Positions 1 to 64,000 of a stretch of 64,000 nucleotides of DNA are shown here, in pieces; the stretch's first letter is position 1, and every line of letters starts with the position of its first letter. The DNA is taken from positions 1 to 64,000 of the forward strand of contig NZ_JACHMP010000001.1 in the NCBI RefSeq assembly GCF_014204985.1. The letters are read 5' to 3'. Origin of the DNA: Streptosporangium becharense. Lineage in GTDB: Bacteria; Actinomycetota; Actinomycetes; Streptosporangiales; Streptosporangiaceae. The translations under genes and the position numbers were made by a program. The notes under the pieces were generated by a model. The model was not told the origin of the DNA and did not search any database. It saw only the letters and a program-made list of their open reading frames with translations.

Positions 1-149
1 ACAGCTCCTAACGCCATACGCCCGCCTTTCCTGGAGGTGATCGCACAAGATCGCCGGTCGGCATGAACTGCTCGGGGCCGCCCGGCCCTGCCGAATAATC
101 GGCCCGGACCCTCCCCGTCGCCGCCTGCGAGGGTCCGGGTACGCATCAG

Positions 150-739
150 TCATGAGCAAGCACACACCGATGGACAAGGACGCTGCCGCAACGCTCCATG
201 CAGGGCCTCCAGCAGGCAGAAGGTGCAGGCGGCGCGATCCAGCGAATCGTCGGGCAGGGGCGGGTTGTGATACACCAGCCGCCGCCACGACCCGCTCACC
301 AGTCCGTCGTGCTCGCGCATGTGCTCGACTCCGGCGTGCTCGCAGCGCGCCGGCAAGGTGGGCGGGTCCTTGACCGCTTTCACGATCGGCGTCCCGGCCG
401 GGGTGCAGCTCCCGGATCTCGCCCTGATGGTCCCACTTGGTCTGGGCCCGCTCCGGATATAGCTTGATGCGCGACGGGTCCGCCACACCGATCTGCTCGT
501 TTACGTGGTCCACCGCCACCTGCGGCACATCCCGCGGATCAAGCAGGAACGTGCCGAGCATCCGCTCGGTGCCCCATCGAACCGCGAACCCCAGCCGGGT
601 TGTGAGGACCGCGCTTCTCCGCCACCTTGGCCAACGCCGGGGCGTCCAGATAGAAGAACCGCTCCAGATCGGCTGGCGACGGCGCCGCCGGGAACCGGCC
701 ATACCGGCTTACCTGCTCATCAAACAGATACTCGGCCAC
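150..739 (-). pseudogene. Tn3-family transposase remnant (frameshifted, internally deleted)
   Basis: Read on the minus strand from a GTG at 739, the first frame gives the start of a Tn3-type transposase (DUF4158 region: RYGRFPAAPSPADLERFFYL, then a KRGPHN word). One extra base near 597-600 shifts the frame, after which RLGFAVRWGTERMLGTFLLD and a following region ending KWDHQGEIRE continue the same family. A second frame change near 410 joins it to a much later part of the protein (IVKAVKDPP, then DGLVSGSWRRLVYHNPPLP and FCLLEALHGALRQR), so several hundred residues are missing. The catalytic DDE core is gone. This is a dead relic of a Tn3-like insertion; I could not find its inverted repeats. 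The family call is from motif memory. Confidence 0.75.
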
Positions 740-912
740 AAGCCGCGAAGCTGAACGATCAACCGCTGGTTACCGGCAAGTACCCCCAACCTGAGATCTA
801 GATCGTTGAGCCATGCTCAGCGCACCTGTGCTGAGCTGGGTAAAGTCCTTAACGTTGTTCCCTGGGGAGATGGTCCCAGCACCCCGATACGAGCCCGCGG
901 CCGACCGGCGCC

Positions 913-1377
913 TCACTCCCCGGCGGCGTCGAGCCGGGTCGTGACCTGGGTGGCGAGCCGCCGCAGGGCGTCGACCTGATCGGGACCGAGGACGTCGAAG
1001 AACAGGTGCCGGACGGCGGCGACGTGGCCGGGGGCGGCGGCGGTGATGGCCTCTCGCCCGGCCTCGGTGAGCACGACGAAGGCGCCCCTGCCGTCGTCGG
1101 CGCACTCCCGGCGTTCGACCAGGCCGCGGCGCTGCATCCTGCTCAGGTGGTGCGACAGGCGGCTCTGCTCCCAGTCGAGTGCGCGTTGCAACTCGTAGGG
1201 ACGCAACCGGCCGCCGGGCACGTCGGTGAGGTGGACCAGCACGTCGTAGTCGGCCAGGGACAGGCCGCTGGCCGCCTGCAACCGCCGGTTCAGCTCGGCG
1301 CTCAGCCGCCCCTGCATCCGCAGGTAGGCCCGCCAGGCGAGTTGCTGGTCGTCGTCGAGCCATCGAGGGGTGTCCAT
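913..1377 (-). CDS. MarR-family transcriptional regulator
   Basis: This 154-residue protein has the usual MarR length and layout: an N-terminal dimerisation helix, a winged helix-turn-helix (residues about 40-100, with LSLADYDVLVHL, the recognition-helix region RALDWEQSRLSHHLSRMQRRG and the wing ERRECADDGRGAFVVLT), and a C-terminal helix. It is divergent from a small gene and a pirin gene, and the space between holds three copies of a 12-bp near-palindrome that is probably its operator. It likely represses itself and the pirin operon; the ligand is unknown, although MarR-pirin pairs often answer to oxidative or phenolic stress. The ATG at 1377 follows the operator region directly. Confidence 0.9.
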   Translation of the reverse strand: MDTPRWLDDDQQLAWRAYLRMQGRLSAELNRRLQAASGLSLADYDVLVHLTDVPGGRLRPYELQRALDWEQSRLSHHLSRMQRRGLVERRECADDGRGAFVVLTEAGREAITAAAPGHVAAVRHLFFDVLGPDQVDALRRLATQVTTRLDAAGE

Positions 1378-1399
1378 GGACCCACTCTACCCAATGTGC

Positions 1400-1468
1400 A
1401 TGACACATCATGAACTTGTGGAATGAATGACACGTCATATAGGTTGACGGCGGTGAATGACACATCAT
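1400..1468. promoter_or_regulatory. Three MarR-type operator copies
   Basis: The 12-bp word ATGACACATCAT occurs at 1400-1411 and 1457-1468, and ATGACACGTCAT at 1427-1438. The middle copy is an ATGAC-N2-GTCAT dyad. Spacing is 27 and 30 bp, close to whole turns of the helix, so dimers would sit on one face. The copies lie between the divergent MarR and pirin-side genes, the expected place for an autoregulatory operator. Confidence 0.75.
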
Positions 1469-1490
1469 CTTCCCTGTGGAGGGAACCGAC

Positions 1491-1634
1491 ATGACCCCCG
1501 CGGCCCTCGGCCTCACCGCGCTGACCGCGCTGACCGCGCTGACCGCGCTCACCGCCGCACCGGAGACCGGCGGCCTCCCGGTCGGCGACAGGATCGTGAT
1601 GAACTCCGAGGCCTCCGCGATCAGGAACACCTGA
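1491..1634 (+). CDS. Small 47-residue peptide with LTA repeats
   Basis: An ATG at 1491 is preceded by GGAGGGA (1478-1484) at good spacing and opens a 47-codon frame. Residues 8-22 are four to five tandem LTA triplets, encoded by a 9-bp tandem repeat (about 1512-1556) that could expand or contract by slippage. The rest ends in GDRIVMNSEASAIRNT. I recognise no family. It lies just after the third MarR operator and about 90 bp before the pirin gene, so it may be a real first gene of that operon, a leader peptide, or the remnant of a longer protein. Confidence 0.4.
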   Translation: MTPAALGLTALTALTALTALTAAPETGGLPVGDRIVMNSEASAIRNT

Positions 1635-1725
1635 CCCGCCCCGCCGCCGGCGGGCACGCCCGGCGACGCCGACCGGCAGGGCCGCACCCGGCCCGCCTTC
1701 TCCTCTTCCTGGAAGGACCCGTCCC

Positions 1726-2493
1726 ATGCGCACCTCACCGACCCCGACCGTGGACGTCCGCCGCGCCGACGAGCGCTTCACCACCGCCATCTCCTGGCTG
1801 GACTCCAAGCACTCCTTCTCCTTCGGCGGCCACCACGACCCGGCCAACACCCACCACGGGCTGCTGCTGGTCAACAACGACGACGTCGTGCGGCCCGGCG
1901 CCGGCTTCGACACCCACCCGCACCGCGACATGGAGATCGTCACCTGGGTGCTGCAGGGCTCCCTGGTCCACCAGGACTCCGAAGGTCACAACGGCGTCAT
2001 CTACCCCGGCCTGGCCCAGCGGATGAGCGCCGGCACCGGCATCCTCCACTCGGAGAAGAACGACTCCTGGCGCCTCCAGGGCGGCACCGCCCACGACGAG
2101 CCGGTGCACTTCGTGCAGATGTGGGTCGTGCCCGACGAGAGCGGCATCGCCCCGGGCTACGAGCAGCTGGAGATCGACGGCGAGTTGCTGGCCGGCGGCC
2201 TGGTGCCCGTCGCCTCCGGCATGGCCAAGCACGACGGCGCCGCCGCCATCCGCATCAAGAACCGCTACGCCGCGCTGCACGCCGCCCGCCTGCAGCCCGG
2301 CCGGAGCGTGCAGTTGCCCGAGGCGCCCTTCCTGCACCTGTTCGTCCCCCGCGGCGCGGTCACCCTCGAAGGCGCCGGGCAACTGGCCACCGGGGACGCG
2401 GTGCGCCTGACCGCCACCGGCGGCCAGAAGGTCACCGCCACCGAGCCGGCCGAGATCCTCGTGTGGGAGATGCACGCCACCATCGCCGCCTGA
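1726..2493 (+). CDS. Pirin family protein (bicupin)
   Basis: This 255-residue protein is a typical bacterial pirin/YhhW-type bicupin. The N-terminal cupin carries the metal-ligand motif FDTHPHRDME (His64, His66) and a later GILHSEKN segment that should supply the remaining His/Glu ligands. The C-terminal cupin (from about residue 165) lacks clear ligands, as is usual. Members bind Fe, Ni or other metals; some oxidise quercetin, while others act as redox-sensitive cofactors. The gene follows a MarR operator array and is likely induced when the MarR ligand is present. The ATG at 1726 has GGAAGGA upstream. The specific substrate cannot be told from sequence. Confidence 0.92.
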   Translation: MRTSPTPTVDVRRADERFTTAISWLDSKHSFSFGGHHDPANTHHGLLLVNNDDVVRPGAGFDTHPHRDMEIVTWVLQGSLVHQDSEGHNGVIYPGLAQRMSAGTGILHSEKNDSWRLQGGTAHDEPVHFVQMWVVPDESGIAPGYEQLEIDGELLAGGLVPVASGMAKHDGAAAIRIKNRYAALHAARLQPGRSVQLPEAPFLHLFVPRGAVTLEGAGQLATGDAVRLTATGGQKVTATEPAEILVWEMHATIAA

Positions 2494-2794
2494 ACCCGCC
2501 ACGGCCCGGCGGCGCTCACCCCCTCGACGACGCGTGGCGCGATCCGACCGGCGAGGGGAACCGGCGGCCGCCCGTGCCCGCCCGGGTGGCGGTCGGCCGC
2601 CCGCCCGGCTCGCGGCGTCGAGCAGTACGAGATCACGGTCGTGCGGCTCAGCGATCTCGCCGTCGACGGCCGCCCGGCGGCCGGGTGACACGGCTGAGCG
2701 CACGACCGGCCCGTCGCCCGCCACCACCGGATTCACGCGGCATTCACGCGGCACCGCCACCGGATTCACGCGGGACCGCCGGCTCCGGCCGGAT
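2494..2794. other. Intergenic region, no gene seen
   Basis: No frame here shows a plausible start with family-like content. The only structure is a short imperfect repeat of GGATTCACGCGG/GCATTCACGCGG around 2728-2775. The right end runs into the MerR-type promoter. Confidence 0.5.
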
Positions 2795-2825
2795 TTGACC
2801 TTGTCCCTGGGACAAGGTCAGACGC
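2795..2825 (+). promoter_or_regulatory. MerR-type operator/promoter
   Basis: A perfect dyad GACCTTGTCCC-N1-GGGACAAGGTC spans 2797-2819. It overlaps a -35-like TTGACC (2795-2800) and leaves a 19-bp spacer to a weak -10-like hexamer at 2820-2825. Overlong 19-bp spacers with the dyad inside are the hallmark of MerR-activated promoters. The MerR gene lies two genes down. The downstream GTG is only 8 bases past the -10, so the transcript may be leaderless. Confidence 0.75.
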
Positions 2826-2832
2826 TGGCCGG

Positions 2833-4053
2833 GTGAACCGTATCCTCCTCCTCTTCCTGGCAGCGGACGCCCTGTCGCTGCTGGGCAACTCGCTGATCGC
2901 CATCGTGCTTCCGCTGCTGGCGCTGGAACGCCTGGGTAGCGTGGGCGCTGCGGGCACGGTGTCGCTCGTGACCGCGCTGCCCCTCGTGGTCGGAGGGCTC
3001 GTGGGCGGCCTCGTCGTCGACCGGGTCAGCCGGCGGACGGCCGCGATCACCGGCGACGTGTCGTCGGCGCTCGCGGTGGCCGCGCTTCCGCTCGTCGACC
3101 TGGTCTGGGGCCTGGATCTCGGCTGGTTCGGCGTCCTGGGCGTCCTCGGTGCCCTGGCGGACATCCCGGCGATGACGGCCAGGGAGGCGATGGTGCCCGA
3201 GGTCGCCCGGTTGAGCGGTGCCGGGCTGGAACGGGTGACCGGCGTGCGCGAGGGCACCGGCGCCGCGATGATCATCATTGGTCCCGGTGTCGCCGGGCTC
3301 GCGCTGGCGGTCGCGTCGCCCGCGACGGTGCTGTGGGGCATCGCGGCGGTCTCCCTCGTCTCGGCGGTCTGCGGCCTCCTGCTCCCGCGCGCGGTCGGCG
3401 CGAAACCGGCCGGGCTACGCCGTCTCGGCGGGCTCCGGGACGCCCTCGGCGAGCTCCGCGCGGGATTCACCGTCCTCGGCGGGGACCGCCGGCTGCTGAC
3501 GGTGATCCTGTTCGTCACCGCGTGCGCCGCCGTCCTCGCCTGTTTCCAGGGCATCATCATGCCCGTCCACTTCAGCCGCGCGGGCACCCCCGGCCTGCTC
3601 GGCACGATCCTCATCGCGATCGCCGCCGGCATGATCGCCGGTTCGGGACTCTACGCGGCAGCCGGAGGGAAGAGCCGTCGCCGGCCCTGGGCGACGGGCT
3701 CCCTCGCCCTCCTCGCCGCCGGCGTCCTGGTCCTCGCCACCCTCGCCTCCTACCCGGTCATCCTGCTCGGGGCGGTCGTCACGGGCGCCGGGATGGGTGT
3801 GCTCAGCTCCGTGTTCGCCGTGGTCACCCAGGAGGCGATTCCCGAGCACGTCCGCGGCCGCGTGTTCAGCGTGCAGAACATGTTCACCTCGCTCGCGTGC
3901 CCCGTCGCAGTCTTCACCACGGGAATGGCGATCGATCTCTCCACCCTCGCGACCACCTCGCTTACCCTGGGTCTGATCTGGGCGGTCACATCCGCGCTCG
4001 CCGCGGCCACGGCCACGTTCCGTGAGCTCGACGAGCGGGGCGACCGCCCCTGA
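2833..4053 (+). CDS. MFS transporter (drug-efflux-like)
   Basis: This 406-residue integral membrane protein has about twelve hydrophobic segments and belongs to the MFS_3/macrolide-efflux-like group of the major facilitator superfamily. The intracellular loop after the second helix carries DRVSRRTAAITGD, the usual DRxxRR gating motif. It probably exports a toxic compound. The GTG at 2833 lacks a Shine-Dalgarno but lies immediately downstream of the MerR-type promoter, which fits leaderless translation. The MerR regulator follows 17 bp later in the same direction, so exporter and sensor form one autoregulated unit. Confidence 0.88.
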   Translation: MNRILLLFLAADALSLLGNSLIAIVLPLLALERLGSVGAAGTVSLVTALPLVVGGLVGGLVVDRVSRRTAAITGDVSSALAVAALPLVDLVWGLDLGWFGVLGVLGALADIPAMTAREAMVPEVARLSGAGLERVTGVREGTGAAMIIIGPGVAGLALAVASPATVLWGIAAVSLVSAVCGLLLPRAVGAKPAGLRRLGGLRDALGELRAGFTVLGGDRRLLTVILFVTACAAVLACFQGIIMPVHFSRAGTPGLLGTILIAIAAGMIAGSGLYAAAGGKSRRRPWATGSLALLAAGVLVLATLASYPVILLGAVVTGAGMGVLSSVFAVVTQEAIPEHVRGRVFSVQNMFTSLACPVAVFTTGMAIDLSTLATTSLTLGLIWAVTSALAAATATFRELDERGDRP

Positions 4054-4070
4054 AGGAAAGACCGCTGACC

Positions 4071-4865
4071 ATGCTGACGATCGGTGACCTCGCCCGGCAC
4101 TGCGGGACCACTCCCAAGGCGATCCGCCTCTATCACCGCAAAGGACTCCTTCCGGAGCCCGACCGCGCGGCCAACGGATACCGCCTCTACGACGCGACCG
4201 CGCTCATCCGCCTGCGGCGCATCCGCGGCATGCGCGACCTGGGTCTCCCACTGAGCCGGATCGGGGATCTCCTCGACGGGCAGGCGGCGGCCATGCATGA
4301 CGCGCTCTTCGAACTGCGGGACGAGCTCGACGAGCAGGCGGCTCTCATCGCCCGCAAACGGTCCGCGCTGGAGCAGTTGCTGCGCGACGACCGGGACCCC
4401 GAACTGCCCGCCAGGCTCGGCACCGCCCTCGCCACGCTCAGGGCGGCCGGGCTGCCCGCGCCGATCCTGAACCGCGACAGGGAGGACCTCCTGCTCGTGA
4501 TCACCCTGGCCGACGACCCCGCCGCGACGACCGAGCAGCTCACGACCATGTACGAGACTCTCGCCACCGCGCCGAATCTGTCCCGTTACGTAGAACTGTC
4601 ACGCCGCTTCGCCGCCCTCGCGGACGGCGGACACGAACCGGCCGAGCTCGACCGGCTCGCACGCGACTACACCGGTTTCCTGCTCACCGCGCTTCCCGCC
4701 CTCGGCCGGACGGACGCCCCCGCCCACGGCGGGAAGGACTTCAGCGAGCTTCTCGGCGAGTACGACGAGAGCACCCTCGGACCGGCGCAACTCGCCGTGC
4801 TCAACGCCGTCCACGAGAACCTCGGCGCTCACCTGGAGACGGTGATCCCGCAGGCCCCGTCGTGA
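4071..4865 (+). CDS. MerR-family transcriptional regulator
   Basis: The first ~75 residues are a standard MerR winged helix-turn-helix (MLTIGDLARHCGTTPKAIR, then the GLLPEPDRAANGYRLY wing and a coiled-coil entry). They are followed by a long helix near residues 80-105 and a ~150-residue C-terminal effector domain. No cysteine cluster typical of metal-sensing MerR proteins is seen, so an organic ligand is likelier. The total of 264 residues is longer than metal sensors and fits the multidrug-sensing type. It is co-directional with the MFS exporter and should act at the dyad at 2797-2819. Confidence 0.9.
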   Translation: MLTIGDLARHCGTTPKAIRLYHRKGLLPEPDRAANGYRLYDATALIRLRRIRGMRDLGLPLSRIGDLLDGQAAAMHDALFELRDELDEQAALIARKRSALEQLLRDDRDPELPARLGTALATLRAAGLPAPILNRDREDLLLVITLADDPAATTEQLTTMYETLATAPNLSRYVELSRRFAALADGGHEPAELDRLARDYTGFLLTALPALGRTDAPAHGGKDFSELLGEYDESTLGPAQLAVLNAVHENLGAHLETVIPQAPS

Positions 4866-5033
4866 CGCGGTCCGCGGGCGAGAGGCGCGGCAGCGACACC
4901 GCGCCGGTGACCGCGGCCACGCCGTACACGCGCGTCCCGCCGTCACCGCCGGGGATGTGGCCGCCCTCGACGCGGTCGCGGGAGCTCCTGCGGGGCTGAG
5001 GACACCACGTTCGCCGACTCGGGCGAAGCCAGG

Positions 5034-5912
5034 TCATCGCTCCTCGGGCAGGAAGGTCACCTGGGGCGCCCCGGTGCGGGGATGGACCGCCACCTCGCTG
5101 GCGACGCCGTACACACCGGCGATCAGCGAGGGGGTGAGCACCTCGGCGGGAGTGCCGCAGGCGGCCACCGCGCCGTCGGCCAGCACGTACAGCCGGTCGC
5201 AGAAGTAGGCGGCGAGGTTGAGGTCGTGCAGGGCGACCAGGGCCGTGGCCGGTAGGCGGCGCAGCAGCGTGAGCACCTCCAACTGGTGACGCACGTCGAG
5301 ATGGTTGGTCGGCTCGTCGAGCACGAGCAGCGCCGGCTGCTGGGCCAGGGCACGGGCGATCAGCACCCGTTGCTTCTCACCGCCGGAGAGCCGGGCGTAG
5401 GGGCGGTCACCCAGACCGGCCGCGTCGACCGCCTCCAGCGAGGCGGCCACCAGACGGTGGTCCTCGACGGTGTCGCCGTCGAGGAGCCGCTTGTGCGGGG
5501 TGCGTCCCATGGCCACGACCTCCCGGACGGTGAGGTCGAAGTCGCCGCCCGGCTCCTGGACGACCGCGGCCACCACGCTGGCCAGCGCGCGGACGCTCAG
5601 CGACCAGGCGTCGCGTCCCCCGACGAGCACCTGCCCGGTGTCGGGCCGCAGCACCCGGTACACGGCGCGCAGCAGGGTGGACTTCCCGCTGCCGTTGGGG
5701 CCGACCAGCCCGACCACCTCACCGGGGGCGGCGTTCAACGACAGGTCGTGGACGATCCTGCGTGCTCCGGCGCTGAGTGAGACGTCCTCGATCCGCAGAT
5801 CGGCGCCGCCGGGATCGCCGGGGCCGGTCCTGTCGTCCCGGGCGCCTGTGGAGCCCGCGTCGTTCCTGCTGCCCTTGCCGCTCCTGCCGTTCATGTCGTC
5901 GATGTCGTTCAC
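5034..5912 (-). CDS. btuD: Vitamin B12/siderophore-type ABC transporter ATPase
   Basis: This 292-residue ATPase shows Walker A GPNGSGKST, signature LSGGEKQR, Walker B LLVLDEP and the H-loop histidine in ALHDLNLAA, all in the FecE/BtuD order. A ~40-residue polar N-terminal tail precedes the domain. Its GTG start overlaps the permease stop by four bases (GTGA), so translation is coupled. FecE and BtuD relatives are hard to separate by sequence; the cobalamin riboswitch in front of the operon is the reason for preferring B12 or another corrinoid as substrate. Confidence 0.88.
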   Translation of the reverse strand: MNDIDDMNGRSGKGSRNDAGSTGARDDRTGPGDPGGADLRIEDVSLSAGARRIVHDLSLNAAPGEVVGLVGPNGSGKSTLLRAVYRVLRPDTGQVLVGGRDAWSLSVRALASVVAAVVQEPGGDFDLTVREVVAMGRTPHKRLLDGDTVEDHRLVAASLEAVDAAGLGDRPYARLSGGEKQRVLIARALAQQPALLVLDEPTNHLDVRHQLEVLTLLRRLPATALVALHDLNLAAYFCDRLYVLADGAVAACGTPAEVLTPSLIAGVYGVASEVAVHPRTGAPQVTFLPEER

Positions 5913-7015
5913 GCCGCGTGCGCCTCACGGCGGCGGGCCTGCCGGCGCATCAGCCACAGGAAGAACGGGCCGCCGCACAGCGCGGTCAGCACGCCCACCG
6001 GGATCTCCTGCGGGGCGGTGACCGTGCGGGCGGCGACGTCGGCGCAGACGAGGAAGGCCGCCCCGCCGAGCGCCGCGGCCGGTATCAACCGGCGGTGGTC
6101 GCCGCCGACGACGAGGCGCGCGGCGTGCGGCGTCATCAGCCCGACGAAGCCGATGGGCCCGGTGGCGGCGACGAGCACCCCGGTCACCACCGAGAGCAGG
6201 ACGAACATCCGGACGCGGAAGCCGCGCACGTCCAGGCCCATGGTGGCGGCGGCCTCCTCGCCGGCGAGCAGCAGGTTGAGCGACCGGCCCTGCAGGAACA
6301 ACGCGACGGTGGCGGCCGTCAGCACGGCCGCCGGCAGCCACAGCGTCTCCCAGTGCACCCCGCCGAGCCCGCCGAGCGTCCAGGAGAGCACCTCTCGCGA
6401 CTCGTTCTCCCGGTCCGCCGTCAGCAGCAGGAAACTGGTCAGCGCCGAGAACACCGAGGCGACGGCGACCCCGGCCAGCACCAGGTGGACGGAGGTGATC
6501 CGGCCGCCGACCCGGGCCGTCACGTACACCAGTGACAGCGCCGCCAGCGCACCGGCGAAGGCCGCCAGCGACAGGGACGGCCGGGTGCCGAACAGCGCGA
6601 AGCCGGAGACGATCGTCAGAACGGCGCCGAAGGAGGCACCGGAGGAGATGCCGAGCAGGTAGGGGTCGGCCAGCGGGTTGCGGACCAGCGCCTGCATCGC
6701 CGTGCCGACGACCGCCAGCCCGGCGCCGGTGACCGCGCCGAGCAGCACGCGCGGGGCCCGCACGTCGAAGACGATCGTCTCGCGTGTCCGCGTCCAGGTG
6801 ACCTCGGACGGCCACGGCAGGCCGGCGCGGTGGCCGAGGACGCCCCACACCTCGCCGGCGGGCACCCGCACCGAACCGAGGCCGAGCCCCACCGTCATCG
6901 AGACCAGCAGGGCGGCCGTCAGCAGGACCAGGACGAGCGCGTACGGCGGGCGGGACCGCCGGGCGGCTCCCCCGGCGAGGCGGGGAAGGCGGCGCCGGAG
7001 CGCCGGTCCGGTCAC
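5909..7015 (-). CDS. btuC: Vitamin B12-type ABC transporter permease (FecCD/BtuC family)
   Basis: From a GTG at 7015 that overlaps the binding-protein stop (GTGA), the frame gives about 368 residues with roughly ten transmembrane segments. The family motifs are present: RAPRVLLGAVTGAGLAVVG, ALVRNPLADPYLLGISSG and GFVGLMTPHAARLVVGGDHR. The frame stays open far upstream through the binding-protein gene, but that extension is antisense-free coding of another protein and is not part of this gene. It pairs with the ATPase and lipoprotein of the same operon to form the inner-membrane channel for corrinoid uptake. Confidence 0.9.
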   Translation of the reverse strand: MTGPALRRRLPRLAGGAARRSRPPYALVLVLLTAALLVSMTVGLGLGSVRVPAGEVWGVLGHRAGLPWPSEVTWTRTRETIVFDVRAPRVLLGAVTGAGLAVVGTAMQALVRNPLADPYLLGISSGASFGAVLTIVSGFALFGTRPSLSLAAFAGALAALSLVYVTARVGGRITSVHLVLAGVAVASVFSALTSFLLLTADRENESREVLSWTLGGLGGVHWETLWLPAAVLTAATVALFLQGRSLNLLLAGEEAAATMGLDVRGFRVRMFVLLSVVTGVLVAATGPIGFVGLMTPHAARLVVGGDHRRLIPAAALGGAAFLVCADVAARTVTAPQEIPVGVLTALCGGPFFLWLMRRQARRREAHAA

Positions 7016-8070
7016 CGGAACCGCTCGGGATGCAGTTGCCCGGCCAGTTCCTCCACGGCCTGCGGGGGCCGCACGCCGACGACGGTCGCGGTGAGCGGCA
7101 GCACCGCGAACCTGCGGTTCTTCACGGCGGGGACGTCGGCGAGGGCCGGCTGCGACTGCAGGAACCTCTTCTTCTCGGCCACGTTCCCCGGGTCGCCGTA
7201 GTCGTAGATGACGATGACCTCGGGCCTGCGGTCGACGACCTGCTCCCAGGAGACGTCGCCGAACACCTTGTCGAGGTCGCCGAAGACGTTGCTGCCGCCG
7301 GCCAGGCGGATGATCTCCTGGCCGATGCCGGTGCCCCCGGCGGTGAACGCCGTCTTGTCTCCGCTGTCGTAGACGAACACCGGCACCGGCCGGACGCCGC
7401 CGAGCTTGCCGGTGACCGCGTCGACACGCCGCTGCATGTCCTGCACGAGTCGTTCGGCCCGGTCGGCGACCCCGAAGATCTTCCCGACGGTGCGGATCTC
7501 CTCGTGCACGTGGTCCATGGTCAGCCGGCCGGCCGCGCAGTACTCCAGGTTGAGGTGGGTGTCGATGCCCGCGTCGGCGAACGCCTTGCGGGAGCGGCCC
7601 TCCTTCTCCGCGAACGCACTGCCGTAGCCGCCGTAGACCAGGTCGGGCCCGGCCTCCAGCACGGTCTCGAAGGAGGGCTCCTTGGCCGACAGCTCCGGGA
7701 TGCGCTCGTACGCCTGCCGGTACTGCGCCAGCACCTCGGAGTCGGGGAAGGCCGTGCCGGCCATCGAGGACTCCAGGCCCAGGGCCAGCATCAGCTCGGC
7801 CGGGTGCTGGTGGATGGTCACCACCCGTGACGGGGGCCTCCGGTAGGTGGTGCGCACCCCGCAGTTGTCCACCGTCACCGGGAAACCGGCCGCGGCGGCG
7901 CCCGGCCGGGCCCCTCCCGGGCCGCCCGCCCGGGTGCCACCCGGGTCGCCTGCGCCGCCGCAGGCGGTCAGGAGCAGGGCGGCGACGGCCGACACGATGC
8001 CGCCGACGACGGCCGGACGGCGGGGACGCCGCCCGCCGGAACCGCCGGGAGATGGGGGAATGCCGAACAC
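7012..8070 (-). CDS. btuF: Corrinoid-binding ABC transporter lipoprotein
   Basis: The protein starts with a GTG at 8070 behind GGAGG and has a lipoprotein signal peptide ending in the lipobox LTAC (cysteine near residue 37). The mature part is a class III (BtuF/FepB-like) periplasmic-binding fold: a first lobe with RVVTIHQHPAELMLALGLE, a long connecting helix, and a second lobe. It would sit on the outer face of the membrane and hand the ligand to the downstream permease. The B12-riboswitch leader immediately upstream makes cobalamin or cobinamide the likely ligand; an iron chelate cannot be excluded. Confidence 0.9.
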   Translation of the reverse strand: MFGIPPSPGGSGGRRPRRPAVVGGIVSAVAALLLTACGGAGDPGGTRAGGPGGARPGAAAAGFPVTVDNCGVRTTYRRPPSRVVTIHQHPAELMLALGLESSMAGTAFPDSEVLAQYRQAYERIPELSAKEPSFETVLEAGPDLVYGGYGSAFAEKEGRSRKAFADAGIDTHLNLEYCAAGRLTMDHVHEEIRTVGKIFGVADRAERLVQDMQRRVDAVTGKLGGVRPVPVFVYDSGDKTAFTAGGTGIGQEIIRLAGGSNVFGDLDKVFGDVSWEQVVDRRPEVIVIYDYGDPGNVAEKKRFLQSQPALADVPAVKNRRFAVLPLTATVVGVRPPQAVEELAGQLHPERFR

Positions 8071-8106
8071 AGGAGCCTCCTGAGGTGTCCACGCGCCTCG
8101 AACGGA

Positions 8107-8256
8107 CGTCGCGACGGCCCAGTCTCCTGACTCCCGGATCGGCGCTCACCCCGACCTTCCCGCTCGCGCAGTGGTCGACGTGGGGTTCGCTCCCCGGTCA
8201 CAGTGGCGGGACCGTGCCGGACTCACACCGGCTTCCTGGTTTCCGTCGCGGTGACG
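8107..8256 (-). promoter_or_regulatory. Cobalamin (AdoCbl) riboswitch
   Basis: On the minus strand this leader shows the B12-element landmarks in order: a 5' P1 arm, GAAACCAGGAAGCCGGTGTG, the core CCCGCCACTGT (minus strand of 8200-8210), a GGAAG-type segment, and the closing GAGTCAGGAGACTGGGCC followed by the 3' P1 arm. CGCGACGG at the 5' end (8243-8250) pairs with CCGTCGCG at the 3' end. It ends about 35 bases before the lipoprotein GTG, so it probably hides the ribosome site when coenzyme B12 is bound. It switches uptake off when B12 is plentiful. Confidence 0.93.
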
Positions 8257-8308
8257 ATTAAAGCAGCATCCCCGTGCGTCACGACCGGCGGGGCGCCGTG
8301 GACGCGGA

Positions 8309-8334
8309 CCGTGCTCACCGCACGGTGAGCACGG
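8309..8334. repeat. 12-bp perfect inverted repeat
   Basis: CCGTGCTCACCG at 8309-8320 and its exact complement CGGTGAGCACGG at 8323-8334 are separated by two bases. It lies upstream of the riboswitch leader, near where its promoter should be, and upstream of the pentapeptide gene on the other strand. It could be an operator or a terminator stem; no T tract follows on either strand. The rest of 8257-8472 shows no gene. Confidence 0.5.
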
Positions 8335-8560
8335 CCTCGCCCCACGGGCGACGGCCGGCCAGGTCACCGATCGCCGCGGAGCCGGATTGTCGGAGGGTGA
8401 CGCTACGGTGGCGTCGGCCGAGCTTCGGTCTCCCGGCGGCAGGCCGGGCATCGACACGGAAGGCACCAGCACATGACCGTCGCCCTCACCGGTGACCCCC
8501 GCCCCGGCGGCGGGCGGGCCGGGCTCCCCCGCCCCCTTGCGAGCGTTGTGGGGTCCGCGC

Positions 8561-9181
8561 GTGGCTGACCGCAAGCACGGCCGCCCCGCGCCGGAGACGC
8601 ACTCGACCGTCGCGGCCGAAGACTGGTACGGCGACGACCTGTCGGGGCAGAGCCACGAGCGGGTCGCCTTCGTCGGCGTGGACATGACCGAGACGGAGAG
8701 CCGGGGTGCGGTCTTCTCCGAGTGCACCTTCCAGGATGTCCGTTTCAATGCCTCCACGCACTCCGACACGGCGTTCCTGAACTGCACCTTCGTCCGGTGC
8801 ACGTTCTTCGACGCCACCTTCACCAGGTGCAAGTTCGTCGGCAGCGTGTTCGACCGCTGCACCTTCGACCTGCTGAAGGTCAGCGGCGGAGACTGGTCGT
8901 TCGCCGGCCTGCCCGGGGCCGACCTGCACAGCGCCTCCTTCGTCGACGTGCGGCTGCGTGAGGCCGACCTCACCGGCGCGCGCTGCGAGGGCGCCACGCT
9001 CCGCGGGGCCGACCTGGCGGGCGCCTGGCTGCACAGCGCCAAGCTCTCCCGTTGCGACCTGCGGGGCAGCGAGCTGTCCTCCCTCGACCCGTTCAATGTC
9101 GAGATGAAAGGCGCGATCGTCGACATCCAGCAGGCCGTGGTGATCGCCGAGGCTCTGGGCCTGGAGGTGCGTCCCGGCTGA
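8561..9181 (+). CDS. Pentapeptide-repeat protein
   Basis: Residues about 40-165 contain tandem A(D/N)LXX-like pentapeptides with many F/L centres (VFSECTFQDVRFN, AFLNCTFVRCTFFDATFTRC, ADLTGARCEGATLRGADLAG), predicting a right-handed quadrilateral beta-helix. Relatives such as MfpA and Qnr mimic DNA and shield gyrase, but many have no known role, so drug resistance is not claimed. I chose the GTG at 8561; the frame is also open to a GTG at 8492. A 31-codon frame with its own GGAAGG site (ATG 8473 to stop 8568) overlaps this start and might couple translation. Confidence 0.82.
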   Translation: MADRKHGRPAPETHSTVAAEDWYGDDLSGQSHERVAFVGVDMTETESRGAVFSECTFQDVRFNASTHSDTAFLNCTFVRCTFFDATFTRCKFVGSVFDRCTFDLLKVSGGDWSFAGLPGADLHSASFVDVRLREADLTGARCEGATLRGADLAGAWLHSAKLSRCDLRGSELSSLDPFNVEMKGAIVDIQQAVVIAEALGLEVRPG

Positions 9182-9241
9182 GCCGCCGGCGCCCGCCCAG
9201 CCCCGGCCCGGGGCACGATCGCGTCCAGGCCGGGGCCCAGC

Positions 9242-9296
9242 CGGCGGGGGGGCGATCGCACCCGAGCCGGAGCCCGGGTGCGATCGCCCCCCGCCG
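9242..9296. terminator. Strong bidirectional hairpin terminator
   Basis: A long GC stem (5' arm about 9242-9264, 3' arm about 9275-9296, sharing GCGATCGCACCCG and its complement) with a ~10-base loop lies between two convergent genes. It can fold equally well in both transcripts and is the natural end of both. Confidence 0.75.
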
Positions 9297-9300
9297 GGCG

Positions 9301-11271
9301 TCACCTGGTGGCGCCGGCCACCCACTTCGGCGCGCCGTACTGGTAGGCGCCGAGGCTCGGGACGGGGTCCGTCGAGCCGTCGTTCACACCGGGCAGCGGG
9401 ATCGCCGCGTTCCGCGCCGGCGAGGCCTCGGACAGCCGGTAGTCGTGCCGCGCCGGGTCGGCGAACAGCGGGTCCACGTCGGCCGGCAGGTTGTTGGACA
9501 GCACCATGCCGCCGTTCGTGGCGTCCTTCAGCCCCCGGATCGGGCCGATGTTGTTGTACACCTTGGTGCCGGTCGAGGCGTTCGGCTCCTTGACGTAGAA
9601 CATCGTCATGCCGCCGGTGTTGTTGTAGACGAGGTTGTCGCGCGAGCCGCTGCCCAGGCCGTTGAGCATGACGGTGCCCTCGGAGTTCCCCCACCCCACG
9701 TTGTTCGCGATGGTGATGTTGCTCTGCCCGTTGTCGGCGTAGACACCGGAGACCGCGAACGAGGTGACGCCCGCCGGCGGGGTGCCGTCGTGCAGGACGT
9801 TGTGATCGATCGAGGTCCGCAGCATGTCGGCGGCGCAGCAGGTGTAGATCGCGGCCGTGTCCAGGCTCAGCCGGGCGTACAGCGAGATGTCGTTGTAGGC
9901 GATCCGGTCCGGGCCGGGCGTGCCCCCGATGACGGTGTCCCACTGCAGGTTGACGCCGCTGCGGCCGACCCGGTAGATGGTGTTGTTCGTCACCGTCTGG
10001 CTGTTGCCCTGCACGGCGACCCCCGCCGCGTAGGTGCCCATGTAGTCCACGTCGTGGATCATGTTGTTGTGCGCGGTGTTCCGCTGCCCGCGCAGGGCGA
10101 TGCCGTTGCCGGCGCTCAGCGAGAGGTCGCTGTTGACGACCTTGTTGTCCGTGCCGTTGAGGACGATGCCGGTGTCGGCGACGCCCCTGGTCACGGTCGA
10201 TCCGCAGTCGGTGCCTCCGCGGGTGATGTCGGTGTAGTGGGACAGGTACGTGCCGGTGACGCCGTCGATCGTGACGCCGGTGCTGGCCACGCCGGTCTCG
10301 ATGGTCGAGGCGAAGAGGCCGACGCCCGCGACCGTCGTGTGGCTCGCGTTCCTCAGGTCGAAGGCCAGCGACCGGGTCTTCGCCTCGATCACGTGCCGGT
10401 TGGGGGTGTCCTCGCCGTAGAGGTAGAGCCGCTTGCCGGCCGGGTCGTAGAACCAGGTGCCGGGGTGGGCGAGCTCGCCGATCTTGCCGGAGAGCGCGTA
10501 CCGCGTCTCCTTCGGCACCACCTTACGGACGCAGGGCGGCACCGCGTCGAGGGTCACGGACCCCGCGTCGGAGTTCTTGATCGTGGACGTCGCCGTCACG
10601 TACCAGTAGCTCGTCAGCACCCGGGCGCCGTTCCAGTACCCGGCCGGGCGGGTCAGCGCGTCGTCGACGATGGTGGCCTCGGCGCTGCCGGGGCCGGCGT
10701 ACTCCCGCACCGGGTCGAGCAGGTCGAGGCCCGGGTACGGGAACTGCGCCTCGACGTTCATCTTCCCGTCGGTGAAGGTCTGGACGGTGGTGACGTCGGA
10801 GCCGAGGTCGGCGCGCGCGCTGTGGACGTGGCCGGCCTCCACCGCCCTGCTGAACGGCGAGTCCGCCGCGAACGGGTCGGTCTCCGCGATGCGCGCCACA
10901 TCCCGGGCGGTCACCTTCGACCAGCCCTTGATCCGCGTCGTACCGCTCAGCGTCACCCGGGCGCCGGGGAACGCGCGGTAGGTGACGGGCCGCTTCGCGG
11001 TGCCCGAACGGGCCGGTACCACGGTCTCCCGGTAGGTGCCCGACATGATCAGGCACGTGTCGCCGGGTGCCATGGCGTCGGCGCACTGCTGGATGCGGCG
11101 GTACGGCGCGGCGGGCGACCGGCCGGAGGCGGACTCCCCGCCCCAGGGGGCCACGTAGTACGTCCTGCCGCCGGCGTGCCCGCCCGCCTCGGCGGCCGCC
11201 GGTACGGAGGTCGCCGCACCCGCCGTCGTCAGGAGCAGCACGGCCGCCATCGGCCGGAAAGTCCGTAACAC
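9301..11271 (-). CDS. Secreted parallel beta-helix protein (polysaccharide lyase/hydrolase-like)
   Basis: A Sec signal peptide (LRTFRPMAAVLLLTTAGAA, cleavage near PAAA) is followed by TYYVAPWGGESASGRSPAAP, the usual opening of secreted right-handed beta-helix enzymes. The middle shows many Asn/Val-rich rungs (VVNSDLSLSAGNGIALRG, TVTNNTIYRVGRSGVNLQ, ITIANNVGWGN). The fold matches pectate-lyase-like and GH-type polysaccharide-active proteins; no catalytic set can be assigned. I prefer the GTG at 11271 because GGGAGAG lies 4-6 bases before it; the ATG at 11283 has no ribosome site. It is last in the sugar-transport operon and probably acts outside the cell on the polymer this locus degrades. Confidence 0.82.
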   Translation of the reverse strand: MLRTFRPMAAVLLLTTAGAATSVPAAAEAGGHAGGRTYYVAPWGGESASGRSPAAPYRRIQQCADAMAPGDTCLIMSGTYRETVVPARSGTAKRPVTYRAFPGARVTLSGTTRIKGWSKVTARDVARIAETDPFAADSPFSRAVEAGHVHSARADLGSDVTTVQTFTDGKMNVEAQFPYPGLDLLDPVREYAGPGSAEATIVDDALTRPAGYWNGARVLTSYWYVTATSTIKNSDAGSVTLDAVPPCVRKVVPKETRYALSGKIGELAHPGTWFYDPAGKRLYLYGEDTPNRHVIEAKTRSLAFDLRNASHTTVAGVGLFASTIETGVASTGVTIDGVTGTYLSHYTDITRGGTDCGSTVTRGVADTGIVLNGTDNKVVNSDLSLSAGNGIALRGQRNTAHNNMIHDVDYMGTYAAGVAVQGNSQTVTNNTIYRVGRSGVNLQWDTVIGGTPGPDRIAYNDISLYARLSLDTAAIYTCCAADMLRTSIDHNVLHDGTPPAGVTSFAVSGVYADNGQSNITIANNVGWGNSEGTVMLNGLGSGSRDNLVYNNTGGMTMFYVKEPNASTGTKVYNNIGPIRGLKDATNGGMVLSNNLPADVDPLFADPARHDYRLSEASPARNAAIPLPGVNDGSTDPVPSLGAYQYGAPKWVAGATR

Positions 11272-11312
11272 GTTCTCTCCCATTCGGTTGACGAATCGGT
11301 TGACGAGGCCGT

Positions 11313-12170
11313 TCAGCCCTTGACGGCACCGACCGTGAGGCCGCTGATGATGTGACGCTGCATGTAGACGAAGAAGATGACGACCGGTGCCACCGCCAGC
11401 AGCAGGTTGGGGAACACCTTCGTCAGGTCGGTCGAGTACTGGCTGATCCCCGCGTAGATCGCCGTCGTCACCGTGTACCTGCCGGACCCCGGGCTGAGCA
11501 GGATCTGCGGGCTGACGAAGTCGTTCCAGATGCCGATCGAGTTGAGGATCAGCACGGTCACCACCGCGGGCCGCATCAGCGGGAAGACGATCGTCCAGAA
11601 GGTCCGCAGCCTCCCCGCGCCGTCGATCATCGCGGCCTGGTCGATCGAGACCGGGATGGTGCGGATGAATCCGACGAACAGGAAGATGCTCACCGGGAGC
11701 GTCGAGGCCACGTCATGCGCCACCAGGCCGGTCACGGTGTTGGCCAGGCCGACCGAGCGGAGCACGTAGATCACTGGGATCACCAGGGCGGCGGCGGGGA
11801 TGAAGGTGCCCGCGAGGAAGTACAGCAGCACCAGCTGGGTGCGGCGCTTGAGGCTTCTCGCGATCACGTAGGCGGCCGGTCCCGCCAGCAGGATGCACAG
11901 GACGTCCACCACGACGACCAGGAAGAGCGTGAACCCGTAGCCGCCGATGACGTTGTACTGGGGGCTGTTGACGGCGGCCCAGAGGTAGTCCAGCGTGAGG
12001 TCCCCCACCGGCAGTGAGAAGGGGTTGTTGAGGATGTCCTCCTGCGTTTTGAAGCTGTTGACCACGAGCAGGTAGACCGGCACGGTCATGGCCAGGAAGA
12101 GCAGGGTCAGCATGACCGGGCGCACGATGCCGCGCCGGCGTCCGGGTTCGGTTTGCGTGTGTACGACCAT
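11313..12170 (-). CDS. Carbohydrate ABC transporter permease (MalG-type)
   Basis: This 285-residue protein has six transmembrane helices and the EAA loop of the MalG/CUT1 class (SIDQAAMIDGAGRLRTFWTIVFPLMRPAVVT). The ATG at 12170 sits six bases after GGAG; a GTG one codon earlier is possible. The gene begins within 10 bp of the MalF-type stop, so the two permeases are co-translated and should form a heterodimeric channel for an oligosaccharide. No cognate ATPase is in the locus, which is normal for actinomycete sugar importers that share one MsiK-like ATPase. Confidence 0.92.
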   Translation of the reverse strand: MVVHTQTEPGRRRGIVRPVMLTLLFLAMTVPVYLLVVNSFKTQEDILNNPFSLPVGDLTLDYLWAAVNSPQYNVIGGYGFTLFLVVVVDVLCILLAGPAAYVIARSLKRRTQLVLLYFLAGTFIPAAALVIPVIYVLRSVGLANTVTGLVAHDVASTLPVSIFLFVGFIRTIPVSIDQAAMIDGAGRLRTFWTIVFPLMRPAVVTVLILNSIGIWNDFVSPQILLSPGSGRYTVTTAIYAGISQYSTDLTKVFPNLLLAVAPVVIFFVYMQRHIISGLTVGAVKG

Positions 12171-12179
12171 CACCTGCTC

Positions 12180-13148
12180 CTAACCTGTCGCGGCCCGGTC
12201 CTGGCGGTTGCGCACCGCGGTCACCAGCAGGGCGAGCGCCGCGCACACGACCATGAGGAACACGGCCTGCGCGTTGGCGTAGCCGACCTTCGTCCCCTCG
12301 AAGGACCGGGCGAGGATGAGGAACGAGTAGGTCTGCGTCGCCCCCGCGGGTCCTCCGCCGGTGAGGCTCACGACCAGGTCGTAGGTCTTGATCAACCCGA
12401 TGAGGTTGAGGACGGTCGCCACGGTGATCACCGGTGAGATCATCGGGATGACCACGCGCATGTTGGTCTGGTGCCTGGTCGCGCCGTCGATCGCCGCGGC
12501 CTCCAGCAGTTCGGCGGGGACGGTCTGGAGTGCCGCGATGAACAGCACGACGTTGAATCCGAAGCCGGCCCACACGATCACCCCGATCAGCGAGATCAGG
12601 GCGAGCTGTTCCTCGAAGAGGAAACCGATCGGCCCGATGCCGAAACGCTGGAGCGTGCTGTTGACGGCGCCGTTCGTGCCGAGGATCGCCGCCCAGAGGA
12701 AACCGAGGATCAGCGCGCTGATCACGTGCGGGTAGTAGGCGAGGGTGCGGAAGAACGAGTTCGTCCGCGAGCGCTCCTTCAGCAGCAGCGCGTAGACCAG
12801 GCCGCCGCCGATCATGAGCACGGTGCCGGAGACCGCGATGGCCGCGGTGACGTACCAGGCCCGCGACGAGCTCGGATCGTCGAACAGGTGCAGGTAGTTC
12901 TCGAACCCGATGAACACGGCGTCGGAGAAGCCGTTCCAGTCCGTCAGGCTGAGGTAGACCGCCACGCCCACCGGCACGACGGTCATCACGGTGTAGAGCA
13001 GCACGGACGGAGCCAGGAGCCCGAACGTGACGGCGCCCTCCCGATACCTGGCGAGCCTCCGGCCGGCGGGTGCCGGGCTCCGGCGCGGCGTGCCCGGCTC
13101 CCGCTCCCGGGGCTCCCGCCGCTGCGTCAGCTCTGCGAGTTCCACCAC
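12180..13148 (-). CDS. Carbohydrate ABC transporter permease (MalF-type)
   Basis: Six membrane segments follow a ~35-residue basic N-terminus, with the CUT1 EAA loop PAELLEAAAIDGATRHQTNMRVVIPM. Upstream the frame remains open through the binding-protein gene, so the start must be inferred. GTG codons at 13148 or 13145 lie inside the last codons of the binding protein, giving about a 20-base overlap and coupled translation. The start could also be a CTG overlapping that stop. Function: one half of the oligosaccharide channel with the MalG-type partner. Confidence 0.85.
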   Translation of the reverse strand: MVELAELTQRREPREREPGTPRRSPAPAGRRLARYREGAVTFGLLAPSVLLYTVMTVVPVGVAVYLSLTDWNGFSDAVFIGFENYLHLFDDPSSSRAWYVTAAIAVSGTVLMIGGGLVYALLLKERSRTNSFFRTLAYYPHVISALILGFLWAAILGTNGAVNSTLQRFGIGPIGFLFEEQLALISLIGVIVWAGFGFNVVLFIAALQTVPAELLEAAAIDGATRHQTNMRVVIPMISPVITVATVLNLIGLIKTYDLVVSLTGGGPAGATQTYSFLILARSFEGTKVGYANAQAVFLMVVCAALALLVTAVRNRQDRAATG

Positions 13149-14374
13149 TTGTCCAGACTCTCGGCGACCTGCTTGGCCGTGGCACCGGTGTACAGGGACT
13201 GGACCTGCGTGTTGAGCTCGGCCGGGTAGCCCTCGATCGGCTGGCGCGCACCCGCCTTGACGATGACGGACGGCGCCGCGTCGAGGATCTTCTGCACCTC
13301 GGTGCCGAGGCTGGACGTCTTGTAGGGGAAGCCCTTGCGCAGGTTGCCGTCGGAGGCGAGCTGGCTCTCGACCGCGACGGGATCGGTGACCAGCCACTTC
13401 ACGAACTCGATCGCCGCCGCCTTGTTCTTGGAGGCGCTGGTGACGACGTACGGGCTGGCGATGTTGCCGAACTGACCGGACGGGTACGCGCCGTCCGTCG
13501 GCATGCTGAACACGCCGATCTCGTCGCTCTTCTTCGCGGCGTCCGCCGCGGGGACGAAGAAGGAGCCCATGATGTACATCGCGGACTTGCCGTTGAGGAA
13601 GGCCGTCTGTCCGTCCGAGTAGGTCAGGCCGAGCGCGCTCTTGTCCAGGTATCCCTGGTCGATCCAGTTCCTGTGGCGCTCGAGGTACTTCACGTAGTCG
13701 CTGCCGGCGAACGTGACCTGCTTCTGCTTGCGCTTGACGATCCACTCGGGGTCGGCGGTCAGCACACCGGAGTCCGCCATCTGGGAGAACTGCGCGCCCG
13801 GCACCCACTGGCCCGCGGTCTGCAGCGGCGTGTAGCCGGCGGCCTTCAGCTTGGCCATGGCGTCCTGGAACTGGTCGAGCGTCCTGATGCCCGTCGCGTC
13901 GACGCCGGCCTTGGCGAAGGCCGCCTTGTTGTAGAAGACGAGCGACTGGATCTGCTGGCCGACGCCGACCAGGTAGCGCTTGCCGTTGATGGCGTACTGG
14001 TCCACCAGCGGGGTCTGACCGGTCCATTCCTGGTCGGTGAGGTCGGCGAACAGGGCGGCGTTCTCCGGGGTCGGCGTGACCTGCTGGGCGATGTCCGGCG
14101 GGTCGCCCGCGGCGAGGTCCTGAGTGAGCTTCGCGGTTGCCGTGATCGTTCCGGTCAGCTCCAGGTTGACCTTGACGCCGGGGTGGCTCTGCTCGTACTT
14201 CGCGAACAGTCCCTTCCAGTACTGCTCGGTCAGGTTCGGGCTGATGTTGACGATGATCCGGAGGGTCGTCTTACCGGCCTCCGCCGGTTCGGCACCGCCG
14301 CAGGCGGCGGTCGAGACCACGACCGTGGTGACCGCGACCGTGGCGGCGCACGCCCGGCGCATCAGCTTTCCCAT
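13127..14374 (-). CDS. Sugar-binding ABC transporter lipoprotein
   Basis: The protein begins with a lipoprotein signal (basic MRRACAATVAV stretch, lipobox STAAC) and continues as a family 1 extracellular solute-binding protein of about 415 residues (LRIIVNISPNLTEQYW, then PDIAQQVTPTPENAALFADLTD). I chose the ATG at 14374; an in-frame ATG at 14392 lies upstream. It should capture a sugar released by the locus enzymes. A regulatory palindrome at 14588-14597 lies about 215 bases upstream, so this operon probably has its own promoter controlled by the GntR/FCD regulator. Confidence 0.9.
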   Translation of the reverse strand: MGKLMRRACAATVAVTTVVVSTAACGGAEPAEAGKTTLRIIVNISPNLTEQYWKGLFAKYEQSHPGVKVNLELTGTITATAKLTQDLAAGDPPDIAQQVTPTPENAALFADLTDQEWTGQTPLVDQYAINGKRYLVGVGQQIQSLVFYNKAAFAKAGVDATGIRTLDQFQDAMAKLKAAGYTPLQTAGQWVPGAQFSQMADSGVLTADPEWIVKRKQKQVTFAGSDYVKYLERHRNWIDQGYLDKSALGLTYSDGQTAFLNGKSAMYIMGSFFVPAADAAKKSDEIGVFSMPTDGAYPSGQFGNIASPYVVTSASKNKAAAIEFVKWLVTDPVAVESQLASDGNLRKGFPYKTSSLGTEVQKILDAAPSVIVKAGARQPIEGYPAELNTQVQSLYTGATAKQVAESLDKWWNSQS

Positions 14375-14587
14375 ATGCGCTACACGCTCCATTGCAAGTT
14401 GTGACCGAACCGGTCGTGGGGGTGGATCCCGGGCTTCGAGGCGTAGCCTGCCCGCGGCCGCCGGATGGGGTGTCGTGCGACAGACCGTCGACGCCGAGCG
14501 CGTAGCGGGTGTCCGGCCCTGTGGTGCCTGGGACAACGGATGGCCTTGTCGGGAACGCCATCGACCACCAGCCCTAACGTTCATCGT

Positions 14588-14605
14588 CTATCGATAGGAG
14601 ATGTT
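14588..14605. promoter_or_regulatory. Putative GntR/FCD operator, copy A
   Basis: CTATCGATAG (14588-14597) is a perfect palindrome and is the left part of ATCGATAGGAGATGTT, which matches the ATCGATA-N2-CGAT pattern found at four other promoters of this locus. It lies upstream of the sugar-transport operon on the minus strand. Confidence 0.6.
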
Positions 14606-14762
14606 ATGTGGCATACCTAACTTGTTCAAGGGTCATTTGGTGAGTGACCGCAAGGGCCGGGCCCGACGGATCGGCCGCCGCCCGCGCCGACGCGAGCGAC
14701 GCGCGCGGAGCCTCCGGCTGTGGCGGTACAGCGCCACGGCCGCCGCCCGGCGATCGGGCGGC

Positions 14763-14815
14763 GGGACCGGTGACGTCAGGCACCGTCACGGGACCGGTGA
14801 CGTCAGGCACCGTCA
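14763..14815. repeat. 27-bp tandem duplication at the fucosidase 3' end
   Basis: The unit GGGACCGGTGACGTCAGGCA plus CCGTCAC occurs twice head to tail at 14763-14789 and 14790-14815, the second copy running into the fucosidase stop codon. It looks like a recent slippage or recombination duplication. The rest of 14606-14762 shows no gene. Confidence 0.7.
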
Positions 14816-16093
14816 GGAGGCGTCGTCGCGCAGCACGAGCTCGACGACGGGAAGCAGCACGTCGGGTGCGACGACGGGCAGGGTCAGCGTGAGCGTCCCC
14901 GGAGGCTGGCCGGGCAGCGCGAGGTTGTTGTGCTCGTCCGCGCCGCCGTCCACCCGGTGGAAGCGCACCTCCGAGCCGTCGTGGAGCAGCTGCGCGTACC
15001 GCACCCGCCCCGCCAGCCCCGGCAGGTGCACGTGCTTGAGCGGCCAGACCGGCAGGTGCAGGTAGAGACGGTCGCCACGCCGGGTGTAGAGCGCGTTCGG
15101 CGGCGGCTCGAAGCCGCTCGGCCCGGCTCCGTGCACGGCCCTGGCGTGCAGGGACATCCACTCGCCGATGGCGTCCATCGTCTTCCTGGCCCGGGGGTCC
15201 AGCGCGCCTCGCCCGGTGGGCCCGACGTTGAGCAGCAGGTTGCCGCCGCACGCGACGGACTGGACGAGCATCCGCACCAGCAGGGCGGGATCCTTGTAGT
15301 CGTGGTTGTCGCGGTCGTACCCCCACGACCCGTTGAGCGTGTGGCACGCCTCCCACATGACCTCGACGCCGTCGCGGGTGACCGGCCGGTCGGGCTGGTA
15401 CTGCTCGGGCGTCACGTAGTCGCCGGGGATGCCCAGGCGGTCGTTGACGATGATCTCCGGTTGCAGGTCGCGGACCGACCTCATCAGCTCCTCGGCACCC
15501 CAGTCGCCGGGTCCCTTGCCCGGCAGCCCCGCACCGGCCGAGGGATAGGTGAAGTCGAAGAAGAGCAGGTCGATCGGGCCGTACCCGGTGAGCAGCTCGC
15601 GCACCTGCCCCTGCATGTACGCCCGGTAGCGCGCCATGTCCCGCGAGGCGTTCGCTTCGGGCGGGACGCTGTCGCGCAGCGGGTGGTACCGGTCGACGGT
15701 GAAGTCGGGGTGGCGCCAGTCGAGCAGCGAGTAGTACAGGCCCACGCGCAGGCCCTCCGCGCGCATGGCCTCGGCGAACTCGGCGACCAGGTCCCGGCCG
15801 GCCACCCGGGCGGAGGTGTAGCCGGTCAGCGCCGAGTCGAAGAGGCAGAACCCGTCGTGGTGCTTGGCCGTCAGCACCGCGTACCGCGCTCCGGCGGCCC
15901 GTGCCGTCCTGGCCAGTTCCCCGGCGTCGAACAGGTCAGGGTCGAACCGCTCCAGGTAGCGGTCGTAGTCGGCGTCCGACATCGCCTCACGGCTGCGCAC
16001 CCATTCGTGCCGGGCCGCGAGGCTGTACAGGCCGAAGTGGACGAACATCCCGAAGCGCGCCGCTTCGAACCACCCGGTGGAGCGCACTGGCAC
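14813..16093 (-). CDS. Alpha-L-fucosidase (GH29)
   Basis: This 426-residue protein opens with the GH29 signature WFEAARFGMFVHFGLYSL and has YAVLTAKHHDGFCLF in the TIM barrel. The segment PIDLLFFDFTYPS carries the aspartate in the position of the family nucleophile (LWFD in classical members). No signal peptide is visible, so it likely acts on oligosaccharides after import. The GTG start at 16093 has GGAGA five bases upstream. It retains configuration and releases L-fucose from fucosylated glycans. It is divergent from the RraA-like gene across a shared operator and upstream of the sugar-transport operon. Confidence 0.93.
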   Translation of the reverse strand: MPVRSTGWFEAARFGMFVHFGLYSLAARHEWVRSREAMSDADYDRYLERFDPDLFDAGELARTARAAGARYAVLTAKHHDGFCLFDSALTGYTSARVAGRDLVAEFAEAMRAEGLRVGLYYSLLDWRHPDFTVDRYHPLRDSVPPEANASRDMARYRAYMQGQVRELLTGYGPIDLLFFDFTYPSAGAGLPGKGPGDWGAEELMRSVRDLQPEIIVNDRLGIPGDYVTPEQYQPDRPVTRDGVEVMWEACHTLNGSWGYDRDNHDYKDPALLVRMLVQSVACGGNLLLNVGPTGRGALDPRARKTMDAIGEWMSLHARAVHGAGPSGFEPPPNALYTRRGDRLYLHLPVWPLKHVHLPGLAGRVRYAQLLHDGSEVRFHRVDGGADEHNNLALPGQPPGTLTLTLPVVAPDVLLPVVELVLRDDAS

Positions 16094-16141
16094 CCGAGTC
16101 TCCTCTCAAGGTTGACAGCCCTTGCCGATCGGCAGTTACAT

Positions 16142-16169
16142 CTATCATCGATAGGCGATAATATCGATG
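16142..16169. promoter_or_regulatory. Putative GntR/FCD operator, copy B
   Basis: CTATCATCGATAG at 16142-16154 overlaps ATCGATAGGCGATAAT (16147-16162), the best copy of the locus motif, followed by a further ATCGAT. It lies exactly between the divergent fucosidase and RraA-like genes and could control both. Confidence 0.7.
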
Positions 16170-16190
16170 CTGTTGGATGAGGGGCACTGC

Positions 16191-16994
16191 ATGAAAACGC
16201 ACGGGCATCTGGGGGCGCCGACCACGCAGGAGGCGGCCTACGAGGTGATGCTGGGGCCGGCCCAGGCCACGCCCTTCGTCCGGCCGACCACCCGCATGGT
16301 GGAGGCCCTCGCCGACGTGAGCGCGGCGACCGCCTGCGCCAAGCTCCACCAGATGGGCATCACCCGGACCTTCATCGACGGTCCCGTGCCGCTGCACCGG
16401 GAGCCCGACGTGCGCATCACCGGCGGCGCCGTGACGCTGCAGTTCCTGCCCCAGCGCGAGGACGTCTTCTCCGGCGCCGAGCAGGAGGACGCCGAGCGCA
16501 AGACCGCGCTCTGGGCGGTGCTGGAGTCCATCCGGCCGGGCGACGTGCTGGTCGTGTCGGCCCAGGCGAGCCACTTCACCGGCTGCCTCGGCGACATGCT
16601 CGTCCGCTACTTCAAGCTGCGCGGCGGAGCGGGCATCGTCGTCGACGGGCGGGTGCGTGACGCCGCACGGGTACGCGCTCTCGGCGTGCCGATCTGGTGC
16701 ACCGGGGTGACGCCGCACTACGCGTCGCAGACGGAGCTGTTCCCCTCCGCCTTCAACGTCCCGGTCGGGGTGGGCGGCACCCTGGTGACGCCCGGCGACA
16801 TCATCGTCGCCGACGAGGATGGAGCGGTCGTCGTGCCGCAGAAGAGCGCCGTCGCGGTGGCCGAGGACGCCCTCCGGCACCAGGACCGCGAGGCGTTCGC
16901 CCGCCGCCGCCTGGACGAGGGCGGGCGGCTGTCCGACTACTACCCGCTGACCGGTGACGGCCTGCAGGAGTATCTGGCCGGCCGCAACGGATGA
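16191..16994 (+). CDS. RraA-like/4-hydroxy-2-oxoacid aldolase family protein
   Basis: The 267-residue protein has the RraA/HMG-aldolase fold: GCLGDMLVRYFKLRGGAGIVVDGRVRD carries the Gly-rich loop and the Arg-Asp metal-binding pair, and GDIIVADEDGAVVVP is the conserved C-terminal strand. Members are Mg/Mn-dependent class II aldolases or oxaloacetate decarboxylases acting on 4-hydroxy-2-oxoacids, while E. coli RraA itself inhibits RNase E. In this sugar locus an aldolase cleaving a 2-keto-3-deoxy sugar acid is the reasonable guess. The ATG at 16191 follows GAGGGG; an ATG at 16167 is closer to the operator and could serve as a leaderless start. Confidence 0.8.
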   Translation: MKTHGHLGAPTTQEAAYEVMLGPAQATPFVRPTTRMVEALADVSAATACAKLHQMGITRTFIDGPVPLHREPDVRITGGAVTLQFLPQREDVFSGAEQEDAERKTALWAVLESIRPGDVLVVSAQASHFTGCLGDMLVRYFKLRGGAGIVVDGRVRDAARVRALGVPIWCTGVTPHYASQTELFPSAFNVPVGVGGTLVTPGDIIVADEDGAVVVPQKSAVAVAEDALRHQDREAFARRRLDEGGRLSDYYPLTGDGLQEYLAGRNG

Positions 16995-17004
16995 CGTGAG
17001 CGAC

Positions 17005-17034
17005 CCCGCCGGGGCGCCGCCTCGCCCCGGCGGG
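17005..17034. terminator. Bidirectional hairpin terminator
   Basis: CCCGCCGGGGCG (17005-17016) and its complement CGCCCCGGCGGG (17023-17034) form a 12-bp stem with a 6-base loop between the convergent RraA-like and aldo/keto reductase genes. Confidence 0.8.
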
Positions 17035-17040
17035 ATCCTC

Positions 17041-17943
17041 CTACGCCTCCAGCAGCTCCGGCGGGACGAAACCCGCTCCGGCGAGCCGGTGCCACAGCTC
17101 GGGGGGGATCTCCAGCCGCAGTGACTCCGCGTTCCCCGTCACCTCGGCCGCCGACCGGCAGCCCACGACGACGGAGCGCACGGCCGGATGCAGGAACGGG
17201 AACTGGATCGCCGCCGCGGACAGCGGGACCCCGAACTCGGCGCAGATCGCCCGGCAGCGCTCGGCGCGGGCGAGCACCTCCCCCGGCACCGGGCGGTAGT
17301 CGAACATGGCGCCCGGGTGGGGGTCGGCCAGCAGGCCGGTGTTGAACACGCCGCCCACGACCACCGCGGTGCCCCTTCTGCGGCACAGCGGCAGCAGCGT
17401 TCCCAGCGCGTCGTGGTCGAGCAGGGAGAAACGCCCCGCGATGAGCACGACGTCCACGTCGAACTCCGCCACGTACGCGGCCAGCGGACCGCTGTGGTTC
17501 ATGCCGAAGCCGATGGCGCCCACCAGACCCTCGTCACGGAGCCTGCGGACGGCCGGATAGGCGGTGCGCCGCACCTCCTCCGGGTAGTCATCGGGATCGT
17601 GCAGGTAGAGGATGTCGACAAAGGAGCGTTGCAGGCGCTCCAGGCTCGACTCCAGCGACTCGCGGATCCCGCGCTCGGTCCAGTCCGTGACCACCTTCTC
17701 CCCCGGCCGCAGCAGCCATCCGGTCTTCGTGGAGATCACCGGGTCGGCGACGCCCGCGGCCCGCACCGTCCGGCCGAGCCGCTCCTCGGCCAGGCCGTGG
17801 CCGTAGCGCGGGGCGGTGTCGAAGTAGGTGACGCCTTCCCGCACGGCGGCCTCCACCGTCGCGGCCGCGTCCTGTTCGGTCACCTCCCGGAACAGCCCTC
17901 CGATGGGGGCGGTGCCGAGTCCCAGCGGCGGCAACGTGATCAT
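17041..17943 (-). CDS. Aldo/keto reductase, likely L-fucose/aldose dehydrogenase
   Basis: This 300-residue protein is an NAD(P)-dependent aldo/keto reductase: LPPLGLGTAPIGGLF at the start, the catalytic Asp/Tyr segment YFDTAPRYGHGLAEERLG, the Lys in ISTKTG and the His in LYLHDPDD. This N-terminal style is seen in L-fucose dehydrogenase and D-threo-aldose 1-dehydrogenase. Its ATG overlaps the preceding stop (ATGA), so it is coupled to the 631-residue gene. In context it would oxidise L-fucose to L-fuconolactone, which the amidohydrolase at 19989-20810 could open. The substrate is an inference from neighbours. Confidence 0.85.
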   Translation of the reverse strand: MITLPPLGLGTAPIGGLFREVTEQDAAATVEAAVREGVTYFDTAPRYGHGLAEERLGRTVRAAGVADPVISTKTGWLLRPGEKVVTDWTERGIRESLESSLERLQRSFVDILYLHDPDDYPEEVRRTAYPAVRRLRDEGLVGAIGFGMNHSGPLAAYVAEFDVDVVLIAGRFSLLDHDALGTLLPLCRRRGTAVVVGGVFNTGLLADPHPGAMFDYRPVPGEVLARAERCRAICAEFGVPLSAAAIQFPFLHPAVRSVVVGCRSAAEVTGNAESLRLEIPPELWHRLAGAGFVPPELLEA

Positions 17944-19835
17944 CCCGTCACCTCCCACGGTGCCCGGTAGGTCGGCGTCGCGCCGCGCAGGGTCATCGTC
18001 AGCGTGAGCCGCACCTGCGTCGAGCCGGGCAGCCGCACGCTGACGTACGGGCTGCCGGCCTGCTCGGGCGGCTGGTCGTCGGCGCTCACCGTGTGGACGA
18101 GGTGCTCGGCGAACGTGCCGGCCTGGACGACGACCGACTGCGGAGCCGTGCCGAGATTGACCAGCTCGACCACCGTGCGGTCCGCGTCGATGCCGGAGAC
18201 CAGCGCCGCCACGTCGGCGGGGAGCCCGGGGCGGCGCCGCCCGGCGTCGAAGTAGCGCAGGTGCATCTGGGCGAGCGCGCCGTTGTAGAGGATCTGCGGG
18301 GATCCGGTGGTGAGCTGCAGGAGTGCCTCCGTGACGACCGGGTTGTGGTTCTGCCAGTCGTGGATGCCGAACGCGTCGGGGCCGACGGCGGGATCCACCG
18401 GGTCGTTCTCGATCGCCTCGAGCCGTTGGGCACAGGCGTCGGCGGCGCTCTGCAGCATCCGTTCGGGGAAGCCGGGGTTGCGGCCCGCGAGGTACTCGTA
18501 CCAGGGTTCCTCGTGTCCCGCCTCCTCCTTGGTCCGCTGGGTGTGCACGACCGTCCAGTCCCAGCTCGACGCCTTCCTGAGGTGGTCGATCCGTTCCCGG
18601 TCGGCCGCGGCCCTGCCGAACTGCCACAGCGCCACGGGGAGCTGGGTCGGCATGATGTTGTGGTCGAACCAGCCGGAGTCGTCGCGGCGCATGGGGGCCA
18701 TGAGCGTCGGTTCGTTCTCCAGGCCCCGCAGGTGCGGCCTCCAGCGTTTGGTGATGGTCGTGACGTCGGCGGGTCGCAGCTGCTCCGCCTGGTCCAGCAC
18801 CGCGTCCATCGGGTTGCGTGCCAGGTCGAGGTAGCCCTCGTCGCCGGTCAGCAGCACCGCGTTGACCGCGCCGACGATCGCGGCGGTGCCGACCGGCGCA
18901 AGCCCGTGGGGCCATGACCAGCCGTAGTGCCCGCCGTACCAGCGGCCCTCCAGGTGCTCCCCCACCACGCCGTGCGTGCCGGCGTTGTCCGGCACGACGT
19001 CGCGCCCGTCCAGCCGTTCGCGCCAGGCGTCCACGTACTCGACGACCCAGTCGGCGTGGCGGCGCTCGCCGCCGAGGAGGTAGGCGTTGGTGACGAGGCT
19101 GGTGGCGGCCAGGTTGACGATCGTGTCGCCACGCCCCATCCGGTCCCACATGATCCGTCCGTAGGCACGTGCCCGCTGCGGATCGGCGGCCAGCTCGTCG
19201 AAGGAGGTGACGCCGTCGATCCAGTCGAGCGGCAGGCCGTACGGACGCAGCGCGAGGCTCCACGGGAAGTACACGTCGTGGTCGCTGAAACCCCAGCGCG
19301 GCCCGCCCGCGCCGTTGTGCGGCGCGCGGATGATCCGGTGCGCGGGGTCGTAGTTGGGCCCGCCGGGCAGGTAGAGGTCGGCGAAGCGGGTCGCGAGCTC
19401 GCGCAGCTCACGATCCTCGGGGGCGGCGAGGCAGAGCCCGTAGAACAGCAGCATGCCCTCGCCCTGGTGGAACCAGTCGTAGCCACGCTCGAACCCGTCC
19501 ACCAGCATGCCCATCTCGGTGAGCTGGCCGGTGACCCCGCGCCAGTGCCGCCGGGACGCGGTGAGGACGTCCGTGCTGCCGCCGAGCAGGTAGAGCGTCG
19601 GCCAGTTGAAGAACGCCTCGTAGAAGTCGTCCACGCCGTCACGGCCGTCGAGCCCCTGCCCCAGCGTGTCGCGGAAGACCAGCCGGCCGTCGCCCTCGGT
19701 GTACCGATCGGAGAAGACGCGCCACGCCCGGTCGAGCACGGCGAACAGCTCCCGTTCCAGGACGGCCCACCGCGGCGGGGCCGAGGCGCGGGTCGCCTGC
19801 ACGTGCGGTACGCGTGGTCTGTCGGGCGCCGTCAC
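17940..19835 (-). CDS. Uncharacterised 631-residue protein, possible helical-barrel carbohydrate enzyme
   Basis: I do not recognise a named family. The protein has no signal peptide or membrane segment. It is rich in aromatic and acidic motifs spread over ~480 residues (YDWFHQGEGMLLFYGL, PRWGFSDHDVYFPW, GRWYGGHYGWSWPHG, DDSGWFDHNIMP), a pattern common in (alpha/alpha)6-barrel glycosidases and lyases. The last ~110 residues look like a beta-sandwich. The GTG start at 19835 has GGGAG upstream. It is coupled to the fucose-dehydrogenase-like gene and diverges from the fuconolactonase-like gene across operator copy C, so it likely takes part in breaking down the same glycan. Confidence 0.75.
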   Translation of the reverse strand: MTAPDRPRVPHVQATRASAPPRWAVLERELFAVLDRAWRVFSDRYTEGDGRLVFRDTLGQGLDGRDGVDDFYEAFFNWPTLYLLGGSTDVLTASRRHWRGVTGQLTEMGMLVDGFERGYDWFHQGEGMLLFYGLCLAAPEDRELRELATRFADLYLPGGPNYDPAHRIIRAPHNGAGGPRWGFSDHDVYFPWSLALRPYGLPLDWIDGVTSFDELAADPQRARAYGRIMWDRMGRGDTIVNLAATSLVTNAYLLGGERRHADWVVEYVDAWRERLDGRDVVPDNAGTHGVVGEHLEGRWYGGHYGWSWPHGLAPVGTAAIVGAVNAVLLTGDEGYLDLARNPMDAVLDQAEQLRPADVTTITKRWRPHLRGLENEPTLMAPMRRDDSGWFDHNIMPTQLPVALWQFGRAAADRERIDHLRKASSWDWTVVHTQRTKEEAGHEEPWYEYLAGRNPGFPERMLQSAADACAQRLEAIENDPVDPAVGPDAFGIHDWQNHNPVVTEALLQLTTGSPQILYNGALAQMHLRYFDAGRRRPGLPADVAALVSGIDADRTVVELVNLGTAPQSVVVQAGTFAEHLVHTVSADDQPPEQAGSPYVSVRLPGSTQVRLTLTMTLRGATPTYRAPWEVTG

Positions 19836-19900
19836 CGCCGGACCGCTCCCTCGGCTGGGCCGTCACCGGATCTCGCTGCCATGAACATGGGGAACACCTA

Positions 19901-19930
19901 GCCTATAATCGCTGATCGATAGCCGATGGC
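19901..19930. promoter_or_regulatory. Putative GntR/FCD operator, copy C
   Basis: ATCGATAGCCGATGGC (19915-19930) matches the locus motif and is preceded by CTATAATCG. It lies between the divergent 631-residue gene and the amidohydrolase gene. Confidence 0.65.
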
Positions 19931-19988
19931 TAGAATCTTCGTAAGCCGGTAGCGGCCTGTCAATACCGGCGAGGCGTACGGAGGACAT

Positions 19989-20810
19989 GTGATCGACTGC
20001 CATGCCCATCTGTGGGACCCCAGCGGTGGATACCCGTGGATCAGGCCCGGCTCACCGCATTTCACGACGTTCACCGTCGACGACCTGGCCGCGTCCGGGG
20101 CCGGGCTGGAGCTGAGCGGGACGATCCTGGTCGAGGCCTCACGCGGGGACGCCGGTGAGATCCTCCTCCTCCGCGACCTGCGCCTGCGTCACCCGGACCT
20201 GATCCTCGGGTACGTCGGGAACCTCAACGTCCACGCGGACCTCCCGCCGTCCAGCTTCCGGGAGCTCATGGGCGAGACCCGGCCCAACGGGATGCGCCTG
20301 GGCGGCGCCTCGTGGGAGGCCACGCCCGCCTCGGCCCGGGCGCTCATCCCCGTACTGGCCGACCTCGGGGCCGCGCTCGAACTCAACCTCCACGTGGACG
20401 CGCTCCGGGCCGCGGCCGAGGTCGCCGGTCGCCACCCCGCGCTGACCGTGATCGTCGATCACCTCGGCAACCCGGCGAACCTCCTGACCGGCGACGTCTC
20501 CGGCTGGCGTGAGCAGGTCCGGCGCGCGGCCCGGGTGCCGAACGTGATCATGAAGATCTCCGGCCTCCTCACCCAGCAGCACGGCGTACCGCACAAGCGG
20601 GTGGCCGAACTGGCCGGCCACGCGGTCGAGTCGTTCGGCCCCGACCGTTGCGTGGTCGGCTCCGACTGGCCGATCTGCCTGCCCCGGGGATCGCGGGCCG
20701 ACTCGCTGCGCCTGTCCGAACGCGGGCTCGCCGGGCTCACGGCCGACGAGCGCGCACGCGTGCTGACGGCGACCGCCTCGCGCGTCTACAACCTGGACGG
20801 CGCCGGTTGA
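19989..20810 (+). CDS. Amidohydrolase, L-fuconolactonase-like
   Basis: This 273-residue protein belongs to the COG3618/amidohydrolase_2 TIM-barrel lactonases. MIDCHAHLWDPS gives the HxH metal site (His5, His7), TVIVDHLGNP the later His, and CVVGSDWPICLP the C-terminal Asp. Family members open sugar lactones such as L-fucono- or L-rhamnono-lactone. The GTG start has GGAGG at ideal spacing. Next to a fucosidase and a fucose-dehydrogenase-like reductase, hydrolysis of L-fuconolactone to L-fuconate is the best-supported role. Confidence 0.87.
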   Translation: MIDCHAHLWDPSGGYPWIRPGSPHFTTFTVDDLAASGAGLELSGTILVEASRGDAGEILLLRDLRLRHPDLILGYVGNLNVHADLPPSSFRELMGETRPNGMRLGGASWEATPASARALIPVLADLGAALELNLHVDALRAAAEVAGRHPALTVIVDHLGNPANLLTGDVSGWREQVRRAARVPNVIMKISGLLTQQHGVPHKRVAELAGHAVESFGPDRCVVGSDWPICLPRGSRADSLRLSERGLAGLTADERARVLTATASRVYNLDGAG

Positions 20811-20846
20811 CAACGATCCGGCCTCCCTGCTTCCATGCGACAGTTG

Positions 20847-20862
20847 ATCGATAAACGATGAT
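20847..20862. promoter_or_regulatory. Putative GntR/FCD operator, copy D
   Basis: ATCGATAAACGATGAT fits the locus motif exactly and ends only 12 bases before the esterase ATG, so a promoter here would give a very short or absent leader and the regulator would sit on it. Confidence 0.65.
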
Positions 20863-20873
20863 TGGTGCGCTCG

Positions 20874-21875
20874 ATGGCTCATTTCGACCTGCCCCAGGAA
20901 CAGCTCGAGCAGTACCTGCCGGTCCTGCCGGAGCCGGCGGACTTCGACGCGTTCTGGGCGAAGACCCTCACCGAGAGCCGCGGTTTCGACCTCGCGACGA
21001 CGGTCGAGCCGGTGGCGAACGGGCTCGCGACGATCGACACCTTCGACGTCACGTTCGCGGGTTTCGGTGGCCACCCCGTCAAGGGATGGCTGCACCTGCC
21101 GGCGACCAAGAGCGGCCCCCTTCCCGCCGTCGTGGAGTATCTGGGGTACGGCAGCGGCCGCGGCGTGCCGCACGAGAAGAGACTCTGGGCGTGCGCGGGC
21201 TACGCGCACTTCGTCATGGACACCCGCGGCCAGGGAGCCGGGACGCCCGACCCCGACCCCGCGAGCGGTGACATCGCGGCCCCCGGATTCCTGACCCGCG
21301 GCGTCCTCGACCCCGACCGCTACTTCTACCGCCGCGTGTTCACCGACGCGGTGCGCGCCGTCGAGGCGGTGCGCGCACACCCGGCCGTGGATCCGGACAG
21401 GGTCACGGTCACCGGAACCAGCCAGGGCGGCGGCATCGCCCTCGCGGTGGCCGGGCTCGTGCCCGACCTCGTGGCGGTCATGCCGGACGTGCCGTTCCTC
21501 TGCCACTTCCCGCGCGCGACCACGTTCACCGACCAGCCGCCCTACGTCGAGGTCACCAGGTTCGTGAAACTCCATCGCGAGCACACGGCGACCGTCATGC
21601 GCACCCTGTCGTACTTCGACGGCGTGACGCTCGCGCGGCGGGCCAACGCGCCGACGCTCTTCTCCGTCGGCCTCATGGACCGCATCTGCCCGCCCTCGAC
21701 CGTGTACGCGGCGTTCAACCACTACGGCGCGCTCTGCGAGCTCCCCCCGGAGAGCAAGCAGATCAGCGTGTACCCGTTCAACGACCACGAGGGCGGCGGA
21801 CCGGACCACGAGGTCGTCAAGCTCGCCTGGCTGGCCCGACGGCTGGAGTCTCCATCGATACCTGCTAAGCGATGA
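20874..21875 (+). CDS. Acetyl xylan esterase/cephalosporin-C deacetylase family (CE7)
   Basis: The 333-residue protein begins MAHFDLPQEQLEQYLP, the standard CE7 N-terminus. It has the RGQG word (DTRGQGAGTPDP), the nucleophile elbow GTSQGGG, the aspartate in SVGLMDRICPPST and the final histidine in YPFNDHEGGG, which complete the Ser-Asp-His triad. CE7 enzymes remove acetyl groups from short sugars or xylan fragments; without a signal peptide it should act in the cytoplasm on imported acetylated oligosaccharides. The ATG at 20874 matches the family start; GTG at 20865 is the alternative. Confidence 0.92.
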   Translation: MAHFDLPQEQLEQYLPVLPEPADFDAFWAKTLTESRGFDLATTVEPVANGLATIDTFDVTFAGFGGHPVKGWLHLPATKSGPLPAVVEYLGYGSGRGVPHEKRLWACAGYAHFVMDTRGQGAGTPDPDPASGDIAAPGFLTRGVLDPDRYFYRRVFTDAVRAVEAVRAHPAVDPDRVTVTGTSQGGGIALAVAGLVPDLVAVMPDVPFLCHFPRATTFTDQPPYVEVTRFVKLHREHTATVMRTLSYFDGVTLARRANAPTLFSVGLMDRICPPSTVYAAFNHYGALCELPPESKQISVYPFNDHEGGGPDHEVVKLAWLARRLESPSIPAKR

Positions 21876-21888
21876 TCGCGTATCATGG
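21854..21888. promoter_or_regulatory. Putative GntR/FCD operator, copy E
   Basis: ATCGATA (21854-21860) is followed by CTAAGCGATGATCGCG (21865-21880), a split and weaker version of the motif. It overlaps the esterase stop and precedes the regulator gene, suggesting autoregulation. Confidence 0.5.
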
Positions 21889-21923
21889 ACCCGGGGCTCG
21901 CGACATCGCATGATGGGGATTTC

Positions 21924-22652
21924 ATGGCATCGACACGGCAAGCGAGTGGCTTCGCCTCCACGCTGGCCACCAACAAGGACCGGTTCCGCAACACCCTGAT
22001 CTCCGATCAGGTCTACGAGTTGCTGCGCCAGGCCATCGTCGAGGGCGACCTCGCGCCGAACGAGCGAGTGGTGGAGTCGGAGATCGCACGTCGTCTCGGT
22101 GTGAGTCAAGCGCCGGTTCGTGAAGCGGTCAAGCAGCTGGCCCGCGAGGGCCTGCTCATGCACGTGCCGAGACGCGGCAACTTCGTCGTCGAGATCTCCA
22201 CACAGGACGCCGAGTACGCCCGCCAGGTGCGCGAACCGCTCGAACGGCTGGCCGCCCAGCTCGCCGCCGAGCGCATCACCGACGACGACCTCCGCGAACT
22301 CGACGAGCTCGTCGGCCAGATGCACCGGGCGACGGCGGCCAACGACGTCAGCGCGTTCCGCGACGCCGACATAGCCTTCCACACCCGGGTCAGCCAGATC
22401 GCGGGAAACCCGTTCCTGACCCGGATGTGGGAGGTCCTGGAGCCGAGCCTGCGCGCGCTCCGCGCCATCGCCGACCCCCTCTTCGAGGGAGACTGGCACG
22501 CGATGGCCGACGAGCACGGGCGCCTGGTCTCGATGCTGCGCGACGGCGACGGCGCCGCGGCTGCCGAGGCGTTCGCGGACCACGCCGCGGGCCGTGCCCC
22601 GGTCCCGGACCGTCGCGTCGAGAAGAAACCCGGACGGACGAGCGGCGGATAG
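21924..22652 (+). CDS. GntR-family transcriptional regulator (FCD/FadR subfamily)
   Basis: Residues about 25-90 are a GntR winged helix (LISDQVYELLRQAIVEGDLA, ERVVESEIARRLGVSQAPVR, LAREGLLMHVPRRGNFV). The rest is an FCD effector domain with the metal-site pattern (DADIAFHTRV, then DEHGRLVSML and FADHA). FCD proteins usually bind sugar acids or other carboxylates, which suits an L-fuconate-type ligand. The ATG at 21924 has GGGGAT upstream. The five ATCGATA-type sites in the locus are its probable targets, from 14.6 to 21.9 kb. Confidence 0.9.
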   Translation: MASTRQASGFASTLATNKDRFRNTLISDQVYELLRQAIVEGDLAPNERVVESEIARRLGVSQAPVREAVKQLAREGLLMHVPRRGNFVVEISTQDAEYARQVREPLERLAAQLAAERITDDDLRELDELVGQMHRATAANDVSAFRDADIAFHTRVSQIAGNPFLTRMWEVLEPSLRALRAIADPLFEGDWHAMADEHGRLVSMLRDGDGAAAAEAFADHAAGRAPVPDRRVEKKPGRTSGG

Positions 22653-22685
22653 AACGCGTCCGCGCGCCGGCCTGCGCGCCGGCCC

Positions 22686-23951
22686 TCAGCGCACCTTCCG
22701 GAAGAACTCCCGGACGTCGTCGACCAGCAGGTCCGGTGCCTCCATCGCGAGGAAATGGCCGCCCCTGTCGAGTTCGGTCCAGTGCACGACGTTGTGGTCG
22801 CGCTCGGCCCACCGCCGGACGGTGACGTCGTGCACCGAGACCAGCACGCCGGTCGGCACCGTCCCGCGCAGGGCCGACCAGCCTCCGTTGCCTTCGTCCC
22901 AGCCCGCGCCGTCCTCGGCGCCGCCGCCGGTGCTTTCCCCGGCGTCTTCCGCGGTGCCGTCACCCGTGCCTTCGTCCCGGTCGGCGGCCGTCTCGCCCCA
23001 GGTGTTCGCGGAGATCTCCTCGTAGTAGATCTGCGCCGCCGACCCGGCCGTGCCGGTGAACCAGTACAGCGAGACGTCGGTCAGGATGCGGTCGCGGTCG
23101 ACGCTGTCCTCGGGCAGCCCGTCCGCCGGGTCGGTCAGCTCCTTGAACTTCTCCACGATCCAGGCGAGCTGACCGACGGGCGAGTCGTGCAGCGCGTACG
23201 CCACCGTCTGCGGCCGTTTGGAGTTGCACTGCAGGTAACCGTCGTTGAAGTCCTGCATCGCCTGCCAGCGGCGCCGCTCGACCTCGGACAGGCCGTCCAT
23301 TTCACCGTCCTGCCCGGCGGGGAAGGTGAGCAGGGCGTTGACGTGGACACCGCAGACGCGGTCGGGGGCCTGCGCACCCATCCGGGGGGCGACCCACGCG
23401 CCGGTGTCGTAGCCCTGGACGCCGTACCGCTCGTATCCGAGCCGGGACATCAGCTCCACGAGCACCCGGGCCATCCGGGCCGCGTCCATGCCCGGCCCGG
23501 CCAGCGGCGTGGAGAACCCGAACCCGGGCAACGACGGGATCACCAGGTGGAAGGCGGTCTCCGGGTCTCCGCCGTGCGTCCGGGGGTCCGACAGCGGGCC
23601 GATCACGTCGAGGAAGTCGGTGATCCCACCCGGCCAGCCGTGCAGCAGCACCAGAGGCGTGGCGTCGGGCTCGGGTGAGCGCACATGCAGGAAGTGGACG
23701 GTCTGCCCGTCGACGGTGGCGAGGTACTGCGGATGCTCGTTGATCGCCGCCTCGTGCGTCCGCCAGTCGTAGCCGGTGCGCCAGTACTCGGCGAGCTCCC
23801 TGAGGTATCCCAGGGGCACCCCCCGCCGCCAGCCGACGCCCGGCAGTTCGTCGGGCCAGCGGGTGCCGGCCAGCCGGGCGGCCAGGTCGTCGAGGTGAGC
23901 CTGGGGGATGTCGATCCGGAAAGGGCGGACGCCCTGTCGCTGCTCTGTCAC
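22686..23951 (-). CDS. Epoxide hydrolase (EHN-type alpha/beta hydrolase) with an acidic insert
   Basis: The N-terminal EHN domain ([20 protein letters not shown]) and an alpha/beta-hydrolase core with oxyanion loop LLHGWPGG, nucleophile Asp in [10 protein letters not shown] and catalytic His in [10 protein letters not shown] define a microsomal-type epoxide hydrolase. It should open epoxides by trans-hydration. A Gly/Asp/Glu/Thr-rich stretch (about residues 325-358, e.g. [19 protein letters not shown]) interrupts the normal fold and makes the protein about 35 residues longer than usual. The gene is divergent from a WYL regulator across a clear palindrome, so it is probably controlled by it. 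Confidence 0.9.
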
Positions 23952-23971
23952 GCAGGCGACGCTATGCCGCC

Positions 23972-23994
23972 CTTAGGACAGTTTCGGTCCTAAG
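23972..23994. promoter_or_regulatory. Operator palindrome CTTAGGAC-N7-GTCCTAAG
   Basis: A perfect 8-bp inverted repeat with a 7-base spacer sits in the 63-bp gap between the divergent epoxide hydrolase and WYL regulator genes. It is the natural binding site for that regulator. Confidence 0.75.
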
Positions 23995-24014
23995 AATCCG
24001 GCAGTCTTGACGCC

Positions 24015-24983
24015 ATGAAGGAGACCTCCGCACGGCTGCTCAGACTGCTGTCGCTCCTGCAGACCCGTCGCGACTGGTCCGGCGCCGAACTCGCCGACCG
24101 GCTGGGCGTCACCACGCGCACGATCCGCAGGGACGTGGAGCGGCTGCGTGAGCTCGGCTATCCGGTGCACGCCACCCGGGGCACCGCCGGCTACCGGTTG
24201 GGGGCCGGCGCCTCGCTCCCACCGCTGCTGCTCGACGACGACGAGGCGGTCGCCGTGACGGTCGGGCTCCGCACGGCGGCGGGCGGCTCGGTGGCCGGGA
24301 TCGAGGAGACCTCGCTGCGGGCGCTCGCCAAGATCGAGCAGGTGTTGCCGTCCCGGTTGCGCCACCGGGTGAACACGCTGCACACGGCGACCGTCCGGGT
24401 CGGCGGTGCCGGGCCGGCGGTGAGCCCGGACACGCTGATGGCGATCGCCGACGCCTGCCGGCGCCGCGAACGGCTGCGCTTGGACTACACCAGCCCGCGC
24501 GGCGGCGGCACGGTCCGGTCCGTCGAGCCGCACAGCCTGGTCAGCTTCGACCGGCACTGGTATCTCGTCGCCTGGGACGTCGACCGCGACGACTGGCGCA
24601 CCTTCCGGGTGGACCGGCTGACCCCCCGTCCCCCGGCCGGTCCGAGGTTCGCCCCCAGGCGACCCCCGGACGGCGACGTCGCGACCTACCTGGCCCACCG
24701 GTTGTCCACGCGGGCCTGGCCGGTCCAGGCGACCGTCACCCTGCACGAACCCGCCCAGGCCGTGGCCGACCGGATCTGGCCGGGGACGGGCGTCGTCGAG
24801 GCCGTCGACGACCGCAACTGCCTGCTGCACGTCGGCGCCGAGACCCCGTCCGCGCTCGTCTGGATGATCACTTCGGTGGACGCCGACTTCACCCTCACCA
24901 GCGGCCCGCCCGCACTCGCCGACGCCTTCCGTGCCCAGGCCGCCCGCTGCCTGCACGCCGTGCGGGCGACACCGTCGTCCTGA
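24015..24983 (+). CDS. WYL-domain transcriptional regulator (YafY/DeoR-like HTH)
   Basis: Residues 1-60 are a DeoR-type helix-turn-helix (WSGAELADRLGVTTRTIRRD, then LRELGYPVHATRGTAGYRLG). They are followed by the WYL domain (residues about 145-225, with the core HSLVSFDRHWYLVAWDVDRD and FRVDRL) and a C-terminal WCX region. WYL proteins bind nucleic acid or small ligands and control stress, DNA-damage or catabolic genes. This gene most likely regulates the divergent epoxide hydrolase and itself. Confidence 0.93.
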   Translation: MKETSARLLRLLSLLQTRRDWSGAELADRLGVTTRTIRRDVERLRELGYPVHATRGTAGYRLGAGASLPPLLLDDDEAVAVTVGLRTAAGGSVAGIEETSLRALAKIEQVLPSRLRHRVNTLHTATVRVGGAGPAVSPDTLMAIADACRRRERLRLDYTSPRGGGTVRSVEPHSLVSFDRHWYLVAWDVDRDDWRTFRVDRLTPRPPAGPRFAPRRPPDGDVATYLAHRLSTRAWPVQATVTLHEPAQAVADRIWPGTGVVEAVDDRNCLLHVGAETPSALVWMITSVDADFTLTSGPPALADAFRAQAARCLHAVRATPSS

Positions 24984-25009
24984 GACGCCCCCGCCGGGCG
25001 GGCGGCGCG

Positions 25010-25043
25010 GGCCTGGCGCGGTGGCGTGCCGCCGCGCCAGGCC
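25010..25043 (+). terminator. Hairpin terminator behind the WYL gene
   Basis: GGCCTGGCGCGG (25010-25021) pairs with CCGCGCCAGGCC (25032-25043) around a 10-base loop, 27 bases after the WYL stop. Confidence 0.7.
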
Positions 25044-25073
25044 TGATCCCCTTCAGCCGGGTAGAGGCCGGGG

Positions 25074-25814
25074 ATGCGGACGACACGACCCCCGCGGATC
25101 ACCCGGCCGGTGATGTACCACCGGTGGTCCCATATGACCTTCGTGCACTGGCGCTACCCAGCGGCCCTGGTGCAGCCGCTGCTGCCCCGCGGGCTCACGG
25201 TGGAGGAGTTCGACGGCTCGGCCTGGGTCGGCCTGACCCCCTTCCTCATGGAGGACGTGCGGCTGCCGGGCGTACCGGCGCTGCCGTGGATGTCGAGGTT
25301 CCCCGAGACGAACGTGCGCACATACGTGCGGGACGCCCGGGGACGCGGCGGACTGTGGTTCCTGTCGCTGGACGCCGGGCGCCTCTTCGCGATGCTCGGC
25401 GGCCGGGCCGGATACCGGTTGCCGTACCACTGGTCCGACATGTCGGTGCGGGCCGAGGGCGACCGGATCGGCTACCGCTGCCGGCGCCGCCTGCCCGGCC
25501 CGCCCGGTGCCCGGTGCGATGCGGTGGTGGAACTGGGGCCGTCGCTGGCCGACTCCGACCGGGACGAACTGACGGACTTCCTCACCGAACGCTACCGGTT
25601 GTTCACGGTCATCGGGGGCGGGCTGGCCTGCGCCGAGGTCGAGCACGCGCCGTGGCCGCTGCGCCGCGTCCGGCTGGTCCGCCTCGACCAGGACCTCGTC
25701 CGGGCCGGAGGGCTCCCCGCTCCCGGCCACGAGCCGATCCTGCACGCCTCTGCGGGCGTGCGGGTGCGGGTGGGGATGTGGAGCCGGGTGAAGGAGGGGG
25801 GTTCCCCGGTGTGA
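25074..25814 (+). CDS. DUF2071 (YqjF-like) protein
   Basis: The 246-residue protein matches the DUF2071 family by MTFVHWRYPAALVQPLLPRG, FDGSAWVGLTPFLMEDVRLPG and ETNVRTYVRD. This is the usual acetoacetate-decarboxylase-like beta fold found in B. subtilis YqjF; no reaction is established for the family. The ATG at 25074 has a GAGG upstream. It appears to be a stand-alone gene. Confidence 0.88.
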   Translation: MRTTRPPRITRPVMYHRWSHMTFVHWRYPAALVQPLLPRGLTVEEFDGSAWVGLTPFLMEDVRLPGVPALPWMSRFPETNVRTYVRDARGRGGLWFLSLDAGRLFAMLGGRAGYRLPYHWSDMSVRAEGDRIGYRCRRRLPGPPGARCDAVVELGPSLADSDRDELTDFLTERYRLFTVIGGGLACAEVEHAPWPLRRVRLVRLDQDLVRAGGLPAPGHEPILHASAGVRVRVGMWSRVKEGGSPV

Positions 25815-25947
25815 CCGTCGGCCATCGGCGCGCCGTCGTCACGGTGGAAGCCGGCCCCGGGCGGTGCCCGCTCCTTGGAACGATCCATATGCGAGGTTCG
25901 CCGAAGGGTGCAAGCATCGCGGCGAATGGCCTGGGAGGTGGACTGAC

Positions 25948-26676
25948 GTGAGTGAGCCCGAGGTTCGGCCGAACGAGACGACGGTGCCGTTGATGCCGTG
26001 CGCGTCCGTGGAAGAGACTCTGGCGTTCTATGAGGCGCTGGGATTCGAGGCGACCCACAGACAGAGCAAGCCCTATGTCTATCTGGCGCTGCAGTGGAGC
26101 GGATTCCAGCTGCACTTCGGCCCGGCCCCCAAGGGGCTGGACCCGGCCCGGGAGGAGTCCGGAGGGTGCCTGGTCATGGTCGACGCCGTGGCGCCGTACC
26201 ATGCGGCGTTCGTCGCGGCGATGCGCCGGGTCCACGGGAAGGTGCTGAGTTCGGGCCTTCCGCGGATCACCCGCTACCGGCCGGGGGCGTCCCGGTTCAC
26301 GCTGATCGATCCGTCCGGGAACTCGATCATATTCATCCAGCGTGACGAGCCGGCCGAACTGGAGTACGGCGGCTCGAAGAAGCTGACGGGCCTGGCCAGG
26401 GCACTCGACAACGCCCGGATCCTGCGTGAGTTCAAGAACGACGACCTGCAGGCTTTCCGTGCGCTCAAGTCCGCGGTGCGCAGGCACGGCGCGGACGCGC
26501 CGGTGGCCGCGCGGGCCGTCGCACTGTGCCACCTCATCGACCTGGCCATGGTCCTCGGCGAGCCCACCGATCCGTGGGCCGCCGATTTACGCGGTCTTGA
26601 GCTCACCGCCGACGACAGGCAGCGCATCGAGTCGGAACTGGGGCATCTCGCCGAGCTGCAGGAGTGGCTTCCCTGA
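25948..26676 (+). CDS. VOC-superfamily (glyoxalase/bleomycin-resistance-like) protein with helical C-terminal domain
   Basis: Residues about 10-125 form a vicinal-oxygen-chelate domain (TVPLMPCASVEETLAFYEALGF, LQWSGFQLHFG, RFTLIDPSGNSIIFIQ), close to bleomycin-resistance-type VOC proteins. The remaining ~110 residues are an alpha-helical extension of unknown role (LARALDNARILREFKND and later). I chose the GTG at 25948 because GGGAGG lies nine bases before it, although the frame is open further upstream. Such proteins may bind drugs or detoxify metabolites; the substrate is unknown. Confidence 0.85.
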   Translation: MSEPEVRPNETTVPLMPCASVEETLAFYEALGFEATHRQSKPYVYLALQWSGFQLHFGPAPKGLDPAREESGGCLVMVDAVAPYHAAFVAAMRRVHGKVLSSGLPRITRYRPGASRFTLIDPSGNSIIFIQRDEPAELEYGGSKKLTGLARALDNARILREFKNDDLQAFRALKSAVRRHGADAPVAARAVALCHLIDLAMVLGEPTDPWAADLRGLELTADDRQRIESELGHLAELQEWLP

Positions 26677-26712
26677 GGAGGGCGGTATCAGATCTTCACA
26701 CCGAGCGCCCGG

Positions 26713-27540
26713 TCAGTGGCTCAGCCGCCGGTAGCGGCGCACCGACAAAGGCAGGAAGACCAGCACGATCAGCGCCGGCCAGGCCACCGCCATCAGCAGT
26801 GAGTGCTGCGCGGCCCAGGAGTCGCCGCCCAGGCCGGGATTGCCGAACAACTCCCGGCAGGCGGCCACCGTGGCCGACAGCGGGTTCCATTCGGCGATCG
26901 TCCCCAGCCAGGCGGGCATCTGCGTGGGCGAGACGAACGTGTTGGCGAGCATGCCGAGCAGGTACAGCGGCATCCACGCCACCCCGGCGGCCTCCGGAGT
27001 GACCATCAGGCCGATGTAGATCCCCACCCAGATGAGCGCGAAGCGCAGCAGCAACAGCAGCCCGAACGCGGCCAGCGCCTCGGCCGGCCCGTTGTTCCAC
27101 GTCCAGCCGACCACCAGGGCACAGCCGACCAGCAAGGCCAGTTCCAGCACAGAGTTGATCATGTCGCAGAGACAGCGGCCGAGGACGACGCCCGACTGCG
27201 ACATCGGCATCGAGCGGAACCGGTCGGTGACGCCCTTGGCCGTCTCGACGGAGACGGCGGTGAGCGTCGCCGCGACACCGAACAGCATCGTCTGGCCGAA
27301 CATGCCGGGCATCAGGAACTCCCGGTAGTCGCCCCCGCCGGCCACCGTCATGGCGCTGCCGAAGACGTAACCCAGCATCAGCACCATCATGATCGGCCAG
27401 AGCAGGCTGTAGACGATCAGCAGCGGGTTGCGCACCCAGTGGACGAGGCTGGTACGGGTGATGACCCATGCGTCGGCGAGCATCCAGCCCAGCCGTTCCG
27501 GGACGGTCCGGGGTGCGGTGGGGGTGAGGAGCGCGTTCAC
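26713..27540 (-). CDS. ABC-2 type exporter permease (DrrB-like)
   Basis: About six transmembrane helices in 275 residues, with LVHWVRNPLLIVYSLLWPIM at the start and FRSMPMSQSGVVLGR in the middle, match daunorubicin-type DrrB permeases. The GTG at 27540 overlaps the ATPase stop (GTGA), giving coupled translation. Together with the ATPase it should export a hydrophobic small molecule. The frame is open upstream through the ATPase gene, but that part is not this protein. Confidence 0.9.
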   Translation of the reverse strand: MNALLTPTAPRTVPERLGWMLADAWVITRTSLVHWVRNPLLIVYSLLWPIMMVLMLGYVFGSAMTVAGGGDYREFLMPGMFGQTMLFGVAATLTAVSVETAKGVTDRFRSMPMSQSGVVLGRCLCDMINSVLELALLVGCALVVGWTWNNGPAEALAAFGLLLLLRFALIWVGIYIGLMVTPEAAGVAWMPLYLLGMLANTFVSPTQMPAWLGTIAEWNPLSATVAACRELFGNPGLGGDSWAAQHSLLMAVAWPALIVLVFLPLSVRRYRRLSH

Positions 27541-28502
27541 GCGGCCGCCTCCTGCCCGGCGCGGTTCCCGGTCAGGTGCAGGAACACCTCGTCGAGGGTG
27601 GGGCGGCGCAGCGTGACGTCCTCGACCGTCACCCCCGCCGCCGCCATCGCCTGGACGATCTCGGTCAGGGCCGTGATCCGGTCGTTCACCGGGACGCTGA
27701 TCCGGCGCCCGTCCGGGTCGATCTCGGGTTCGGCCCCGGCGACCCGGGCGGTGCGGCGTGCGGCCTCGGGCAGGTCCGCGGCGTCGCGCAGCACCAGGTC
27801 GATCCGGTCCGCGGAGATCATCGACTTGAGCCGCCCGGGAGTGTCGTCGGCGATCACCCGGCCGCCGTCGATCACGGCGATCTGGTGGGCGAGCCGGTCG
27901 GCCTCCTCCAGATACTGGGTGGTGAGCAGCACGGTCGTGCCACCGGCGACCATGTCCTGGACCACCCGCCACACCTCGTTGCGGTTACGCGGGTCGAGCC
28001 CGGTGGTGGGCTCGTCCAGGAACAGCACCCGCGGCGCCAGGATGAAGCCGGCGGCGAGGTCGAGCCGGCGGCGCATGCCGCCGGAGTAGTGTTTGACGCG
28101 TTTTCCCGCCGCCTCGGCCAGGCCGAACCGGTCCAGCAGTTCTCCGGCGCGGTGGCGGGCGGCCCGTGCACCGAGGTGGTGCAGGCGCCCCCACATCTCC
28201 AGGTTCTCCCGGCCGGTGAGGATCTCGTCCACCGCCGGTTGCTGGCCCGCCAGCCCGATCCGGCAGCGGACCCGGGCCGCCTGGGTGGCCACGTCGCATC
28301 CGGCCACCTCTGCCCGGCCGCCGTCGGCGCGCAGCAGTGTGCCGAACACGCGGACGGCGGTTGTCTTGCCTGCACCATTAGGGCCCAGCAGCCCGCACAC
28401 CGTGCCCTCCCGGACCCGCAGGTCGAACCCGTCCAGAGCGCGGGTGTCGCCGTAGCGCTTGCACAGCCCCTCGGCGACGATCGCGAACGATCCCACGATC
28501 AC
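27537..28502 (-). CDS. ABC exporter ATPase (DrrA-like)
   Basis: Walker A GPNGAGKTT, signature YSGGMRRRLDLAAG, Walker B VLFLDEP and the DrrA-type C-terminal domain (about residues 225-310, ending LRRPTLDEVFLHLTG) identify a daunorubicin-resistance-type ATPase of 321 residues. The GTG at 28502 has AAGGGA just upstream. It is first in the exporter pair and divergent from a TetR regulator, with a palindrome between, the classic layout of an inducible efflux system. Confidence 0.93.
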   Translation of the reverse strand: MIVGSFAIVAEGLCKRYGDTRALDGFDLRVREGTVCGLLGPNGAGKTTAVRVFGTLLRADGGRAEVAGCDVATQAARVRCRIGLAGQQPAVDEILTGRENLEMWGRLHHLGARAARHRAGELLDRFGLAEAAGKRVKHYSGGMRRRLDLAAGFILAPRVLFLDEPTTGLDPRNRNEVWRVVQDMVAGGTTVLLTTQYLEEADRLAHQIAVIDGGRVIADDTPGRLKSMISADRIDLVLRDAADLPEAARRTARVAGAEPEIDPDGRRISVPVNDRITALTEIVQAMAAAGVTVEDVTLRRPTLDEVFLHLTGNRAGQEAAA

Positions 28503-28575
28503 TCCCTTTCGGTACGCGTGATCCCACTCCTGCGAGCAGGACGGGATCGAACATTACCATTTTGGAACACGGACG

Positions 28576-28588
28576 TCTCATAATGAGA
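28576..28588. promoter_or_regulatory. TetR-type operator palindrome TCTCAT-N1-ATGAGA
   Basis: A perfect 6-bp inverted repeat lies between the divergent DrrAB-type operon and the TetR gene, flanked by two CATTTTGG words (near 28558 and 28610). The region is unusually AT-rich for this genome. It is the likely binding site of the TetR protein. Confidence 0.65.
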
Positions 28589-28629
28589 GGATAAATACGC
28601 ATTTTGGGGCCAGTGGTACGGTGCGAGCC

Positions 28630-29265
28630 ATGAGCAACACCGCATCGCCGCAGTCCGGAGTACGCGGGCGGACGCGACGCGCCATCCTGAGCGCCGCCGC
28701 CTCCGTGTTCGCCCGCGACCGCTCGGCGACACTCGCGGATGTCGCCGGCGCCGCGGACGTCGGCCGCAGCACCCTTCACCGCTACTTCCCCGACCGCGAC
28801 GAACTCATCAGGGCCGTCATCGACGACTCCCTGGAGATGCTGGGGCAGGCGGTGACGGACGCGGCGATCGACCGGGGGCCCGCCGAGGAGGGGATGCGCA
28901 GGCTCGTCGCCGCCATGTTGGGGGTCGGCGACCGGCTCCGGTTCCTCTTCGGTGACATGCGCATGCTTCAGGAGCACCACCCGGCTCCCGCACCGGAGGA
29001 CCCCGACTGTCCCCAGGACTCCGTCCCCGATCCGGTGATCGTGCTCATCCGGCGCGGCCAGAGCGAGGGCGTCTTCGACCCGGAAGTCAGCGCCGGCTGG
29101 ATCCAGCAGGTGCTGTGGGGCCTCGTCTACACCGCGGCGGAGGAGGTCGACAAGGGAAACCTCCCCCGCCACGTCGCCACCGCGACCGTGATCCGGACCC
29201 TGGAGAACGGCGTCCACACGCGGCGGTCACCGTCCGTCGAACCCCGCGTCGGCGTCGGCTCATGA
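28630..29265 (+). CDS. TetR-family transcriptional regulator
   Basis: The first ~60 residues form a TetR helix-turn-helix (RAILSAAASVFARDRSATLADVA, GRSTLHRYFPDRDELIRAV). A ~140-residue helical ligand domain follows. I use the ATG at 28630; a GTG at 28621 is also in frame. It probably represses the divergent efflux genes until their substrate is bound. Confidence 0.9.
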   Translation: MSNTASPQSGVRGRTRRAILSAAASVFARDRSATLADVAGAADVGRSTLHRYFPDRDELIRAVIDDSLEMLGQAVTDAAIDRGPAEEGMRRLVAAMLGVGDRLRFLFGDMRMLQEHHPAPAPEDPDCPQDSVPDPVIVLIRRGQSEGVFDPEVSAGWIQQVLWGLVYTAAEEVDKGNLPRHVATATVIRTLENGVHTRRSPSVEPRVGVGS

Positions 29266-29311
29266 CTCCCGTACCGGTGGCCACGGCCCCCGCACTTGAT
29301 CCCCGGCGAGG

Positions 29312-30052
29312 ATGATGCCCTCCCTCGACATCGCCCAGTGGGTGGTGGTACTGCTCTCCCTGTTCCTGGTCGGCTTCTCCAAGACCGGCGTCTCCGGCGC
29401 CGGGACGGTGGCGATCGCCCTGTTCGCCCTCGTCCTGCCGACCAAGCAGTCGACCGGCATGCTGCTGCCGCTGCTGCTCGTGGGCGACGTGGTCGCCGTG
29501 CTCTCCTACCGACGCCACGCGGACTGGCCCCGGTTGCTGCGGCTGTTCCCGTGGGTGGCCGCCGGGGTGGTCGCCGGCGCCGTCGTCGTCCGCTGGGTGG
29601 ACGACGCCCAGATGAGACGGCTCATCGGCGGGATCCTGCTGGCGATCACCGCCGTCCACCTGTGGAACCGCCGCCGCGGCCCGGACGCCTCGCTCGCCCG
29701 CCATCGGCCGGTGGCCGCCCTGGCGGGCCTCCTGGCCGGCTTCGCCACCATGACGGCCAACGCGGCAGGGCCGATCATGGCCCTGTACCTTCTCGCGGCG
29801 GGCCTGCCGATACTGGGCTTCCTCGGCACCAGCGCGTGGTTCTTCCTGTCGATCAACGCCTTCAAGGTGCCGTTCAGCGTCGCGCTCGGTCTCATCACCC
29901 CGGCCACCCTCGTCTTCGCCGCGTTCACCGCCCCGGCGGTCCTGGCCGGTGCCGCGGCCGGGCGCGCGGTCGTCGGCCGCATCGACAGGACGTGGTTCGA
30001 GCGGGTCACCCTGGCCCTCACCGTCCTGGCCGCGCTGCGCCTGCTGGTCTGA
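29312..30052 (+). CDS. TauE/SafE-family anion permease
   Basis: Eight or so hydrophobic segments in 246 residues and the family words LFLVGFSKTGVSGAG (first half) and FATMTANAAGPIMALYL (second half) define a TauE/SafE (DUF81) permease. Members export sulfite or sulfonates or carry other anions. It begins 46 bases after the TetR gene in the same direction and may be co-transcribed, but there is no functional link in sequence. Confidence 0.9.
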   Translation: MMPSLDIAQWVVVLLSLFLVGFSKTGVSGAGTVAIALFALVLPTKQSTGMLLPLLLVGDVVAVLSYRRHADWPRLLRLFPWVAAGVVAGAVVVRWVDDAQMRRLIGGILLAITAVHLWNRRRGPDASLARHRPVAALAGLLAGFATMTANAAGPIMALYLLAAGLPILGFLGTSAWFFLSINAFKVPFSVALGLITPATLVFAAFTAPAVLAGAAAGRAVVGRIDRTWFERVTLALTVLAALRLLV

Positions 30053-30152
30053 ACCGCAGGCCCGCGGCCCGGCCTTAATTTCCGGTGGAACCGTTCCGCT
30101 GCTCACCGTTAACCTCGGGAACCACGTTCGACCACATCCGGAAGGAACACAT

Positions 30153-30599
30153 ATGAGCACGGGCGTCCGGCTGATCCGCCACCGGGAACTCGCCCAGACG
30201 GTCGACTACGCCTACGCGGCGGTCGCCGAGGCACCGGTGCGCTCCATCTGGGTCGCGGGGGCCTGCCCCCTGGACGCGGAGGGCAGGACGGTCGCGGTGG
30301 GAGACTACGCGGGGCAGGCGCACCAGGTGATGTGCAACCTCGTCACCGCCCTGGAGGGGGCCGGGGCGTCGCTGACCGACGTCGTCAAGACCACCGTGTA
30401 CGTGGCCTCCTCCCGACAGGCCGACCTGGTCGAGGCATGGGAGGTCTACCGGGAGTACATGGGGACGCACGACGTCCCGAGCACATTGCTCGGCGTGACG
30501 GTGCTCGGCTACGACGACCAGCTCGTCGAGGTCGAGGCGGTGGCCGTGATCACCGGTGCCCCAGGCCCCGGGGACGCCCCGGGTGCTCGCCCGGCGTGA
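30153..30599 (+). CDS. RidA/YjgF-family enamine deaminase
   Basis: The 148-residue protein has the Rid fold: SIWVAGACPLDAEGRTVAVG, QAHQVMCNLVTALEGAGASLTDVVKTTVYVA and the C-terminal VEVEAVAVI. The arginine that binds the substrate carboxylate in true RidA is not clearly present at the end of the strand, so it may belong to another Rid subgroup. The ATG at 30153 has GGAAGGA upstream. Rid proteins hydrolyse reactive enamine/imine intermediates. Confidence 0.87.
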   Translation: MSTGVRLIRHRELAQTVDYAYAAVAEAPVRSIWVAGACPLDAEGRTVAVGDYAGQAHQVMCNLVTALEGAGASLTDVVKTTVYVASSRQADLVEAWEVYREYMGTHDVPSTLLGVTVLGYDDQLVEVEAVAVITGAPGPGDAPGARPA

Positions 30600-30611
30600 C
30601 CCGCCGCCCGG

Positions 30612-31229
30612 TCAGATCCAGCCGTACCGCCGGGCGATGCGCGCGGCCTCGTGGCGGTTCGCGGCACCGACCTTCCCGGCCGCGGAGGAGAGATAGTTCC
30701 GTACGGTCCCGGGCGACAGCGCCGCCCGGCGGGCTATCTCCTCCACCGGAGCCCCCTCGGCGGCCAGTTCCAGCACGTCGGCCTCGCGTGGAGTGAGCGG
30801 GCTGTCGCCCGCGCCGATCGCCTCGGCGGCGAGCTGCGGGTCGACGTAGCGGCCCCCGGCGTGGATCGTGCGCACGACGTCGGCCAGCACGGCGGCGGAG
30901 ACGGTCTTCGGCAGGAAGCCGCGTACGCCGGCCGAGAGCGCCCGTTTCAGGTACCCGGGACGGCCGTGACTCGTGACGATCATGGTGCGGCAGCCCGGCA
31001 GTTCCCCGTGGAGCATGCGGGCCACGCTCACACCGTCCAGGTCGGGCAGTTGCAGGTCGAGCATGGCCACGTCCGGCCGGAAGACACGGGCCATGGCGAG
31101 CGTCTCGGCGCCGGTGGCCGCCTGGGCCACCACGCTCAGATCGTCTTCGAGGGACAGCAGCGCCGCCAAGGCACCCCGGATGAGGTGCTCGTCCTCGGCG
31201 AGCAGGATCCGGATCGGCTCGCCGCTCAC
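30612..31229 (-). CDS. NarL/FixJ-type response regulator
   Basis: A receiver domain (residues 6-120; acidic pair Glu12/Asp13, phospho-acceptor Asp58 in AMLDLQLPDLDG, Lys in LPKTVS) is followed by a LuxR-type helix-turn-helix (LTPREADVLELAAEGAPVEE, LSPGTVRNYLSSAAGKVGA). The GTG at 31229 overlaps the kinase stop (GTGA). It is the partner of the DesK-like kinase upstream; targets unknown. Confidence 0.93.
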   Translation of the reverse strand: MSGEPIRILLAEDEHLIRGALAALLSLEDDLSVVAQAATGAETLAMARVFRPDVAMLDLQLPDLDGVSVARMLHGELPGCRTMIVTSHGRPGYLKRALSAGVRGFLPKTVSAAVLADVVRTIHAGGRYVDPQLAAEAIGAGDSPLTPREADVLELAAEGAPVEEIARRAALSPGTVRNYLSSAAGKVGAANRHEAARIARRYGWI

Positions 31230-32599
31230 CGGGTCTCCCTCCCCTGGGCCGGGAGCGGCCCGGTGGTCGCGGTCTTCTCCGGGACCACGCCCGGCCCGGT
31301 GTCCGCCGTCTTCCCCTGGGCCGGGAGCGGCCCCGCGGGCACGGGCGGCGGCGGTGTCACGCCGGTCACCGGGTCCCCTCCGGAGGCGGTCGCGGGCAGC
31401 GGCAGTTCGGCGGTGAGACGGAACCGGTCGGGCGGCTCCCATCCGGCGGTGACGCTTCCGCCGAGCGCTGCGAGCCGTTCCGCCACCCCGGGGAAACCGT
31501 TGCCGATCGGCCGGTGCCCGCCGGCGGGCACCGGGCCCGCCGCCCCGTCGTTCTCCATGGTCAGGGTCAGCCGGTCGGCGCCGCCGGTCGACGACCGGCT
31601 CAGGGACACCGTGCACGTGCGCGCCTCGCTGTGCCGCAGCACGTTCGTCGTGCCCTCCCGCACCACCCAGCCGAGGGTGCTCTGCGCCTCGGTGGACAGG
31701 CCGTGCCCGTCACCGACCACCCGGCAGTGCACCCCCGCCGAGGCGAGGACCGCCCTGGCGCCGGCCAGTTCCGTGTCGAGGTCGGCGGTGCGGTATCCGC
31801 GCACCACCTCGCGCATCTCGGTCAACGACTCCTCCGCGATCCTGCGCACCTCGCGCATCTCCTCCACCGCCCCGGACCGGCCGCGTTCGGCCAGCCGCAC
31901 GGCGAGCTCACTCTTGAGAGCCACCACCGACAGGTTGCGGCCGATCACGTCGTGCAGGTCGCGGGCGAAGCGCAGCCGCTCCTCGGCGACCGCGAGGCGG
32001 GCACGCAGCCTGACGGAGTGCTCCATCTCCCAGACGCTCTTCACCCCCCACGTCGAGACGCGGAACGTGAGCGTCCAGGCGGCCACGAGGCCGCACAGGC
32101 CGATCGCGGCGGGCAGGGCGATCGAGACGGGGGCGCCCTCAATCCGGGACACCGCGAACTTCGTCACCGTGGCCGCCGCCAGCACGCCCGCGGTGACCGG
32201 GAGCGACACCGCCGCCGACACGGCGGCGACGAACGCGGGCGCCATGACGACCACCAGACCGGAGGCAGGACCGTCGGGATGGCCGGGTTGCGCGTCCGGG
32301 TAGGCCGCGACCCCGGCCACCACGCCCACGACCGTGAGCCCGCAGACGAGGGCGATCAGTCTCACCGGCCGGGGCCGGCGCCCCAGGTAGTGGTCCATTC
32401 CCGCGTGGACGAGCAGCGCGCAGGCGAGGGCGTGCAGAGTGAGCCAGATCAGCATCGCCCATCGTGCGAACACCCCCACCTCGGGGCCGAGCATGGTGGC
32501 ACTCCACACCGGCTCGAACACGTACGTCCCGCAGAGCATGATCCGGGTCCCCAGGTCCCAGCGCTCCGCCTGGCTTCGCCGCCGCCACCGGTCCGTCAT
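31226..32599 (-). CDS. DesK-like sensor histidine kinase
   Basis: About five transmembrane helices (residues 20-180) precede a HisKA_3 domain (FARDLHDVIGRNLSVVALKS, phospho-acceptor His in the first word) and an HATPase domain (EGTTNVLRHSEA, NGFPGVAERLAALGGSV). A Pro/Gly-rich tail of ~45 residues after the ATPase contains two copies of GPLPAQG, encoded by a direct DNA repeat (GGGCCGGGAGCGGCCC near 31246 and 31319). I use the ATG at 32599 with GGGAG upstream. It likely senses membrane state and phosphorylates the coupled regulator. Confidence 0.92.
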   Translation of the reverse strand: MTDRWRRRSQAERWDLGTRIMLCGTYVFEPVWSATMLGPEVGVFARWAMLIWLTLHALACALLVHAGMDHYLGRRPRPVRLIALVCGLTVVGVVAGVAAYPDAQPGHPDGPASGLVVVMAPAFVAAVSAAVSLPVTAGVLAAATVTKFAVSRIEGAPVSIALPAAIGLCGLVAAWTLTFRVSTWGVKSVWEMEHSVRLRARLAVAEERLRFARDLHDVIGRNLSVVALKSELAVRLAERGRSGAVEEMREVRRIAEESLTEMREVVRGYRTADLDTELAGARAVLASAGVHCRVVGDGHGLSTEAQSTLGWVVREGTTNVLRHSEARTCTVSLSRSSTGGADRLTLTMENDGAAGPVPAGGHRPIGNGFPGVAERLAALGGSVTAGWEPPDRFRLTAELPLPATASGGDPVTGVTPPPPVPAGPLPAQGKTADTGPGVVPEKTATTGPLPAQGRETR

Positions 32600-32683
32600 C
32601 CTGCTCCCGCCCACGTCGTCATCATGGCAGTCGTGCCCGTGAACCGCTCCCGCGGACGCCGTCGGCGCCGGGCGTACGGCGCG

Positions 32684-34018
32684 CTACCGGGTGAACCGCA
32701 TCTCCGGCCAGCGCTTGGACGGCCCGTCGAGCAACCGGCCCGGCCGCCCCAGCAGGTGGCGGTCGAAGAACGCGCGGAGGTAGACGCGCTGGACCAGCAC
32801 CGAACGCGGCCCGTCGATCTTCCCGATCATCTCGTTCACCTGCTCCGGCGGCAGTCCCAGCGGGTGCTGCCGGAGCAGCACCTGAAGGTCGGTGAACGAG
32901 CTGTGGCCCGCGCCGTCCAGTCGCAGCTCCAGCCGCCAGCCCCGCAGGCGGGACCACAGCGCCGCCCAGCCCGGGTCGTTGTCCCGGCCGTGCTCCGAGC
33001 TGCCGACCAGCAGGAACGGCCGGTCCAGTCCCGCGCGCAGGACCGGTCCGAACATCGCGCCGTCCAGGTTGGCGCCGGCCTTGATCCGCGGGTCCGCGTG
33101 CATGGTCGCGGCGGCGGTGGCGCCGCCCAGCGAATGCCCGAACATGCCGACGCGCGACAGGTCGAGCATGCCGCGGAGCCCGCTCGGCGGAGACCCGCGG
33201 CCGGCGTCGACGGCGTGTCCGCGGTTGAGCGCGGTCAACTGGTCCATGACGAAACGCGTGTCGGCGGTCCGGACGGCCACCGCCTTGGTGGCGACCGGGT
33301 CGTCCGGCTTGTCGAAGTCCGGCGGCGGGCTGACCGCATGGGTCTCCAGCCGCCCGCCGGGGAACTCCACGGCCGCGGCGTCGTGGGTGTGGTCGACGGT
33401 GGCGACGACGTAACCGTGGCTGGCGAGGTCCTCCGCCAGGGCGGTGCCGGAGGCGCGGTCGGCGGCGAAGCCGTGCGAGAAGAGCACCACCGGACGGGGC
33501 CCCCGCCTCCGGTCCACCGGCGCTCCCACCCGCCCGTGGGTGACCGGCAGGCGTACGGTGCCCGCCGGGAGGCCGGACAGGACGGCCTGCGCCACCTTGG
33601 GCGACAACCACGGGGCCCGGGGATGCGCCGTCGTCTTCTCGGCCGGGTACCACAGCTGGACCATCAGCTCCCGGGACGTCTTGGCGGGCACCCACGGGTC
33701 GGGCCGTGAGCGGTCGACCAGGTGCAGCGACACGGTCCCGATCCGGAGCGGGCCGGTGGGCTCCGGCAGCGTGAGCCGGACGGGCGCCGCCTGTCCGGCG
33801 GTGAGACCGGCGCCGGTGCCGGTGCCCTCAGTCGGCGTCGTTCCGGCGGCGGTGGGGCGGGCGTCGCCGGTGCCGGCGAGCGCGGGAGCGGCCGTGAGCG
33901 CCAGCCCCAGCACCGCCGCCGGCACGGCGCGGCGGAGCATCGCGGCTCCCCGCCGGATCGGGCCGGGCTCACGCTCGGCCGGCCGGGGCCGGAGAACCGC
34001 GTACAGGTGATCGGACAT
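32684..34018 (-). CDS. Secreted alpha/beta hydrolase, PAF-acetylhydrolase-like lipase
   Basis: A signal region (MLRRAVPAAVLGLALTAAPALA) is followed by a platelet-activating-factor acetylhydrolase II type hydrolase of about 380 residues. LMVQLWYPAEKTTAHP and PVVLFSHGFAADRAS precede the oxyanion loop, GMFGHSLGGATAA carries the nucleophile serine, and GAGHSSFTD the catalytic histidine. It should cleave short acyl esters outside the membrane. ATG codons at 34018 and 34024 are both possible starts; the long cytoplasmic N-terminus before the signal is odd. Confidence 0.87.
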   Translation of the reverse strand: MSDHLYAVLRPRPAEREPGPIRRGAAMLRRAVPAAVLGLALTAAPALAGTGDARPTAAGTTPTEGTGTGAGLTAGQAAPVRLTLPEPTGPLRIGTVSLHLVDRSRPDPWVPAKTSRELMVQLWYPAEKTTAHPRAPWLSPKVAQAVLSGLPAGTVRLPVTHGRVGAPVDRRRGPRPVVLFSHGFAADRASGTALAEDLASHGYVVATVDHTHDAAAVEFPGGRLETHAVSPPPDFDKPDDPVATKAVAVRTADTRFVMDQLTALNRGHAVDAGRGSPPSGLRGMLDLSRVGMFGHSLGGATAAATMHADPRIKAGANLDGAMFGPVLRAGLDRPFLLVGSSEHGRDNDPGWAALWSRLRGWRLELRLDGAGHSSFTDLQVLLRQHPLGLPPEQVNEMIGKIDGPRSVLVQRVYLRAFFDRHLLGRPGRLLDGPSKRWPEMRFTR

Positions 34019-34176
34019 CGTCATGATCCCAGCGTCCGGTGTCATCCGGACGCGGGACAGTGCCGGTAATCACCGGTTCAGGTGCGTTCCTCACCGCCGG
34101 CCGATGACAAAACTCACACCACCCGCCCCTCCCCCGGCCTGCCCGCGGGGCACGGCGTCCGGCGGGGGCGTCCGGG

Positions 34177-34764
34177 TCAGTCTTTCGCCTTGGGACGGAC
34201 ACGCAGGTGCGCACGTTCCCCCTGCCTGCCGAACAGGCTGAGGAACTCGACCGTTTCGGCGTCGGCGGGGCCGAACCAGTGCGGCACGCGGGTGTCGAAC
34301 TCGACCGCCTCGCCGGGTGAGAGCACCAGGTCGTGTTCACCGAGGATGAGCCGCACCCGTCCGTTGAGGACGTAGAGCCATTCATAGCCCTCGTGGGTCT
34401 GCGGGTCGGGCTCTCCCGGGCGGGCGCCGGGTGAGAGCACGAGCTTGTACGCCTGGATGCCGCCGGCCCGGCGGGTCAGGGGCAGCATGGTCATGCCGTC
34501 GCGGACGATCGGACGCAGGTGGATGCGCGGGTCTCCGGTGGGCGGGGCGTCGACGAGTTCGTCGAGTGTGACGCCGTGGGCCCTGGCCAGCGGAAGCAGC
34601 AGTTCGAGGGTCGGGCGGCGGGCGCCGGACTCCAACCGCGACAGGGTGCTCACCGAGATGCCGGTCGCCGCCGACAGGTCGGCCAGCGTGGTCTCGCGTT
34701 GCCGGCGCAGCGCGCGCAGCCGGGGGCCGACCGCGCCGAGTGCTTGGTCGAGATCGTCGTCCAT
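34177..34764 (-). CDS. XRE-family regulator with C-terminal cupin
   Basis: Residues 12-70 are an XRE helix-turn-helix (LRALRRQRETTLADLSAATG, SVSTLSRLESGARRPTLELL). Residues about 100-190 are a cupin sensor (THEGYEWLYVLNGRVRLILG, LSPGEAVEFDTRVPHWFGP). The 195-residue length is typical. It is divergent from a TrxB-like gene with a near-palindrome in the gap and likely represses it and itself. Confidence 0.92.
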   Translation of the reverse strand: MDDDLDQALGAVGPRLRALRRQRETTLADLSAATGISVSTLSRLESGARRPTLELLLPLARAHGVTLDELVDAPPTGDPRIHLRPIVRDGMTMLPLTRRAGGIQAYKLVLSPGARPGEPDPQTHEGYEWLYVLNGRVRLILGEHDLVLSPGEAVEFDTRVPHWFGPADAETVEFLSLFGRQGERAHLRVRPKAKD

Positions 34765-34773
34765 GCCGCCAGT

Positions 34774-34788
34774 TTGCCATATCGGCAA
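34774..34788. promoter_or_regulatory. Palindrome TTGCC-N5-GGCAA near the XRE start
   Basis: A perfect 5-bp inverted repeat (the spacer adds further symmetry: TTGCCATATCGGCAA) lies ten bases upstream of the XRE ATG. It probably overlaps its promoter and is the likely autoregulatory operator. The rest of 34789-34979 shows no gene. Confidence 0.6.
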
Positions 34789-34992
34789 ATAAGTTTGCGG
34801 AAAATGCCGGAGAGCTCGCATATTCGCCATGGAGGCGGTCGCGGTGACCGATCAACCGGAGAACGGCGGCGGCGAACCGGGCGCCGCGGTGAGAGCGTCG
34901 CCCGCCCTCCCCACGATTTGCTGTCCTGGCAACGAACTTTGTCATCCGCCGGGACGTGCATGGATCCTCTTCCTGAAACGGAGGTACTACCC

Positions 34993-36012
34993 ATGACCGC
35001 AGAGGCGGAGCAGACGGTGACCGTCACCCCGGCGGGCCGGGAGCGGCGCTACGAGGTGGTCGTCGTCGGAGGCGGCGCCGCGGGACTGAGCGGTGCGCTG
35101 ACCCTGGCGCGGGCCCGCCGTTCGGTGCTGGTGATCGACGCCGGCCGGCCGCGCAACGCCCCGGCGGCGGGCGTCCACACCTACCTGACGCGCGAGGGGA
35201 TGCCGCCCGCGCGACTGCTGGAGGCCGGTCGCGCGGAGGTGACCGGTTACGGCGGCGAGATCGCGACGGGCACCGTCGCGACGGTCGGATGCCTGGACGA
35301 CGGGGGCTTCCGCGTCGCGCTCGAGGACGGGTCGGCCGTCGTGGCGGACCGGCTGCTGGTGACCACCGGCCTGCTCGACGAACTGCCCGAGATCCCCGGC
35401 CTGGCCGGGCGGTGGGGCCGCGAGGTGGTGCACTGCCCGTACTGCCACGGCTGGGAGGTGCGCGACCAGGCGATCGGGGTGCTGGCCACCGGGCCGCTGG
35501 CGGTGCACCAGGCCCTGCTGTGGCGGCAGTTGAGCAAGGACGTGACGCTCTTGCTGCACACCACGCCCGAGCTCGGCGCCGACGACCTCGAACGGCTGGA
35601 GGCACGGGACATCACGGTCGTCGACGGCGAGGTGACGGCACTGGAGGTGACGGACGACCGGTTGACCGGTGTGGCCCTGGCCGACGGCAGGGTGATCCCC
35701 TGTCAGGCTCTCGCGGTGGCCCCGCGTCTCACCGCCCGCGCCGGCGTCCTGACCGGCCTCGGCCTGGAGGCGGTCGACCTGGAGATGGGCGGGCACGTCA
35801 TCGGGACCCGCATCGACGCGGACCCGTCCGGCGCGACGCGGGTGCCCGGAGTGTGGGTGGCCGGCAACGTGACCACCCTGAACGAGCAGGTCATCGGGGC
35901 CGCCGCCGCCGGGGTCCGCGCCGGCGCCGCGATCAACGCCGACCTGATCGCCGAGGAGACCCGGCTGGCCGTCGCCGCCCGACGAGCCCTCTCCGGCGCG
36001 GACGGGACGTGA
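34993..36012 (+). CDS. FAD-dependent oxidoreductase, thioredoxin-reductase-like
   Basis: The 339-residue protein has a Rossmann FAD motif VVVGGGAAGLSGALTLARA, the redox pair CPYC within HCPYCHGWEV, and a C-terminal FAD motif GVWVAGNVTTLNEQVIGAAA. It is a TrxB-like pyridine-nucleotide disulfide oxidoreductase of the short two-domain kind; the second GxGxxG is weak (GVLATGPLAVHQAL), so the electron donor is uncertain. The ATG at 34993 follows GGAGG. It probably forms an operon with the methyltransferase behind it and is controlled by the divergent XRE-cupin protein. Confidence 0.9.
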   Translation: MTAEAEQTVTVTPAGRERRYEVVVVGGGAAGLSGALTLARARRSVLVIDAGRPRNAPAAGVHTYLTREGMPPARLLEAGRAEVTGYGGEIATGTVATVGCLDDGGFRVALEDGSAVVADRLLVTTGLLDELPEIPGLAGRWGREVVHCPYCHGWEVRDQAIGVLATGPLAVHQALLWRQLSKDVTLLLHTTPELGADDLERLEARDITVVDGEVTALEVTDDRLTGVALADGRVIPCQALAVAPRLTARAGVLTGLGLEAVDLEMGGHVIGTRIDADPSGATRVPGVWVAGNVTTLNEQVIGAAAAGVRAGAAINADLIAEETRLAVAARRALSGADGT

Positions 36013-36109
36013 CCCGGCGCGGACGGGACGTGACGCCCGCGAGCACGCCCGGCGCCCGGCCGCACCGGTGCGCCTCCCCCCTCACGAGAACACACTGGAG
36101 GACAGCACG

Positions 36110-36745
36110 ATGACGACTGACAACCTCTCCGGCGAGGACTTCTGGAACGCCCGTTACGCCGAGAACGACCGGATCTGGAGCGGGAACCCCAACCTCATCC
36201 TGGTCCGCGAGGTCCCCGGACTGGAGCCGGGCACCGCCCTGGACCTGGGATGCGGTGAGGGAGCCGACGCGATCTGGCTCGCCGGGCGGGGGTGGCGGGT
36301 CACCGCCGTCGACATCTCCCAGGTCGCCCTCGACCGGGCGGCCCGGCAGGCGGCGGCGGCCGGTGTCGCCGACCGCGTCGACTGGCAGCGGCACGACCTC
36401 GGGGTTTCCTTCCCCACCGGTGTCTTCGACCTCGTCTCCGCCCACTTCCTGCACTCCTACGAGGACATGCCGCGGGAACGGATCCTGCGGACCGCCGCCT
36501 CGGCCGTCGCCCCGGGCGGGACGCTGCTCATCGTGGGGCACGCGGCTCCCCCGCCCTGGGAGAGCGACCCGCATCCGGGCGTGCACCTCCCCACACCGCA
36601 GGAGGTCCTGCGGTCGCTCGAACTCCCGGACGGCCAGTGGGAGGTGCAGCTCTGCGAGGAGTACGAGCGGACCCAGAACGACCCGCAGGGGCGACCGGCG
36701 ACCCGCACGGACAACGTCCTCAAAGTCCGGCGCCTGCGCGGCTGA
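36110..36745 (+). CDS. Class I SAM-dependent methyltransferase
   Basis: Residues 40-150 form a methyltransferase fold with motif I ALDLGCGEGADAIWLA, an acidic motif II TAVDIS and FDLVSAHFLHSYEDMP. The N-terminus FWNARYAENDRIWSGNPN is the TehB/thiopurine-like signature, common in small-molecule or oxyanion methyltransferases. GGAGG precedes the ATG at 36110. Just upstream a ~19-bp unit containing GGCGCGGACGGGACGTGAC is duplicated (about 35995-36034). Confidence 0.9.
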   Translation: MTTDNLSGEDFWNARYAENDRIWSGNPNLILVREVPGLEPGTALDLGCGEGADAIWLAGRGWRVTAVDISQVALDRAARQAAAAGVADRVDWQRHDLGVSFPTGVFDLVSAHFLHSYEDMPRERILRTAASAVAPGGTLLIVGHAAPPPWESDPHPGVHLPTPQEVLRSLELPDGQWEVQLCEEYERTQNDPQGRPATRTDNVLKVRRLRG

Positions 36746-36964
36746 GCCTGCGCGCCGGGTTCCGCCGACGCCGGCGGGAAGCGCGCGCTCCTCCACGCCT
36801 GCGCGTCCGCCCGGTGCGGGGCGGCTGAGGCGCCTGCGTCCCGGTCCGTTCGGGGGGCACGGGCCGACGGCGCTGCTCCGCCGGTGGAGGCTGCTCCGGA
36901 TGTGATCGGTCAGCACGTTGTGGGCGTCGCCGGTGACTCGGGCCGGCGGCCGGCCGGCAGCCGC

Positions 36965-37747
36965 TCAGTCCACCTGCAGGCGGTCGGCCATCCCGGCGGC
37001 CGTGAAGGCGGCCACCACCTCGGTTCGACCCTCGGTGAAGTGTGCCCAGCCGTCACAGTGGACGGCAACCACCCTGCGGGCACCGAGGATTCTGGCGGCT
37101 TCGACGGCCATGGCGCTGTCGAGGACGAGCAGGGCACCGTCGAAGATCGGCAGGCGGGGGGCCCCGGCGAACAGGACGGCGGTGTCCACCGGCCCGAACC
37201 GCTCGGCGATCTGTTCGACCAGGGTGAGGGAGGCGTTGTCGCCGCTGACGTAGACCGTGGGCAGGTCGGCCGCGGTCAGCACGAAGCCGACGACTTCTCC
37301 GGTGACCGCCTTGACACCCTCGGCCCCGAGTTCCTCGGGGCCGTGGAGGGCGGGTGCGCCGGTCACGGTCACGGTGCCGCCGCCGGGGCGGTCCAGCTCG
37401 ATCGACTCCCAGGGCGCCAGGCCCCGCGCGGTGCCGCCCAGACGGCCTGCGCCGCCGGGAGTGGTGAGCGTGACGGGCACGTCGGCGAGCAGGGCCCGGC
37501 CGGAGTGGTCGAGGTTGTCGGAGTGCTCGTCGTGGGAGAGCAGGACGACGTCGACGCGACCGAGCTCGGCAGGTGTGATGGAGGGGTGCGCGGTCTTGAC
37601 CAGGAGCGGGCCACCGGGCACCGGGTAGTCACCGGGGGCGTCGAAGGTGGGGTCGGTGAGGAACCTCAGGCCGCCGTACTCGATGAGGGCGGTCGGGCCG
37701 CCGAAGACGTGGACGGGGATCCGCCGATCGGTCGCGTTGATGGCCAA
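36965..37747 (-). CDS. Metallo-beta-lactamase-fold hydrolase (UlaG-like)
   Basis: The 260-residue protein has HVFGGPTALIEYGGLRFLTDP and the metal motif LLSHDEHSDNLD (an HxxxHxD variant), with later GAPALHGPEE and YVSGDNASL, as in UlaG/YtnP-like hydrolases. The substrate is unknown. The start is a TTG at 37747 (GAGG upstream). It is divergent from the CGNR regulator gene, and repeats of CTCACGGAT in the gap suggest control by it. Confidence 0.85.
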   Translation of the reverse strand: MAINATDRRIPVHVFGGPTALIEYGGLRFLTDPTFDAPGDYPVPGGPLLVKTAHPSITPAELGRVDVVLLSHDEHSDNLDHSGRALLADVPVTLTTPGGAGRLGGTARGLAPWESIELDRPGGGTVTVTGAPALHGPEELGAEGVKAVTGEVVGFVLTAADLPTVYVSGDNASLTLVEQIAERFGPVDTAVLFAGAPRLPIFDGALLVLDSAMAVEAARILGARRVVAVHCDGWAHFTEGRTEVVAAFTAAGMADRLQVD

Positions 37748-37756
37748 GGTGAAAAC

Positions 37757-37810
37757 CTCACGGATGAGAAGTGGTTTATCCGTGATACACGGTAGTCGTT
37801 TCTCACGGAT
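37757..37810. promoter_or_regulatory. CTCACGGAT repeats between divergent genes
   Basis: CTCACGGAT occurs at 37757-37765 and 37802-37810, with the inverted ATCCGTGA at 37778-37785. The trio lies in the 79-bp gap between the metallo-hydrolase and the CGNR regulator and is probably the latter's operator. Confidence 0.55.
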
Positions 37811-37826
37811 GGCCGCAACTCATAAC

Positions 37827-38462
37827 ATGAGAGGCATGGAGGAGACCCTGACCGCCGAGCCCGTCGCGCCGCCCTCGCCGGAGACGGAAGTCCTGCCGCC
37901 CGCGCCGGGGGCGGAGCGCCATCTCGCGCTCGACTTCGCCAACAGCACCGTCGCCCTGCCCGGCGGGCAGTTCCTCGACTTCCTCGGCACGCCCGCGGCC
38001 GCTGGCCAGTGGCTGGTCGAGCGCGGGCTCGCTCCGGCGGACCTCGGGCTCCAGGAGATGTGCGCAGCACAGCTGCGTTCCCTGCGCGAGCAGATCCGGG
38101 CCCTGCTCGCCTCCCGGGTCGACGGGCGCCCCGCCCCCTCCAGTGCGCTCGCCGCCGTCAACGACGCACTGACCAGGGCCCCCGCGGCCTCCCTGCTGCA
38201 CTGGGATCCAACCCGCGGCCTGTACCGGGCCGCCTCCCACCCCACCACCCAGATCGTCGACCACGCCCTCGCGGTCCTCGCCGCCGACGCCGCCGACCTG
38301 CTTACCGGCCCCGAGGCCGAACGCCTCGCCGCCTGCGGCTCGGCCCCCTGCAGCCGCTACCTGCTGCGGCACGGCCGCCGGCACTGGTGCTCCACCCGCT
38401 GCGGCGACCGCGCCCGCGCGGCCCGCGCCTACGCCCGCCGCACCCACCCCGGGGCGGACTGA
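37827..38462 (+). CDS. ABATE/CGNR zinc-finger regulator
   Basis: An N-terminal ABATE domain (LALDFANSTVALPGGQFLDFL) is followed by a C-terminal CGNR-type zinc finger (CGSAPCSRYLLRHGRRHWCS, then TRCGDRARAARAYARR) with four cysteines. Such proteins are putative DNA-binding regulators with a small-ligand domain. No ribosome site precedes the ATG at 37827 (ATG 37836 is next), so the transcript may be leaderless. Confidence 0.88.
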   Translation: MRGMEETLTAEPVAPPSPETEVLPPAPGAERHLALDFANSTVALPGGQFLDFLGTPAAAGQWLVERGLAPADLGLQEMCAAQLRSLREQIRALLASRVDGRPAPSSALAAVNDALTRAPAASLLHWDPTRGLYRAASHPTTQIVDHALAVLAADAADLLTGPEAERLAACGSAPCSRYLLRHGRRHWCSTRCGDRARAARAYARRTHPGAD

Positions 38463-38532
38463 AGCGCGTCCGGTCCGCCGGCTCCAGGGGGGCGGTCGTA
38501 GCGCGCCGTTCCGCCACGGGGCGCCACGCCCG

Positions 38533-39360
38533 CTACGGAGTGTCGCGCCGCGTACGTCTCCGGTGCCGTACGAGCAGGACCGCCACGATCACGATGACGA
38601 CCGCGCTCAGCAGCGCGGCGTCCGGTACGGCGGCACCCAGCCGGCGGATCCACCGCTCCGCGGCGTACTCCTGGTCCACGCTGAGCAGGCCGGGCAGGGC
38701 CGAGGTGCCGTCGAAGACCAGGAAGACGGTGCCGATGGCGATGAAGAAGGCACCCGACAGCAGGGAGTTGGTGTGCAGGCGCAGCGGCCCGAGCGAGAAC
38801 GGCCGGCCGCGCAGCCAGCGCCGGCGCCCGAGGTCGAAACGGTCCCACAGCAGGGCGAGGCCGAACAGCGGCACCACCATGCCGAAGGCGTAGACGGCCA
38901 GCAGGACGCCGCCGTACACCGGGGCTCCACCCAGCGCCGCGACCGTCAGGATGCCGCCGAGGATCGGCCCGGCGCAGAATCCCGCCAGACCGTACACCGC
39001 GCCGAGCGCCACGATCGACAGCGCGGAGTCGGGCCGGAGCCGTCCCGCCGGCCGGGCGGGCCGGACGGCGAAGCCCAGCCCGAGGATCTGCGCCACGCCG
39101 AGCGCGATGATCGACCATCCACCCACCGCGACCACCGTGTCCCGGTGGCCGTACAGCAGGGCACCGACCGCCGAGCTCGCCACGCCGAGCGGGACAAGGG
39201 TGAGTGCGAGCCCGCCGTACAGCAGCGCGGTGCGGCCGAACAGGCGTTGCGGGCTGGTGAAGGAGTAGGCGAAGAACGACGGCAGCAACAAGGCGCTGCA
39301 CGGGCTGAACAGCGCGAACACGCCGCCCAGGAAGGCCGTCAGGTAGCCGAGATCGCTCAT
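38533..39360 (-). CDS. ccdA: CcdA/DsbD-like thiol-disulfide transmembrane protein
   Basis: The 275-residue protein has six or more transmembrane segments and two membrane cysteines in conserved places (LFSPCSALLLPSF near residue 20 and GFCAGPILGG near residue 125). It should move reducing power from cytoplasmic thioredoxin to the outer face. Its ATG overlaps the stop of the DsbA-like gene (ATGA), so the pair is co-translated. A C-terminal basic tail follows the last helix. Confidence 0.9.
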   Translation of the reverse strand: MSDLGYLTAFLGGVFALFSPCSALLLPSFFAYSFTSPQRLFGRTALLYGGLALTLVPLGVASSAVGALLYGHRDTVVAVGGWSIIALGVAQILGLGFAVRPARPAGRLRPDSALSIVALGAVYGLAGFCAGPILGGILTVAALGGAPVYGGVLLAVYAFGMVVPLFGLALLWDRFDLGRRRWLRGRPFSLGPLRLHTNSLLSGAFFIAIGTVFLVFDGTSALPGLLSVDQEYAAERWIRRLGAAVPDAALLSAVVIVIVAVLLVRHRRRTRRDTP

Positions 39361-40103
39361 GAGGTTCCCGTGCCGGCGGTCTTGGCGGCCTCCTGCTCGA
39401 TCGTCTCGACGAAGGTCTCCAGCGGCTGGGCGCCCAGGATGGGCCGGCCGTTGACGAGGAACGCCGGCGTGCTCGGCACACCGATCTGCGTGCCCTCCGC
39501 CTGGTCGGCGACGACGGCGTCGCGGGCGGCTTCGGAGTTCAGGTCCCGGCGGAACCGCGCCAGGTCGGGAACGTCCGCCTCGCGCGCCATCGCGACCAGC
39601 TTGTCGTCGGCGAAGGCGCCGCTGTTGCGTTTGCGATCCACCGAGTAGACCTCGCGGTGGAACTGCCGGAACCGCCCCTGCAGACCGGCCGCGTAGGCGG
39701 CGCGGGCGGCGGCCTCGGACTCCTTGCCGAAGATGGGGAAGTTGCGCCACTCGATGCGCAGGGTCCCCGCGTCCACGTATCGCTTGATCAGTTCGGGTTC
39801 GATGTCCCGGGTGAACTGCCCGCAGAAGGGGCACTGGTAGTCGGCGTACTCGATGAGGACGACCGGAGCGTCGGGGCGTCCGGCCGCGAAGGGGTCGCCG
39901 TCCTTGCGCCTGGCCAGCTGGGAGAGCGCCTCCTCCTGGGGCGAGGGGGTCCTCGCCGGTCCCGACGCGGCGGGTGAGGCGGCCGGAGCGGGCGGGGAGG
40001 CGGCCGGTTTCCTGTTGCTGGTCGACAGGACGGCCAGCGCGAGCCCGCAGGCCACGACGACCATGATCATTACGATGAGCCGGCGGTCGGCGGATGAGGA
40101 CAT
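39357..40103 (-). CDS. Membrane-anchored DsbA-like thioredoxin protein
   Basis: One N-terminal membrane anchor and an Ala/Pro-rich linker lead to a DsbA-like thioredoxin fold with the active site CPFC (YADYQCPFCGQFTRDIEPEL) and the cis-Pro loop GVPSTPAFLVNG. It is a 248-residue extracytoplasmic oxidoreductase or isomerase, and the next gene, CcdA-like, probably recycles it. I use the ATG at 40103 with GGAGA upstream. Confidence 0.92.
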   Translation of the reverse strand: MSSSADRRLIVMIMVVVACGLALAVLSTSNRKPAASPPAPAASPAASGPARTPSPQEEALSQLARRKDGDPFAAGRPDAPVVLIEYADYQCPFCGQFTRDIEPELIKRYVDAGTLRIEWRNFPIFGKESEAAARAAYAAGLQGRFRQFHREVYSVDRKRNSGAFADDKLVAMAREADVPDLARFRRDLNSEAARDAVVADQAEGTQIGVPSTPAFLVNGRPILGAQPLETFVETIEQEAAKTAGTGTS

Positions 40104-40239
40104 GGATGTCTCCGGAAGGTGAACGGGCGCGGCGACGGACGGCCGCGCGAGAGAACGGCGGAACACTCGCACCCCGGCGGGGGCGAGGAATCACAGGAGG
40201 GGACGCCGCAGGTCGGCCGGCGGCGCGTCCGCGCCGTTT

Positions 40240-40581
40240 CTAGATCCGGAGAATCGACAGGCTGTGCAGGTCGGGCGGTGGGCCGCGCCGCCCCGCCCGG
40301 ACGGGCGGGGTGTCCGGCCGATGGGAGGAGAGCGCGGTGTGCACCGCGCACGCCAGAGATGAGAACGTGGCTGTCAGGCGCGGAGCGGCCGGCGGTTGCG
40401 CGGCCGGGACTTCGCGGTCCGAGCACCTGGGTGCCGCCGGGGCGTGGTCGTATCCGGCGGCCACGACCCGGGACACGCCGGGGCCCGGGGCATCGGCCCG
40501 TTCAGCGCCGGGCGGCCAGACCACGATCAGGGCGAAGGCCAGCAGGGCGAGCGTCAGGAGAGCGGACGGCAGGCGTCTCAT
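40240..40581 (-). CDS. Small exported protein of unknown function
   Basis: A 113-residue protein starting with a signal-anchor helix (LPSALLTLALLAFALIVVW) behind GGAGG. The remainder is Pro/Ala/His-rich with two cysteines (APRCSDRE and SSLACAVH) and ends PDLHSLSILRI. I recognise no family. It sits upstream of the DsbA-like and CcdA-like genes on the same strand, so it may be a substrate or accessory of that thiol system. Confidence 0.6.
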   Translation of the reverse strand: MRRLPSALLTLALLAFALIVVWPPGAERADAPGPGVSRVVAAGYDHAPAAPRCSDREVPAAQPPAAPRLTATFSSLACAVHTALSSHRPDTPPVRAGRRGPPPDLHSLSILRI

Positions 40582-40773
40582 CCTCCACTCGCCCCCCTCG
40601 CGTCCCTTCCGCTGACCGGCTCCCACTATAGAGAAAATCAGCAATGTCGGACTCACGGCGTGCCGTACGGCCCGGTTCCGGATGGTCGCGCCGTCCGCCC
40701 GCGCGTGGCCGGACGACGCGACGCATGCCCCTTCACCGCCGGGGGCGGGTGGTGCGGGCGTCGGTCCCGGATC

Positions 40774-41559
40774 TCAGCGCTGCCGGACCAGTAGCGGCTG
40801 GGCGACCTCCCCCAGATAGCCTTCGGGGTCGCACAGGGTGGCGTGGGCCAGTCCCAGTCCGTCGGCGGCCAGGTGGGTGCGGCAGTCCATGTGCACCCAC
40901 TCGCCTTCGGGTGCGCGCAGCAAAGTGGTGGTCATGGTCGGCGGGATGGACAGCCACTGCCCGAGCGGCAGGGTCGCGGACAGGCCGTTGGCCGAGTCGG
41001 CGACGATCAGCGTCCGGGCCAGGCCGGTCAACTCCTCCCCGGCGATCAGCGGGAGGCGCACGCGCGTCCACACCTGTGCCGGGCCGAGGGTCTCGTAGTC
41101 GCCGCGGGTGAAACGCCACTCGACGGCCCGGCCGTACCCCCAGTCGGCCAGGCCGGGGAAGTACCGCTGCTCGGCTCCGGCGTTCGGCAGCGCCGGCGGC
41201 CGGAGCGACTCACCGTCGGCGGGCGGCTTCGGGCCGGTCGCGATGTGCCAGGCGCGGGCGGTCACCGCCGTACGGCCGTCGACGATCATCCGGGCTTCGG
41301 ACAGGCGGACCTGCCGGCCCGGTTTCACCGGGGACACCTCGACGCGGACCCGGCGCCGCGGGATCGGGCCGAGGAAGTCCACCGAGATCCGGGCCAGGCG
41401 CGTCCCGGGGTCGGCCGTGGCGTCGATCAGGTGCGCCAGCAGCGCGGCGGGCGGCCCACCGTGCTGAGCCTCGGCGTCCCAGGGGCTTTCGGTCGCACGC
41501 GTCGGTTCGTAGGCGTCGTCACCGGCGGGCAGGTAGAAGGCGTCGGGCATGTCGTTCAT
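40774..41559 (-). CDS. Acyl-CoA thioesterase-like protein (TesB-type double hotdog)
   Basis: The 261-residue protein has two hotdog repeats: WDAEAQHGGPPAALLAHLID and ISVDFLGPIPRRRVRVEV in the first, WLSIPPTMTTTLLRAPEGEW and DGLGLAHATLCD in the second. This is the layout of the thioesterase-like superfamily related to TesB. It should hydrolyse acyl-CoA esters. It is divergent from the RiPP locus and probably unrelated to it. Confidence 0.87.
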   Translation of the reverse strand: MNDMPDAFYLPAGDDAYEPTRATESPWDAEAQHGGPPAALLAHLIDATADPGTRLARISVDFLGPIPRRRVRVEVSPVKPGRQVRLSEARMIVDGRTAVTARAWHIATGPKPPADGESLRPPALPNAGAEQRYFPGLADWGYGRAVEWRFTRGDYETLGPAQVWTRVRLPLIAGEELTGLARTLIVADSANGLSATLPLGQWLSIPPTMTTTLLRAPEGEWVHMDCRTHLAADGLGLAHATLCDPEGYLGEVAQPLLVRQR

Positions 41560-41933
41560 GGATCAATCTTCGGGTAGGGCACGACCGGCGCCTCGGCGGC
41601 CCGGTGCGACCCGGCCCGGGGCGGGACCGAGGGTCTCGCGTTCCAGGCCGGGCCGCGGGAGGCGAGCCCTTCCCGCCCTCCTCGGGCGGACCCTGGGAGC
41701 CTTCAATAGAGTTACTCAATGTAACCGGAAAGATACGTTGCGTGTTCGGCCGAGGTGGCGGGAGACTCAAGCGGCAGCCGGATCGCAGGCAAGACGGCGA
41801 CGGCCCGACGGCGACCCCTCCGTGGTGCACCGTCGGCGGGCCGGGCCGTTCCACCGTGCACCGGCATGCCCGCTGAGGGCTCAGCGTGGGCTCTCAGCCG
41901 CCGATCCCATCGAGCAGGAAAGGGCGTATCACC
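41560..41933. promoter_or_regulatory. RiPP-locus upstream region with GTTAC-N5-GTAAC dyad
   Basis: No gene is seen in these 374 bases. A perfect inverted repeat GTTAC-N5-GTAAC lies at 41711-41725 in a short AT-richer patch (CTTCAATAGAGTTACTCAAT), about 210 bases ahead of the precursor ATG. It could be a regulator site for the RiPP operon. A good ribosome site (AGGAAAGGG) precedes the precursor. Confidence 0.45.
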
Positions 41934-42071
41934 ATGTCCGACAAGCTCATCCCCACCCTGGCCGCCCCGGTCGAGCGCACGATCACCGGAGCCGCCTCAC
42001 TCGACGCCGCGGGCGTCGGCCAGTCGATCACTGACTTCCGTTTCCCGTTCGCCGATGAGGGCGACGAGTAG
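41934..42071 (+). CDS. Cyanobactin-like RiPP precursor peptide (45 residues)
   Basis: The leader begins MSDK and continues LIPTLAAPVERTITG, closely echoing the conserved cyanobactin precursor leader (a Leu/Ile-x-Pro start, then APV-x-R and a Thr-rich word). The C-terminus FADEGDE resembles the FAGDDAE tail that marks the macrocyclase recognition site in heterocycle-free cyanobactins. Immediately before it is ITDFRFP, ending in Pro, the residue PatG-type macrocyclases prefer at the cut site. GVGQS ahead of this word could be the N-terminal protease site (compare GVEAS or GLEAS). So one core is predicted: ITDFRFP, or a longer form starting at GVGQS. There is no Cys, and only one Ser and one Thr lie in or beside the core. 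Confidence 0.8.
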   Translation: MSDKLIPTLAAPVERTITGAASLDAAGVGQSITDFRFPFADEGDE

Positions 42072-42082
42072 TCGGTGACCGG

Positions 42083-42116
42083 GTGAGTGCCGGCGCCGGT
42101 CGGCGCCGGCACTCAC
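42083..42116 (+). terminator. Hairpin between precursor and protease (attenuator)
   Basis: GTGAGTGCCGGCGCC (42083-42097) pairs perfectly with GGCGCCGGCACTCAC (42102-42116) around a 4-base loop, 11 bases after the precursor stop. Such leaky terminators are common in RiPP operons and yield more precursor than enzyme transcript. Confidence 0.75.
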
Positions 42117-42165
42117 CTCTCGACGTCAGGGAACACCGGTATCCGGCACACGGGAGTTCGTTGCG

Positions 42166-44148
42166 ATGGGCGAGGTGTCAGCGGTCACGGGGCTGGCTCG
42201 GCTGTGGGACCTGACCACCGGCGATGATCACATCGGGGTGGCCGTCGTGGACGGCCCGGTCGACGACCGGCACCCCGTCTTCGCCGAGGGCAAGCTGACA
42301 CAGCCGAGCCACGCCTGGCCGGGGGATGCGGATTCGGGAACCTCGGCCGCTCACGGCACGGCGGTGGCCGGGGTGCTGTTCGGGCGGCACGACGGCCCGG
42401 TTCCCGGCGTGGCGCCCGCCTGCCGGGCGGTCAGCGTGCCGGTGTTCGCCCGGGGGCGGCGCACCTCGCAGTTGGAGCTGGCCCGCGCCATCGAGCTGGC
42501 GGCCGACTCCGGCGTCCATGTGATCAACGTCAGCGGCGGGCAGCTCGCCGGCGCCGAGGAGGCGGAGGACGTGCTGACCCGCGCCATCGACAGATGCCGC
42601 GAACGGAACGTGCTGGTGGTGGCCGCGGTCGGCAACGACGGCTGTTTCTGCGACCACGTGCCGGCCTCACTGCCCGGCGTGCTGGCGGTCGGCGCCTGCG
42701 ACGAGGCCGGGCGCCCGCTGCCGACGAGCAACTTCGGGCCCGGCAGCCGCCGCCAGGGCCTGCTCGCCCCAGGACACGACATCCTCGTCGCGGTGCCCGG
42801 CGGCGGCACCACCCGGATGAGCGGCACCAGCCTGGCCGCGCCGATCGTGGCCGGCGTGGCCGCGCTGCTGCTGAGCCTGCAACGGCGACGCGGTGACGCT
42901 CCCGACCCGGGCGCCGTCGGCAGACTCCTGCTGGAGTCCGCCACCCCCTGCGACACGGCCCGGCTCGGGGACGGGACCTGCGCGCGCCACCTGGCCGGAA
43001 CACTCGACATCACGAAAGCGGTGAATGCTGTGACCACCACCTCCGCGCCCATCTCCTCCCCGGATCCGGCTCCTGCCGTCGATGCCGGCGAGCGGGCCGT
43101 CACCCTCTCCTGCGGTACCACGCTCCAGTCCGCCACGGACGGGCAGGGCGGTTGCGACTGCGCCGCGGACGACGTCTTCGTCCCCGCCGCGGTCACCGCG
43201 CCGACGCCGGCGGCGCGGCCCTGGGCCCCGGCCGCGACGGCGCCCGCTCCGCAGACCGGTGTGGTGACCTCGGCCGAACAGGGGAAACCGGCGGCGCGGC
43301 GGCTGGTGTACGCACTGGGAACGCTGGGCTATGACTTCGGCACCGAGGCCCGGCGTGACACGTTCAAACAGCTCATGCCACCGGTCGAGGCCGACGGAGT
43401 GAGCCTGCCCGCCAACCCCTACGATCCCCGCCAGATGGTCGACTACCTGCGGGAGAACCCGTCCGAGGCGCGTCCGCTGATCTGGACGCTCAACCTGGAC
43501 CTGACCCCGATCTACGCCGTCGAACCGGTCGGCGGCTACGCACCCGGGGTGTACGAGCGGCTGACCGAGTTCCTCGCCCGCCAGCTCAAGACCGAGGACG
43601 ACGTCGACTTCGTCGACCGAGTCTCGGTGCCCGGCGCCCTGCCCGGACGCACCGTGAAGCTGTTCTCCGGCCAGGTGGTGCCGGTGATCGAGATCAACCT
43701 CACCCGCGGCCTGTACGGCTGGTCGGTGGCCGGTCTCGCCCACGCCGTCACCCAGGAGTGCCAGGTTCCCCAGCACAACCAGCGCGGCAACGACAACGAC
43801 CGTGCCCGGCTGACCGACGCGGTGTCCGACTTCCTCACGCGCATCTACTACGACCTGCGCAACTTCGGCGCCACCTCCCGCGACCGGGCGCTCAACTTCG
43901 CCGCCACCAACGCCGTCCAGGCCCGCCAGACCCTGGCCGAAGCGCTGGGACGCGGCATGGCGCTGCAGAACATCGAGGTGGAGAAGAGTCCCTACGGCCG
44001 GCCCGACAGTGACTGCTGGGACGTCAAGCTGCGCTTCTTCGACCCCGACAACAGCAAGCGGGCCAAGCGTGTCTACCGCTTCACCGTCGACGTCAAAGAC
44101 GTCATGCCGGTCACCCTCGGACCGGTCCGCAGCTGGCCCGAAGCCTGA
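42166..44148 (+). CDS. PatA/PatG-family subtilisin-like maturation protease
   Basis: Residues 10-285 are an S8 subtilase with an intact triad: Asp29 (GVAVVDGPVDDRHP), His63 (AAHGTAVAG) and Ser222 (MSGTSLAAPIVAG), plus oxyanion Asn157. After a Pro/Ala-rich linker (about 290-370) comes the domain shared by cyanobactin PatA and PatG (about 375-655: LVYALGTLGYDFGTEARRD, LIWTLNLDLTPIYAVEP, DSDCWDVKLRFF, YRFTVDVKDVMPVTLGPVRS). It should cleave the 45-residue precursor, either removing the leader or cutting before the C-terminal tail with cyclisation. GGGAG precedes the ATG. It is the second gene of the RiPP operon. Confidence 0.92.
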   Translation: MGEVSAVTGLARLWDLTTGDDHIGVAVVDGPVDDRHPVFAEGKLTQPSHAWPGDADSGTSAAHGTAVAGVLFGRHDGPVPGVAPACRAVSVPVFARGRRTSQLELARAIELAADSGVHVINVSGGQLAGAEEAEDVLTRAIDRCRERNVLVVAAVGNDGCFCDHVPASLPGVLAVGACDEAGRPLPTSNFGPGSRRQGLLAPGHDILVAVPGGGTTRMSGTSLAAPIVAGVAALLLSLQRRRGDAPDPGAVGRLLLESATPCDTARLGDGTCARHLAGTLDITKAVNAVTTTSAPISSPDPAPAVDAGERAVTLSCGTTLQSATDGQGGCDCAADDVFVPAAVTAPTPAARPWAPAATAPAPQTGVVTSAEQGKPAARRLVYALGTLGYDFGTEARRDTFKQLMPPVEADGVSLPANPYDPRQMVDYLRENPSEARPLIWTLNLDLTPIYAVEPVGGYAPGVYERLTEFLARQLKTEDDVDFVDRVSVPGALPGRTVKLFSGQVVPVIEINLTRGLYGWSVAGLAHAVTQECQVPQHNQRGNDNDRARLTDAVSDFLTRIYYDLRNFGATSRDRALNFAATNAVQARQTLAEALGRGMALQNIEVEKSPYGRPDSDCWDVKLRFFDPDNSKRAKRVYRFTVDVKDVMPVTLGPVRSWPEA

Positions 44149-44174
44149 TCCACCGGCCGGGAAAGAGACTGATC

Positions 44175-44372
44175 ATGCCCATGTTCCCCCCGCAGACGGC
44201 CCCGGTGCGCCGGCCCGATCCGCTGCCGCCGTACACCACCATCGGCCTTCATCCACCCACCGCCGAGCACCTGGACCGGGTGCGCGTCCACCTCACCTAC
44301 AGCGCCAACGTCAACGATCCCGCCGCCTACACGCTGCCGGGCTACGAGCAGGCGAAACTCTCCGCCCGGTAA
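44175..44372 (+). CDS. Small 65-residue protein, possibly PatB-like
   Basis: A conserved-looking small protein with words PPQTAPVRRPDPLPPYTTIG, VRVHLTYSANVNDPAAYTLP and GYEQAKLS. From memory it resembles the PatB/AcyB/McaB family of cyanobactin clusters, whose members start with an APV-x-RPD word and carry an AN-x-NDP word; I cannot verify this here. The role of PatB proteins is not established. It has a GGAAAGAG ribosome site, starts 26 bases after the protease stop, and is clearly in the same operon. A second precursor is less likely because no PatE-like leader or acidic tail is present. Confidence 0.7.
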   Translation: MPMFPPQTAPVRRPDPLPPYTTIGLHPPTAEHLDRVRVHLTYSANVNDPAAYTLPGYEQAKLSAR

Positions 44373-44465
44373 GACGCGCCATCCGGATCAGGAGGGGCGG
44401 GGCCGATCCCCGGCTCCCGGCCCCGCTCTTCCCCACCCGACCGCCGCACCAGTACGAGGCCGCCG

Positions 44466-46268
44466 ATGAACCTTCCGCCGTCCCCGCCCTCCTGCCCGAC
44501 GGGCGGCCCCGTTCCGGACGGGAACCGCACCGGCAAAAGCGATTCCGGCCGATCCATCCCGCCGTGTCCGCGCTTTCCCGCCGAAGCCGTCGCCGGCGTC
44601 ACCGAGCTGTGGCAGTACACCCACGGCCATCCGGACATCACGATCGGCTTCTACGACGGCCCCCCGGACACCGCGCACCCCTGCCTGGAGGGGGCCGACC
44701 TGCGGGTCCTCCCTCCCTGGTGGCTTCCCCCCGCCGCGGACGACCCGGGCCTGGTCGAGCACGGCACCTTCACCGCCAGCGTGCTGTTCGGCCAGCCCGG
44801 CAGCGTCCTGCCCGGCCTGGCCCCGCGCTGCCGCGGCATATCCCTGGCGGACACCTCCGACGGGCACACCTCGCCCGATCCGCTGCACGCCGCCCGCGCC
44901 GTCGACGAGCTTCTCGAGGCCGGAGCCGACGTCATCCAGTTCACCGTCCCGTACCACACCGCCTCCGGCGACGCCGACGAGCTGCTCAAACGCGCCGTCA
45001 ACCGCGCACTCGACGCGGGCGTACTGATCGTCGCCCCGGCGGGCAACGACCACGGGCACTGCGGCATCGCCCCGGCCGTCCTCCCGGGCGTGCTGGCCGT
45101 CGGCGCGCACCGCGCCGACGGCACCATGTTCCGCTTCAGCAACTTCGGGCCGGCCTATCGCGGGCACGGCATCACCGCCCTGGGCGAGGCGGTCCTGGGT
45201 GCCACACCGGGTGGCGGCGTCCAGGCCCGTAAGGGCACCTGCGCGGCCGTCGCCCTGGTCACCGGCGTCGCCGCCCTCCTGCTGAGCCTGCAGCGCCGGC
45301 TCGGCCAAGCGGCCGACCCGCTCGCCGTCCGTGACGCGCTGCTCGTCACCGCCCGCCCATGCACCCCCGGGCAATCCGGCGGCCAGGTCGAACGCTGCCT
45401 GGACGGCTACCTCGATCTGCCCGCCGCGACCCGCCTCGTCCACGCCGCCGCGCCGGCCCGGCCATGCGGCGCGCTTCCCCCCACCGTCGTCCCGGCGGAC
45501 CGGCCGGTGAGGCGGTCACCCCGGGCGGCGACGGTCACCACGATCGCCGAACGACCTCACCTCGCCCAGGCGGAGATCGCCCAGCCGTCTTCCCCCGCCT
45601 TCCTGGGCAAGGACATGGCCGGCCGGTGGGCCGCACACGCGCGACTCCAGCAGCGCTTCCCCCAGTTCGGCGTGGTCGCCACCGACGCCGGTGGATCGGT
45701 CGTCGGACGCGGCTGGGGGGTGCCGTTTGCGCTGTCCGCACCCGGACGCGGGCAGCTGCCCGACGGAGGCTGGGACGAGATTCTCACCTGGGCCTTCGCC
45801 GACCTCCAGGACGGCAGCCCGCCCGACACCCTGGGACTGCTCGCCATCGTGGTCCGGCACGACCAGCAGCGCGCCGGCCTGGCGGGCGCGCTGCTGGCGG
45901 CGCTGAAGAACGCCGCCCAGGTCACCGGCCTGCGCCAGGTGGTCGCCCCGGTACGCCCCACCCGCAAGCACCGCGAGCCCGCCACCCCCATGGCCGAGTA
46001 CGCCCGGCGCACCCGGGCCGACGGCCTGCCCGCCGACCCGTGGCTGCGCACCCATGTCAGGGCCGGCGGCCGTATCGACTCGATCGCCTCGGCCTCCATG
46101 GTGGTCGCCGGCTCCCTGGCGCAGTGGCGCCGATGGACCCGGCTGCCCTTCGACACGGACGGCCCCGTCACGGTGCCCGGTGCGCTGGTGCCCGTGCACT
46201 GCGCACTCGCCCACGACCATGCCGTCTACGTCGAGCCCAACGTCTGGGTGCGCCACCTACTGCCCTGA
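44466..46268 (+). CDS. Cys-type subtilisin homologue fused to a GNAT domain
   Basis: Residues 40-330 are an S8 subtilase related to the first protease (shared VLPGVLAVGA, GVAALLLSLQRR). It keeps Asp64 (GFYDGPPDTAHP), His99 (EHGTFTASVLFG) and Asn194, but the nucleophile motif is KGTCAAVALVTG: Cys259 replaces Ser, and Ala263 replaces the Pro of GTSxAAP. The codon is TGC at 45240-45242. From about residue 378 a GNAT-like acyltransferase domain follows (GLLAIVVRHDQQRAGLAGAL carries the CoA-binding loop). No PatG C-terminal domain is present. Likely roles are peptide ligation/cyclisation or N-acylation of the processed peptide; a catalytically weak pseudoprotease is the alternative. Confidence 0.85.
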   Translation: MNLPPSPPSCPTGGPVPDGNRTGKSDSGRSIPPCPRFPAEAVAGVTELWQYTHGHPDITIGFYDGPPDTAHPCLEGADLRVLPPWWLPPAADDPGLVEHGTFTASVLFGQPGSVLPGLAPRCRGISLADTSDGHTSPDPLHAARAVDELLEAGADVIQFTVPYHTASGDADELLKRAVNRALDAGVLIVAPAGNDHGHCGIAPAVLPGVLAVGAHRADGTMFRFSNFGPAYRGHGITALGEAVLGATPGGGVQARKGTCAAVALVTGVAALLLSLQRRLGQAADPLAVRDALLVTARPCTPGQSGGQVERCLDGYLDLPAATRLVHAAAPARPCGALPPTVVPADRPVRRSPRAATVTTIAERPHLAQAEIAQPSSPAFLGKDMAGRWAAHARLQQRFPQFGVVATDAGGSVVGRGWGVPFALSAPGRGQLPDGGWDEILTWAFADLQDGSPPDTLGLLAIVVRHDQQRAGLAGALLAALKNAAQVTGLRQVVAPVRPTRKHREPATPMAEYARRTRADGLPADPWLRTHVRAGGRIDSIASASMVVAGSLAQWRRWTRLPFDTDGPVTVPGALVPVHCALAHDHAVYVEPNVWVRHLLP

Positions 46269-46377
46269 TCCACGTGCGGACGGGCACCCCGTCCAAGGCT
46301 CGGCGGCGGCGCTCGACCGCTCCCACCGGCGGTGTGCCTGCGACCCATTCCCAATCGTGATACTTCCGGAAGATCTG

Positions 46378-47166
46378 ATGGCTTTTGTCCTGATCGCCTC
46401 ATCCGGCATAGTCCTGGGGATGGATCGGCAACTGATCAGCCACATCGCCCACCGGGACCACCCCATCGCCGCCCCGATCGATGACGCACAACTGGAACGA
46501 CTGCTCAGGCGGGCACGACTCCGGCCCGAGGCGCGCATCCTCGACCTCGGGTGCGGAGGGGCGGAGTGGACCATGCGGGCCCTGGAGCTCTACCCGGAGG
46601 CGACCGCGGACGGGGTGGACGTCTCCGAAGCCGCTCTCACCTCCGCCGCCGGAGAAGCCGCCCGCCGCGGGCTGACCGACCGGATGCGACTGCACCACCT
46701 CGCCGCTGCGGACTTCACCGCCGGCGAACCGTACGACCTCGTGCTGTGCGTGGGCGCCACCCACGCCTTCGGCGGGCTGACCGAAACCCTGCACGCCGTA
46801 CGACGCCACCTGCACCCGGCGGGGCAGGCTCTGGTCGGAGAGGGCTTCTGGGAGAAGCCTCCCCCGCCGCAGACCCTGGCCCGGCTCGGCGCGGAGCCGG
46901 AGGAGTACGCCGACCTCGCGGGAACGGTGAACCGGGCGGAGGACGCCGGCTACGCCACCGTCTACGCCTACACCAGCACGCGTGCCGACTGGGACGAGTA
47001 CGAATGGTCCTGGACCGGGTCCCTCACCCGCTGGGCGCTCGACCATCCCGGTCCCGACGGTGACGCCGCCCTGGCCGCCGCCCGCGACCACCGCGACATG
47101 TGGCTCAACGGCTACCGGGACATCCTGGGCTTCGTGACCCTCCTGCTCCGTCTCGGCAGCCGGTAG
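46378..47166 (+). CDS. SAM-dependent methyltransferase of the RiPP locus
   Basis: A class I methyltransferase with motif I ILDLGCGGAEWTMRALEL, acidic motif II ADGVDVSEAAL and post-I word YDLVLCVGATHAFGGL. The ATG at 46378 has GGAAG five bases upstream and adds a hydrophobic MAFVLIASSGIVLG; the family-like start is the ATG at 46420, which lacks a usable ribosome site. The gene is co-directional with the protease-GNAT gene after a 109-base gap. It may methylate the peptide (linear cyanobactins are known to be O- and N-methylated), but it could also be an unrelated neighbour. Confidence 0.85.
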   Translation: MAFVLIASSGIVLGMDRQLISHIAHRDHPIAAPIDDAQLERLLRRARLRPEARILDLGCGGAEWTMRALELYPEATADGVDVSEAALTSAAGEAARRGLTDRMRLHHLAAADFTAGEPYDLVLCVGATHAFGGLTETLHAVRRHLHPAGQALVGEGFWEKPPPPQTLARLGAEPEEYADLAGTVNRAEDAGYATVYAYTSTRADWDEYEWSWTGSLTRWALDHPGPDGDAALAAARDHRDMWLNGYRDILGFVTLLLRLGSR

Positions 47167-47213
47167 TAGCGTTCCGGTCGGGGCCGTCCGGTGGTTGTGC
47201 CGGGCGGCCGACG

Positions 47214-49361
47214 TCAGGAGCTCGTGAGGATGACGAGTCGCTGGGTCGCCCGGGTCATCGCGACATAGCGGTCGACCGCTCCTGCGATGCCCTCGCCGAA
47301 CGCCTCCGGGTCGATGAGGACGACCAGGTCGAACTCGAGCCCCTTGGACAGCTCCGGGGTCAGCGACCGGACGCGGGACGTCGCCTGGAACGTGGGATCG
47401 CCGATGACGCAGGCGATCCCGTCGGCATGCGCGGCGAGCCAGGTGTCGAGGACCGAGCCCAGATCCGAAACAGATCCGTGGACGACGGGGACGCCGCCGC
47501 TGCGGATGGAGGTCGGCACGTTGGCGTCCGGGAGCACGGCCCGGATGACCGGTTCGGCTTCCGTCATGATTTCTTCCGGCGTCCGGTAGTTGATGCTCAG
47601 AGAGGCCAGGTTGATCCGGTCGAGTCCGATCCGCTCGAGCCGTTCCTGCCACGACTCGGTGAACCCGTGCCTGGCCTGGGCTCGGTCCCCGACGATGGTG
47701 AAGCTCCGGGACGGGCAGCGCAGCAGCAGCATCTGCCACTCCGCGTCGGTCAGTTCCTGAGCCTCGTCCACGACGATGTGCGCGAACGGACCGGCGAGGA
47801 GGTCCGGTTCGGTGCCGGGCAGTGCGCTCTCGTCGACCAGGGTGTTCTGCATGTCCTCACCGCGAAGCATCGACATCACGAGCATTTCGGAGTCGTCGGC
47901 CTCGATCAGGTCGTCGACGACCCGCGCCATGCGCTCGCGCCGGGCGGCGACGGAGGCGTCATGCCGACGCTTGCGTCGCGACGCCTCCGGGTCGCCGAGC
48001 CGCTGCCGTGCCGCGTCCAGGAGCGGCAGGTCGGACACCGTCCAGGCCTGGGCGTCTTCGCGCTGCAGCTTCCTGACGTCATCGGGGCTGAGCCAGGGAG
48101 CGCACATCCGCAGGTAGGCGGGGACCGACCACAGGTCTCCGACGAGGTCGGCCGCTTCGATCAGCGGCCACGCGCGGTTGAAGGTCGTGAGCAGTTCCCT
48201 GTCCTGCAGCAGCGACCTGCGGAGCAGGTCGGCCGGGACGTCGTCGTCGTGCTTGTCCACCAGGATCGTGAGCAGTTCCTCCCAGATCTGGTCACGCGCC
48301 TCGTTGTGCGGAGTACCGGGTGCCGGTGCCTCGAACGCCTCGGCCCAGTCGTCGGCGCTCAGCCGGACGTCGGACCAGTGGGTCGTGACCGTCATCCCCT
48401 TGGTGGGCGGGTTCTCATAGAACCTGACGGCTGTCTCGATCGCCTTCACCAGGCTCGCGGACGACTTCAGGAGAGCCACGTCCGGGTCGGTCTCGGCCGC
48501 CGCCGCGGCTCCCTCGGCGACGAGGTCCCGCAGGGTGCAGGTCCGCACACCCTGCTCTCCGAGGCTGGGCAGGACGTCGGCGACGTAGGCCAGGTAGGGT
48601 TGGTGCGGACCGACGAACAGCACGCCACCCCGGCGGTGACCGAGGCGAGGGTCGGAGTAGAGCAGGTAGGCGGAGCGATGCAGGGCGACGACGGTCTTCC
48701 CCGTCCCCGGGCCGCCGTCGACGACGAGAGCGCCGCGGGATCCCGCGCGGATGATGGCGTCCTGGTCGGCCTGGATGGTGCCGAGCACGTCCCGCATCCG
48801 GCCCGACCGGTTGCCGCCCAGGCTGGCGATGAAGGCGGACTGGTCGTCGAGCGCGGCATGCCCTTCGAACCCGTCCGCGGTGAACACCTCGTCCCAGTAG
48901 TCGCTGACCCGGCCGCGGGTCCAGCGGTACCTGCGGCGGCTCGCCAGCCCCATCGGGTTGGCGTGGGTCGCTCCGAAGAACGGCTCGGCCGCGGGGGAAC
49001 GCCAGTCGAGCAGCAGCCGGCGACCCGCGCTGTCCGTGAGACCGAGTCGTCCGACGTACACGGGCTCGGGGTCGTCCGCGCTGACCATGTGCCCGAGGCA
49101 CAGGTCCAGACCGAAACGACGCAGCGCGCGCAGGCGAGCGGTCAGCCGGTGGATCTCCAGGTCCCGGTCCAGTGCCGCCCGGCCTATGCCACCGGGTGCC
49201 CTGCGCTCGGCATCGAGGCGGTCGGACAGGTCGGCGATCGCCTGCTCCAGGCTCTCCGCGATGGCCGCGAAGTGCTGCTCATCGCCGGCGATCAGCGCCG
49301 GGGCGGCCTTGGGAGACAGGTGGTCGGGAAGGTCGAACGCGCTGGTGGTCGAAGGGTTCAC
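47214..49361 (-). CDS. helR: RNA polymerase recycling motor HelR (rifamycin tolerance helicase)
   Basis: This 715-residue UvrD/Rep-like ATPase of the HelD/HelR type has a long N-terminal coiled-coil arm (FAAIAESLEQAIADLSDRLD and on), Walker A VDGGPGTGKTVVALHRSAYL, Walker B HIVVDEAQELTDAEWQML and SINYRTPEEIM. The C-terminal motif is GLEFDLVVLIDPE, with MTRATQRLVILTS at the end. HelR proteins pull RNA polymerase off DNA and displace bound rifamycin. The GTG start lies one base after the stop of a truncated glycosyltransferase frame, and GGAG inside that frame is its ribosome site. A rifamycin-associated element lies 270 bases upstream, which strongly supports the name. Confidence 0.92.
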   Translation of the reverse strand: MNPSTTSAFDLPDHLSPKAAPALIAGDEQHFAAIAESLEQAIADLSDRLDAERRAPGGIGRAALDRDLEIHRLTARLRALRRFGLDLCLGHMVSADDPEPVYVGRLGLTDSAGRRLLLDWRSPAAEPFFGATHANPMGLASRRRYRWTRGRVSDYWDEVFTADGFEGHAALDDQSAFIASLGGNRSGRMRDVLGTIQADQDAIIRAGSRGALVVDGGPGTGKTVVALHRSAYLLYSDPRLGHRRGGVLFVGPHQPYLAYVADVLPSLGEQGVRTCTLRDLVAEGAAAAAETDPDVALLKSSASLVKAIETAVRFYENPPTKGMTVTTHWSDVRLSADDWAEAFEAPAPGTPHNEARDQIWEELLTILVDKHDDDVPADLLRRSLLQDRELLTTFNRAWPLIEAADLVGDLWSVPAYLRMCAPWLSPDDVRKLQREDAQAWTVSDLPLLDAARQRLGDPEASRRKRRHDASVAARRERMARVVDDLIEADDSEMLVMSMLRGEDMQNTLVDESALPGTEPDLLAGPFAHIVVDEAQELTDAEWQMLLLRCPSRSFTIVGDRAQARHGFTESWQERLERIGLDRINLASLSINYRTPEEIMTEAEPVIRAVLPDANVPTSIRSGGVPVVHGSVSDLGSVLDTWLAAHADGIACVIGDPTFQATSRVRSLTPELSKGLEFDLVVLIDPEAFGEGIAGAVDRYVAMTRATQRLVILTSS

Positions 49362-49362
49362 G

Positions 49363-49572
49363 TCATCGGCTCCGATCTGAGGTGAACGAGGCGCTTTCCC
49401 GGCTCGACGATCTCGCGTGGGTCACGCCGACACCGGCCGGCGGTTCCGCGACCCCCTCGTCCGGCGGCGCGCACACTCGCGCCTCCACGCCGAGTTCCCG
49501 CGACCGCACCGCGAGTGCCACCACCGGTTCGACGTCCCCGCGTGACCCATACGTCGACAACAACACACGCAC
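49363..49572 (-). pseudogene. Truncated glycosyltransferase (rifamycin glycosyltransferase-like N-terminus)
   Basis: From a GTG at 49572 the frame reads [20 protein letters not shown] and [20 protein letters not shown], the N-terminal Rossmann opening of GT1 macrolide/rifamycin glycosyltransferases. After ~50 residues similarity ends and the frame stops at residue 69; about 350 residues are missing. It stands between the rifamycin-associated element and helR, exactly where a rifamycin-inactivating gene (rgt) is expected. The deletion has left helR fused to the old promoter. The short frame may still matter as a coupled leader for helR translation. Confidence 0.75.
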
Positions 49573-49631
49573 TTCGCATCCCCCGATTTCCGCAGCTTCT
49601 GGCCTCGGCCGACGATTCTGCGGCACGACCC

Positions 49632-49650
49632 GGGTCTTGTGGCAAGCCCC
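49632..49650 (-). promoter_or_regulatory. Rifamycin-associated element (RAE)
   Basis: GGGTCTTGT-G-GCAAGCCCC is a 19-bp imperfect inverted repeat that matches the RAE known from actinomycete rifamycin-inducible genes (ideal form GGGGCTTGC-N1-GCAAGCCCC) with two mismatches in one arm. It lies upstream of the glycosyltransferase relic and helR. A -10-like TATAGC is present on the minus strand near 49657-49662. Confidence 0.8.
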
Positions 49651-49737
49651 CCGGTGCGCTATACGTTGAGAGTGGAAAGGCGTGGGTGTTCCCCTTTCCC
49701 CTCATCGTCCGCTGCGGACGGACGACCTCCTCGTGAA

Positions 49738-49890
49738 GCGGCGGCACGCCGCGTACGGCGGTACCGCCGGCCTCACCGGCGTGCGGCTTGAGCGCGGTGG
49801 CGTACGAGCCCGCCTGCTCGTACTGCCGGGCGATCAGCCCCCGTCGATGACGCGGCCGGCCACCATCGGCGCGAGTTGCCCCCGCACGCC
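49738..49890 (-). pseudogene. Possible second Tn3 transposase scrap
   Basis: On the minus strand the words MVAGRVIDGG and, one frame over, GLIARQYEQAGSYATALK together resemble an internal stretch of Tn3-family transposases (LIAQQYDQMVKYATAL style). A stop and a frame change separate them, so nothing functional remains. The resemblance is from memory and short; the rest of 49651-49961 shows no gene. Confidence 0.35.
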
Positions 49891-49961
49891 GTCCCGGTGC
49901 CCCACCGCACCGGGCCCGCCGTGCAGTCGCGCATCACCGCGACGCCGGCGAAGGCCCGTGG

Positions 49962-50660
49962 TCAGCGCCGGACGGCGGCGTGGAAGGCGGGAAGCGCCGT
50001 CCCGAGTTCAGCGGTGCCGATGCTCGTGCTGTTCATCACCCCGACCGTACCTTCGTCCGCCCAGACGCAGATGCCCTCCTCCGATCCCGCCCCCGGCCCC
50101 TTGAGACCGATGCAGGTGGCATGCCCGGCGGACGACCTCAGCGGGACGTCGAACCTGCGGGTCGGGTCTTTGCCTTTCAGGAGCTTCTTGATGATGTGGT
50201 CGACGGCCAGCCGCCACCGATCGCTGCCGATCTGCATGGTGTACCCGTAGAAGATCATGTTCCTGGTCCACTTCCCACCCCTGGACTCGGGGGTCTCCCT
50301 GTAGCGCGCGTTCACCGCGTCATGCACGGGGATGTTCCCGGGGAGTTCGTCGATGAGCGGCCGGTTGCGCATCATCTCCTCACGTTCGATGAACGGCCAC
50401 ATGCCGTCCTCGTCGAGGACGAAGGAGCCCGCTTCCCGGGGCGGCGGGATCACCAGCCCGTGTGCCCGCGGAGAGGGGGACGGCGCGGGGCGGGAGTCCG
50501 CCGCACATCCGGGGAGTACGACGACGGCGAGCAATGCCGCCGCGGTGGCCAGCGCGCCGCGGGCACGAGGCCCGGGAGACGGCCGGGACGGGAACGCGTG
50601 CCGGCGGGAGAGGACGGCCGTTCGGCCGAGCGTTCCCGGGGCGACGACGGGAGCAGACAT
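49962..50660 (-). CDS. Lipoprotein of unknown function
   Basis: A 232-residue protein with a long N-terminal extension before a hydrophobic core and lipobox (LLAVVVLPGCAADSRP, Cys near residue 52). The mature part has the words GSFVLDEDGMWPFIEREEMM and RNMIFYGYTMQIGSDRWRLA and two cysteines (HATCIGLKG, GICVWADEGTVGVMN) that could pair. This last block, with GICVWAD, recurs in many actinomycete lipoproteins without known role. GAAGGA precedes the ATG. Confidence 0.75.
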   Translation of the reverse strand: MSAPVVAPGTLGRTAVLSRRHAFPSRPSPGPRARGALATAAALLAVVVLPGCAADSRPAPSPSPRAHGLVIPPPREAGSFVLDEDGMWPFIEREEMMRNRPLIDELPGNIPVHDAVNARYRETPESRGGKWTRNMIFYGYTMQIGSDRWRLAVDHIIKKLLKGKDPTRRFDVPLRSSAGHATCIGLKGPGAGSEEGICVWADEGTVGVMNSTSIGTAELGTALPAFHAAVRR

Positions 50661-50821
50661 GGATCATCCTTCGTACGCGTTCGATTCGCGCGGGGAGGTA
50701 GGAAAGGCCGCTTGCGCCGGGCCCTGCGGCGTTCCCCGCGCGAGTGACGGGGGCTTCGCCACCTGGTGTGCGAACCGGCCCCGGAACCAGGCCGGTGACG
50801 TCGGAGGCAGCCTCCGGTGAC

Positions 50822-52264
50822 TCAGACGGTGAACGTGAGCCAGGAGGAGAAAAAGACCCAGACGGGTTCTTCCACCGCCTTCTCCGGCGCTGTGCCGCTG
50901 AGGCCGTTCTCCCCCGGCCCCAGTTCCAGCGAGCTCTTCCACCCCTTCGACCAGGTGCTCACGGTCACCTTTCCCGTCACCTGGCCGGACGTGACCAGTT
51001 CCGTGCGGCCGTCGCCGTCCAGATCGATCAGCTTGACGGTGCGGCTCTCGTTTCTCCCGCCTCCCGCGAGCGTGCCCGTGGAAGGGGTCAGACCGCCGCG
51101 TCCGCTCCGCACGAGCAGGAACGCGTCGCTGTCGGGGAGGGTGACGACGAGGTCGGTGTCGTGGTCGCCGTCGATGTCGGTCACCGCCGTCGACATCCTG
51201 GCGAATCCCGTGGGGCGGGTCTTGAACGGTTCCATCCCGGGGGTCTTCCCGTCCAGGACGGTGCGCCGGACCGATCCCCCGTGGAACACGGTGATCTCCC
51301 CCCGGTAGTACTTCCCGGCGTCGGGGCCCCGGAGGCCGCTGACCACGATATCCGGTTTGCCGTCGGTGTCGACGTCGCCGACGGTGATCCGGTGGACCTG
51401 GTATCCCCGACCCCGGCGGTCCAGTGGCGTCACCACGGGTACGGCCAGGCCCTCACGGCCCCCGGCCCGGACCTCGACGCGGTCCCCCAGGAGGGTCACG
51501 ACGTCGGCCACCTTGTCGCCCGTGACGTCCGCCACGACGAGGTCGCCCCGCTCCTCCCCCAGGTCGAACGGCCAGGCCTGGGCACCCGCGGGGAACGTGG
51601 GACCACCGTGTACGACATGGAAGGTCCAGGTCGAGTCTCCGACGATCAGGTCGGGGAACCCGTCGGCGTCCACGTCGCCGGAGGCCATCAGGGAGCCCTT
51701 GTGGGTGCGCCGCTCGGCCGGGATGTCGAGCCGCGCGGCGGGGGCGGAAGCCGTGAGACCGGAAGGGCCGCCCATCGTCACCGTCACGCCGCCGACGTCC
51801 TCGTCAGATGGCTCGTCGCGGCCGATGGCGGCCACCGCCAGGTCCGCGTACCCGTCCCCGTTGAAATCCGCGCTGGTCATCACGCTGCCGAACCAGTCCT
51901 GCGGGCGCGCCTCGGTGCCGCTGTCGTTCCAGGTGAGGCGGGAAGGCGAGACGGCGCCCGCGCCGGCCCCGAACCCGGTCAGCACCGCCACCGCTCCGGC
52001 CTCGGCCACGCCGCCGGCCCCGGCTCCGGTGTCGCCGATGGCCAGATCGCGGATGCCGTCCCCGTTGAAGTCGTCGGGCAGCGCGGGTTCGCCGCGGGGT
52101 GCGGAGGCCGTGTCCCGCCCGCCCGATCCCCGGTCCGGCACCGCGGCCGATGTCTTCGCCGAGACTCCGTCCCGGGCCGGCCCCGGGTCCGCCGAACAAC
52201 CCGCCAGCCCCAGGGCGATCGTCAGAGCGATCGCCACGCGTCGCGTGAGCGCGACGGTGGGCAC
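50822..52264 (-). CDS. Secreted FG-GAP/VCBS-repeat lipoprotein (seven-bladed propeller)
   Basis: After a lipoprotein signal (RRVAIALTIALGLAGCSADP) the protein carries seven calcium-binding-like FG-GAP repeats: DFNGDGIRDLAIGD, DFNGDGYADLAVAA, DVDADGFPDLIVGD, DVTGDKVADVVTLL, DVDTDGKPDIVVSG, DIDGDHDTDLVVTL and DLDGDGRTELVTSG. Seven repeats predict an integrin-alpha-like beta-propeller anchored outside the cell. It lacks a visible catalytic domain, so adhesion or scaffolding is likely. I chose the GTG at 52264, which puts the signal peptide at the N-terminus; the frame is open up to 52630, but that part has no support. Confidence 0.85.
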   Translation of the reverse strand: MPTVALTRRVAIALTIALGLAGCSADPGPARDGVSAKTSAAVPDRGSGGRDTASAPRGEPALPDDFNGDGIRDLAIGDTGAGAGGVAEAGAVAVLTGFGAGAGAVSPSRLTWNDSGTEARPQDWFGSVMTSADFNGDGYADLAVAAIGRDEPSDEDVGGVTVTMGGPSGLTASAPAARLDIPAERRTHKGSLMASGDVDADGFPDLIVGDSTWTFHVVHGGPTFPAGAQAWPFDLGEERGDLVVADVTGDKVADVVTLLGDRVEVRAGGREGLAVPVVTPLDRRGRGYQVHRITVGDVDTDGKPDIVVSGLRGPDAGKYYRGEITVFHGGSVRRTVLDGKTPGMEPFKTRPTGFARMSTAVTDIDGDHDTDLVVTLPDSDAFLLVRSGRGGLTPSTGTLAGGGRNESRTVKLIDLDGDGRTELVTSGQVTGKVTVSTWSKGWKSSLELGPGENGLSGTAPEKAVEEPVWVFFSSWLTFTV

Positions 52265-52815
52265 GCGGTCCCGCCGTTCACCCGGACGGGATCCGCGGGG
52301 GCCTTCCCCGATGGCGGACCACGTACGGGAGAAAGGGGCGACGGCCCTTCCGCACCGACCCGCGGCGCGCGAGGACCACGGCTCCCAAGGGCTGATGACC
52401 CGCATCCACTCAAGGCGCCGGCCTACTCGGCCGGCCTTTTCCGGCGTGTACGCTCCGCCCCTGAACAGTGCCACCGACCACATGATCTTCTTGGCGTTCA
52501 CGGCCCCCGATTCTGACGGGCCGGGGCAGGCCCGGCATCGCCCGCGGGGCTGACCGTTCATCCGCTGCGGAGATGACACGACGCGGCCGGGCTCCTCGCC
52601 CACCCGACGCTGCTTTGGGGTAAGCAACAAACCGCATCGGACGCAGCGTCGACCGGATACGCAAGGACCGCATCACGCGCGGCCGGTCGAGGGCGAGACG
52701 CATCGGCGGTCTCCGGCTCATGACGCGGCGTTTCAGGGTGATCGCGTGAATGTCAGGAAGGGCCCGGCTGCTGTTGTGCGGGCTGGGCGGTGAGCCGTAT
52801 TCGTCGGTAAGCGGG
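52265..52815. other. Intergenic region with an orphan terminator-like hairpin
   Basis: No convincing gene is seen. GCCGGCC-TACTC-GGCCGGC followed by CTTTT (about 52418-52440) looks like a plus-strand factor-independent terminator, although no plus-strand gene ends here. A long minus-strand frame continuous with the FG-GAP gene crosses it and may be chance. Confidence 0.45.
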
Positions 52816-53661
52816 TCACTCCGCGGGGGTGCGCAGTACGGACTCGACGAACTCGTGCGCGGGCTTGGCCAGCCTTTCGTGAAGCTCGAAGAACGTGTCG
52901 GCCGCTCGTACGCCGTTCCAGTCGCCTGGCAGGACCTCCACCGCGAGTCCCGGGTCGGAGTAGGGAAGACGGCGCCAGTCGGTCAGGGCCGCGATGTAGT
53001 CGGTGAACGCCTCGGGCTGATCGATCTCGCCTCCGTTCTTGTACCGCTCCAGGACGGGGCCGTGACAGTCGAGGAACTCCTGGTACAGGGCTTGGAGCCG
53101 GGCGAGGTCCCACCACGCGGGGGCTTGTCCGGCGATGTCCTCGAACCCCACGTGGTGGGACTGGAAGAGATTGACGTAGGAGGCGAGCCCATGGCGGGTC
53201 AGCACGTCCTTGGTCTCGTCGAGCAGGTGTGCGGGGGCGATCCACACACCTGCCGAGACAGTACCGAATCCGAGCCACGACAGGCGCGAGCGCAGCTGGT
53301 GGCGTTTGTCGCGCTCGGTCTCCGGCACGCTGAAGATCGCCAGAAGCCATCCGTCGTCGAGAGTCGCGCGGCGGCGTTCGAAGATGCGGCGGTCGCCTTC
53401 ACGCAGGATGGCGTGGCCATCCTGCGACAGGGCGTAGCCCGCGACGCCGTCCTTCTTCTCCGAGACCAGGAGGCCGCGCCGTTTGAGCCGGAACACCGCA
53501 GAGCGGACCGAGGGGGCGTCGACCCCGTACCGGCCCAGGAGCCGGATGACGGAGGCGACGCTCATCCAGCCGCCGACCTCGCGCGCGTACAGGCCGTACA
53601 CGGTGACGATCAACGCGCGGGGGGTCTGGCCTCGGCCGGTGAATTCGTCGTCGTCTGCCAT
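52816..53661 (-). CDS. paaX: PaaX-family transcriptional regulator
   Basis: The 281-residue protein has the three PaaX parts: a winged helix (QTPRALIVTVYGLYAREVGG, SVRSAVFRLKRRGLLVSEKK), a central ferredoxin-like domain (GWLLAIFSVPETERDKRHQL, WLGFGTVSAGVWIAPAHL), and a C-terminal domain (PAWWDLARLQALYQEFLDCH, YIAALTDWRRLPYSDPGLAVE). PaaX proteins repress aromatic-acid catabolic genes and respond to aryl-CoA esters. It heads the aromatic cluster and is the obvious local regulator. Confidence 0.93.
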   Translation of the reverse strand: MADDDEFTGRGQTPRALIVTVYGLYAREVGGWMSVASVIRLLGRYGVDAPSVRSAVFRLKRRGLLVSEKKDGVAGYALSQDGHAILREGDRRIFERRRATLDDGWLLAIFSVPETERDKRHQLRSRLSWLGFGTVSAGVWIAPAHLLDETKDVLTRHGLASYVNLFQSHHVGFEDIAGQAPAWWDLARLQALYQEFLDCHGPVLERYKNGGEIDQPEAFTDYIAALTDWRRLPYSDPGLAVEVLPGDWNGVRAADTFFELHERLAKPAHEFVESVLRTPAE

Positions 53662-53758
53662 CCGGTGGTCCTTCGTCGTCTCCGGGCGCTTCCCTGACCA
53701 GGATGCGCCTTGTCACGCAGATTCAACCACCGTCAGGATGCCGAGTTCCCGCTGGCCT

Positions 53759-54679
53759 TCAGGCCGATCGGGGCCGGATGATCCCTTCTTGGGCGACGGT
53801 CGCCAGGTGCCGGCCGTCGCGGGTGAAGAACCGGCCGACGCCGAGGCCGCGTCCGGCGCCGGCGGCGCCGACTTCCTGGGCGTAGAGCAGCCAGCCGTCC
53901 ATGAGGGCGGGCTTGTGGAACCACATGGCGTGGTCGAGGCTGGCGGTGACCAGGCCGGGGGTGGCCCAGGGCAGGTCGAGCAGTCGCAGGACCGGCTCCA
54001 GGATGGTGTAGTCGCATACGTAGGCCAAGGCCGCCAGGTCGCGCTGGGCGTCGGTCAGGCCGGGGACCGGGCGGAGCGTGTCGAACGGCTTGACCCAGAT
54101 CGCCTGGTGGGGGACGGCTCCGCCTTCGACGGTCAGATAGACCGGGCCGGGCACGTGCCGCATGTCGAAGCTGCGGCCGTAGGACCAGTAGGCCTTCGAC
54201 TCCTTGGTCATGTCACCGCAGGCGTCGGTCCCAGGCTGCTCGGGCTCCAGGTATTCGGCGCTGGAGGGCAGGGATTCGGGGTCGGGCAGGCCTTCGGGCA
54301 TCGGCGCCTGGTGCTCGCCGCTGCGCTCGCCGGTGTGGAAGGAGGCCAGGGCGATGTAGGCGAGCTTGCCGCCGGAGTATGCGCGGATCTGCCGGGTGGA
54401 GAAGCCGCGGCCGTCGCGGAGCTTTTCGACTTCGTAGCGGACCTCGCCGCCGATCTCGGCGGGCCGCATGAAGTAGCTGTGCATGGAGTGCAGTGTGCGG
54501 TCTTCGCCCGCGGAGCGGATGGCTGCGACCGCGGCCTGGGCGACGAGGTCGCCGCCGTAGGCCTTGGGCCAGGGGCAGTCCTGGGTGGTGGCGAGGTAGG
54601 CCTCGTCGCCGTGCTCGGCCTCGACGGGGGTGAGGGTGAGGGCCGCGGTGAGGATCTGCGAGGTGGGGTTCGGGTCCAT
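53759..54679 (-). CDS. Acyl-CoA thioesterase II (TesB family)
   Basis: The 306-residue protein is a double-hotdog TesB: PWPKAYGGDLVAQAAVAAIR and HSMHSYFMRPAEIGGEVRYE in the first half, TASLDHAMWFHKPALMDGWL and GRGLGVGRFFTRDGRHLATV in the second. The conserved Asp/Thr/Gln catalytic residues are in place (the Asp in SLDHAMWF). The ATG at 54679 has GGAGA upstream. In this cluster it may release free acid from an aromatic or ring-cleaved CoA ester. Confidence 0.92.
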   Translation of the reverse strand: MDPNPTSQILTAALTLTPVEAEHGDEAYLATTQDCPWPKAYGGDLVAQAAVAAIRSAGEDRTLHSMHSYFMRPAEIGGEVRYEVEKLRDGRGFSTRQIRAYSGGKLAYIALASFHTGERSGEHQAPMPEGLPDPESLPSSAEYLEPEQPGTDACGDMTKESKAYWSYGRSFDMRHVPGPVYLTVEGGAVPHQAIWVKPFDTLRPVPGLTDAQRDLAALAYVCDYTILEPVLRLLDLPWATPGLVTASLDHAMWFHKPALMDGWLLYAQEVGAAGAGRGLGVGRFFTRDGRHLATVAQEGIIRPRSA

Positions 54680-54696
54680 GGTGGTTTGTCTCCAGT

Positions 54697-55509
54697 TCAG
54701 GTCGAGGGGGTGAGCCGGACGCGGTTGCGCAGGGTTCCGATCCCGTCGATCCGCGTCTCGACGATGTCGCCGTCGGCGAGGAAGCGGGGCGGGTCCATCG
54801 CGGCGCCGATCCCGCCGGGGGTCCCGGTCAGGACGAGGTCTCCGGGACGCAGCACGGTGAAGGTGGAGATGTAGGCCAGCAGGGCGGGTGAGTCGAACAC
54901 CAGGGTGCGGGTGTTCGCGTGCTGGACGACCTCGCCGTTGACGCGGCAGGAGATGTCCAGGCCCGCGGCCGGATCGGCTTCCTCCGGGGTGACGACGATC
55001 GGGCCGATGGGGGTGGTGGCGTCCCAGGCCTTGCCCTGGAACCACTGGAGGGTCCGCTTCTGCCAGTCGCGGATGGAGATGTCGTTGGCGACGGTGTAGC
55101 CGGCGATCGCCGCGGCGGCCTCGGCCTGGCCGGCGCGGCGCAGCGGGGCGCCGACGACGACGGCGAGCTCGGCCTCCCAGTCCACCGCCGCGTTCTCGGG
55201 GACGACGATCTCCTGGTCCGGGCCGAGGAGCGTGTCGGCGTGTTTGGCGAACAGGGTCGGGTGGGCGGGCAGGTCGCGGCCGGTCTCGGCGATGTGTTCG
55301 GCGTAGTTGAGGCCGCAGCAGATCACCTTTCCGGGGGTGGGCAGCGGGTTGACCGGCTCCCAGTCGGCCAGCGCCTGCCCGGGGGTGCCGTCGCGGCCGC
55401 CGCGCAGCCACGCCGACAGGTCGGGGGCGGGCAGCGCCCGCCACACGCCGCCGTCCAGGACGGCCGCGCGGGTCACCCCGTCCGGGGCGGACACCGTGGC
55501 CAGCTTCAT
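54697..55509 (-). CDS. Fumarylacetoacetate-hydrolase-family protein
   Basis: The 270-residue protein has the FAH-family core: ICCGLNYAEHIAETG, the metal ligands in AAVDWEAELAVVVG (Glu) and AGYTVANDISIRDWQ (Asp), and VLRPGDLVLTGTPGGIGAA. Family members hydrolyse acylpyruvates such as fumarylpyruvate or maleylpyruvate, or act as hydratases. The ATG at 55509 has GGAGG upstream. In the cluster it would split the ring-cleavage product. It is divergent from the RidA-like gene. Confidence 0.9.
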   Translation of the reverse strand: MKLATVSAPDGVTRAAVLDGGVWRALPAPDLSAWLRGGRDGTPGQALADWEPVNPLPTPGKVICCGLNYAEHIAETGRDLPAHPTLFAKHADTLLGPDQEIVVPENAAVDWEAELAVVVGAPLRRAGQAEAAAAIAGYTVANDISIRDWQKRTLQWFQGKAWDATTPIGPIVVTPEEADPAAGLDISCRVNGEVVQHANTRTLVFDSPALLAYISTFTVLRPGDLVLTGTPGGIGAAMDPPRFLADGDIVETRIDGIGTLRNRVRLTPST

Positions 55510-55600
55510 GATCGTGCCTCCTTGACGGCAGTGAATGTATCGCATATTTCACGATCGTCAGATATTGTCAATACACTATCCGAACCCGCGAGGAGCAGCC
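55510..55600. promoter_or_regulatory. AT-rich divergent promoter region of the aromatic cluster
   Basis: This 91-base gap is strikingly AT-rich for the genome and holds partially symmetric words: GTGAATGTAT at one end, ATACAC at the other, and ATATTTC, GATCGTC and GATATTG inside. A related set (GATATTTCGC, GGTCGTC, GCGATATTTT) lies at 56027-56078 before the monooxygenase gene. Shared operators for PaaX are likely, but I cannot define the site. Confidence 0.45.
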
Positions 55601-56026
55601 GTGAAGCCCCAGCCCATCAACCCCACGTCCCTGCCCAAGCCCAGCGGCTACTCGCACGGCACACTGCACGGCAACACCCTCTACCTGGGCGGACAGACGG
55701 CGTTGGACAAGAACATGCGCATCGTCGAGGGCGGGATCGTCGCGCAGTTTCGCCAGGCGTTCAGCAACGTCCTGACCACCCTCAGGGAGGCGGGCGGCGA
55801 ACCCGAGGACCTGGTGAGCATCACGATCTACCTCACCGACATCCCCGACTACCAGGCGCACGGCCGTGAGATCGGCGAGGTCTGGCGCGAGCTGGCCGGG
55901 CCGGTCTACCCGGCGATGGCCGGCATCGGCTGCACCGCGCTCTGGCAGCCCGAAGCCATGATCGAGATCCTCGGCGTCGCCGTCATCCCCGACCGCGGCA
56001 CGAAGGCCGCCCAGGTCGACTACTGA
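55601..56026 (+). CDS. RidA/YjgF-family protein of the aromatic cluster
   Basis: A 141-residue Rid-family protein (TLHGNTLYLGGQTALDKNMR, FRQAFSNVLTTLREAGGEPE, LVSITIYLTDIPDY). The C-terminal IEILGVAVIP lacks the canonical arginine placement of RidA proper. The GTG start follows GAGGAGC. Enamine or imine hydrolysis is the family's usual chemistry, which suits a pathway with an amino-substituted ring. Confidence 0.9.
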   Translation: MKPQPINPTSLPKPSGYSHGTLHGNTLYLGGQTALDKNMRIVEGGIVAQFRQAFSNVLTTLREAGGEPEDLVSITIYLTDIPDYQAHGREIGEVWRELAGPVYPAMAGIGCTALWQPEAMIEILGVAVIPDRGTKAAQVDY

Positions 56027-56098
56027 TATTTCGCTTTATTAACGGTCGTCTTAAATGCGCGATATTTTGGGGCGACCCAACGTCATTCAGGAGGCATC

Positions 56099-58453
56099 GT
56101 GCGCATAGCGGTCATCGGAGGCGGGCCCGGCGGCCTGTACTTCGCGGCGCTGGCCAAGCAGCTGGAGCCCGGCCATGAGATCACCGTGTGGGAGCGCAAC
56201 GCCCCCGATGACACCTTCGGGTTCGGCGTGGTCTTCTCGGATGAGACCCTCGGCGGCATCGAGCACGCCGACCCGCAGGTCTTCGCGCAGATGTGTGCGG
56301 AGTTCGCACGCTGGGACGACATCGACGTTCACCACCGCGGCCGGGTGCTCACCAGCGGCGGCCACGGGTTCGCCGCGATGAGCCGCAAGCGGCTGCTGGA
56401 GATCCTCCAGGCCCGCTGCCTGGAACTCGGCGTGACCATCCACTTCCGGGCCGAGGCCCCCGACGTCGCCGAGCTCGCGGCGTCCCACGACCTCGTGGTC
56501 GCCTCCGACGGGCTGAACTCCGCGGTACGCACCCGGTACGCCGAGTCGTTCCGGCCCGACCTGGAGCAGCGCGCCTGCAAGTACATGTGGCTGGGCACCG
56601 ACAAGGTCTTCGAGGCGTTCAAGTTCTTCATCCTGGAGACCCCCTACGGGGTCATGCAGGGCCACGCCTACCCCTACGACGCCTCAGGGAGCACCTTCAT
56701 CGCCGAGATGCACGAGGACGTCTGGCGTGCCGCGGGCTTCGACGCCTTCGCCGCCCGCGAGTACGCCCCGGGCGAATCGGACGAGAAGTCGATCGCGAAG
56801 ATCCGGGAGCTGTTCGCCGAAGCGCTGGACGGCGGGGAGATCCTCGCGAACAACAGCAAGTGGATCAGCTTCACCACCGTCCGCAACGCCTGCTGGCGGC
56901 ACGAGAACATCGTCATCCTCGGCGACGCCGCCCACACCGCGCACTTCTCCATCGGCTCGGGCACCAAGCTCGCGATGGAGGACTCTCTCGCGCTGGTCGC
57001 CTGCCTGCACGAGCACCCCACCGTCGACGCCGCGCTCACCGCCTACGAGAACGAGCGCAAGCCCGTCGTCCACTCCACCCAGCGCGCCGCCCAGGCCAGC
57101 CTGGAATGGTTTGAGAACCTCGGCCAGTACATGGACCAGGACGTCGAGCAGTTCGCGTTCAACATCCTGACGCGCAGCCGCCGCATCACCTACGACAACC
57201 TGCGCCTGCGCGACCCGGAGTTCGTCGCCGCCATCGACGGCTGGTTCGCCGGACACCAGGGGCGACCCGGCGACGTCGCCGCGACCCCGCCGATGTTCCA
57301 CCCCTTCCGGCTCGGCGGCCTGCACCTGGCCAACCGGGTCGTGGTCTCGCCGATGGACATGTACAAGGCCGTCGACGGCATGCCGTCCGACTTCCACCTC
57401 GTCCACCTGGGCGGCAAGGCCCTCGGCGGCGCCGGACTGGTCATGACCGAGATGGTGTGCGTCTCCGACACCGGCCGCATCACCCCCGGCTGCGCCGGGA
57501 TCTGGACCGACGCCCAAGCCGACAAGTGGCGGCAGGTCACCGACTTCGTCCACGCCGAAAGCCAGTCGAAGATCGGCCTGCAGCTGGGCCACTCCGGCCG
57601 CAAGGGCTCCACCCGCCTCATGTGGGAAGGCATCGACCAGCCCCTGGAGTCCGGCAACTGGGAGCTGGTCGCCCCCTCCCCCATCCCCTACGCCGAAGGC
57701 GTCAACCAGGTGCCGCGCGAGCTGAGCGTCGAGGAGATGGCCGAGATCACCCGCCAGTTCGCCGACGCCGCCCGCCGCGCCGACGCCGCCGGATTCGACC
57801 TGCTGGAGCTGCACTGTGCCCACGGCTACCTGCTGTCGTCGTTCATCTCCCCGGTCACCAACCAGCGCACCGACGCCTACGGCGGCTCCCTGGACAACCG
57901 GCTGCGCTACCCGCTGGAGGTCTTCGCCGCCATCCGGCAGGTCTGGCCCGCCCACAAGCCGATGACCGTCCGGATCTCAGCCACCGACTGGATCGAGGAC
58001 GGCATCACCGGTGATGACGCCGTCCACATCGCCCGCGCCTTCGCCGACGCCGGGGCCGCCGCCATCGACGTGTCCACCGGACAGGTCGCACCCCACGAGC
58101 GCCCCGCGTTCGGCCGCTCCTACCAGACGCCGTTCGCTGACCAGATCCGCAACAAGGTCGGAATCCCTACCATCGCCGTCGGCGTCATCTCCTCCTACGA
58201 CGACGTCAACTCCCTCCTGCTGGCCGGCCGCGCCGACCTGTGCGCGCTCGGCCGCGTCCACCTCTACGATCCCAACTGGACCCTGCACGCCGCCGCCGAA
58301 CAGGACTACACCGGACCCGGCGCCACCTGGCCGCTGCCCTGGCGCGGCGGAAGCCGCAGGCCCCAGACCGGCCGGACCGACGGCCCCAAGCCCCGCCTCC
58401 AGCTCATCCGCGAAGGCACCACCATCACCCGCCACGCCCGCTGGCGCCCCTGA
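56099..58453 (+). CDS. Fused flavin monooxygenase/old-yellow-enzyme reductase (salicylyl- or 2-aminobenzoyl-CoA type)
   Basis: Residues 1-395 are a group A FAD monooxygenase (VIGGGPGGLYFAALAKQ at the N-terminus, ILGDAAHTAHFSIGSGTKLA as the second FAD motif). Residues 400-784 are an FMN-dependent old-yellow-enzyme reductase (FHPFRLGGLHLANRVVVSPM, GLQLGHSGRKGST, FDLLELHCAHGYLLSSFISP, VGVISSYDDVN). This fusion is known from 2-aminobenzoyl-CoA monooxygenase/reductase of Azoarcus evansii and from proteins annotated as salicylyl-CoA 5-hydroxylase/oxidoreductase. It hydroxylates, and may partly reduce, an aromatic CoA ester. The GTG at 56099 has AGGAGG. It is the key enzyme of the cluster. Confidence 0.92.
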   Translation: MRIAVIGGGPGGLYFAALAKQLEPGHEITVWERNAPDDTFGFGVVFSDETLGGIEHADPQVFAQMCAEFARWDDIDVHHRGRVLTSGGHGFAAMSRKRLLEILQARCLELGVTIHFRAEAPDVAELAASHDLVVASDGLNSAVRTRYAESFRPDLEQRACKYMWLGTDKVFEAFKFFILETPYGVMQGHAYPYDASGSTFIAEMHEDVWRAAGFDAFAAREYAPGESDEKSIAKIRELFAEALDGGEILANNSKWISFTTVRNACWRHENIVILGDAAHTAHFSIGSGTKLAMEDSLALVACLHEHPTVDAALTAYENERKPVVHSTQRAAQASLEWFENLGQYMDQDVEQFAFNILTRSRRITYDNLRLRDPEFVAAIDGWFAGHQGRPGDVAATPPMFHPFRLGGLHLANRVVVSPMDMYKAVDGMPSDFHLVHLGGKALGGAGLVMTEMVCVSDTGRITPGCAGIWTDAQADKWRQVTDFVHAESQSKIGLQLGHSGRKGSTRLMWEGIDQPLESGNWELVAPSPIPYAEGVNQVPRELSVEEMAEITRQFADAARRADAAGFDLLELHCAHGYLLSSFISPVTNQRTDAYGGSLDNRLRYPLEVFAAIRQVWPAHKPMTVRISATDWIEDGITGDDAVHIARAFADAGAAAIDVSTGQVAPHERPAFGRSYQTPFADQIRNKVGIPTIAVGVISSYDDVNSLLLAGRADLCALGRVHLYDPNWTLHAAAEQDYTGPGATWPLPWRGGSRRPQTGRTDGPKPRLQLIREGTTITRHARWRP

Positions 58454-58537
58454 CCGGCCCGCCCACCCCGGACACCTGGACACTCCGGCACCCGCCTCCA
58501 GTGCGCGGGTGCCGGGACCCCGCCCGCAAGGACGCCC

Positions 58538-59371
58538 ATGAACACCAGAACCACCGCTTCCCAGAGCTCCGGACCGCTCGCCGGGCGCAACGCCCTGGTC
58601 ACCGGGGCATCGCGCGGCATCGGCGCCGCCTGCGCACTGCGGCTCGCCGAAGCCGGCGCCGACGTCGCCGTCCTGGGACGATCCCTTCCCGACCTGGACA
58701 AGGTCTCCGCCCAGATCCGCGCACTCGGCCGCCGCGCGCTCGTCGTCGGCTGCGACGTCACCGTGCCCGAGCAGATCGAGGCCGCCTGCACCCGCGTCGA
58801 GAACGACCTCGGCCCCGTAGACGTCCTGGTCAACAACGCCGGCGGCCCCAGGTTCCAGGCCGCGATCATGGATGTGCGGCCCGAAGGATGGCAGAAGGTC
58901 TTCGACCTCAACCTGACCAGCACCCTGCTGTTCTGCCAGCGGCTCGGCCGCGGCATGGCCGAGCGCCGCACCGGCACCATCGTCAACGTCTCCTCCATCG
59001 CCGTCCACGCCCCCTGGCCCGCCATCGCTCCCTACGGCGCAGCCAAATCCGGGATCCGCCACCTCACCCAGGCGCTCGCCGCCGAACTCGGCCCCTCCGG
59101 TGTACGGGTCACCTCCGTCAGCCCGGCGTGGATCGACACCGACATCAACACCGCCTACACCCGCGACCCCGAACTGAGCGACGCGGCCCTCGACCTCGTC
59201 CCCCTGGACCGGTGGGGCGAGCCCGACGACGTCGCCCACGCCGTCGTCTTCCTCGCCAGTCCGCTGTCCGGCTTCATCACCGGCATCGACCTGCCCATCG
59301 ATGGCGGCTTCAGCGTCTCCATGCCCCGCAGCACCCGCCGCATCCTCAACCGCGCAGCCCCCGCCACCTGA
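58538..59371 (+). CDS. SDR-family oxidoreductase
   Basis: A 277-residue classical short-chain dehydrogenase: cofactor motif VTGASRGIGAACALRLAE, NNAGG, catalytic Ser in NVSSIAVHA and YGAAKSG with Tyr and Lys, and DGGFSVS at the end. It may reduce or oxidise a ring or beta-oxidation-like intermediate made by the preceding fused enzyme; the substrate is inferred only from position. Confidence 0.92.
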   Translation: MNTRTTASQSSGPLAGRNALVTGASRGIGAACALRLAEAGADVAVLGRSLPDLDKVSAQIRALGRRALVVGCDVTVPEQIEAACTRVENDLGPVDVLVNNAGGPRFQAAIMDVRPEGWQKVFDLNLTSTLLFCQRLGRGMAERRTGTIVNVSSIAVHAPWPAIAPYGAAKSGIRHLTQALAAELGPSGVRVTSVSPAWIDTDINTAYTRDPELSDAALDLVPLDRWGEPDDVAHAVVFLASPLSGFITGIDLPIDGGFSVSMPRSTRRILNRAAPAT

Positions 59372-59447
59372 CATCGCCGACCGAGCGCGGACGACCACCG
59401 GCCGGCCCGTTCCCCCTTCTTCGTTCACCACGTTCCAGGAGCACATC

Positions 59448-59939
59448 ATGCAACCGACCGACAAGGACCTCGGCTACCGGCTCGACGGCGACAACTCCAT
59501 GTACGCCACCGAGAGCGGCCTGGTCATCCCCGTCGTCACCCGGGGCGGCCTGGAGTCCGCGCAGACCGGCCAGTCCGACGGCGCCTCCCGCATCTCCGGC
59601 GTGAGCCCCCAGCACACGCCCGCGACCCGCATCTGGTTCGGCAAGGTCAGCAACGACCCAGGATACCGGTCGGTCCCCCACCACCACGGTGAGGCCGAGA
59701 CCGGCGGCTACGTCCTGTCCGGCAGGGCCCGCATCTACTTCGGCGCCGAGTACGAGGACTACATCGACATGGAAGAAGGCGACTGGGTGTTCGTCCCGCC
59801 GTTCATGCCCCACGTCGAATGCAACCTCGACCGCAACAAGCCGCTGACCTGGATGACCACCCGCACCCCCGACAACATCGTCGTCAACCTCGCCGACATC
59901 GCCGACGAGGCCCTGCGCCACTGGACGAACCGGCCCTGA
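59448..59939 (+). CDS. Cupin-domain protein, possible ring-cleaving dioxygenase
   Basis: A single-cupin protein of 163 residues with metal ligands in RSVPHHHGEAETGGYVLSG (two His plus Glu) and FVPPFMPHVECNLD (His). It is half the length of classical two-cupin gentisate dioxygenases, so that name is not justified. In the operon it could open a hydroxylated ring such as 5-hydroxyanthranilate or gentisate, or be a non-enzymatic partner. The ATG follows AGGAGC. Confidence 0.85.
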   Translation: MQPTDKDLGYRLDGDNSMYATESGLVIPVVTRGGLESAQTGQSDGASRISGVSPQHTPATRIWFGKVSNDPGYRSVPHHHGEAETGGYVLSGRARIYFGAEYEDYIDMEEGDWVFVPPFMPHVECNLDRNKPLTWMTTRTPDNIVVNLADIADEALRHWTNRP

Positions 59940-60110
59940 GAGCCCAACCACGACTTCCCGCCTCTCCCGATGATCAGCACCATCGCCCTGGCGCCGCGCC
60001 TTGTCCGAGCCGCTCCCAGGTCGGACCGTCCTGCCGACACCGCCGCACGCTGAGCAGGCGGCGTCCTTGCACACGATCGTCGAGGCGGGCAGGACGGTGA
60101 AACCCCCCGG

Positions 60111-60129
60111 CGCCCTCCTTGTGAGGGCG
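60111..60129 (+). repeat. Inverted repeat CGCCCTC-N5-GAGGGCG before the CoA ligase
   Basis: A 7-bp perfect stem with a 5-base loop lies 27 bases before the ligase ATG, in the 216-base gap after the cupin gene. It could be an operator or a weak attenuator; the gap shows no gene. Confidence 0.4.
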
Positions 60130-60155
60130 TATGCTTCCCACCGGAAGGACCAGCG

Positions 60156-61826
60156 ATGCAGCTGTCACCCACCGCCCACACCGACACCTTCGCCCGTGGC
60201 CACCTGCCGCCCGCCGAACTGTGGCCGCACCTGGAATTCACCACCGAAGCCCTGAACTACCCCGACCGGCTCAACGCCGCAGGTGAGATCCTCGACGCCA
60301 CCATCGCGGCCTACGGCCCCGACCGGCCCGCGATCCGCACCGACACCGGCGAGATGTGGACCTACGGCGAGTTGCAACGGCGCGCCGACCAGGTGGCCCA
60401 GGTCCTCACCGAGGACTTCGCGCTCCAACCCGGCAACCGGGTTCTGCTGCGCTCACCGAACAACCCGTGGGCCGTGGCCTCCTGGTTCGGGATCCTCAAA
60501 GCAGGCGGCATCGCCGTCACCACCATGGCCGCCCTGCGCGTCCGCGACCTCAGCCCCGTCATCGCCAAGACCAGACCATCCATCGCACTGGTCGACCACC
60601 GCTACGCCGACGACGTGCGCACCATCCGCGACACTGAAGCTCCCGACCTCCAGATCGTCACCTTCGGCGCCGACAGCGGGCAGGACCTGACCATCCGCTG
60701 CTCGGCGAAGTCGGGTGCCTTCGACAACGTCGCGACCGCGGCCGACGACGTCGCCCTGTTCGGCCCCACGTCCGGCAGCACCGGCACACCGAAGATCACC
60801 ACCCACTTCCACCGGGACCTGCTGTCCATCGACAACACCGCGGGCCGGACGCTCCTGCGGCTGCGTCCCGACGACGTCGTCGCCAGCACCGCCCCGCTGG
60901 CGTTCACCTTCGGCCTCGGCATGCTCGTGGTCTTCCCGCTGCGCGCGGGCGCCTGCATGTTCCTCACCGAAGGAGCCGCACCCGCACGGCTCGCCGACCT
61001 TGTCGAAGAGCACGGCGTCACCGTTCTGGCGACCGCGCCGACGGCGTTCCGGCAGATCCTCAAAGCAGGCAAGATCGGCCGGCTGAGCGGCCTGCGTGTC
61101 GGAGTGAGTGCCGGCGAGCACATCCCCCGACCGGTCTGGGAGCGGATCGAACACGCCATCGGGTTGCGCGTCATCGACGGGATGGGCTCCACCGAGATGC
61201 TCCACATCTTCATCTCCGCAGCCGGAGACGACATCCGCCCCGGCGCCACCGGCAAACCGCTTCCCGGCTTCCGAGCCACGATCCTCGACCCCGACGGCAA
61301 CGAACTGCCACCCGGCGTCGAAGGCAAGCTCGCGGTCATCGGCCCCGTCGGCTGCCGCTACCTCGACGACCATCGTCAGGCCGGCTACGTCGTCAACGGC
61401 TGGAACGTCACCGGCGACACCTTCTACCGGGATGCCGACGGCTACTTCTACTACTGCGCGCGAACCGACGACATGATCGTCTCCTCCGGCTACAACATCG
61501 GCGCACCCGAAGTCGAAGCGACCATCAACACCCACGATGACGTCCTCGAATCCGCCGTCGTCGCCAAACCCGACCCTGACCGCGGCACGATCGTGTGCGC
61601 CTTCGTTGTCCTCAAGGATGGAATCCCAGCCGACTCGGCCAAGGCCCGACAGATCCAGGACCACGTCAAACAGACCCTCGCACCGTACAAGTACCCGCGC
61701 GAGATCCGCTTCGTCACGTCGCTGCCCTACAACCCCAGTGGCAAGATCCAGCGTCATGTCCTGCGAGCGGCCGCTGCGGAGGACGAGGCCGACGTTGCCT
61801 CGGTCTCGTTGGAGCACCAGCGATGA
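60156..61826 (+). CDS. Benzoate/2-aminobenzoate-CoA ligase family enzyme
   Basis: This 556-residue ANL-superfamily ligase has the P-loop FGPTSGSTGTPKITTHFH, the aromatic-pocket words PLAFTFGLGMLVVFPLRAG and VIDGMGSTEMLHIFIS, and the C-terminal SSGYNIGAPEVEATI and NPSGKIQR with the acyl-transfer lysine. It belongs with benzoate- and 2-aminobenzoate-CoA ligases, which activate the acid with ATP and CoA. It would feed the fused monooxygenase/reductase. The next gene overlaps by four bases. Confidence 0.92.
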   Translation: MQLSPTAHTDTFARGHLPPAELWPHLEFTTEALNYPDRLNAAGEILDATIAAYGPDRPAIRTDTGEMWTYGELQRRADQVAQVLTEDFALQPGNRVLLRSPNNPWAVASWFGILKAGGIAVTTMAALRVRDLSPVIAKTRPSIALVDHRYADDVRTIRDTEAPDLQIVTFGADSGQDLTIRCSAKSGAFDNVATAADDVALFGPTSGSTGTPKITTHFHRDLLSIDNTAGRTLLRLRPDDVVASTAPLAFTFGLGMLVVFPLRAGACMFLTEGAAPARLADLVEEHGVTVLATAPTAFRQILKAGKIGRLSGLRVGVSAGEHIPRPVWERIEHAIGLRVIDGMGSTEMLHIFISAAGDDIRPGATGKPLPGFRATILDPDGNELPPGVEGKLAVIGPVGCRYLDDHRQAGYVVNGWNVTGDTFYRDADGYFYYCARTDDMIVSSGYNIGAPEVEATINTHDDVLESAVVAKPDPDRGTIVCAFVVLKDGIPADSAKARQIQDHVKQTLAPYKYPREIRFVTSLPYNPSGKIQRHVLRAAAAEDEADVASVSLEHQR

Positions 61827-62329
61827 GCACGCAGGCCGGAAGCGCGGGCGGCGCCGTGACCGCTGATCCGGTGACCGCGCTTACGCACACACTGCGAGGC
61901 GTCCACCGCACGCGGGTGGAATGGATCGACACCGACGCCGCAGGCATCTACCACAACTCCACGGTGACCCGTTATGCCGAGGCGGCCGAAGCCGAACTTA
62001 TGCGCTCTCGCGGACTGTGGCAGTACTTTCCCCGAGCGCCGAGAGTCCGCTTCGAGGTCGACTTCGAGGCACCCCTGTGCTTCGGCCAGCAGGTGACCGC
62101 GGTGGTCGAGCTGGAGTGCCTCGGGACCGCGTCGATGTCCTTCCGGTTCGAGATCTGGGGGGAGGAACTGCACGGCCGGCCTCGCACCAGGGCTGCGAGC
62201 GGCCGCTACGTGACCGTGCACGTCGAGCCTGGCCGTGACAGTGCGGTTCCGGTCTCCAGCACTCCCTGGCCAGTCGAGTGGGTGGCCGCGCTCCAGCGCC
62301 TACCGCAGGAAGAACCTCGGCCTGATTGA
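61823..62329 (+). CDS. 4-hydroxybenzoyl-CoA-type thioesterase (hotdog)
   Basis: A 168-residue single-hotdog thioesterase: RVEWIDTDAAGIYHNSTVTR contains the catalytic Asp motif of 4HBT enzymes, followed by RYAEAAEAELMRSRGL and VRFEVDFEAPLCFGQQVTAV. The ATG overlaps the ligase stop (ATGA). It may hydrolyse a hydroxylated aromatic CoA ester to the free acid before ring cleavage. Confidence 0.9.
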   Translation: MSTQAGSAGGAVTADPVTALTHTLRGVHRTRVEWIDTDAAGIYHNSTVTRYAEAAEAELMRSRGLWQYFPRAPRVRFEVDFEAPLCFGQQVTAVVELECLGTASMSFRFEIWGEELHGRPRTRAASGRYVTVHVEPGRDSAVPVSSTPWPVEWVAALQRLPQEEPRPD

Positions 62330-62642
62330 GTCGGAGCCTTCTGCATGAACGGGAGGGGGGCCGCGGACACGTTCGCGTACAGCTGCCCTGGCCCCTCGCT
62401 CAGTGGGTCAGGGCAGCAGCCCCGAGCCTGGGACGCACGGGCCAGTGTGCCCGGTGGCAGGTCACAACCTGAGCGGCGTCGGGTCCGTCGTCGAACAATA
62501 CGAATGGGCGATAACCGGCCCAGCGAGGAATATGACACCCTCCAAGCACCAAGGTGGCAGGATCGAGGCGGATCCGAAGAGCGGTGCGGCGGGATCGACA
62601 CGACCCCCGGCCGCGGTAGGACCAGGAGCGCGGTGATCAGAC
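62330..62642. other. Intergenic region, nothing recognised
   Basis: Neither strand shows a supported gene, and I see no strong hairpin or repeat. It separates the aromatic operon from the convergent TipAS gene. Confidence 0.5.
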
Positions 62643-63029
62643 TCAGAGTCGCTTCTGAGCGTACGCGTACATGGCATCGCCCAGAAAGTCAACCATATCG
62701 GAATGGTAAGAATTATGGAATTCCTTCATGGCGGAGTCCTCCGAATAGAGGATCGCCATACCGATATAGGCATTCTTGGTCGGGGTGTAGAAACGGCAGG
62801 CTATCTCGAAATGTCTCTCGATGAACAACTGGATGTGGTCATCCTCCGGTCGTGCCCCTTCTAGGCGGCTCGCCATCTCGCTGTAGAGATCATGCCAATC
62901 CTTGTGGACTTGATCCTTGTTGACATGGGCCCAGCCGCCGGTGGCCGACAGGCTCCGCTCCTGCTCCTCGGCCAGGGATTTCCGGCAGATATCCGCGTAC
63001 TGTTCGTCCATGTTCTTGATGCCTGTCAA
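62643..63029 (-). CDS. Stand-alone TipAS-type drug-binding protein
   Basis: About 123-129 residues matching the C-terminal TipAS antibiotic-recognition domain without the MerR half. The helical bundle words are KDWHDLYSEMASRLEGARPE, IQLFIERHFEIACRFYTPTK, YIGMAILYSEDSAMKEFHNS and FLGDAMYAYAQKRL. TipAS binds thiopeptide antibiotics, sometimes covalently, and can act as a sink giving immunity. GC is clearly lower than in neighbouring genes, suggesting transfer. A TTG at 63029 with GGAAAGG upstream or the ATG at 63011 may be the start. Confidence 0.82.
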   Translation of the reverse strand: MTGIKNMDEQYADICRKSLAEEQERSLSATGGWAHVNKDQVHKDWHDLYSEMASRLEGARPEDDHIQLFIERHFEIACRFYTPTKNAYIGMAILYSEDSAMKEFHNSYHSDMVDFLGDAMYAYAQKRL

Positions 63030-63199
63030 TTTATTAGCGCCTTTCCGATGAAAACGTTCCTGGAGTGGTTGCCGGATCGCCAACGATGACCGGCCACCGG
63101 GCCATGACGAACCATGGCATGGTGGAACCAGGTTGACAAACGATTTACCGGGGCGGGCTGGGTGGACATCAGGCAGCCCCCGGACGCCTCCTGAGGGGT

Positions 63200-63495
63200 G
63201 CTCGCGGACCCGAACGGCAGCCCGGCGGCTCGGCGGACCTGGGCAGCGCGACGACGCTCACGCTGGAGGAGATCGGACTCGGCTTCCAGGGTGATGAGAC
63301 GCCCAGTGACGAAGACGGGATCATCCTCGTCGGCCCCTGCGGCGCCTGGACCCTGGCGGTGCAGATCCAGTGGATGGACGTCACAGAAGAACCTCGGTTG
63401 TCGGAGCTCTCGCGCGACGGCGGCAAGGCCATCGCGATCGGCTGGCACGGTGATGGCGCGCACCGCGTGGAGTACGCGATCGAAGGAGGCCGGGC
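63200..63495 (+). pseudogene. DUF6461-like fragment (5'-truncated)
   Basis: The frame reads TTLTLEEIGLGFQGDETPSD, GIILVGPCGAWTLAVQIQWM, RLSELSRDGGKAIAIGWHGD and RVEYAIEGG, matching the central part of DUF6461 proteins as I remember them. No start codon with a ribosome site exists in the frame, and the expected N-terminal third is missing. The frame continues past 63495 without recognisable content. It appears broken by an event near the TipAS gene. Confidence 0.5.
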
Positions 63496-63740
63496 AGGCC
63501 GCCCGAGCGCGGTGTCGAGGCGGTCCTGGCGGACGGCCCATCGGCAGAAGGAGGAGACGGCGGCGCGTTTACGTTTGCGGGTCGCGGCCGAGCTGTTCGA
63601 TGATCACCGGGTCCATGACGCCGCCCATTCGCAGTCTCGGCGGGGGCTCTGTCGGAGCGCCGCAAGAGCGGACTGGTCGAGGAGGCCACGAAGGTGGTGC
63701 CGGCCGCGGCTGGGCTGGGCGAGTCTGAGGCTTTGCGGGT

Positions 63741-64000
63741 GTGAGCTGCCCGCCCTGCCGCCACGGCCTCACCCCCAAGTGCGCGACCACGACCGACAGG
63801 ACACTGGCCGCCTACGGAGCCGCGGCCGTCCACTACCTCGACTCCGACCCCGGCCGGTGCGCGATCGCCACATCGTTCGGCGCCACCGTCGTCCGGGACG
63901 TCCGCCAGGGCTACGACGTCGTCGTCGAGGTGACCTCACGCGCCTCGGGACTGCGGCGAGCACTCACGGCTTTGGCGCCCGGCGGGATCTGCACGGCCAT
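63741..64000 (+). pseudogene. Zinc-type alcohol dehydrogenase fragment (runs off the window)
   Basis: VSCPPCRHGLTPKC is the structural-zinc cysteine loop of medium-chain alcohol dehydrogenases. It is followed, without the ~70 residues normally between, by LAAYGAAAVHYLDSDPGRCA and YDVVVEVTSRASGLRRALTA from the NAD-binding half, so the gene seems internally deleted and lacks its N-terminus. It continues beyond base 64000. Confidence 0.6.

Follow-up and report, generated by a model that had tools for sequence, protein, structure and literature searches.

Can a cyanobactin-type pathway close a peptide ring when the protease at its macrocyclase position carries a cysteine in place of the catalytic serine and lacks the insertion of PatG? 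A locus of Streptosporangium becharense raises this question. In the window (the whole 64,000-nucleotide stretch of DNA that was analysed), positions 41934–46268 code on the forward strand for a precursor, a hairpin, two subtilisins, and a PatB-like protein, in the following order, with a methyltransferase gene as neighbour.

41934..42071, + strand: precursor peptide, 45 aa (ORF, family profile)
42027..42047, + strand: proposed core ITDFRFP (precursor layout)
42083..42116, + strand: hairpin between precursor and proteases, with perfect 15-base arms (42083–42097 and 42102–42116)
42166..44148, + strand: most likely the PatA-like, A-type cyanobactin protease, with a Ser nucleophile and the domains PatG_D and PatG_C (TIGR03895, PF18065, PF18047, trees)
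44175..44372, + strand: PatB/AcyB/McaB-like small protein, 65 aa (TIGR04220)
44466..46268, + strand: most likely the G-type (macrocyclase-position) protease, with a C-terminal GNAT-like domain (alignments, trees, model)
45240..45254, + strand: codons C259 (TGC) to A263 (GCC), subtiligase-like pair (alignment to PatG 4h6x and PatA)
45531..46268, + strand: GNAT-like domain (by sequence, closest among solved structures to the CurA GNAT domain)
46420..47166, + strand: class I methyltransferase, neighbour (Pfam/NCBIfam)

The sequence-only reading had proposed a minimal cyanobactin-type pathway outside cyanobacteria, with no heterocyclase at the locus. Our findings support this idea: open reading frames, profiles, and folding confirmed the precursor, the hairpin, the PatA/PatG subtilisin, the PatB-like protein, and the GNAT-fused subtilisin, and the locus is of the heterocyclase-free cyanobactin type. 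No YcaO or PatF-type prenyltransferase was found by Pfam and NCBIfam among the four proteins at 42166–47166 (for the methyltransferase, among the best 25 of 36 NCBIfam rows). The single YcaO match in the genome lies 2.6 Mb from the locus.

A PatA/PatG-family profile match was sought at 42166–44148, and TIGR03895 scores 740 bits there against a cut-off of 421. The protein retains all the D/H/N/S active-site residues, and PF18065, PF18047, and the trees likewise place it with the A-type proteases that have a C-terminal domain. Its most likely role is that of the A-type enzyme, which would cleave off the leader; the G-type (macrocyclase) role most likely falls to the 44466–46268 protein. On the trees, we rejected the reading of the first protease as the G-type enzyme. 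Which protease plays which role had been left open before; the tree supplies the assignment. The PatB-like protein matches TIGR04220 with an E-value of 2.8e-12 and 46.1 bits, not reaching the cut-off of 55.

By scanning genomes, of which the best 80 of 128 relatives were kept, we identified 14 actinobacterial loci that combine a PatB match with two proteases, whole or as remnants: the window locus, L034–L040, L043, L044, L047, L066, L141, and L142. A PatB match occurs in all 14, the window itself counted. The neighbourhood survey shows that 13 of the 14, L039 being the exception, have a precursor homologue upstream of their first protease, so the consistent absence that would speak against the pathway is not seen. 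Three more two-protease loci (L172–L174) gave no precursor at E ≤ 1. Cyanobactin-like genes have already been mentioned in an actinomycete, Saccharopolyspora sp. NFXS83 (PMC10145562); the passages of that report available to us hold no active-site or precursor analysis, unlike the present work.

The precursor shows a cyanobactin-like leader, an RSII-like site GVGQS, the core ITDFRFP, and an RSIII-like tail FADEGDE. The same grammar of conserved leader, cleavage site, hypervariable core, and tail recurs across the loci, although the site letters differ from the canonical ones, and the L043 precursor carries three cores, each between identical signals. The profile of this family retrieves cyanobacterial precursors, while TIGR04446, the anacyclamide/piricyclamide precursor model, matches weakly (E 0.0014, 18.9 bits, below the cut-off of 35). 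When cut at the proposed sites, all 12 cores from loci with a Cys-type enzyme end in proline, a count that includes L036 and L037, which share one peptide. PatGmac needs a proline at the core end, and the proline at the end of every Cys-type core points to cyclisation. Judging from the layout, the most likely product of the proposed cuts is cyclo(ITDFRFP), for which an [M+H]+ of 877.4567 is calculated.

Between the precursor and the proteases, the hairpin folds with a z-score of -4.6, and none of 200 shuffles is equally stable. Among eight precursor–protease gaps folded, five (the window among them) reach z -3.2 or lower; those of L035, L040, and L142 do not. The promoter/terminator scan found nothing, including no T-run terminator at the hairpin, and the Rfam scan returned nothing at gathering score. 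We guess that the hairpin acts as an mRNA stabiliser or attenuator.

The active site of the second protease comprises D64, H99, N194, and Cys259, which replaces the serine, and Ala263 replaces the proline four residues after the nucleophile. The cysteine nucleophile and the loss of proline in a macrocyclase-position enzyme had escaped the sequence-only reading. This pairing of Cys with Ala or Ser is found in 9/9 members of one actinobacterial clade (second position Ala in six, Ser in three), with bootstrap/SH-aLRT support of 95/83, or 100/99 for eight rows, the active-site columns being omitted throughout. The histidine and asparagine are kept in all nine, and the aspartate in eight, with glutamate in one. 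These conserved substitutions and the phylogenetic grouping are established. None of the 131 other aligned nucleophiles is a cysteine; 7 of 107 loci were removed from this table beforehand as duplicates, 8 of 148 matches had no aligned nucleophile, and the overlap of L074 and L112 on a shared contig means that the count includes at least one Ser protein two times. Nor is it found in 24 other actinobacterial subtilases. Most of these were the best of the sub-cut-off matches, so the set does not represent S8 fairly; it also contains L016, whose protein stands in the main table as L153. Because 21 of these 24 have Ala with Ser, an alanine at position 225 is uninformative by itself.

In the protease tree (132 rows kept; partial and identical rows excluded), the second proteases cluster with the G-type enzymes (SH-aLRT 99, and again 99 with the insertion and active-site columns omitted). 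The alternative grouping with the first proteases is disfavoured at p-AU 0.061 but not rejected, and fold comparison gives a tie between PagA and PatG. The canonical macrocyclase features, namely the Ser nucleophile, the insertion, and the PatG C-terminal domain, are missing from the second protease, and the GNAT-like domain sits where the last of these would be. Its Asp–His spacing is 34, as against 69–98 in the cyanobacterial and proteobacterial G-type enzymes that aligned in one piece. The predicted model is intact over the protease part, whereas the GNAT part is poorly modelled.

On the basis of sequence, gene order, and precursor grammar, which are established, we infer the following chemical steps. 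The A-type protease would remove the leader after GVGQS and free the amine of the isoleucine. The G-type enzyme would then bind the FADEGDE tail, and Cys259, activated by His99 and Asp64 with Asn194 in the oxyanion hole, would attack the Pro-Phe bond to give a peptidyl thioester. Attack on this thioester by the amine of the core itself may then close the ring. In subtilisin, Cys for Ser cuts activity drastically, and the Cys acyl-enzyme prefers amines over water; S221C favours attack by the amine, and P225A eases crowding. The cysteine, with Ala or Ser for the crowding proline, may likewise tilt the acyl-enzyme towards aminolysis and take the place of the canonical PatG insertion. The G-type enzyme is best read as a naturally evolved thiol-subtilisin transpeptidase that would cyclise ITDFRFP, and we regard the explanation as a whole, a head-to-tail cyclic, heterocycle-free cyanobactin-type peptide made by a thiol G-type enzyme, as probable.

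Three other outcomes have to be weighed. The G-type enzyme may simply hydrolyse the tail, leaving a linear peptide that is N-acylated by the GNAT domain; the calculated [M+H]+ is 895.4672 for the linear form and 937.4778 for the acetylated one. End-capped linear cyanobactins are already known, microviridin systems include a GNAT N-acetyltransferase, the insertion is absent from the window enzyme, and the GNAT domain is fused to the protease in four of the 14 loci (the window locus, L035, L039, and L043; the L040 gene is cut by a contig end). L034, L036, L037, L141, and L142, however, have the cysteine, and tblastn searches for GNAT gave nothing better than E 0.066 there; both the proline-ending cores and the preference of a Cys acyl-enzyme for amines speak for cyclisation, so that we consider a linear product unlikely. 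The low activity of Cys-for-Ser subtilisins also leaves room for a pseudoprotease that presents the substrate while the first protease makes both cuts; the lost C-terminal domain and the one Asp-to-Glu member would fit such a role. We find this improbable, as all nine enzymes keep Cys, His, Asn, and Asp or Glu, the protease fold is intact in the model, and dN/dS stays below 1 (0.42–0.56 for four pairs that have diverged, 0.73 for L036/L037, which are nearly identical).

In the third outcome, the peptidyl thioester would be handed not to the peptide's own N-terminus but to a different acceptor, such as an amine or a partner bound to CoA. The GNAT-like domain is closest by sequence to the CurA domain, described as a decarboxylase/S-acetyltransferase, and on rhizobial plasmids two homologues that stand alone follow an NRPS/PKS gene at a distance of two or three genes. 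But the domain is absent from five of the eight Cys-type members with an uncut gene, and the scanned neighbour genes vary from locus to locus, which makes transfer elsewhere very unlikely in our view.

The GNAT relationship itself rests on a stretch of only about 87 residues: phmmer matches 2ree (CurA GNAT) at E 8.6e-6, and a seven-sequence profile at 1.9e-9 over 87 positions. When plasmids were searched with the second protease as query, 26 records came up, but in no case was 80% of the query covered; of the 20 rows listed, 19 align with the GNAT part and one with the protease part. Because Cys-type relatives lack the GNAT domain, we rejected it as an essential part. The GNAT domain that the sequence-only reading took for tailoring is present, but as an accessory only: it is probably an acyl-CoA-dependent tailoring domain, retained by some members.

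The downstream gene does encode a class I methyltransferase, as had been read, but nothing indicates membership in the pathway. No match better than E 0.015 occurs in the 13 other two-protease loci, and four genus-mates that show no PatG_C match carry homologues 69–73% identical to it; on these grounds we rejected it as a dedicated part. G337, the genus-mate that carries the locus, has a distant homologue only, and a weak match (E 1.3e-7) was found close to L148, whose sole protease is A-type. Synteny with six genus-mates picks up again at about 47205.

We further compared the locus with known systems. It shares with the anacyclamide/piricyclamide clusters (acy, pir) the A- and G-type proteases, a PatB-like protein, the lack of a heterocyclase, a related leader, an FA-type tail, and a Pro-ending core. 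It differs in being actinobacterial, in having no prenyltransferase match, and in its G-type enzyme with Cys and GNAT and without the insertion and the PatG C-terminal domain. Relative to the PatG macrocyclase (PDB 4aks, 4akt, 4h6x), the window enzyme has Cys for Ser and Ala for Pro and lacks the C-terminal domain as well as about 30 residues between Asp and His. Engineered subtiligase (subtilisin S221C/P225A) has the same residues changed at the same two positions, Ser to Cys and Pro225 to the small residue Ala; the window enzyme, in contrast, is natural, has a dedicated precursor, and belongs to a clade in which three of nine carry Ser at the second position. Unlike in CurA (PDB 2ree), the GNAT domain is fused to a protease. 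In the literature searched, we found no description of a cysteine-subtilisin macrocyclase of this kind.

We lean slightly towards the view that the Cys clade is a natural cysteine-subtilisin peptide cyclase, a subtiligase evolved by nature, in which the Ser-to-Cys and Pro-to-Ala/Ser replacements would let the enzyme work without the PatG insertion. Among the other G-type enzymes, L039 has Ser/Pro and L044 Ser/Ala, and the latter may show the evolutionary step preceding the cysteine. If this is true, evolution reached the engineers' double change by itself, in a family built for ligation. How a hydrolase becomes a ligase, and in which order the changes came (Ser/Pro in L039, Ser/Ala in L044, Cys/Ala in the window), would become directly testable, as would the idea that thioester chemistry makes PatG's structural insertion dispensable. 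The clade would also give ring-peptide synthesis a compact, naturally occurring macrocyclase, and actinomycetes would be predicted to make cyanobactin-type products, each with an exact mass.

In the window, all features named by the sequence-only reading are present in the sequence. The PatA/PatG-family membership that it proposed for the first protease is borne out by NCBIfam TIGR03895, which scores over its cut-off. The locus contains:

41934–42071, + strand, precursor open reading frame, MSDKLIPTLAAPVERTITGAASLDAAGVGQSITDFRFPFADEGDE
42083–42097 and 42102–42116, perfect 15-base arms of a hairpin
42166–44148, + strand, first protease, TIGR03895 (PatA/PatG family) at 740 bits, cut-off 421, with PatG_D and PatG_C domains
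44175–44372, + strand, PatB-like protein, TIGR04220 (PatB/AcyB/McaB), E 2.8e-12, 46.1 bits, below the cut-off of 55
44466–46268, + strand, second protease, catalytic part of TIGR03895 at 227 bits, below the cut-off
46420–47166, + strand, class I methyltransferase

RNA folding gives the hairpin a z of -4.6, more stable than 200 of 200 shuffles. When the corresponding gaps of the window and seven relatives are folded, z is -3.2 or lower in five of the eight and -0.8 to -1.6 in the relative loci L035, L040 and L142. Left of the locus, the minus strand (38533–40172) encodes DsbA-like and DsbD-like proteins.

Alignment of the second protease to PatG (4h6x) and PatA reveals that D64, H99 and N194 are retained, while Cys259 occupies the position of the catalytic Ser and Ala263 that of Pro. 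Our active-site table holds 148 subtilisin-domain matches from 100 loci, with the nucleophile aligned in 140: 131 Ser and nine Cys. The second position is Ala (six) or Ser (three) in the Cys enzymes, and Pro (122), Ala (eight) or Val (one) in the Ser enzymes. Ala at this position is uninformative alone, because 21 of 24 loci of other subtilases carry it, all 24 with a Ser nucleophile. All nine Cys enzymes are second proteases of loci from the window's family, and they form one clade in a tree built without the active-site columns (bootstrap/SH-aLRT 95/83; eight of the nine at 100/99). L044 (Ser, Ala) adjoins this clade, a placement that is weakly supported (82/58); L039 (Ser, Pro) lies further out. 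This sequence-based topology weakly suggests a single origin, in which Pro may have been lost first and Ser replaced by Cys second.

The Asp-His spacing is 69–98 residues in the cyanobacterial and proteobacterial G-type enzymes that align in one piece; another five, split into two pieces by the alignment, have a longer gap. We take the extra residues to be the macrocyclization insertion, a reading that fits the gap seen when the window's enzyme is aligned to PatG. This insertion is thought to exclude water in PatG. The spacing is only 34 in the actinobacterial second proteases (41 in L066), and therefore the insertion was lost, or never acquired, before Cys appeared. Meanwhile, the PatG C-terminal domain is kept on the second protease in L038 and L044 (PF18065) and in L047 and L066 (alignment). 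Each of the nine Cys-type genomes has one PF18065 match, which in the window sits on the first protease; the second gene of L040 is truncated by the contig end.

The C-terminal 245 residues of the window's second protease give only sub-threshold Pfam GNAT matches, and this part matches the CurA GNAT domain (phmmer E 8.6e-6; seven-sequence profile 1.9e-9). The GNAT part is present in the window, L035, L039 and L043; by tblastn, none is found in L034, L036, L037 and L142, and only 52 residues (E 0.066) in L141. Neighbor genes differ as well, with a SagB-like dehydrogenase in L142 and a DUF6895 protein in L036. Streptomyces clavuligerus and rhizobial plasmids carry standalone GNAT-like homologues (L169 8043–8777, L170 5911–6570, L171 6046–6705); two rhizobial plasmids show an NRPS/PKS gene, with the homologue two or three genes on.

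With the first protease as query, a scan of contigs from GTDB genomes yielded 128 relatives, of which the best 80, from 76 distinct loci, were retained. Among these best 80, cyanobacteria predominate, a few belong to other phyla, and nine are actinobacterial (Nonomuraea, Microtetraspora, Actinoallomurus, Actinomadura, Gandjariella, Streptomyces). An actinomycete with cyanobactin-like genes, Saccharopolyspora sp. NFXS83, is already described in the available text of PMC10145562. The TIGR03895 cut-off is passed in 6 of 200 genomes of the window's family; PatG_C matches occur in 23 of 345 genomes of its order and in 13 of 394 of a class-wide draw that partly shares genomes with the order-level set. 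Two proteases (or remains) with a PatB match define 14 actinobacterial loci: the window, L034–L040, L043, L044, L047, L066, L141 and L142. A precursor lies upstream of the first protease in 13 of them. L039 (9262–12432) looks degenerate, since only the C-terminal part of its first protease is left and our search found no precursor; its second protease is open, Ser-type and GNAT-fused. Small-genome actinobacteria add three loci with two proteases and PatB (L172–L174), where the precursor-profile search gives nothing at E<=1.

We built this profile from 13 actinobacterial precursors of ten loci and searched with it through 102 loci, which gave 30,745 small ORFs. It recovers cyanobacterial precursors with a PFAGDDAE tail (best E 2.8e-10), and also the actinobacterial L043 (2.7e-18) and L038 (5.2e-7) from outside the profile set. 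Cores are hypervariable, and the L043 precursor carries three in series, each flanked by VEQS and FAG. Canonical sites read G(L/V)E(A/P)S and AYDG (excerpts of PMC10885120); the site letters differ here, being GVGQS and FADE in the window. Cut at these sites, cores of Cys-type loci end in Pro in 12 of 12 cases, L036 and L037 being identical; those of Ser-type loci end in Ile (L044), Thr (L047), Met (L038) or Pro (three L066 precursors). PatGmac requires Pro or thiazoline at the core end (PMC5708355, in part). The seven-residue window core ITDFRFP fits heterocycle-free cyanobactins, which have 7–20 residues and a conserved Pro (accessible portion of PMC4663559). In L142, a SagB-type dehydrogenase gene (6063–7340) has a 4-base overlap with that of the Cys-type protease, the core QHWRIWRP lacks Cys, Ser and Thr, and three scanned neighbors include no heterocyclase.

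In the stretches covered, 11 loci show one PatA/PatG-type protease match and no insertion-bearing G-type enzyme (cyanobacterial L086, L087, L089, L094, L095, L097, L099; actinobacterial L148, L176, L177, L179). Their precursors have a cyanobactin-like leader, a GVEAS-like site and a hydrophobic tail, with no FAGD-type end; perhaps this class performs leader removal only. Further actinobacterial loci encode a single short subtilisin and, in another reading frame, a PatG_C domain (L149–L152, L154, L175, Ser with Ala or Val; L153, L156, L178, Ser with Pro), a putative different use of this domain.

The methyltransferase, read earlier as a pathway part, finds no match better than E 0.015 across 14 stretches that represent 13 distinct relative loci. 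We reject it as a locus member, also in view of its 69–73% identical homologues in four genus-mates without a PatG_C match (G336, G180, G071, G338). A fifth genus-mate, G158, has a fragment, and G337, a genus-mate with the locus, only a distant homologue (E 5.8e-11). Because right-hand homology with six genus-mates restarts at ~47205, the gene falls on the strain-specific side.

We read the second protease as a natural thiol-subtilisin that would cyclize ITDFRFP in the manner of subtiligase. Neither a Cys-type G protease nor any natural subtiligase turned up in our literature searches, which covered mainly open-access papers, including the available text of PMC4603692. According to the accessible parts of PMC7921005 and PMC9126251, subtiligase is subtilisin S221C/P225A, amine attack is favored on its thioester acyl-enzyme, and P225A eases the crowding caused by sulfur. 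At position 225, Ser and other small polar residues are superior in one engineered background; in other studies, tolerance is limited to Ala, or to Ala and Gly. Counting against the chemistry, the same sources describe thiol-subtilisin as drastically less active and subtiligase as an enzyme used with ester donors. The Cys clade would meet PatG's water problem through chemistry, not shielding, a reading that we consider reasonably probable.
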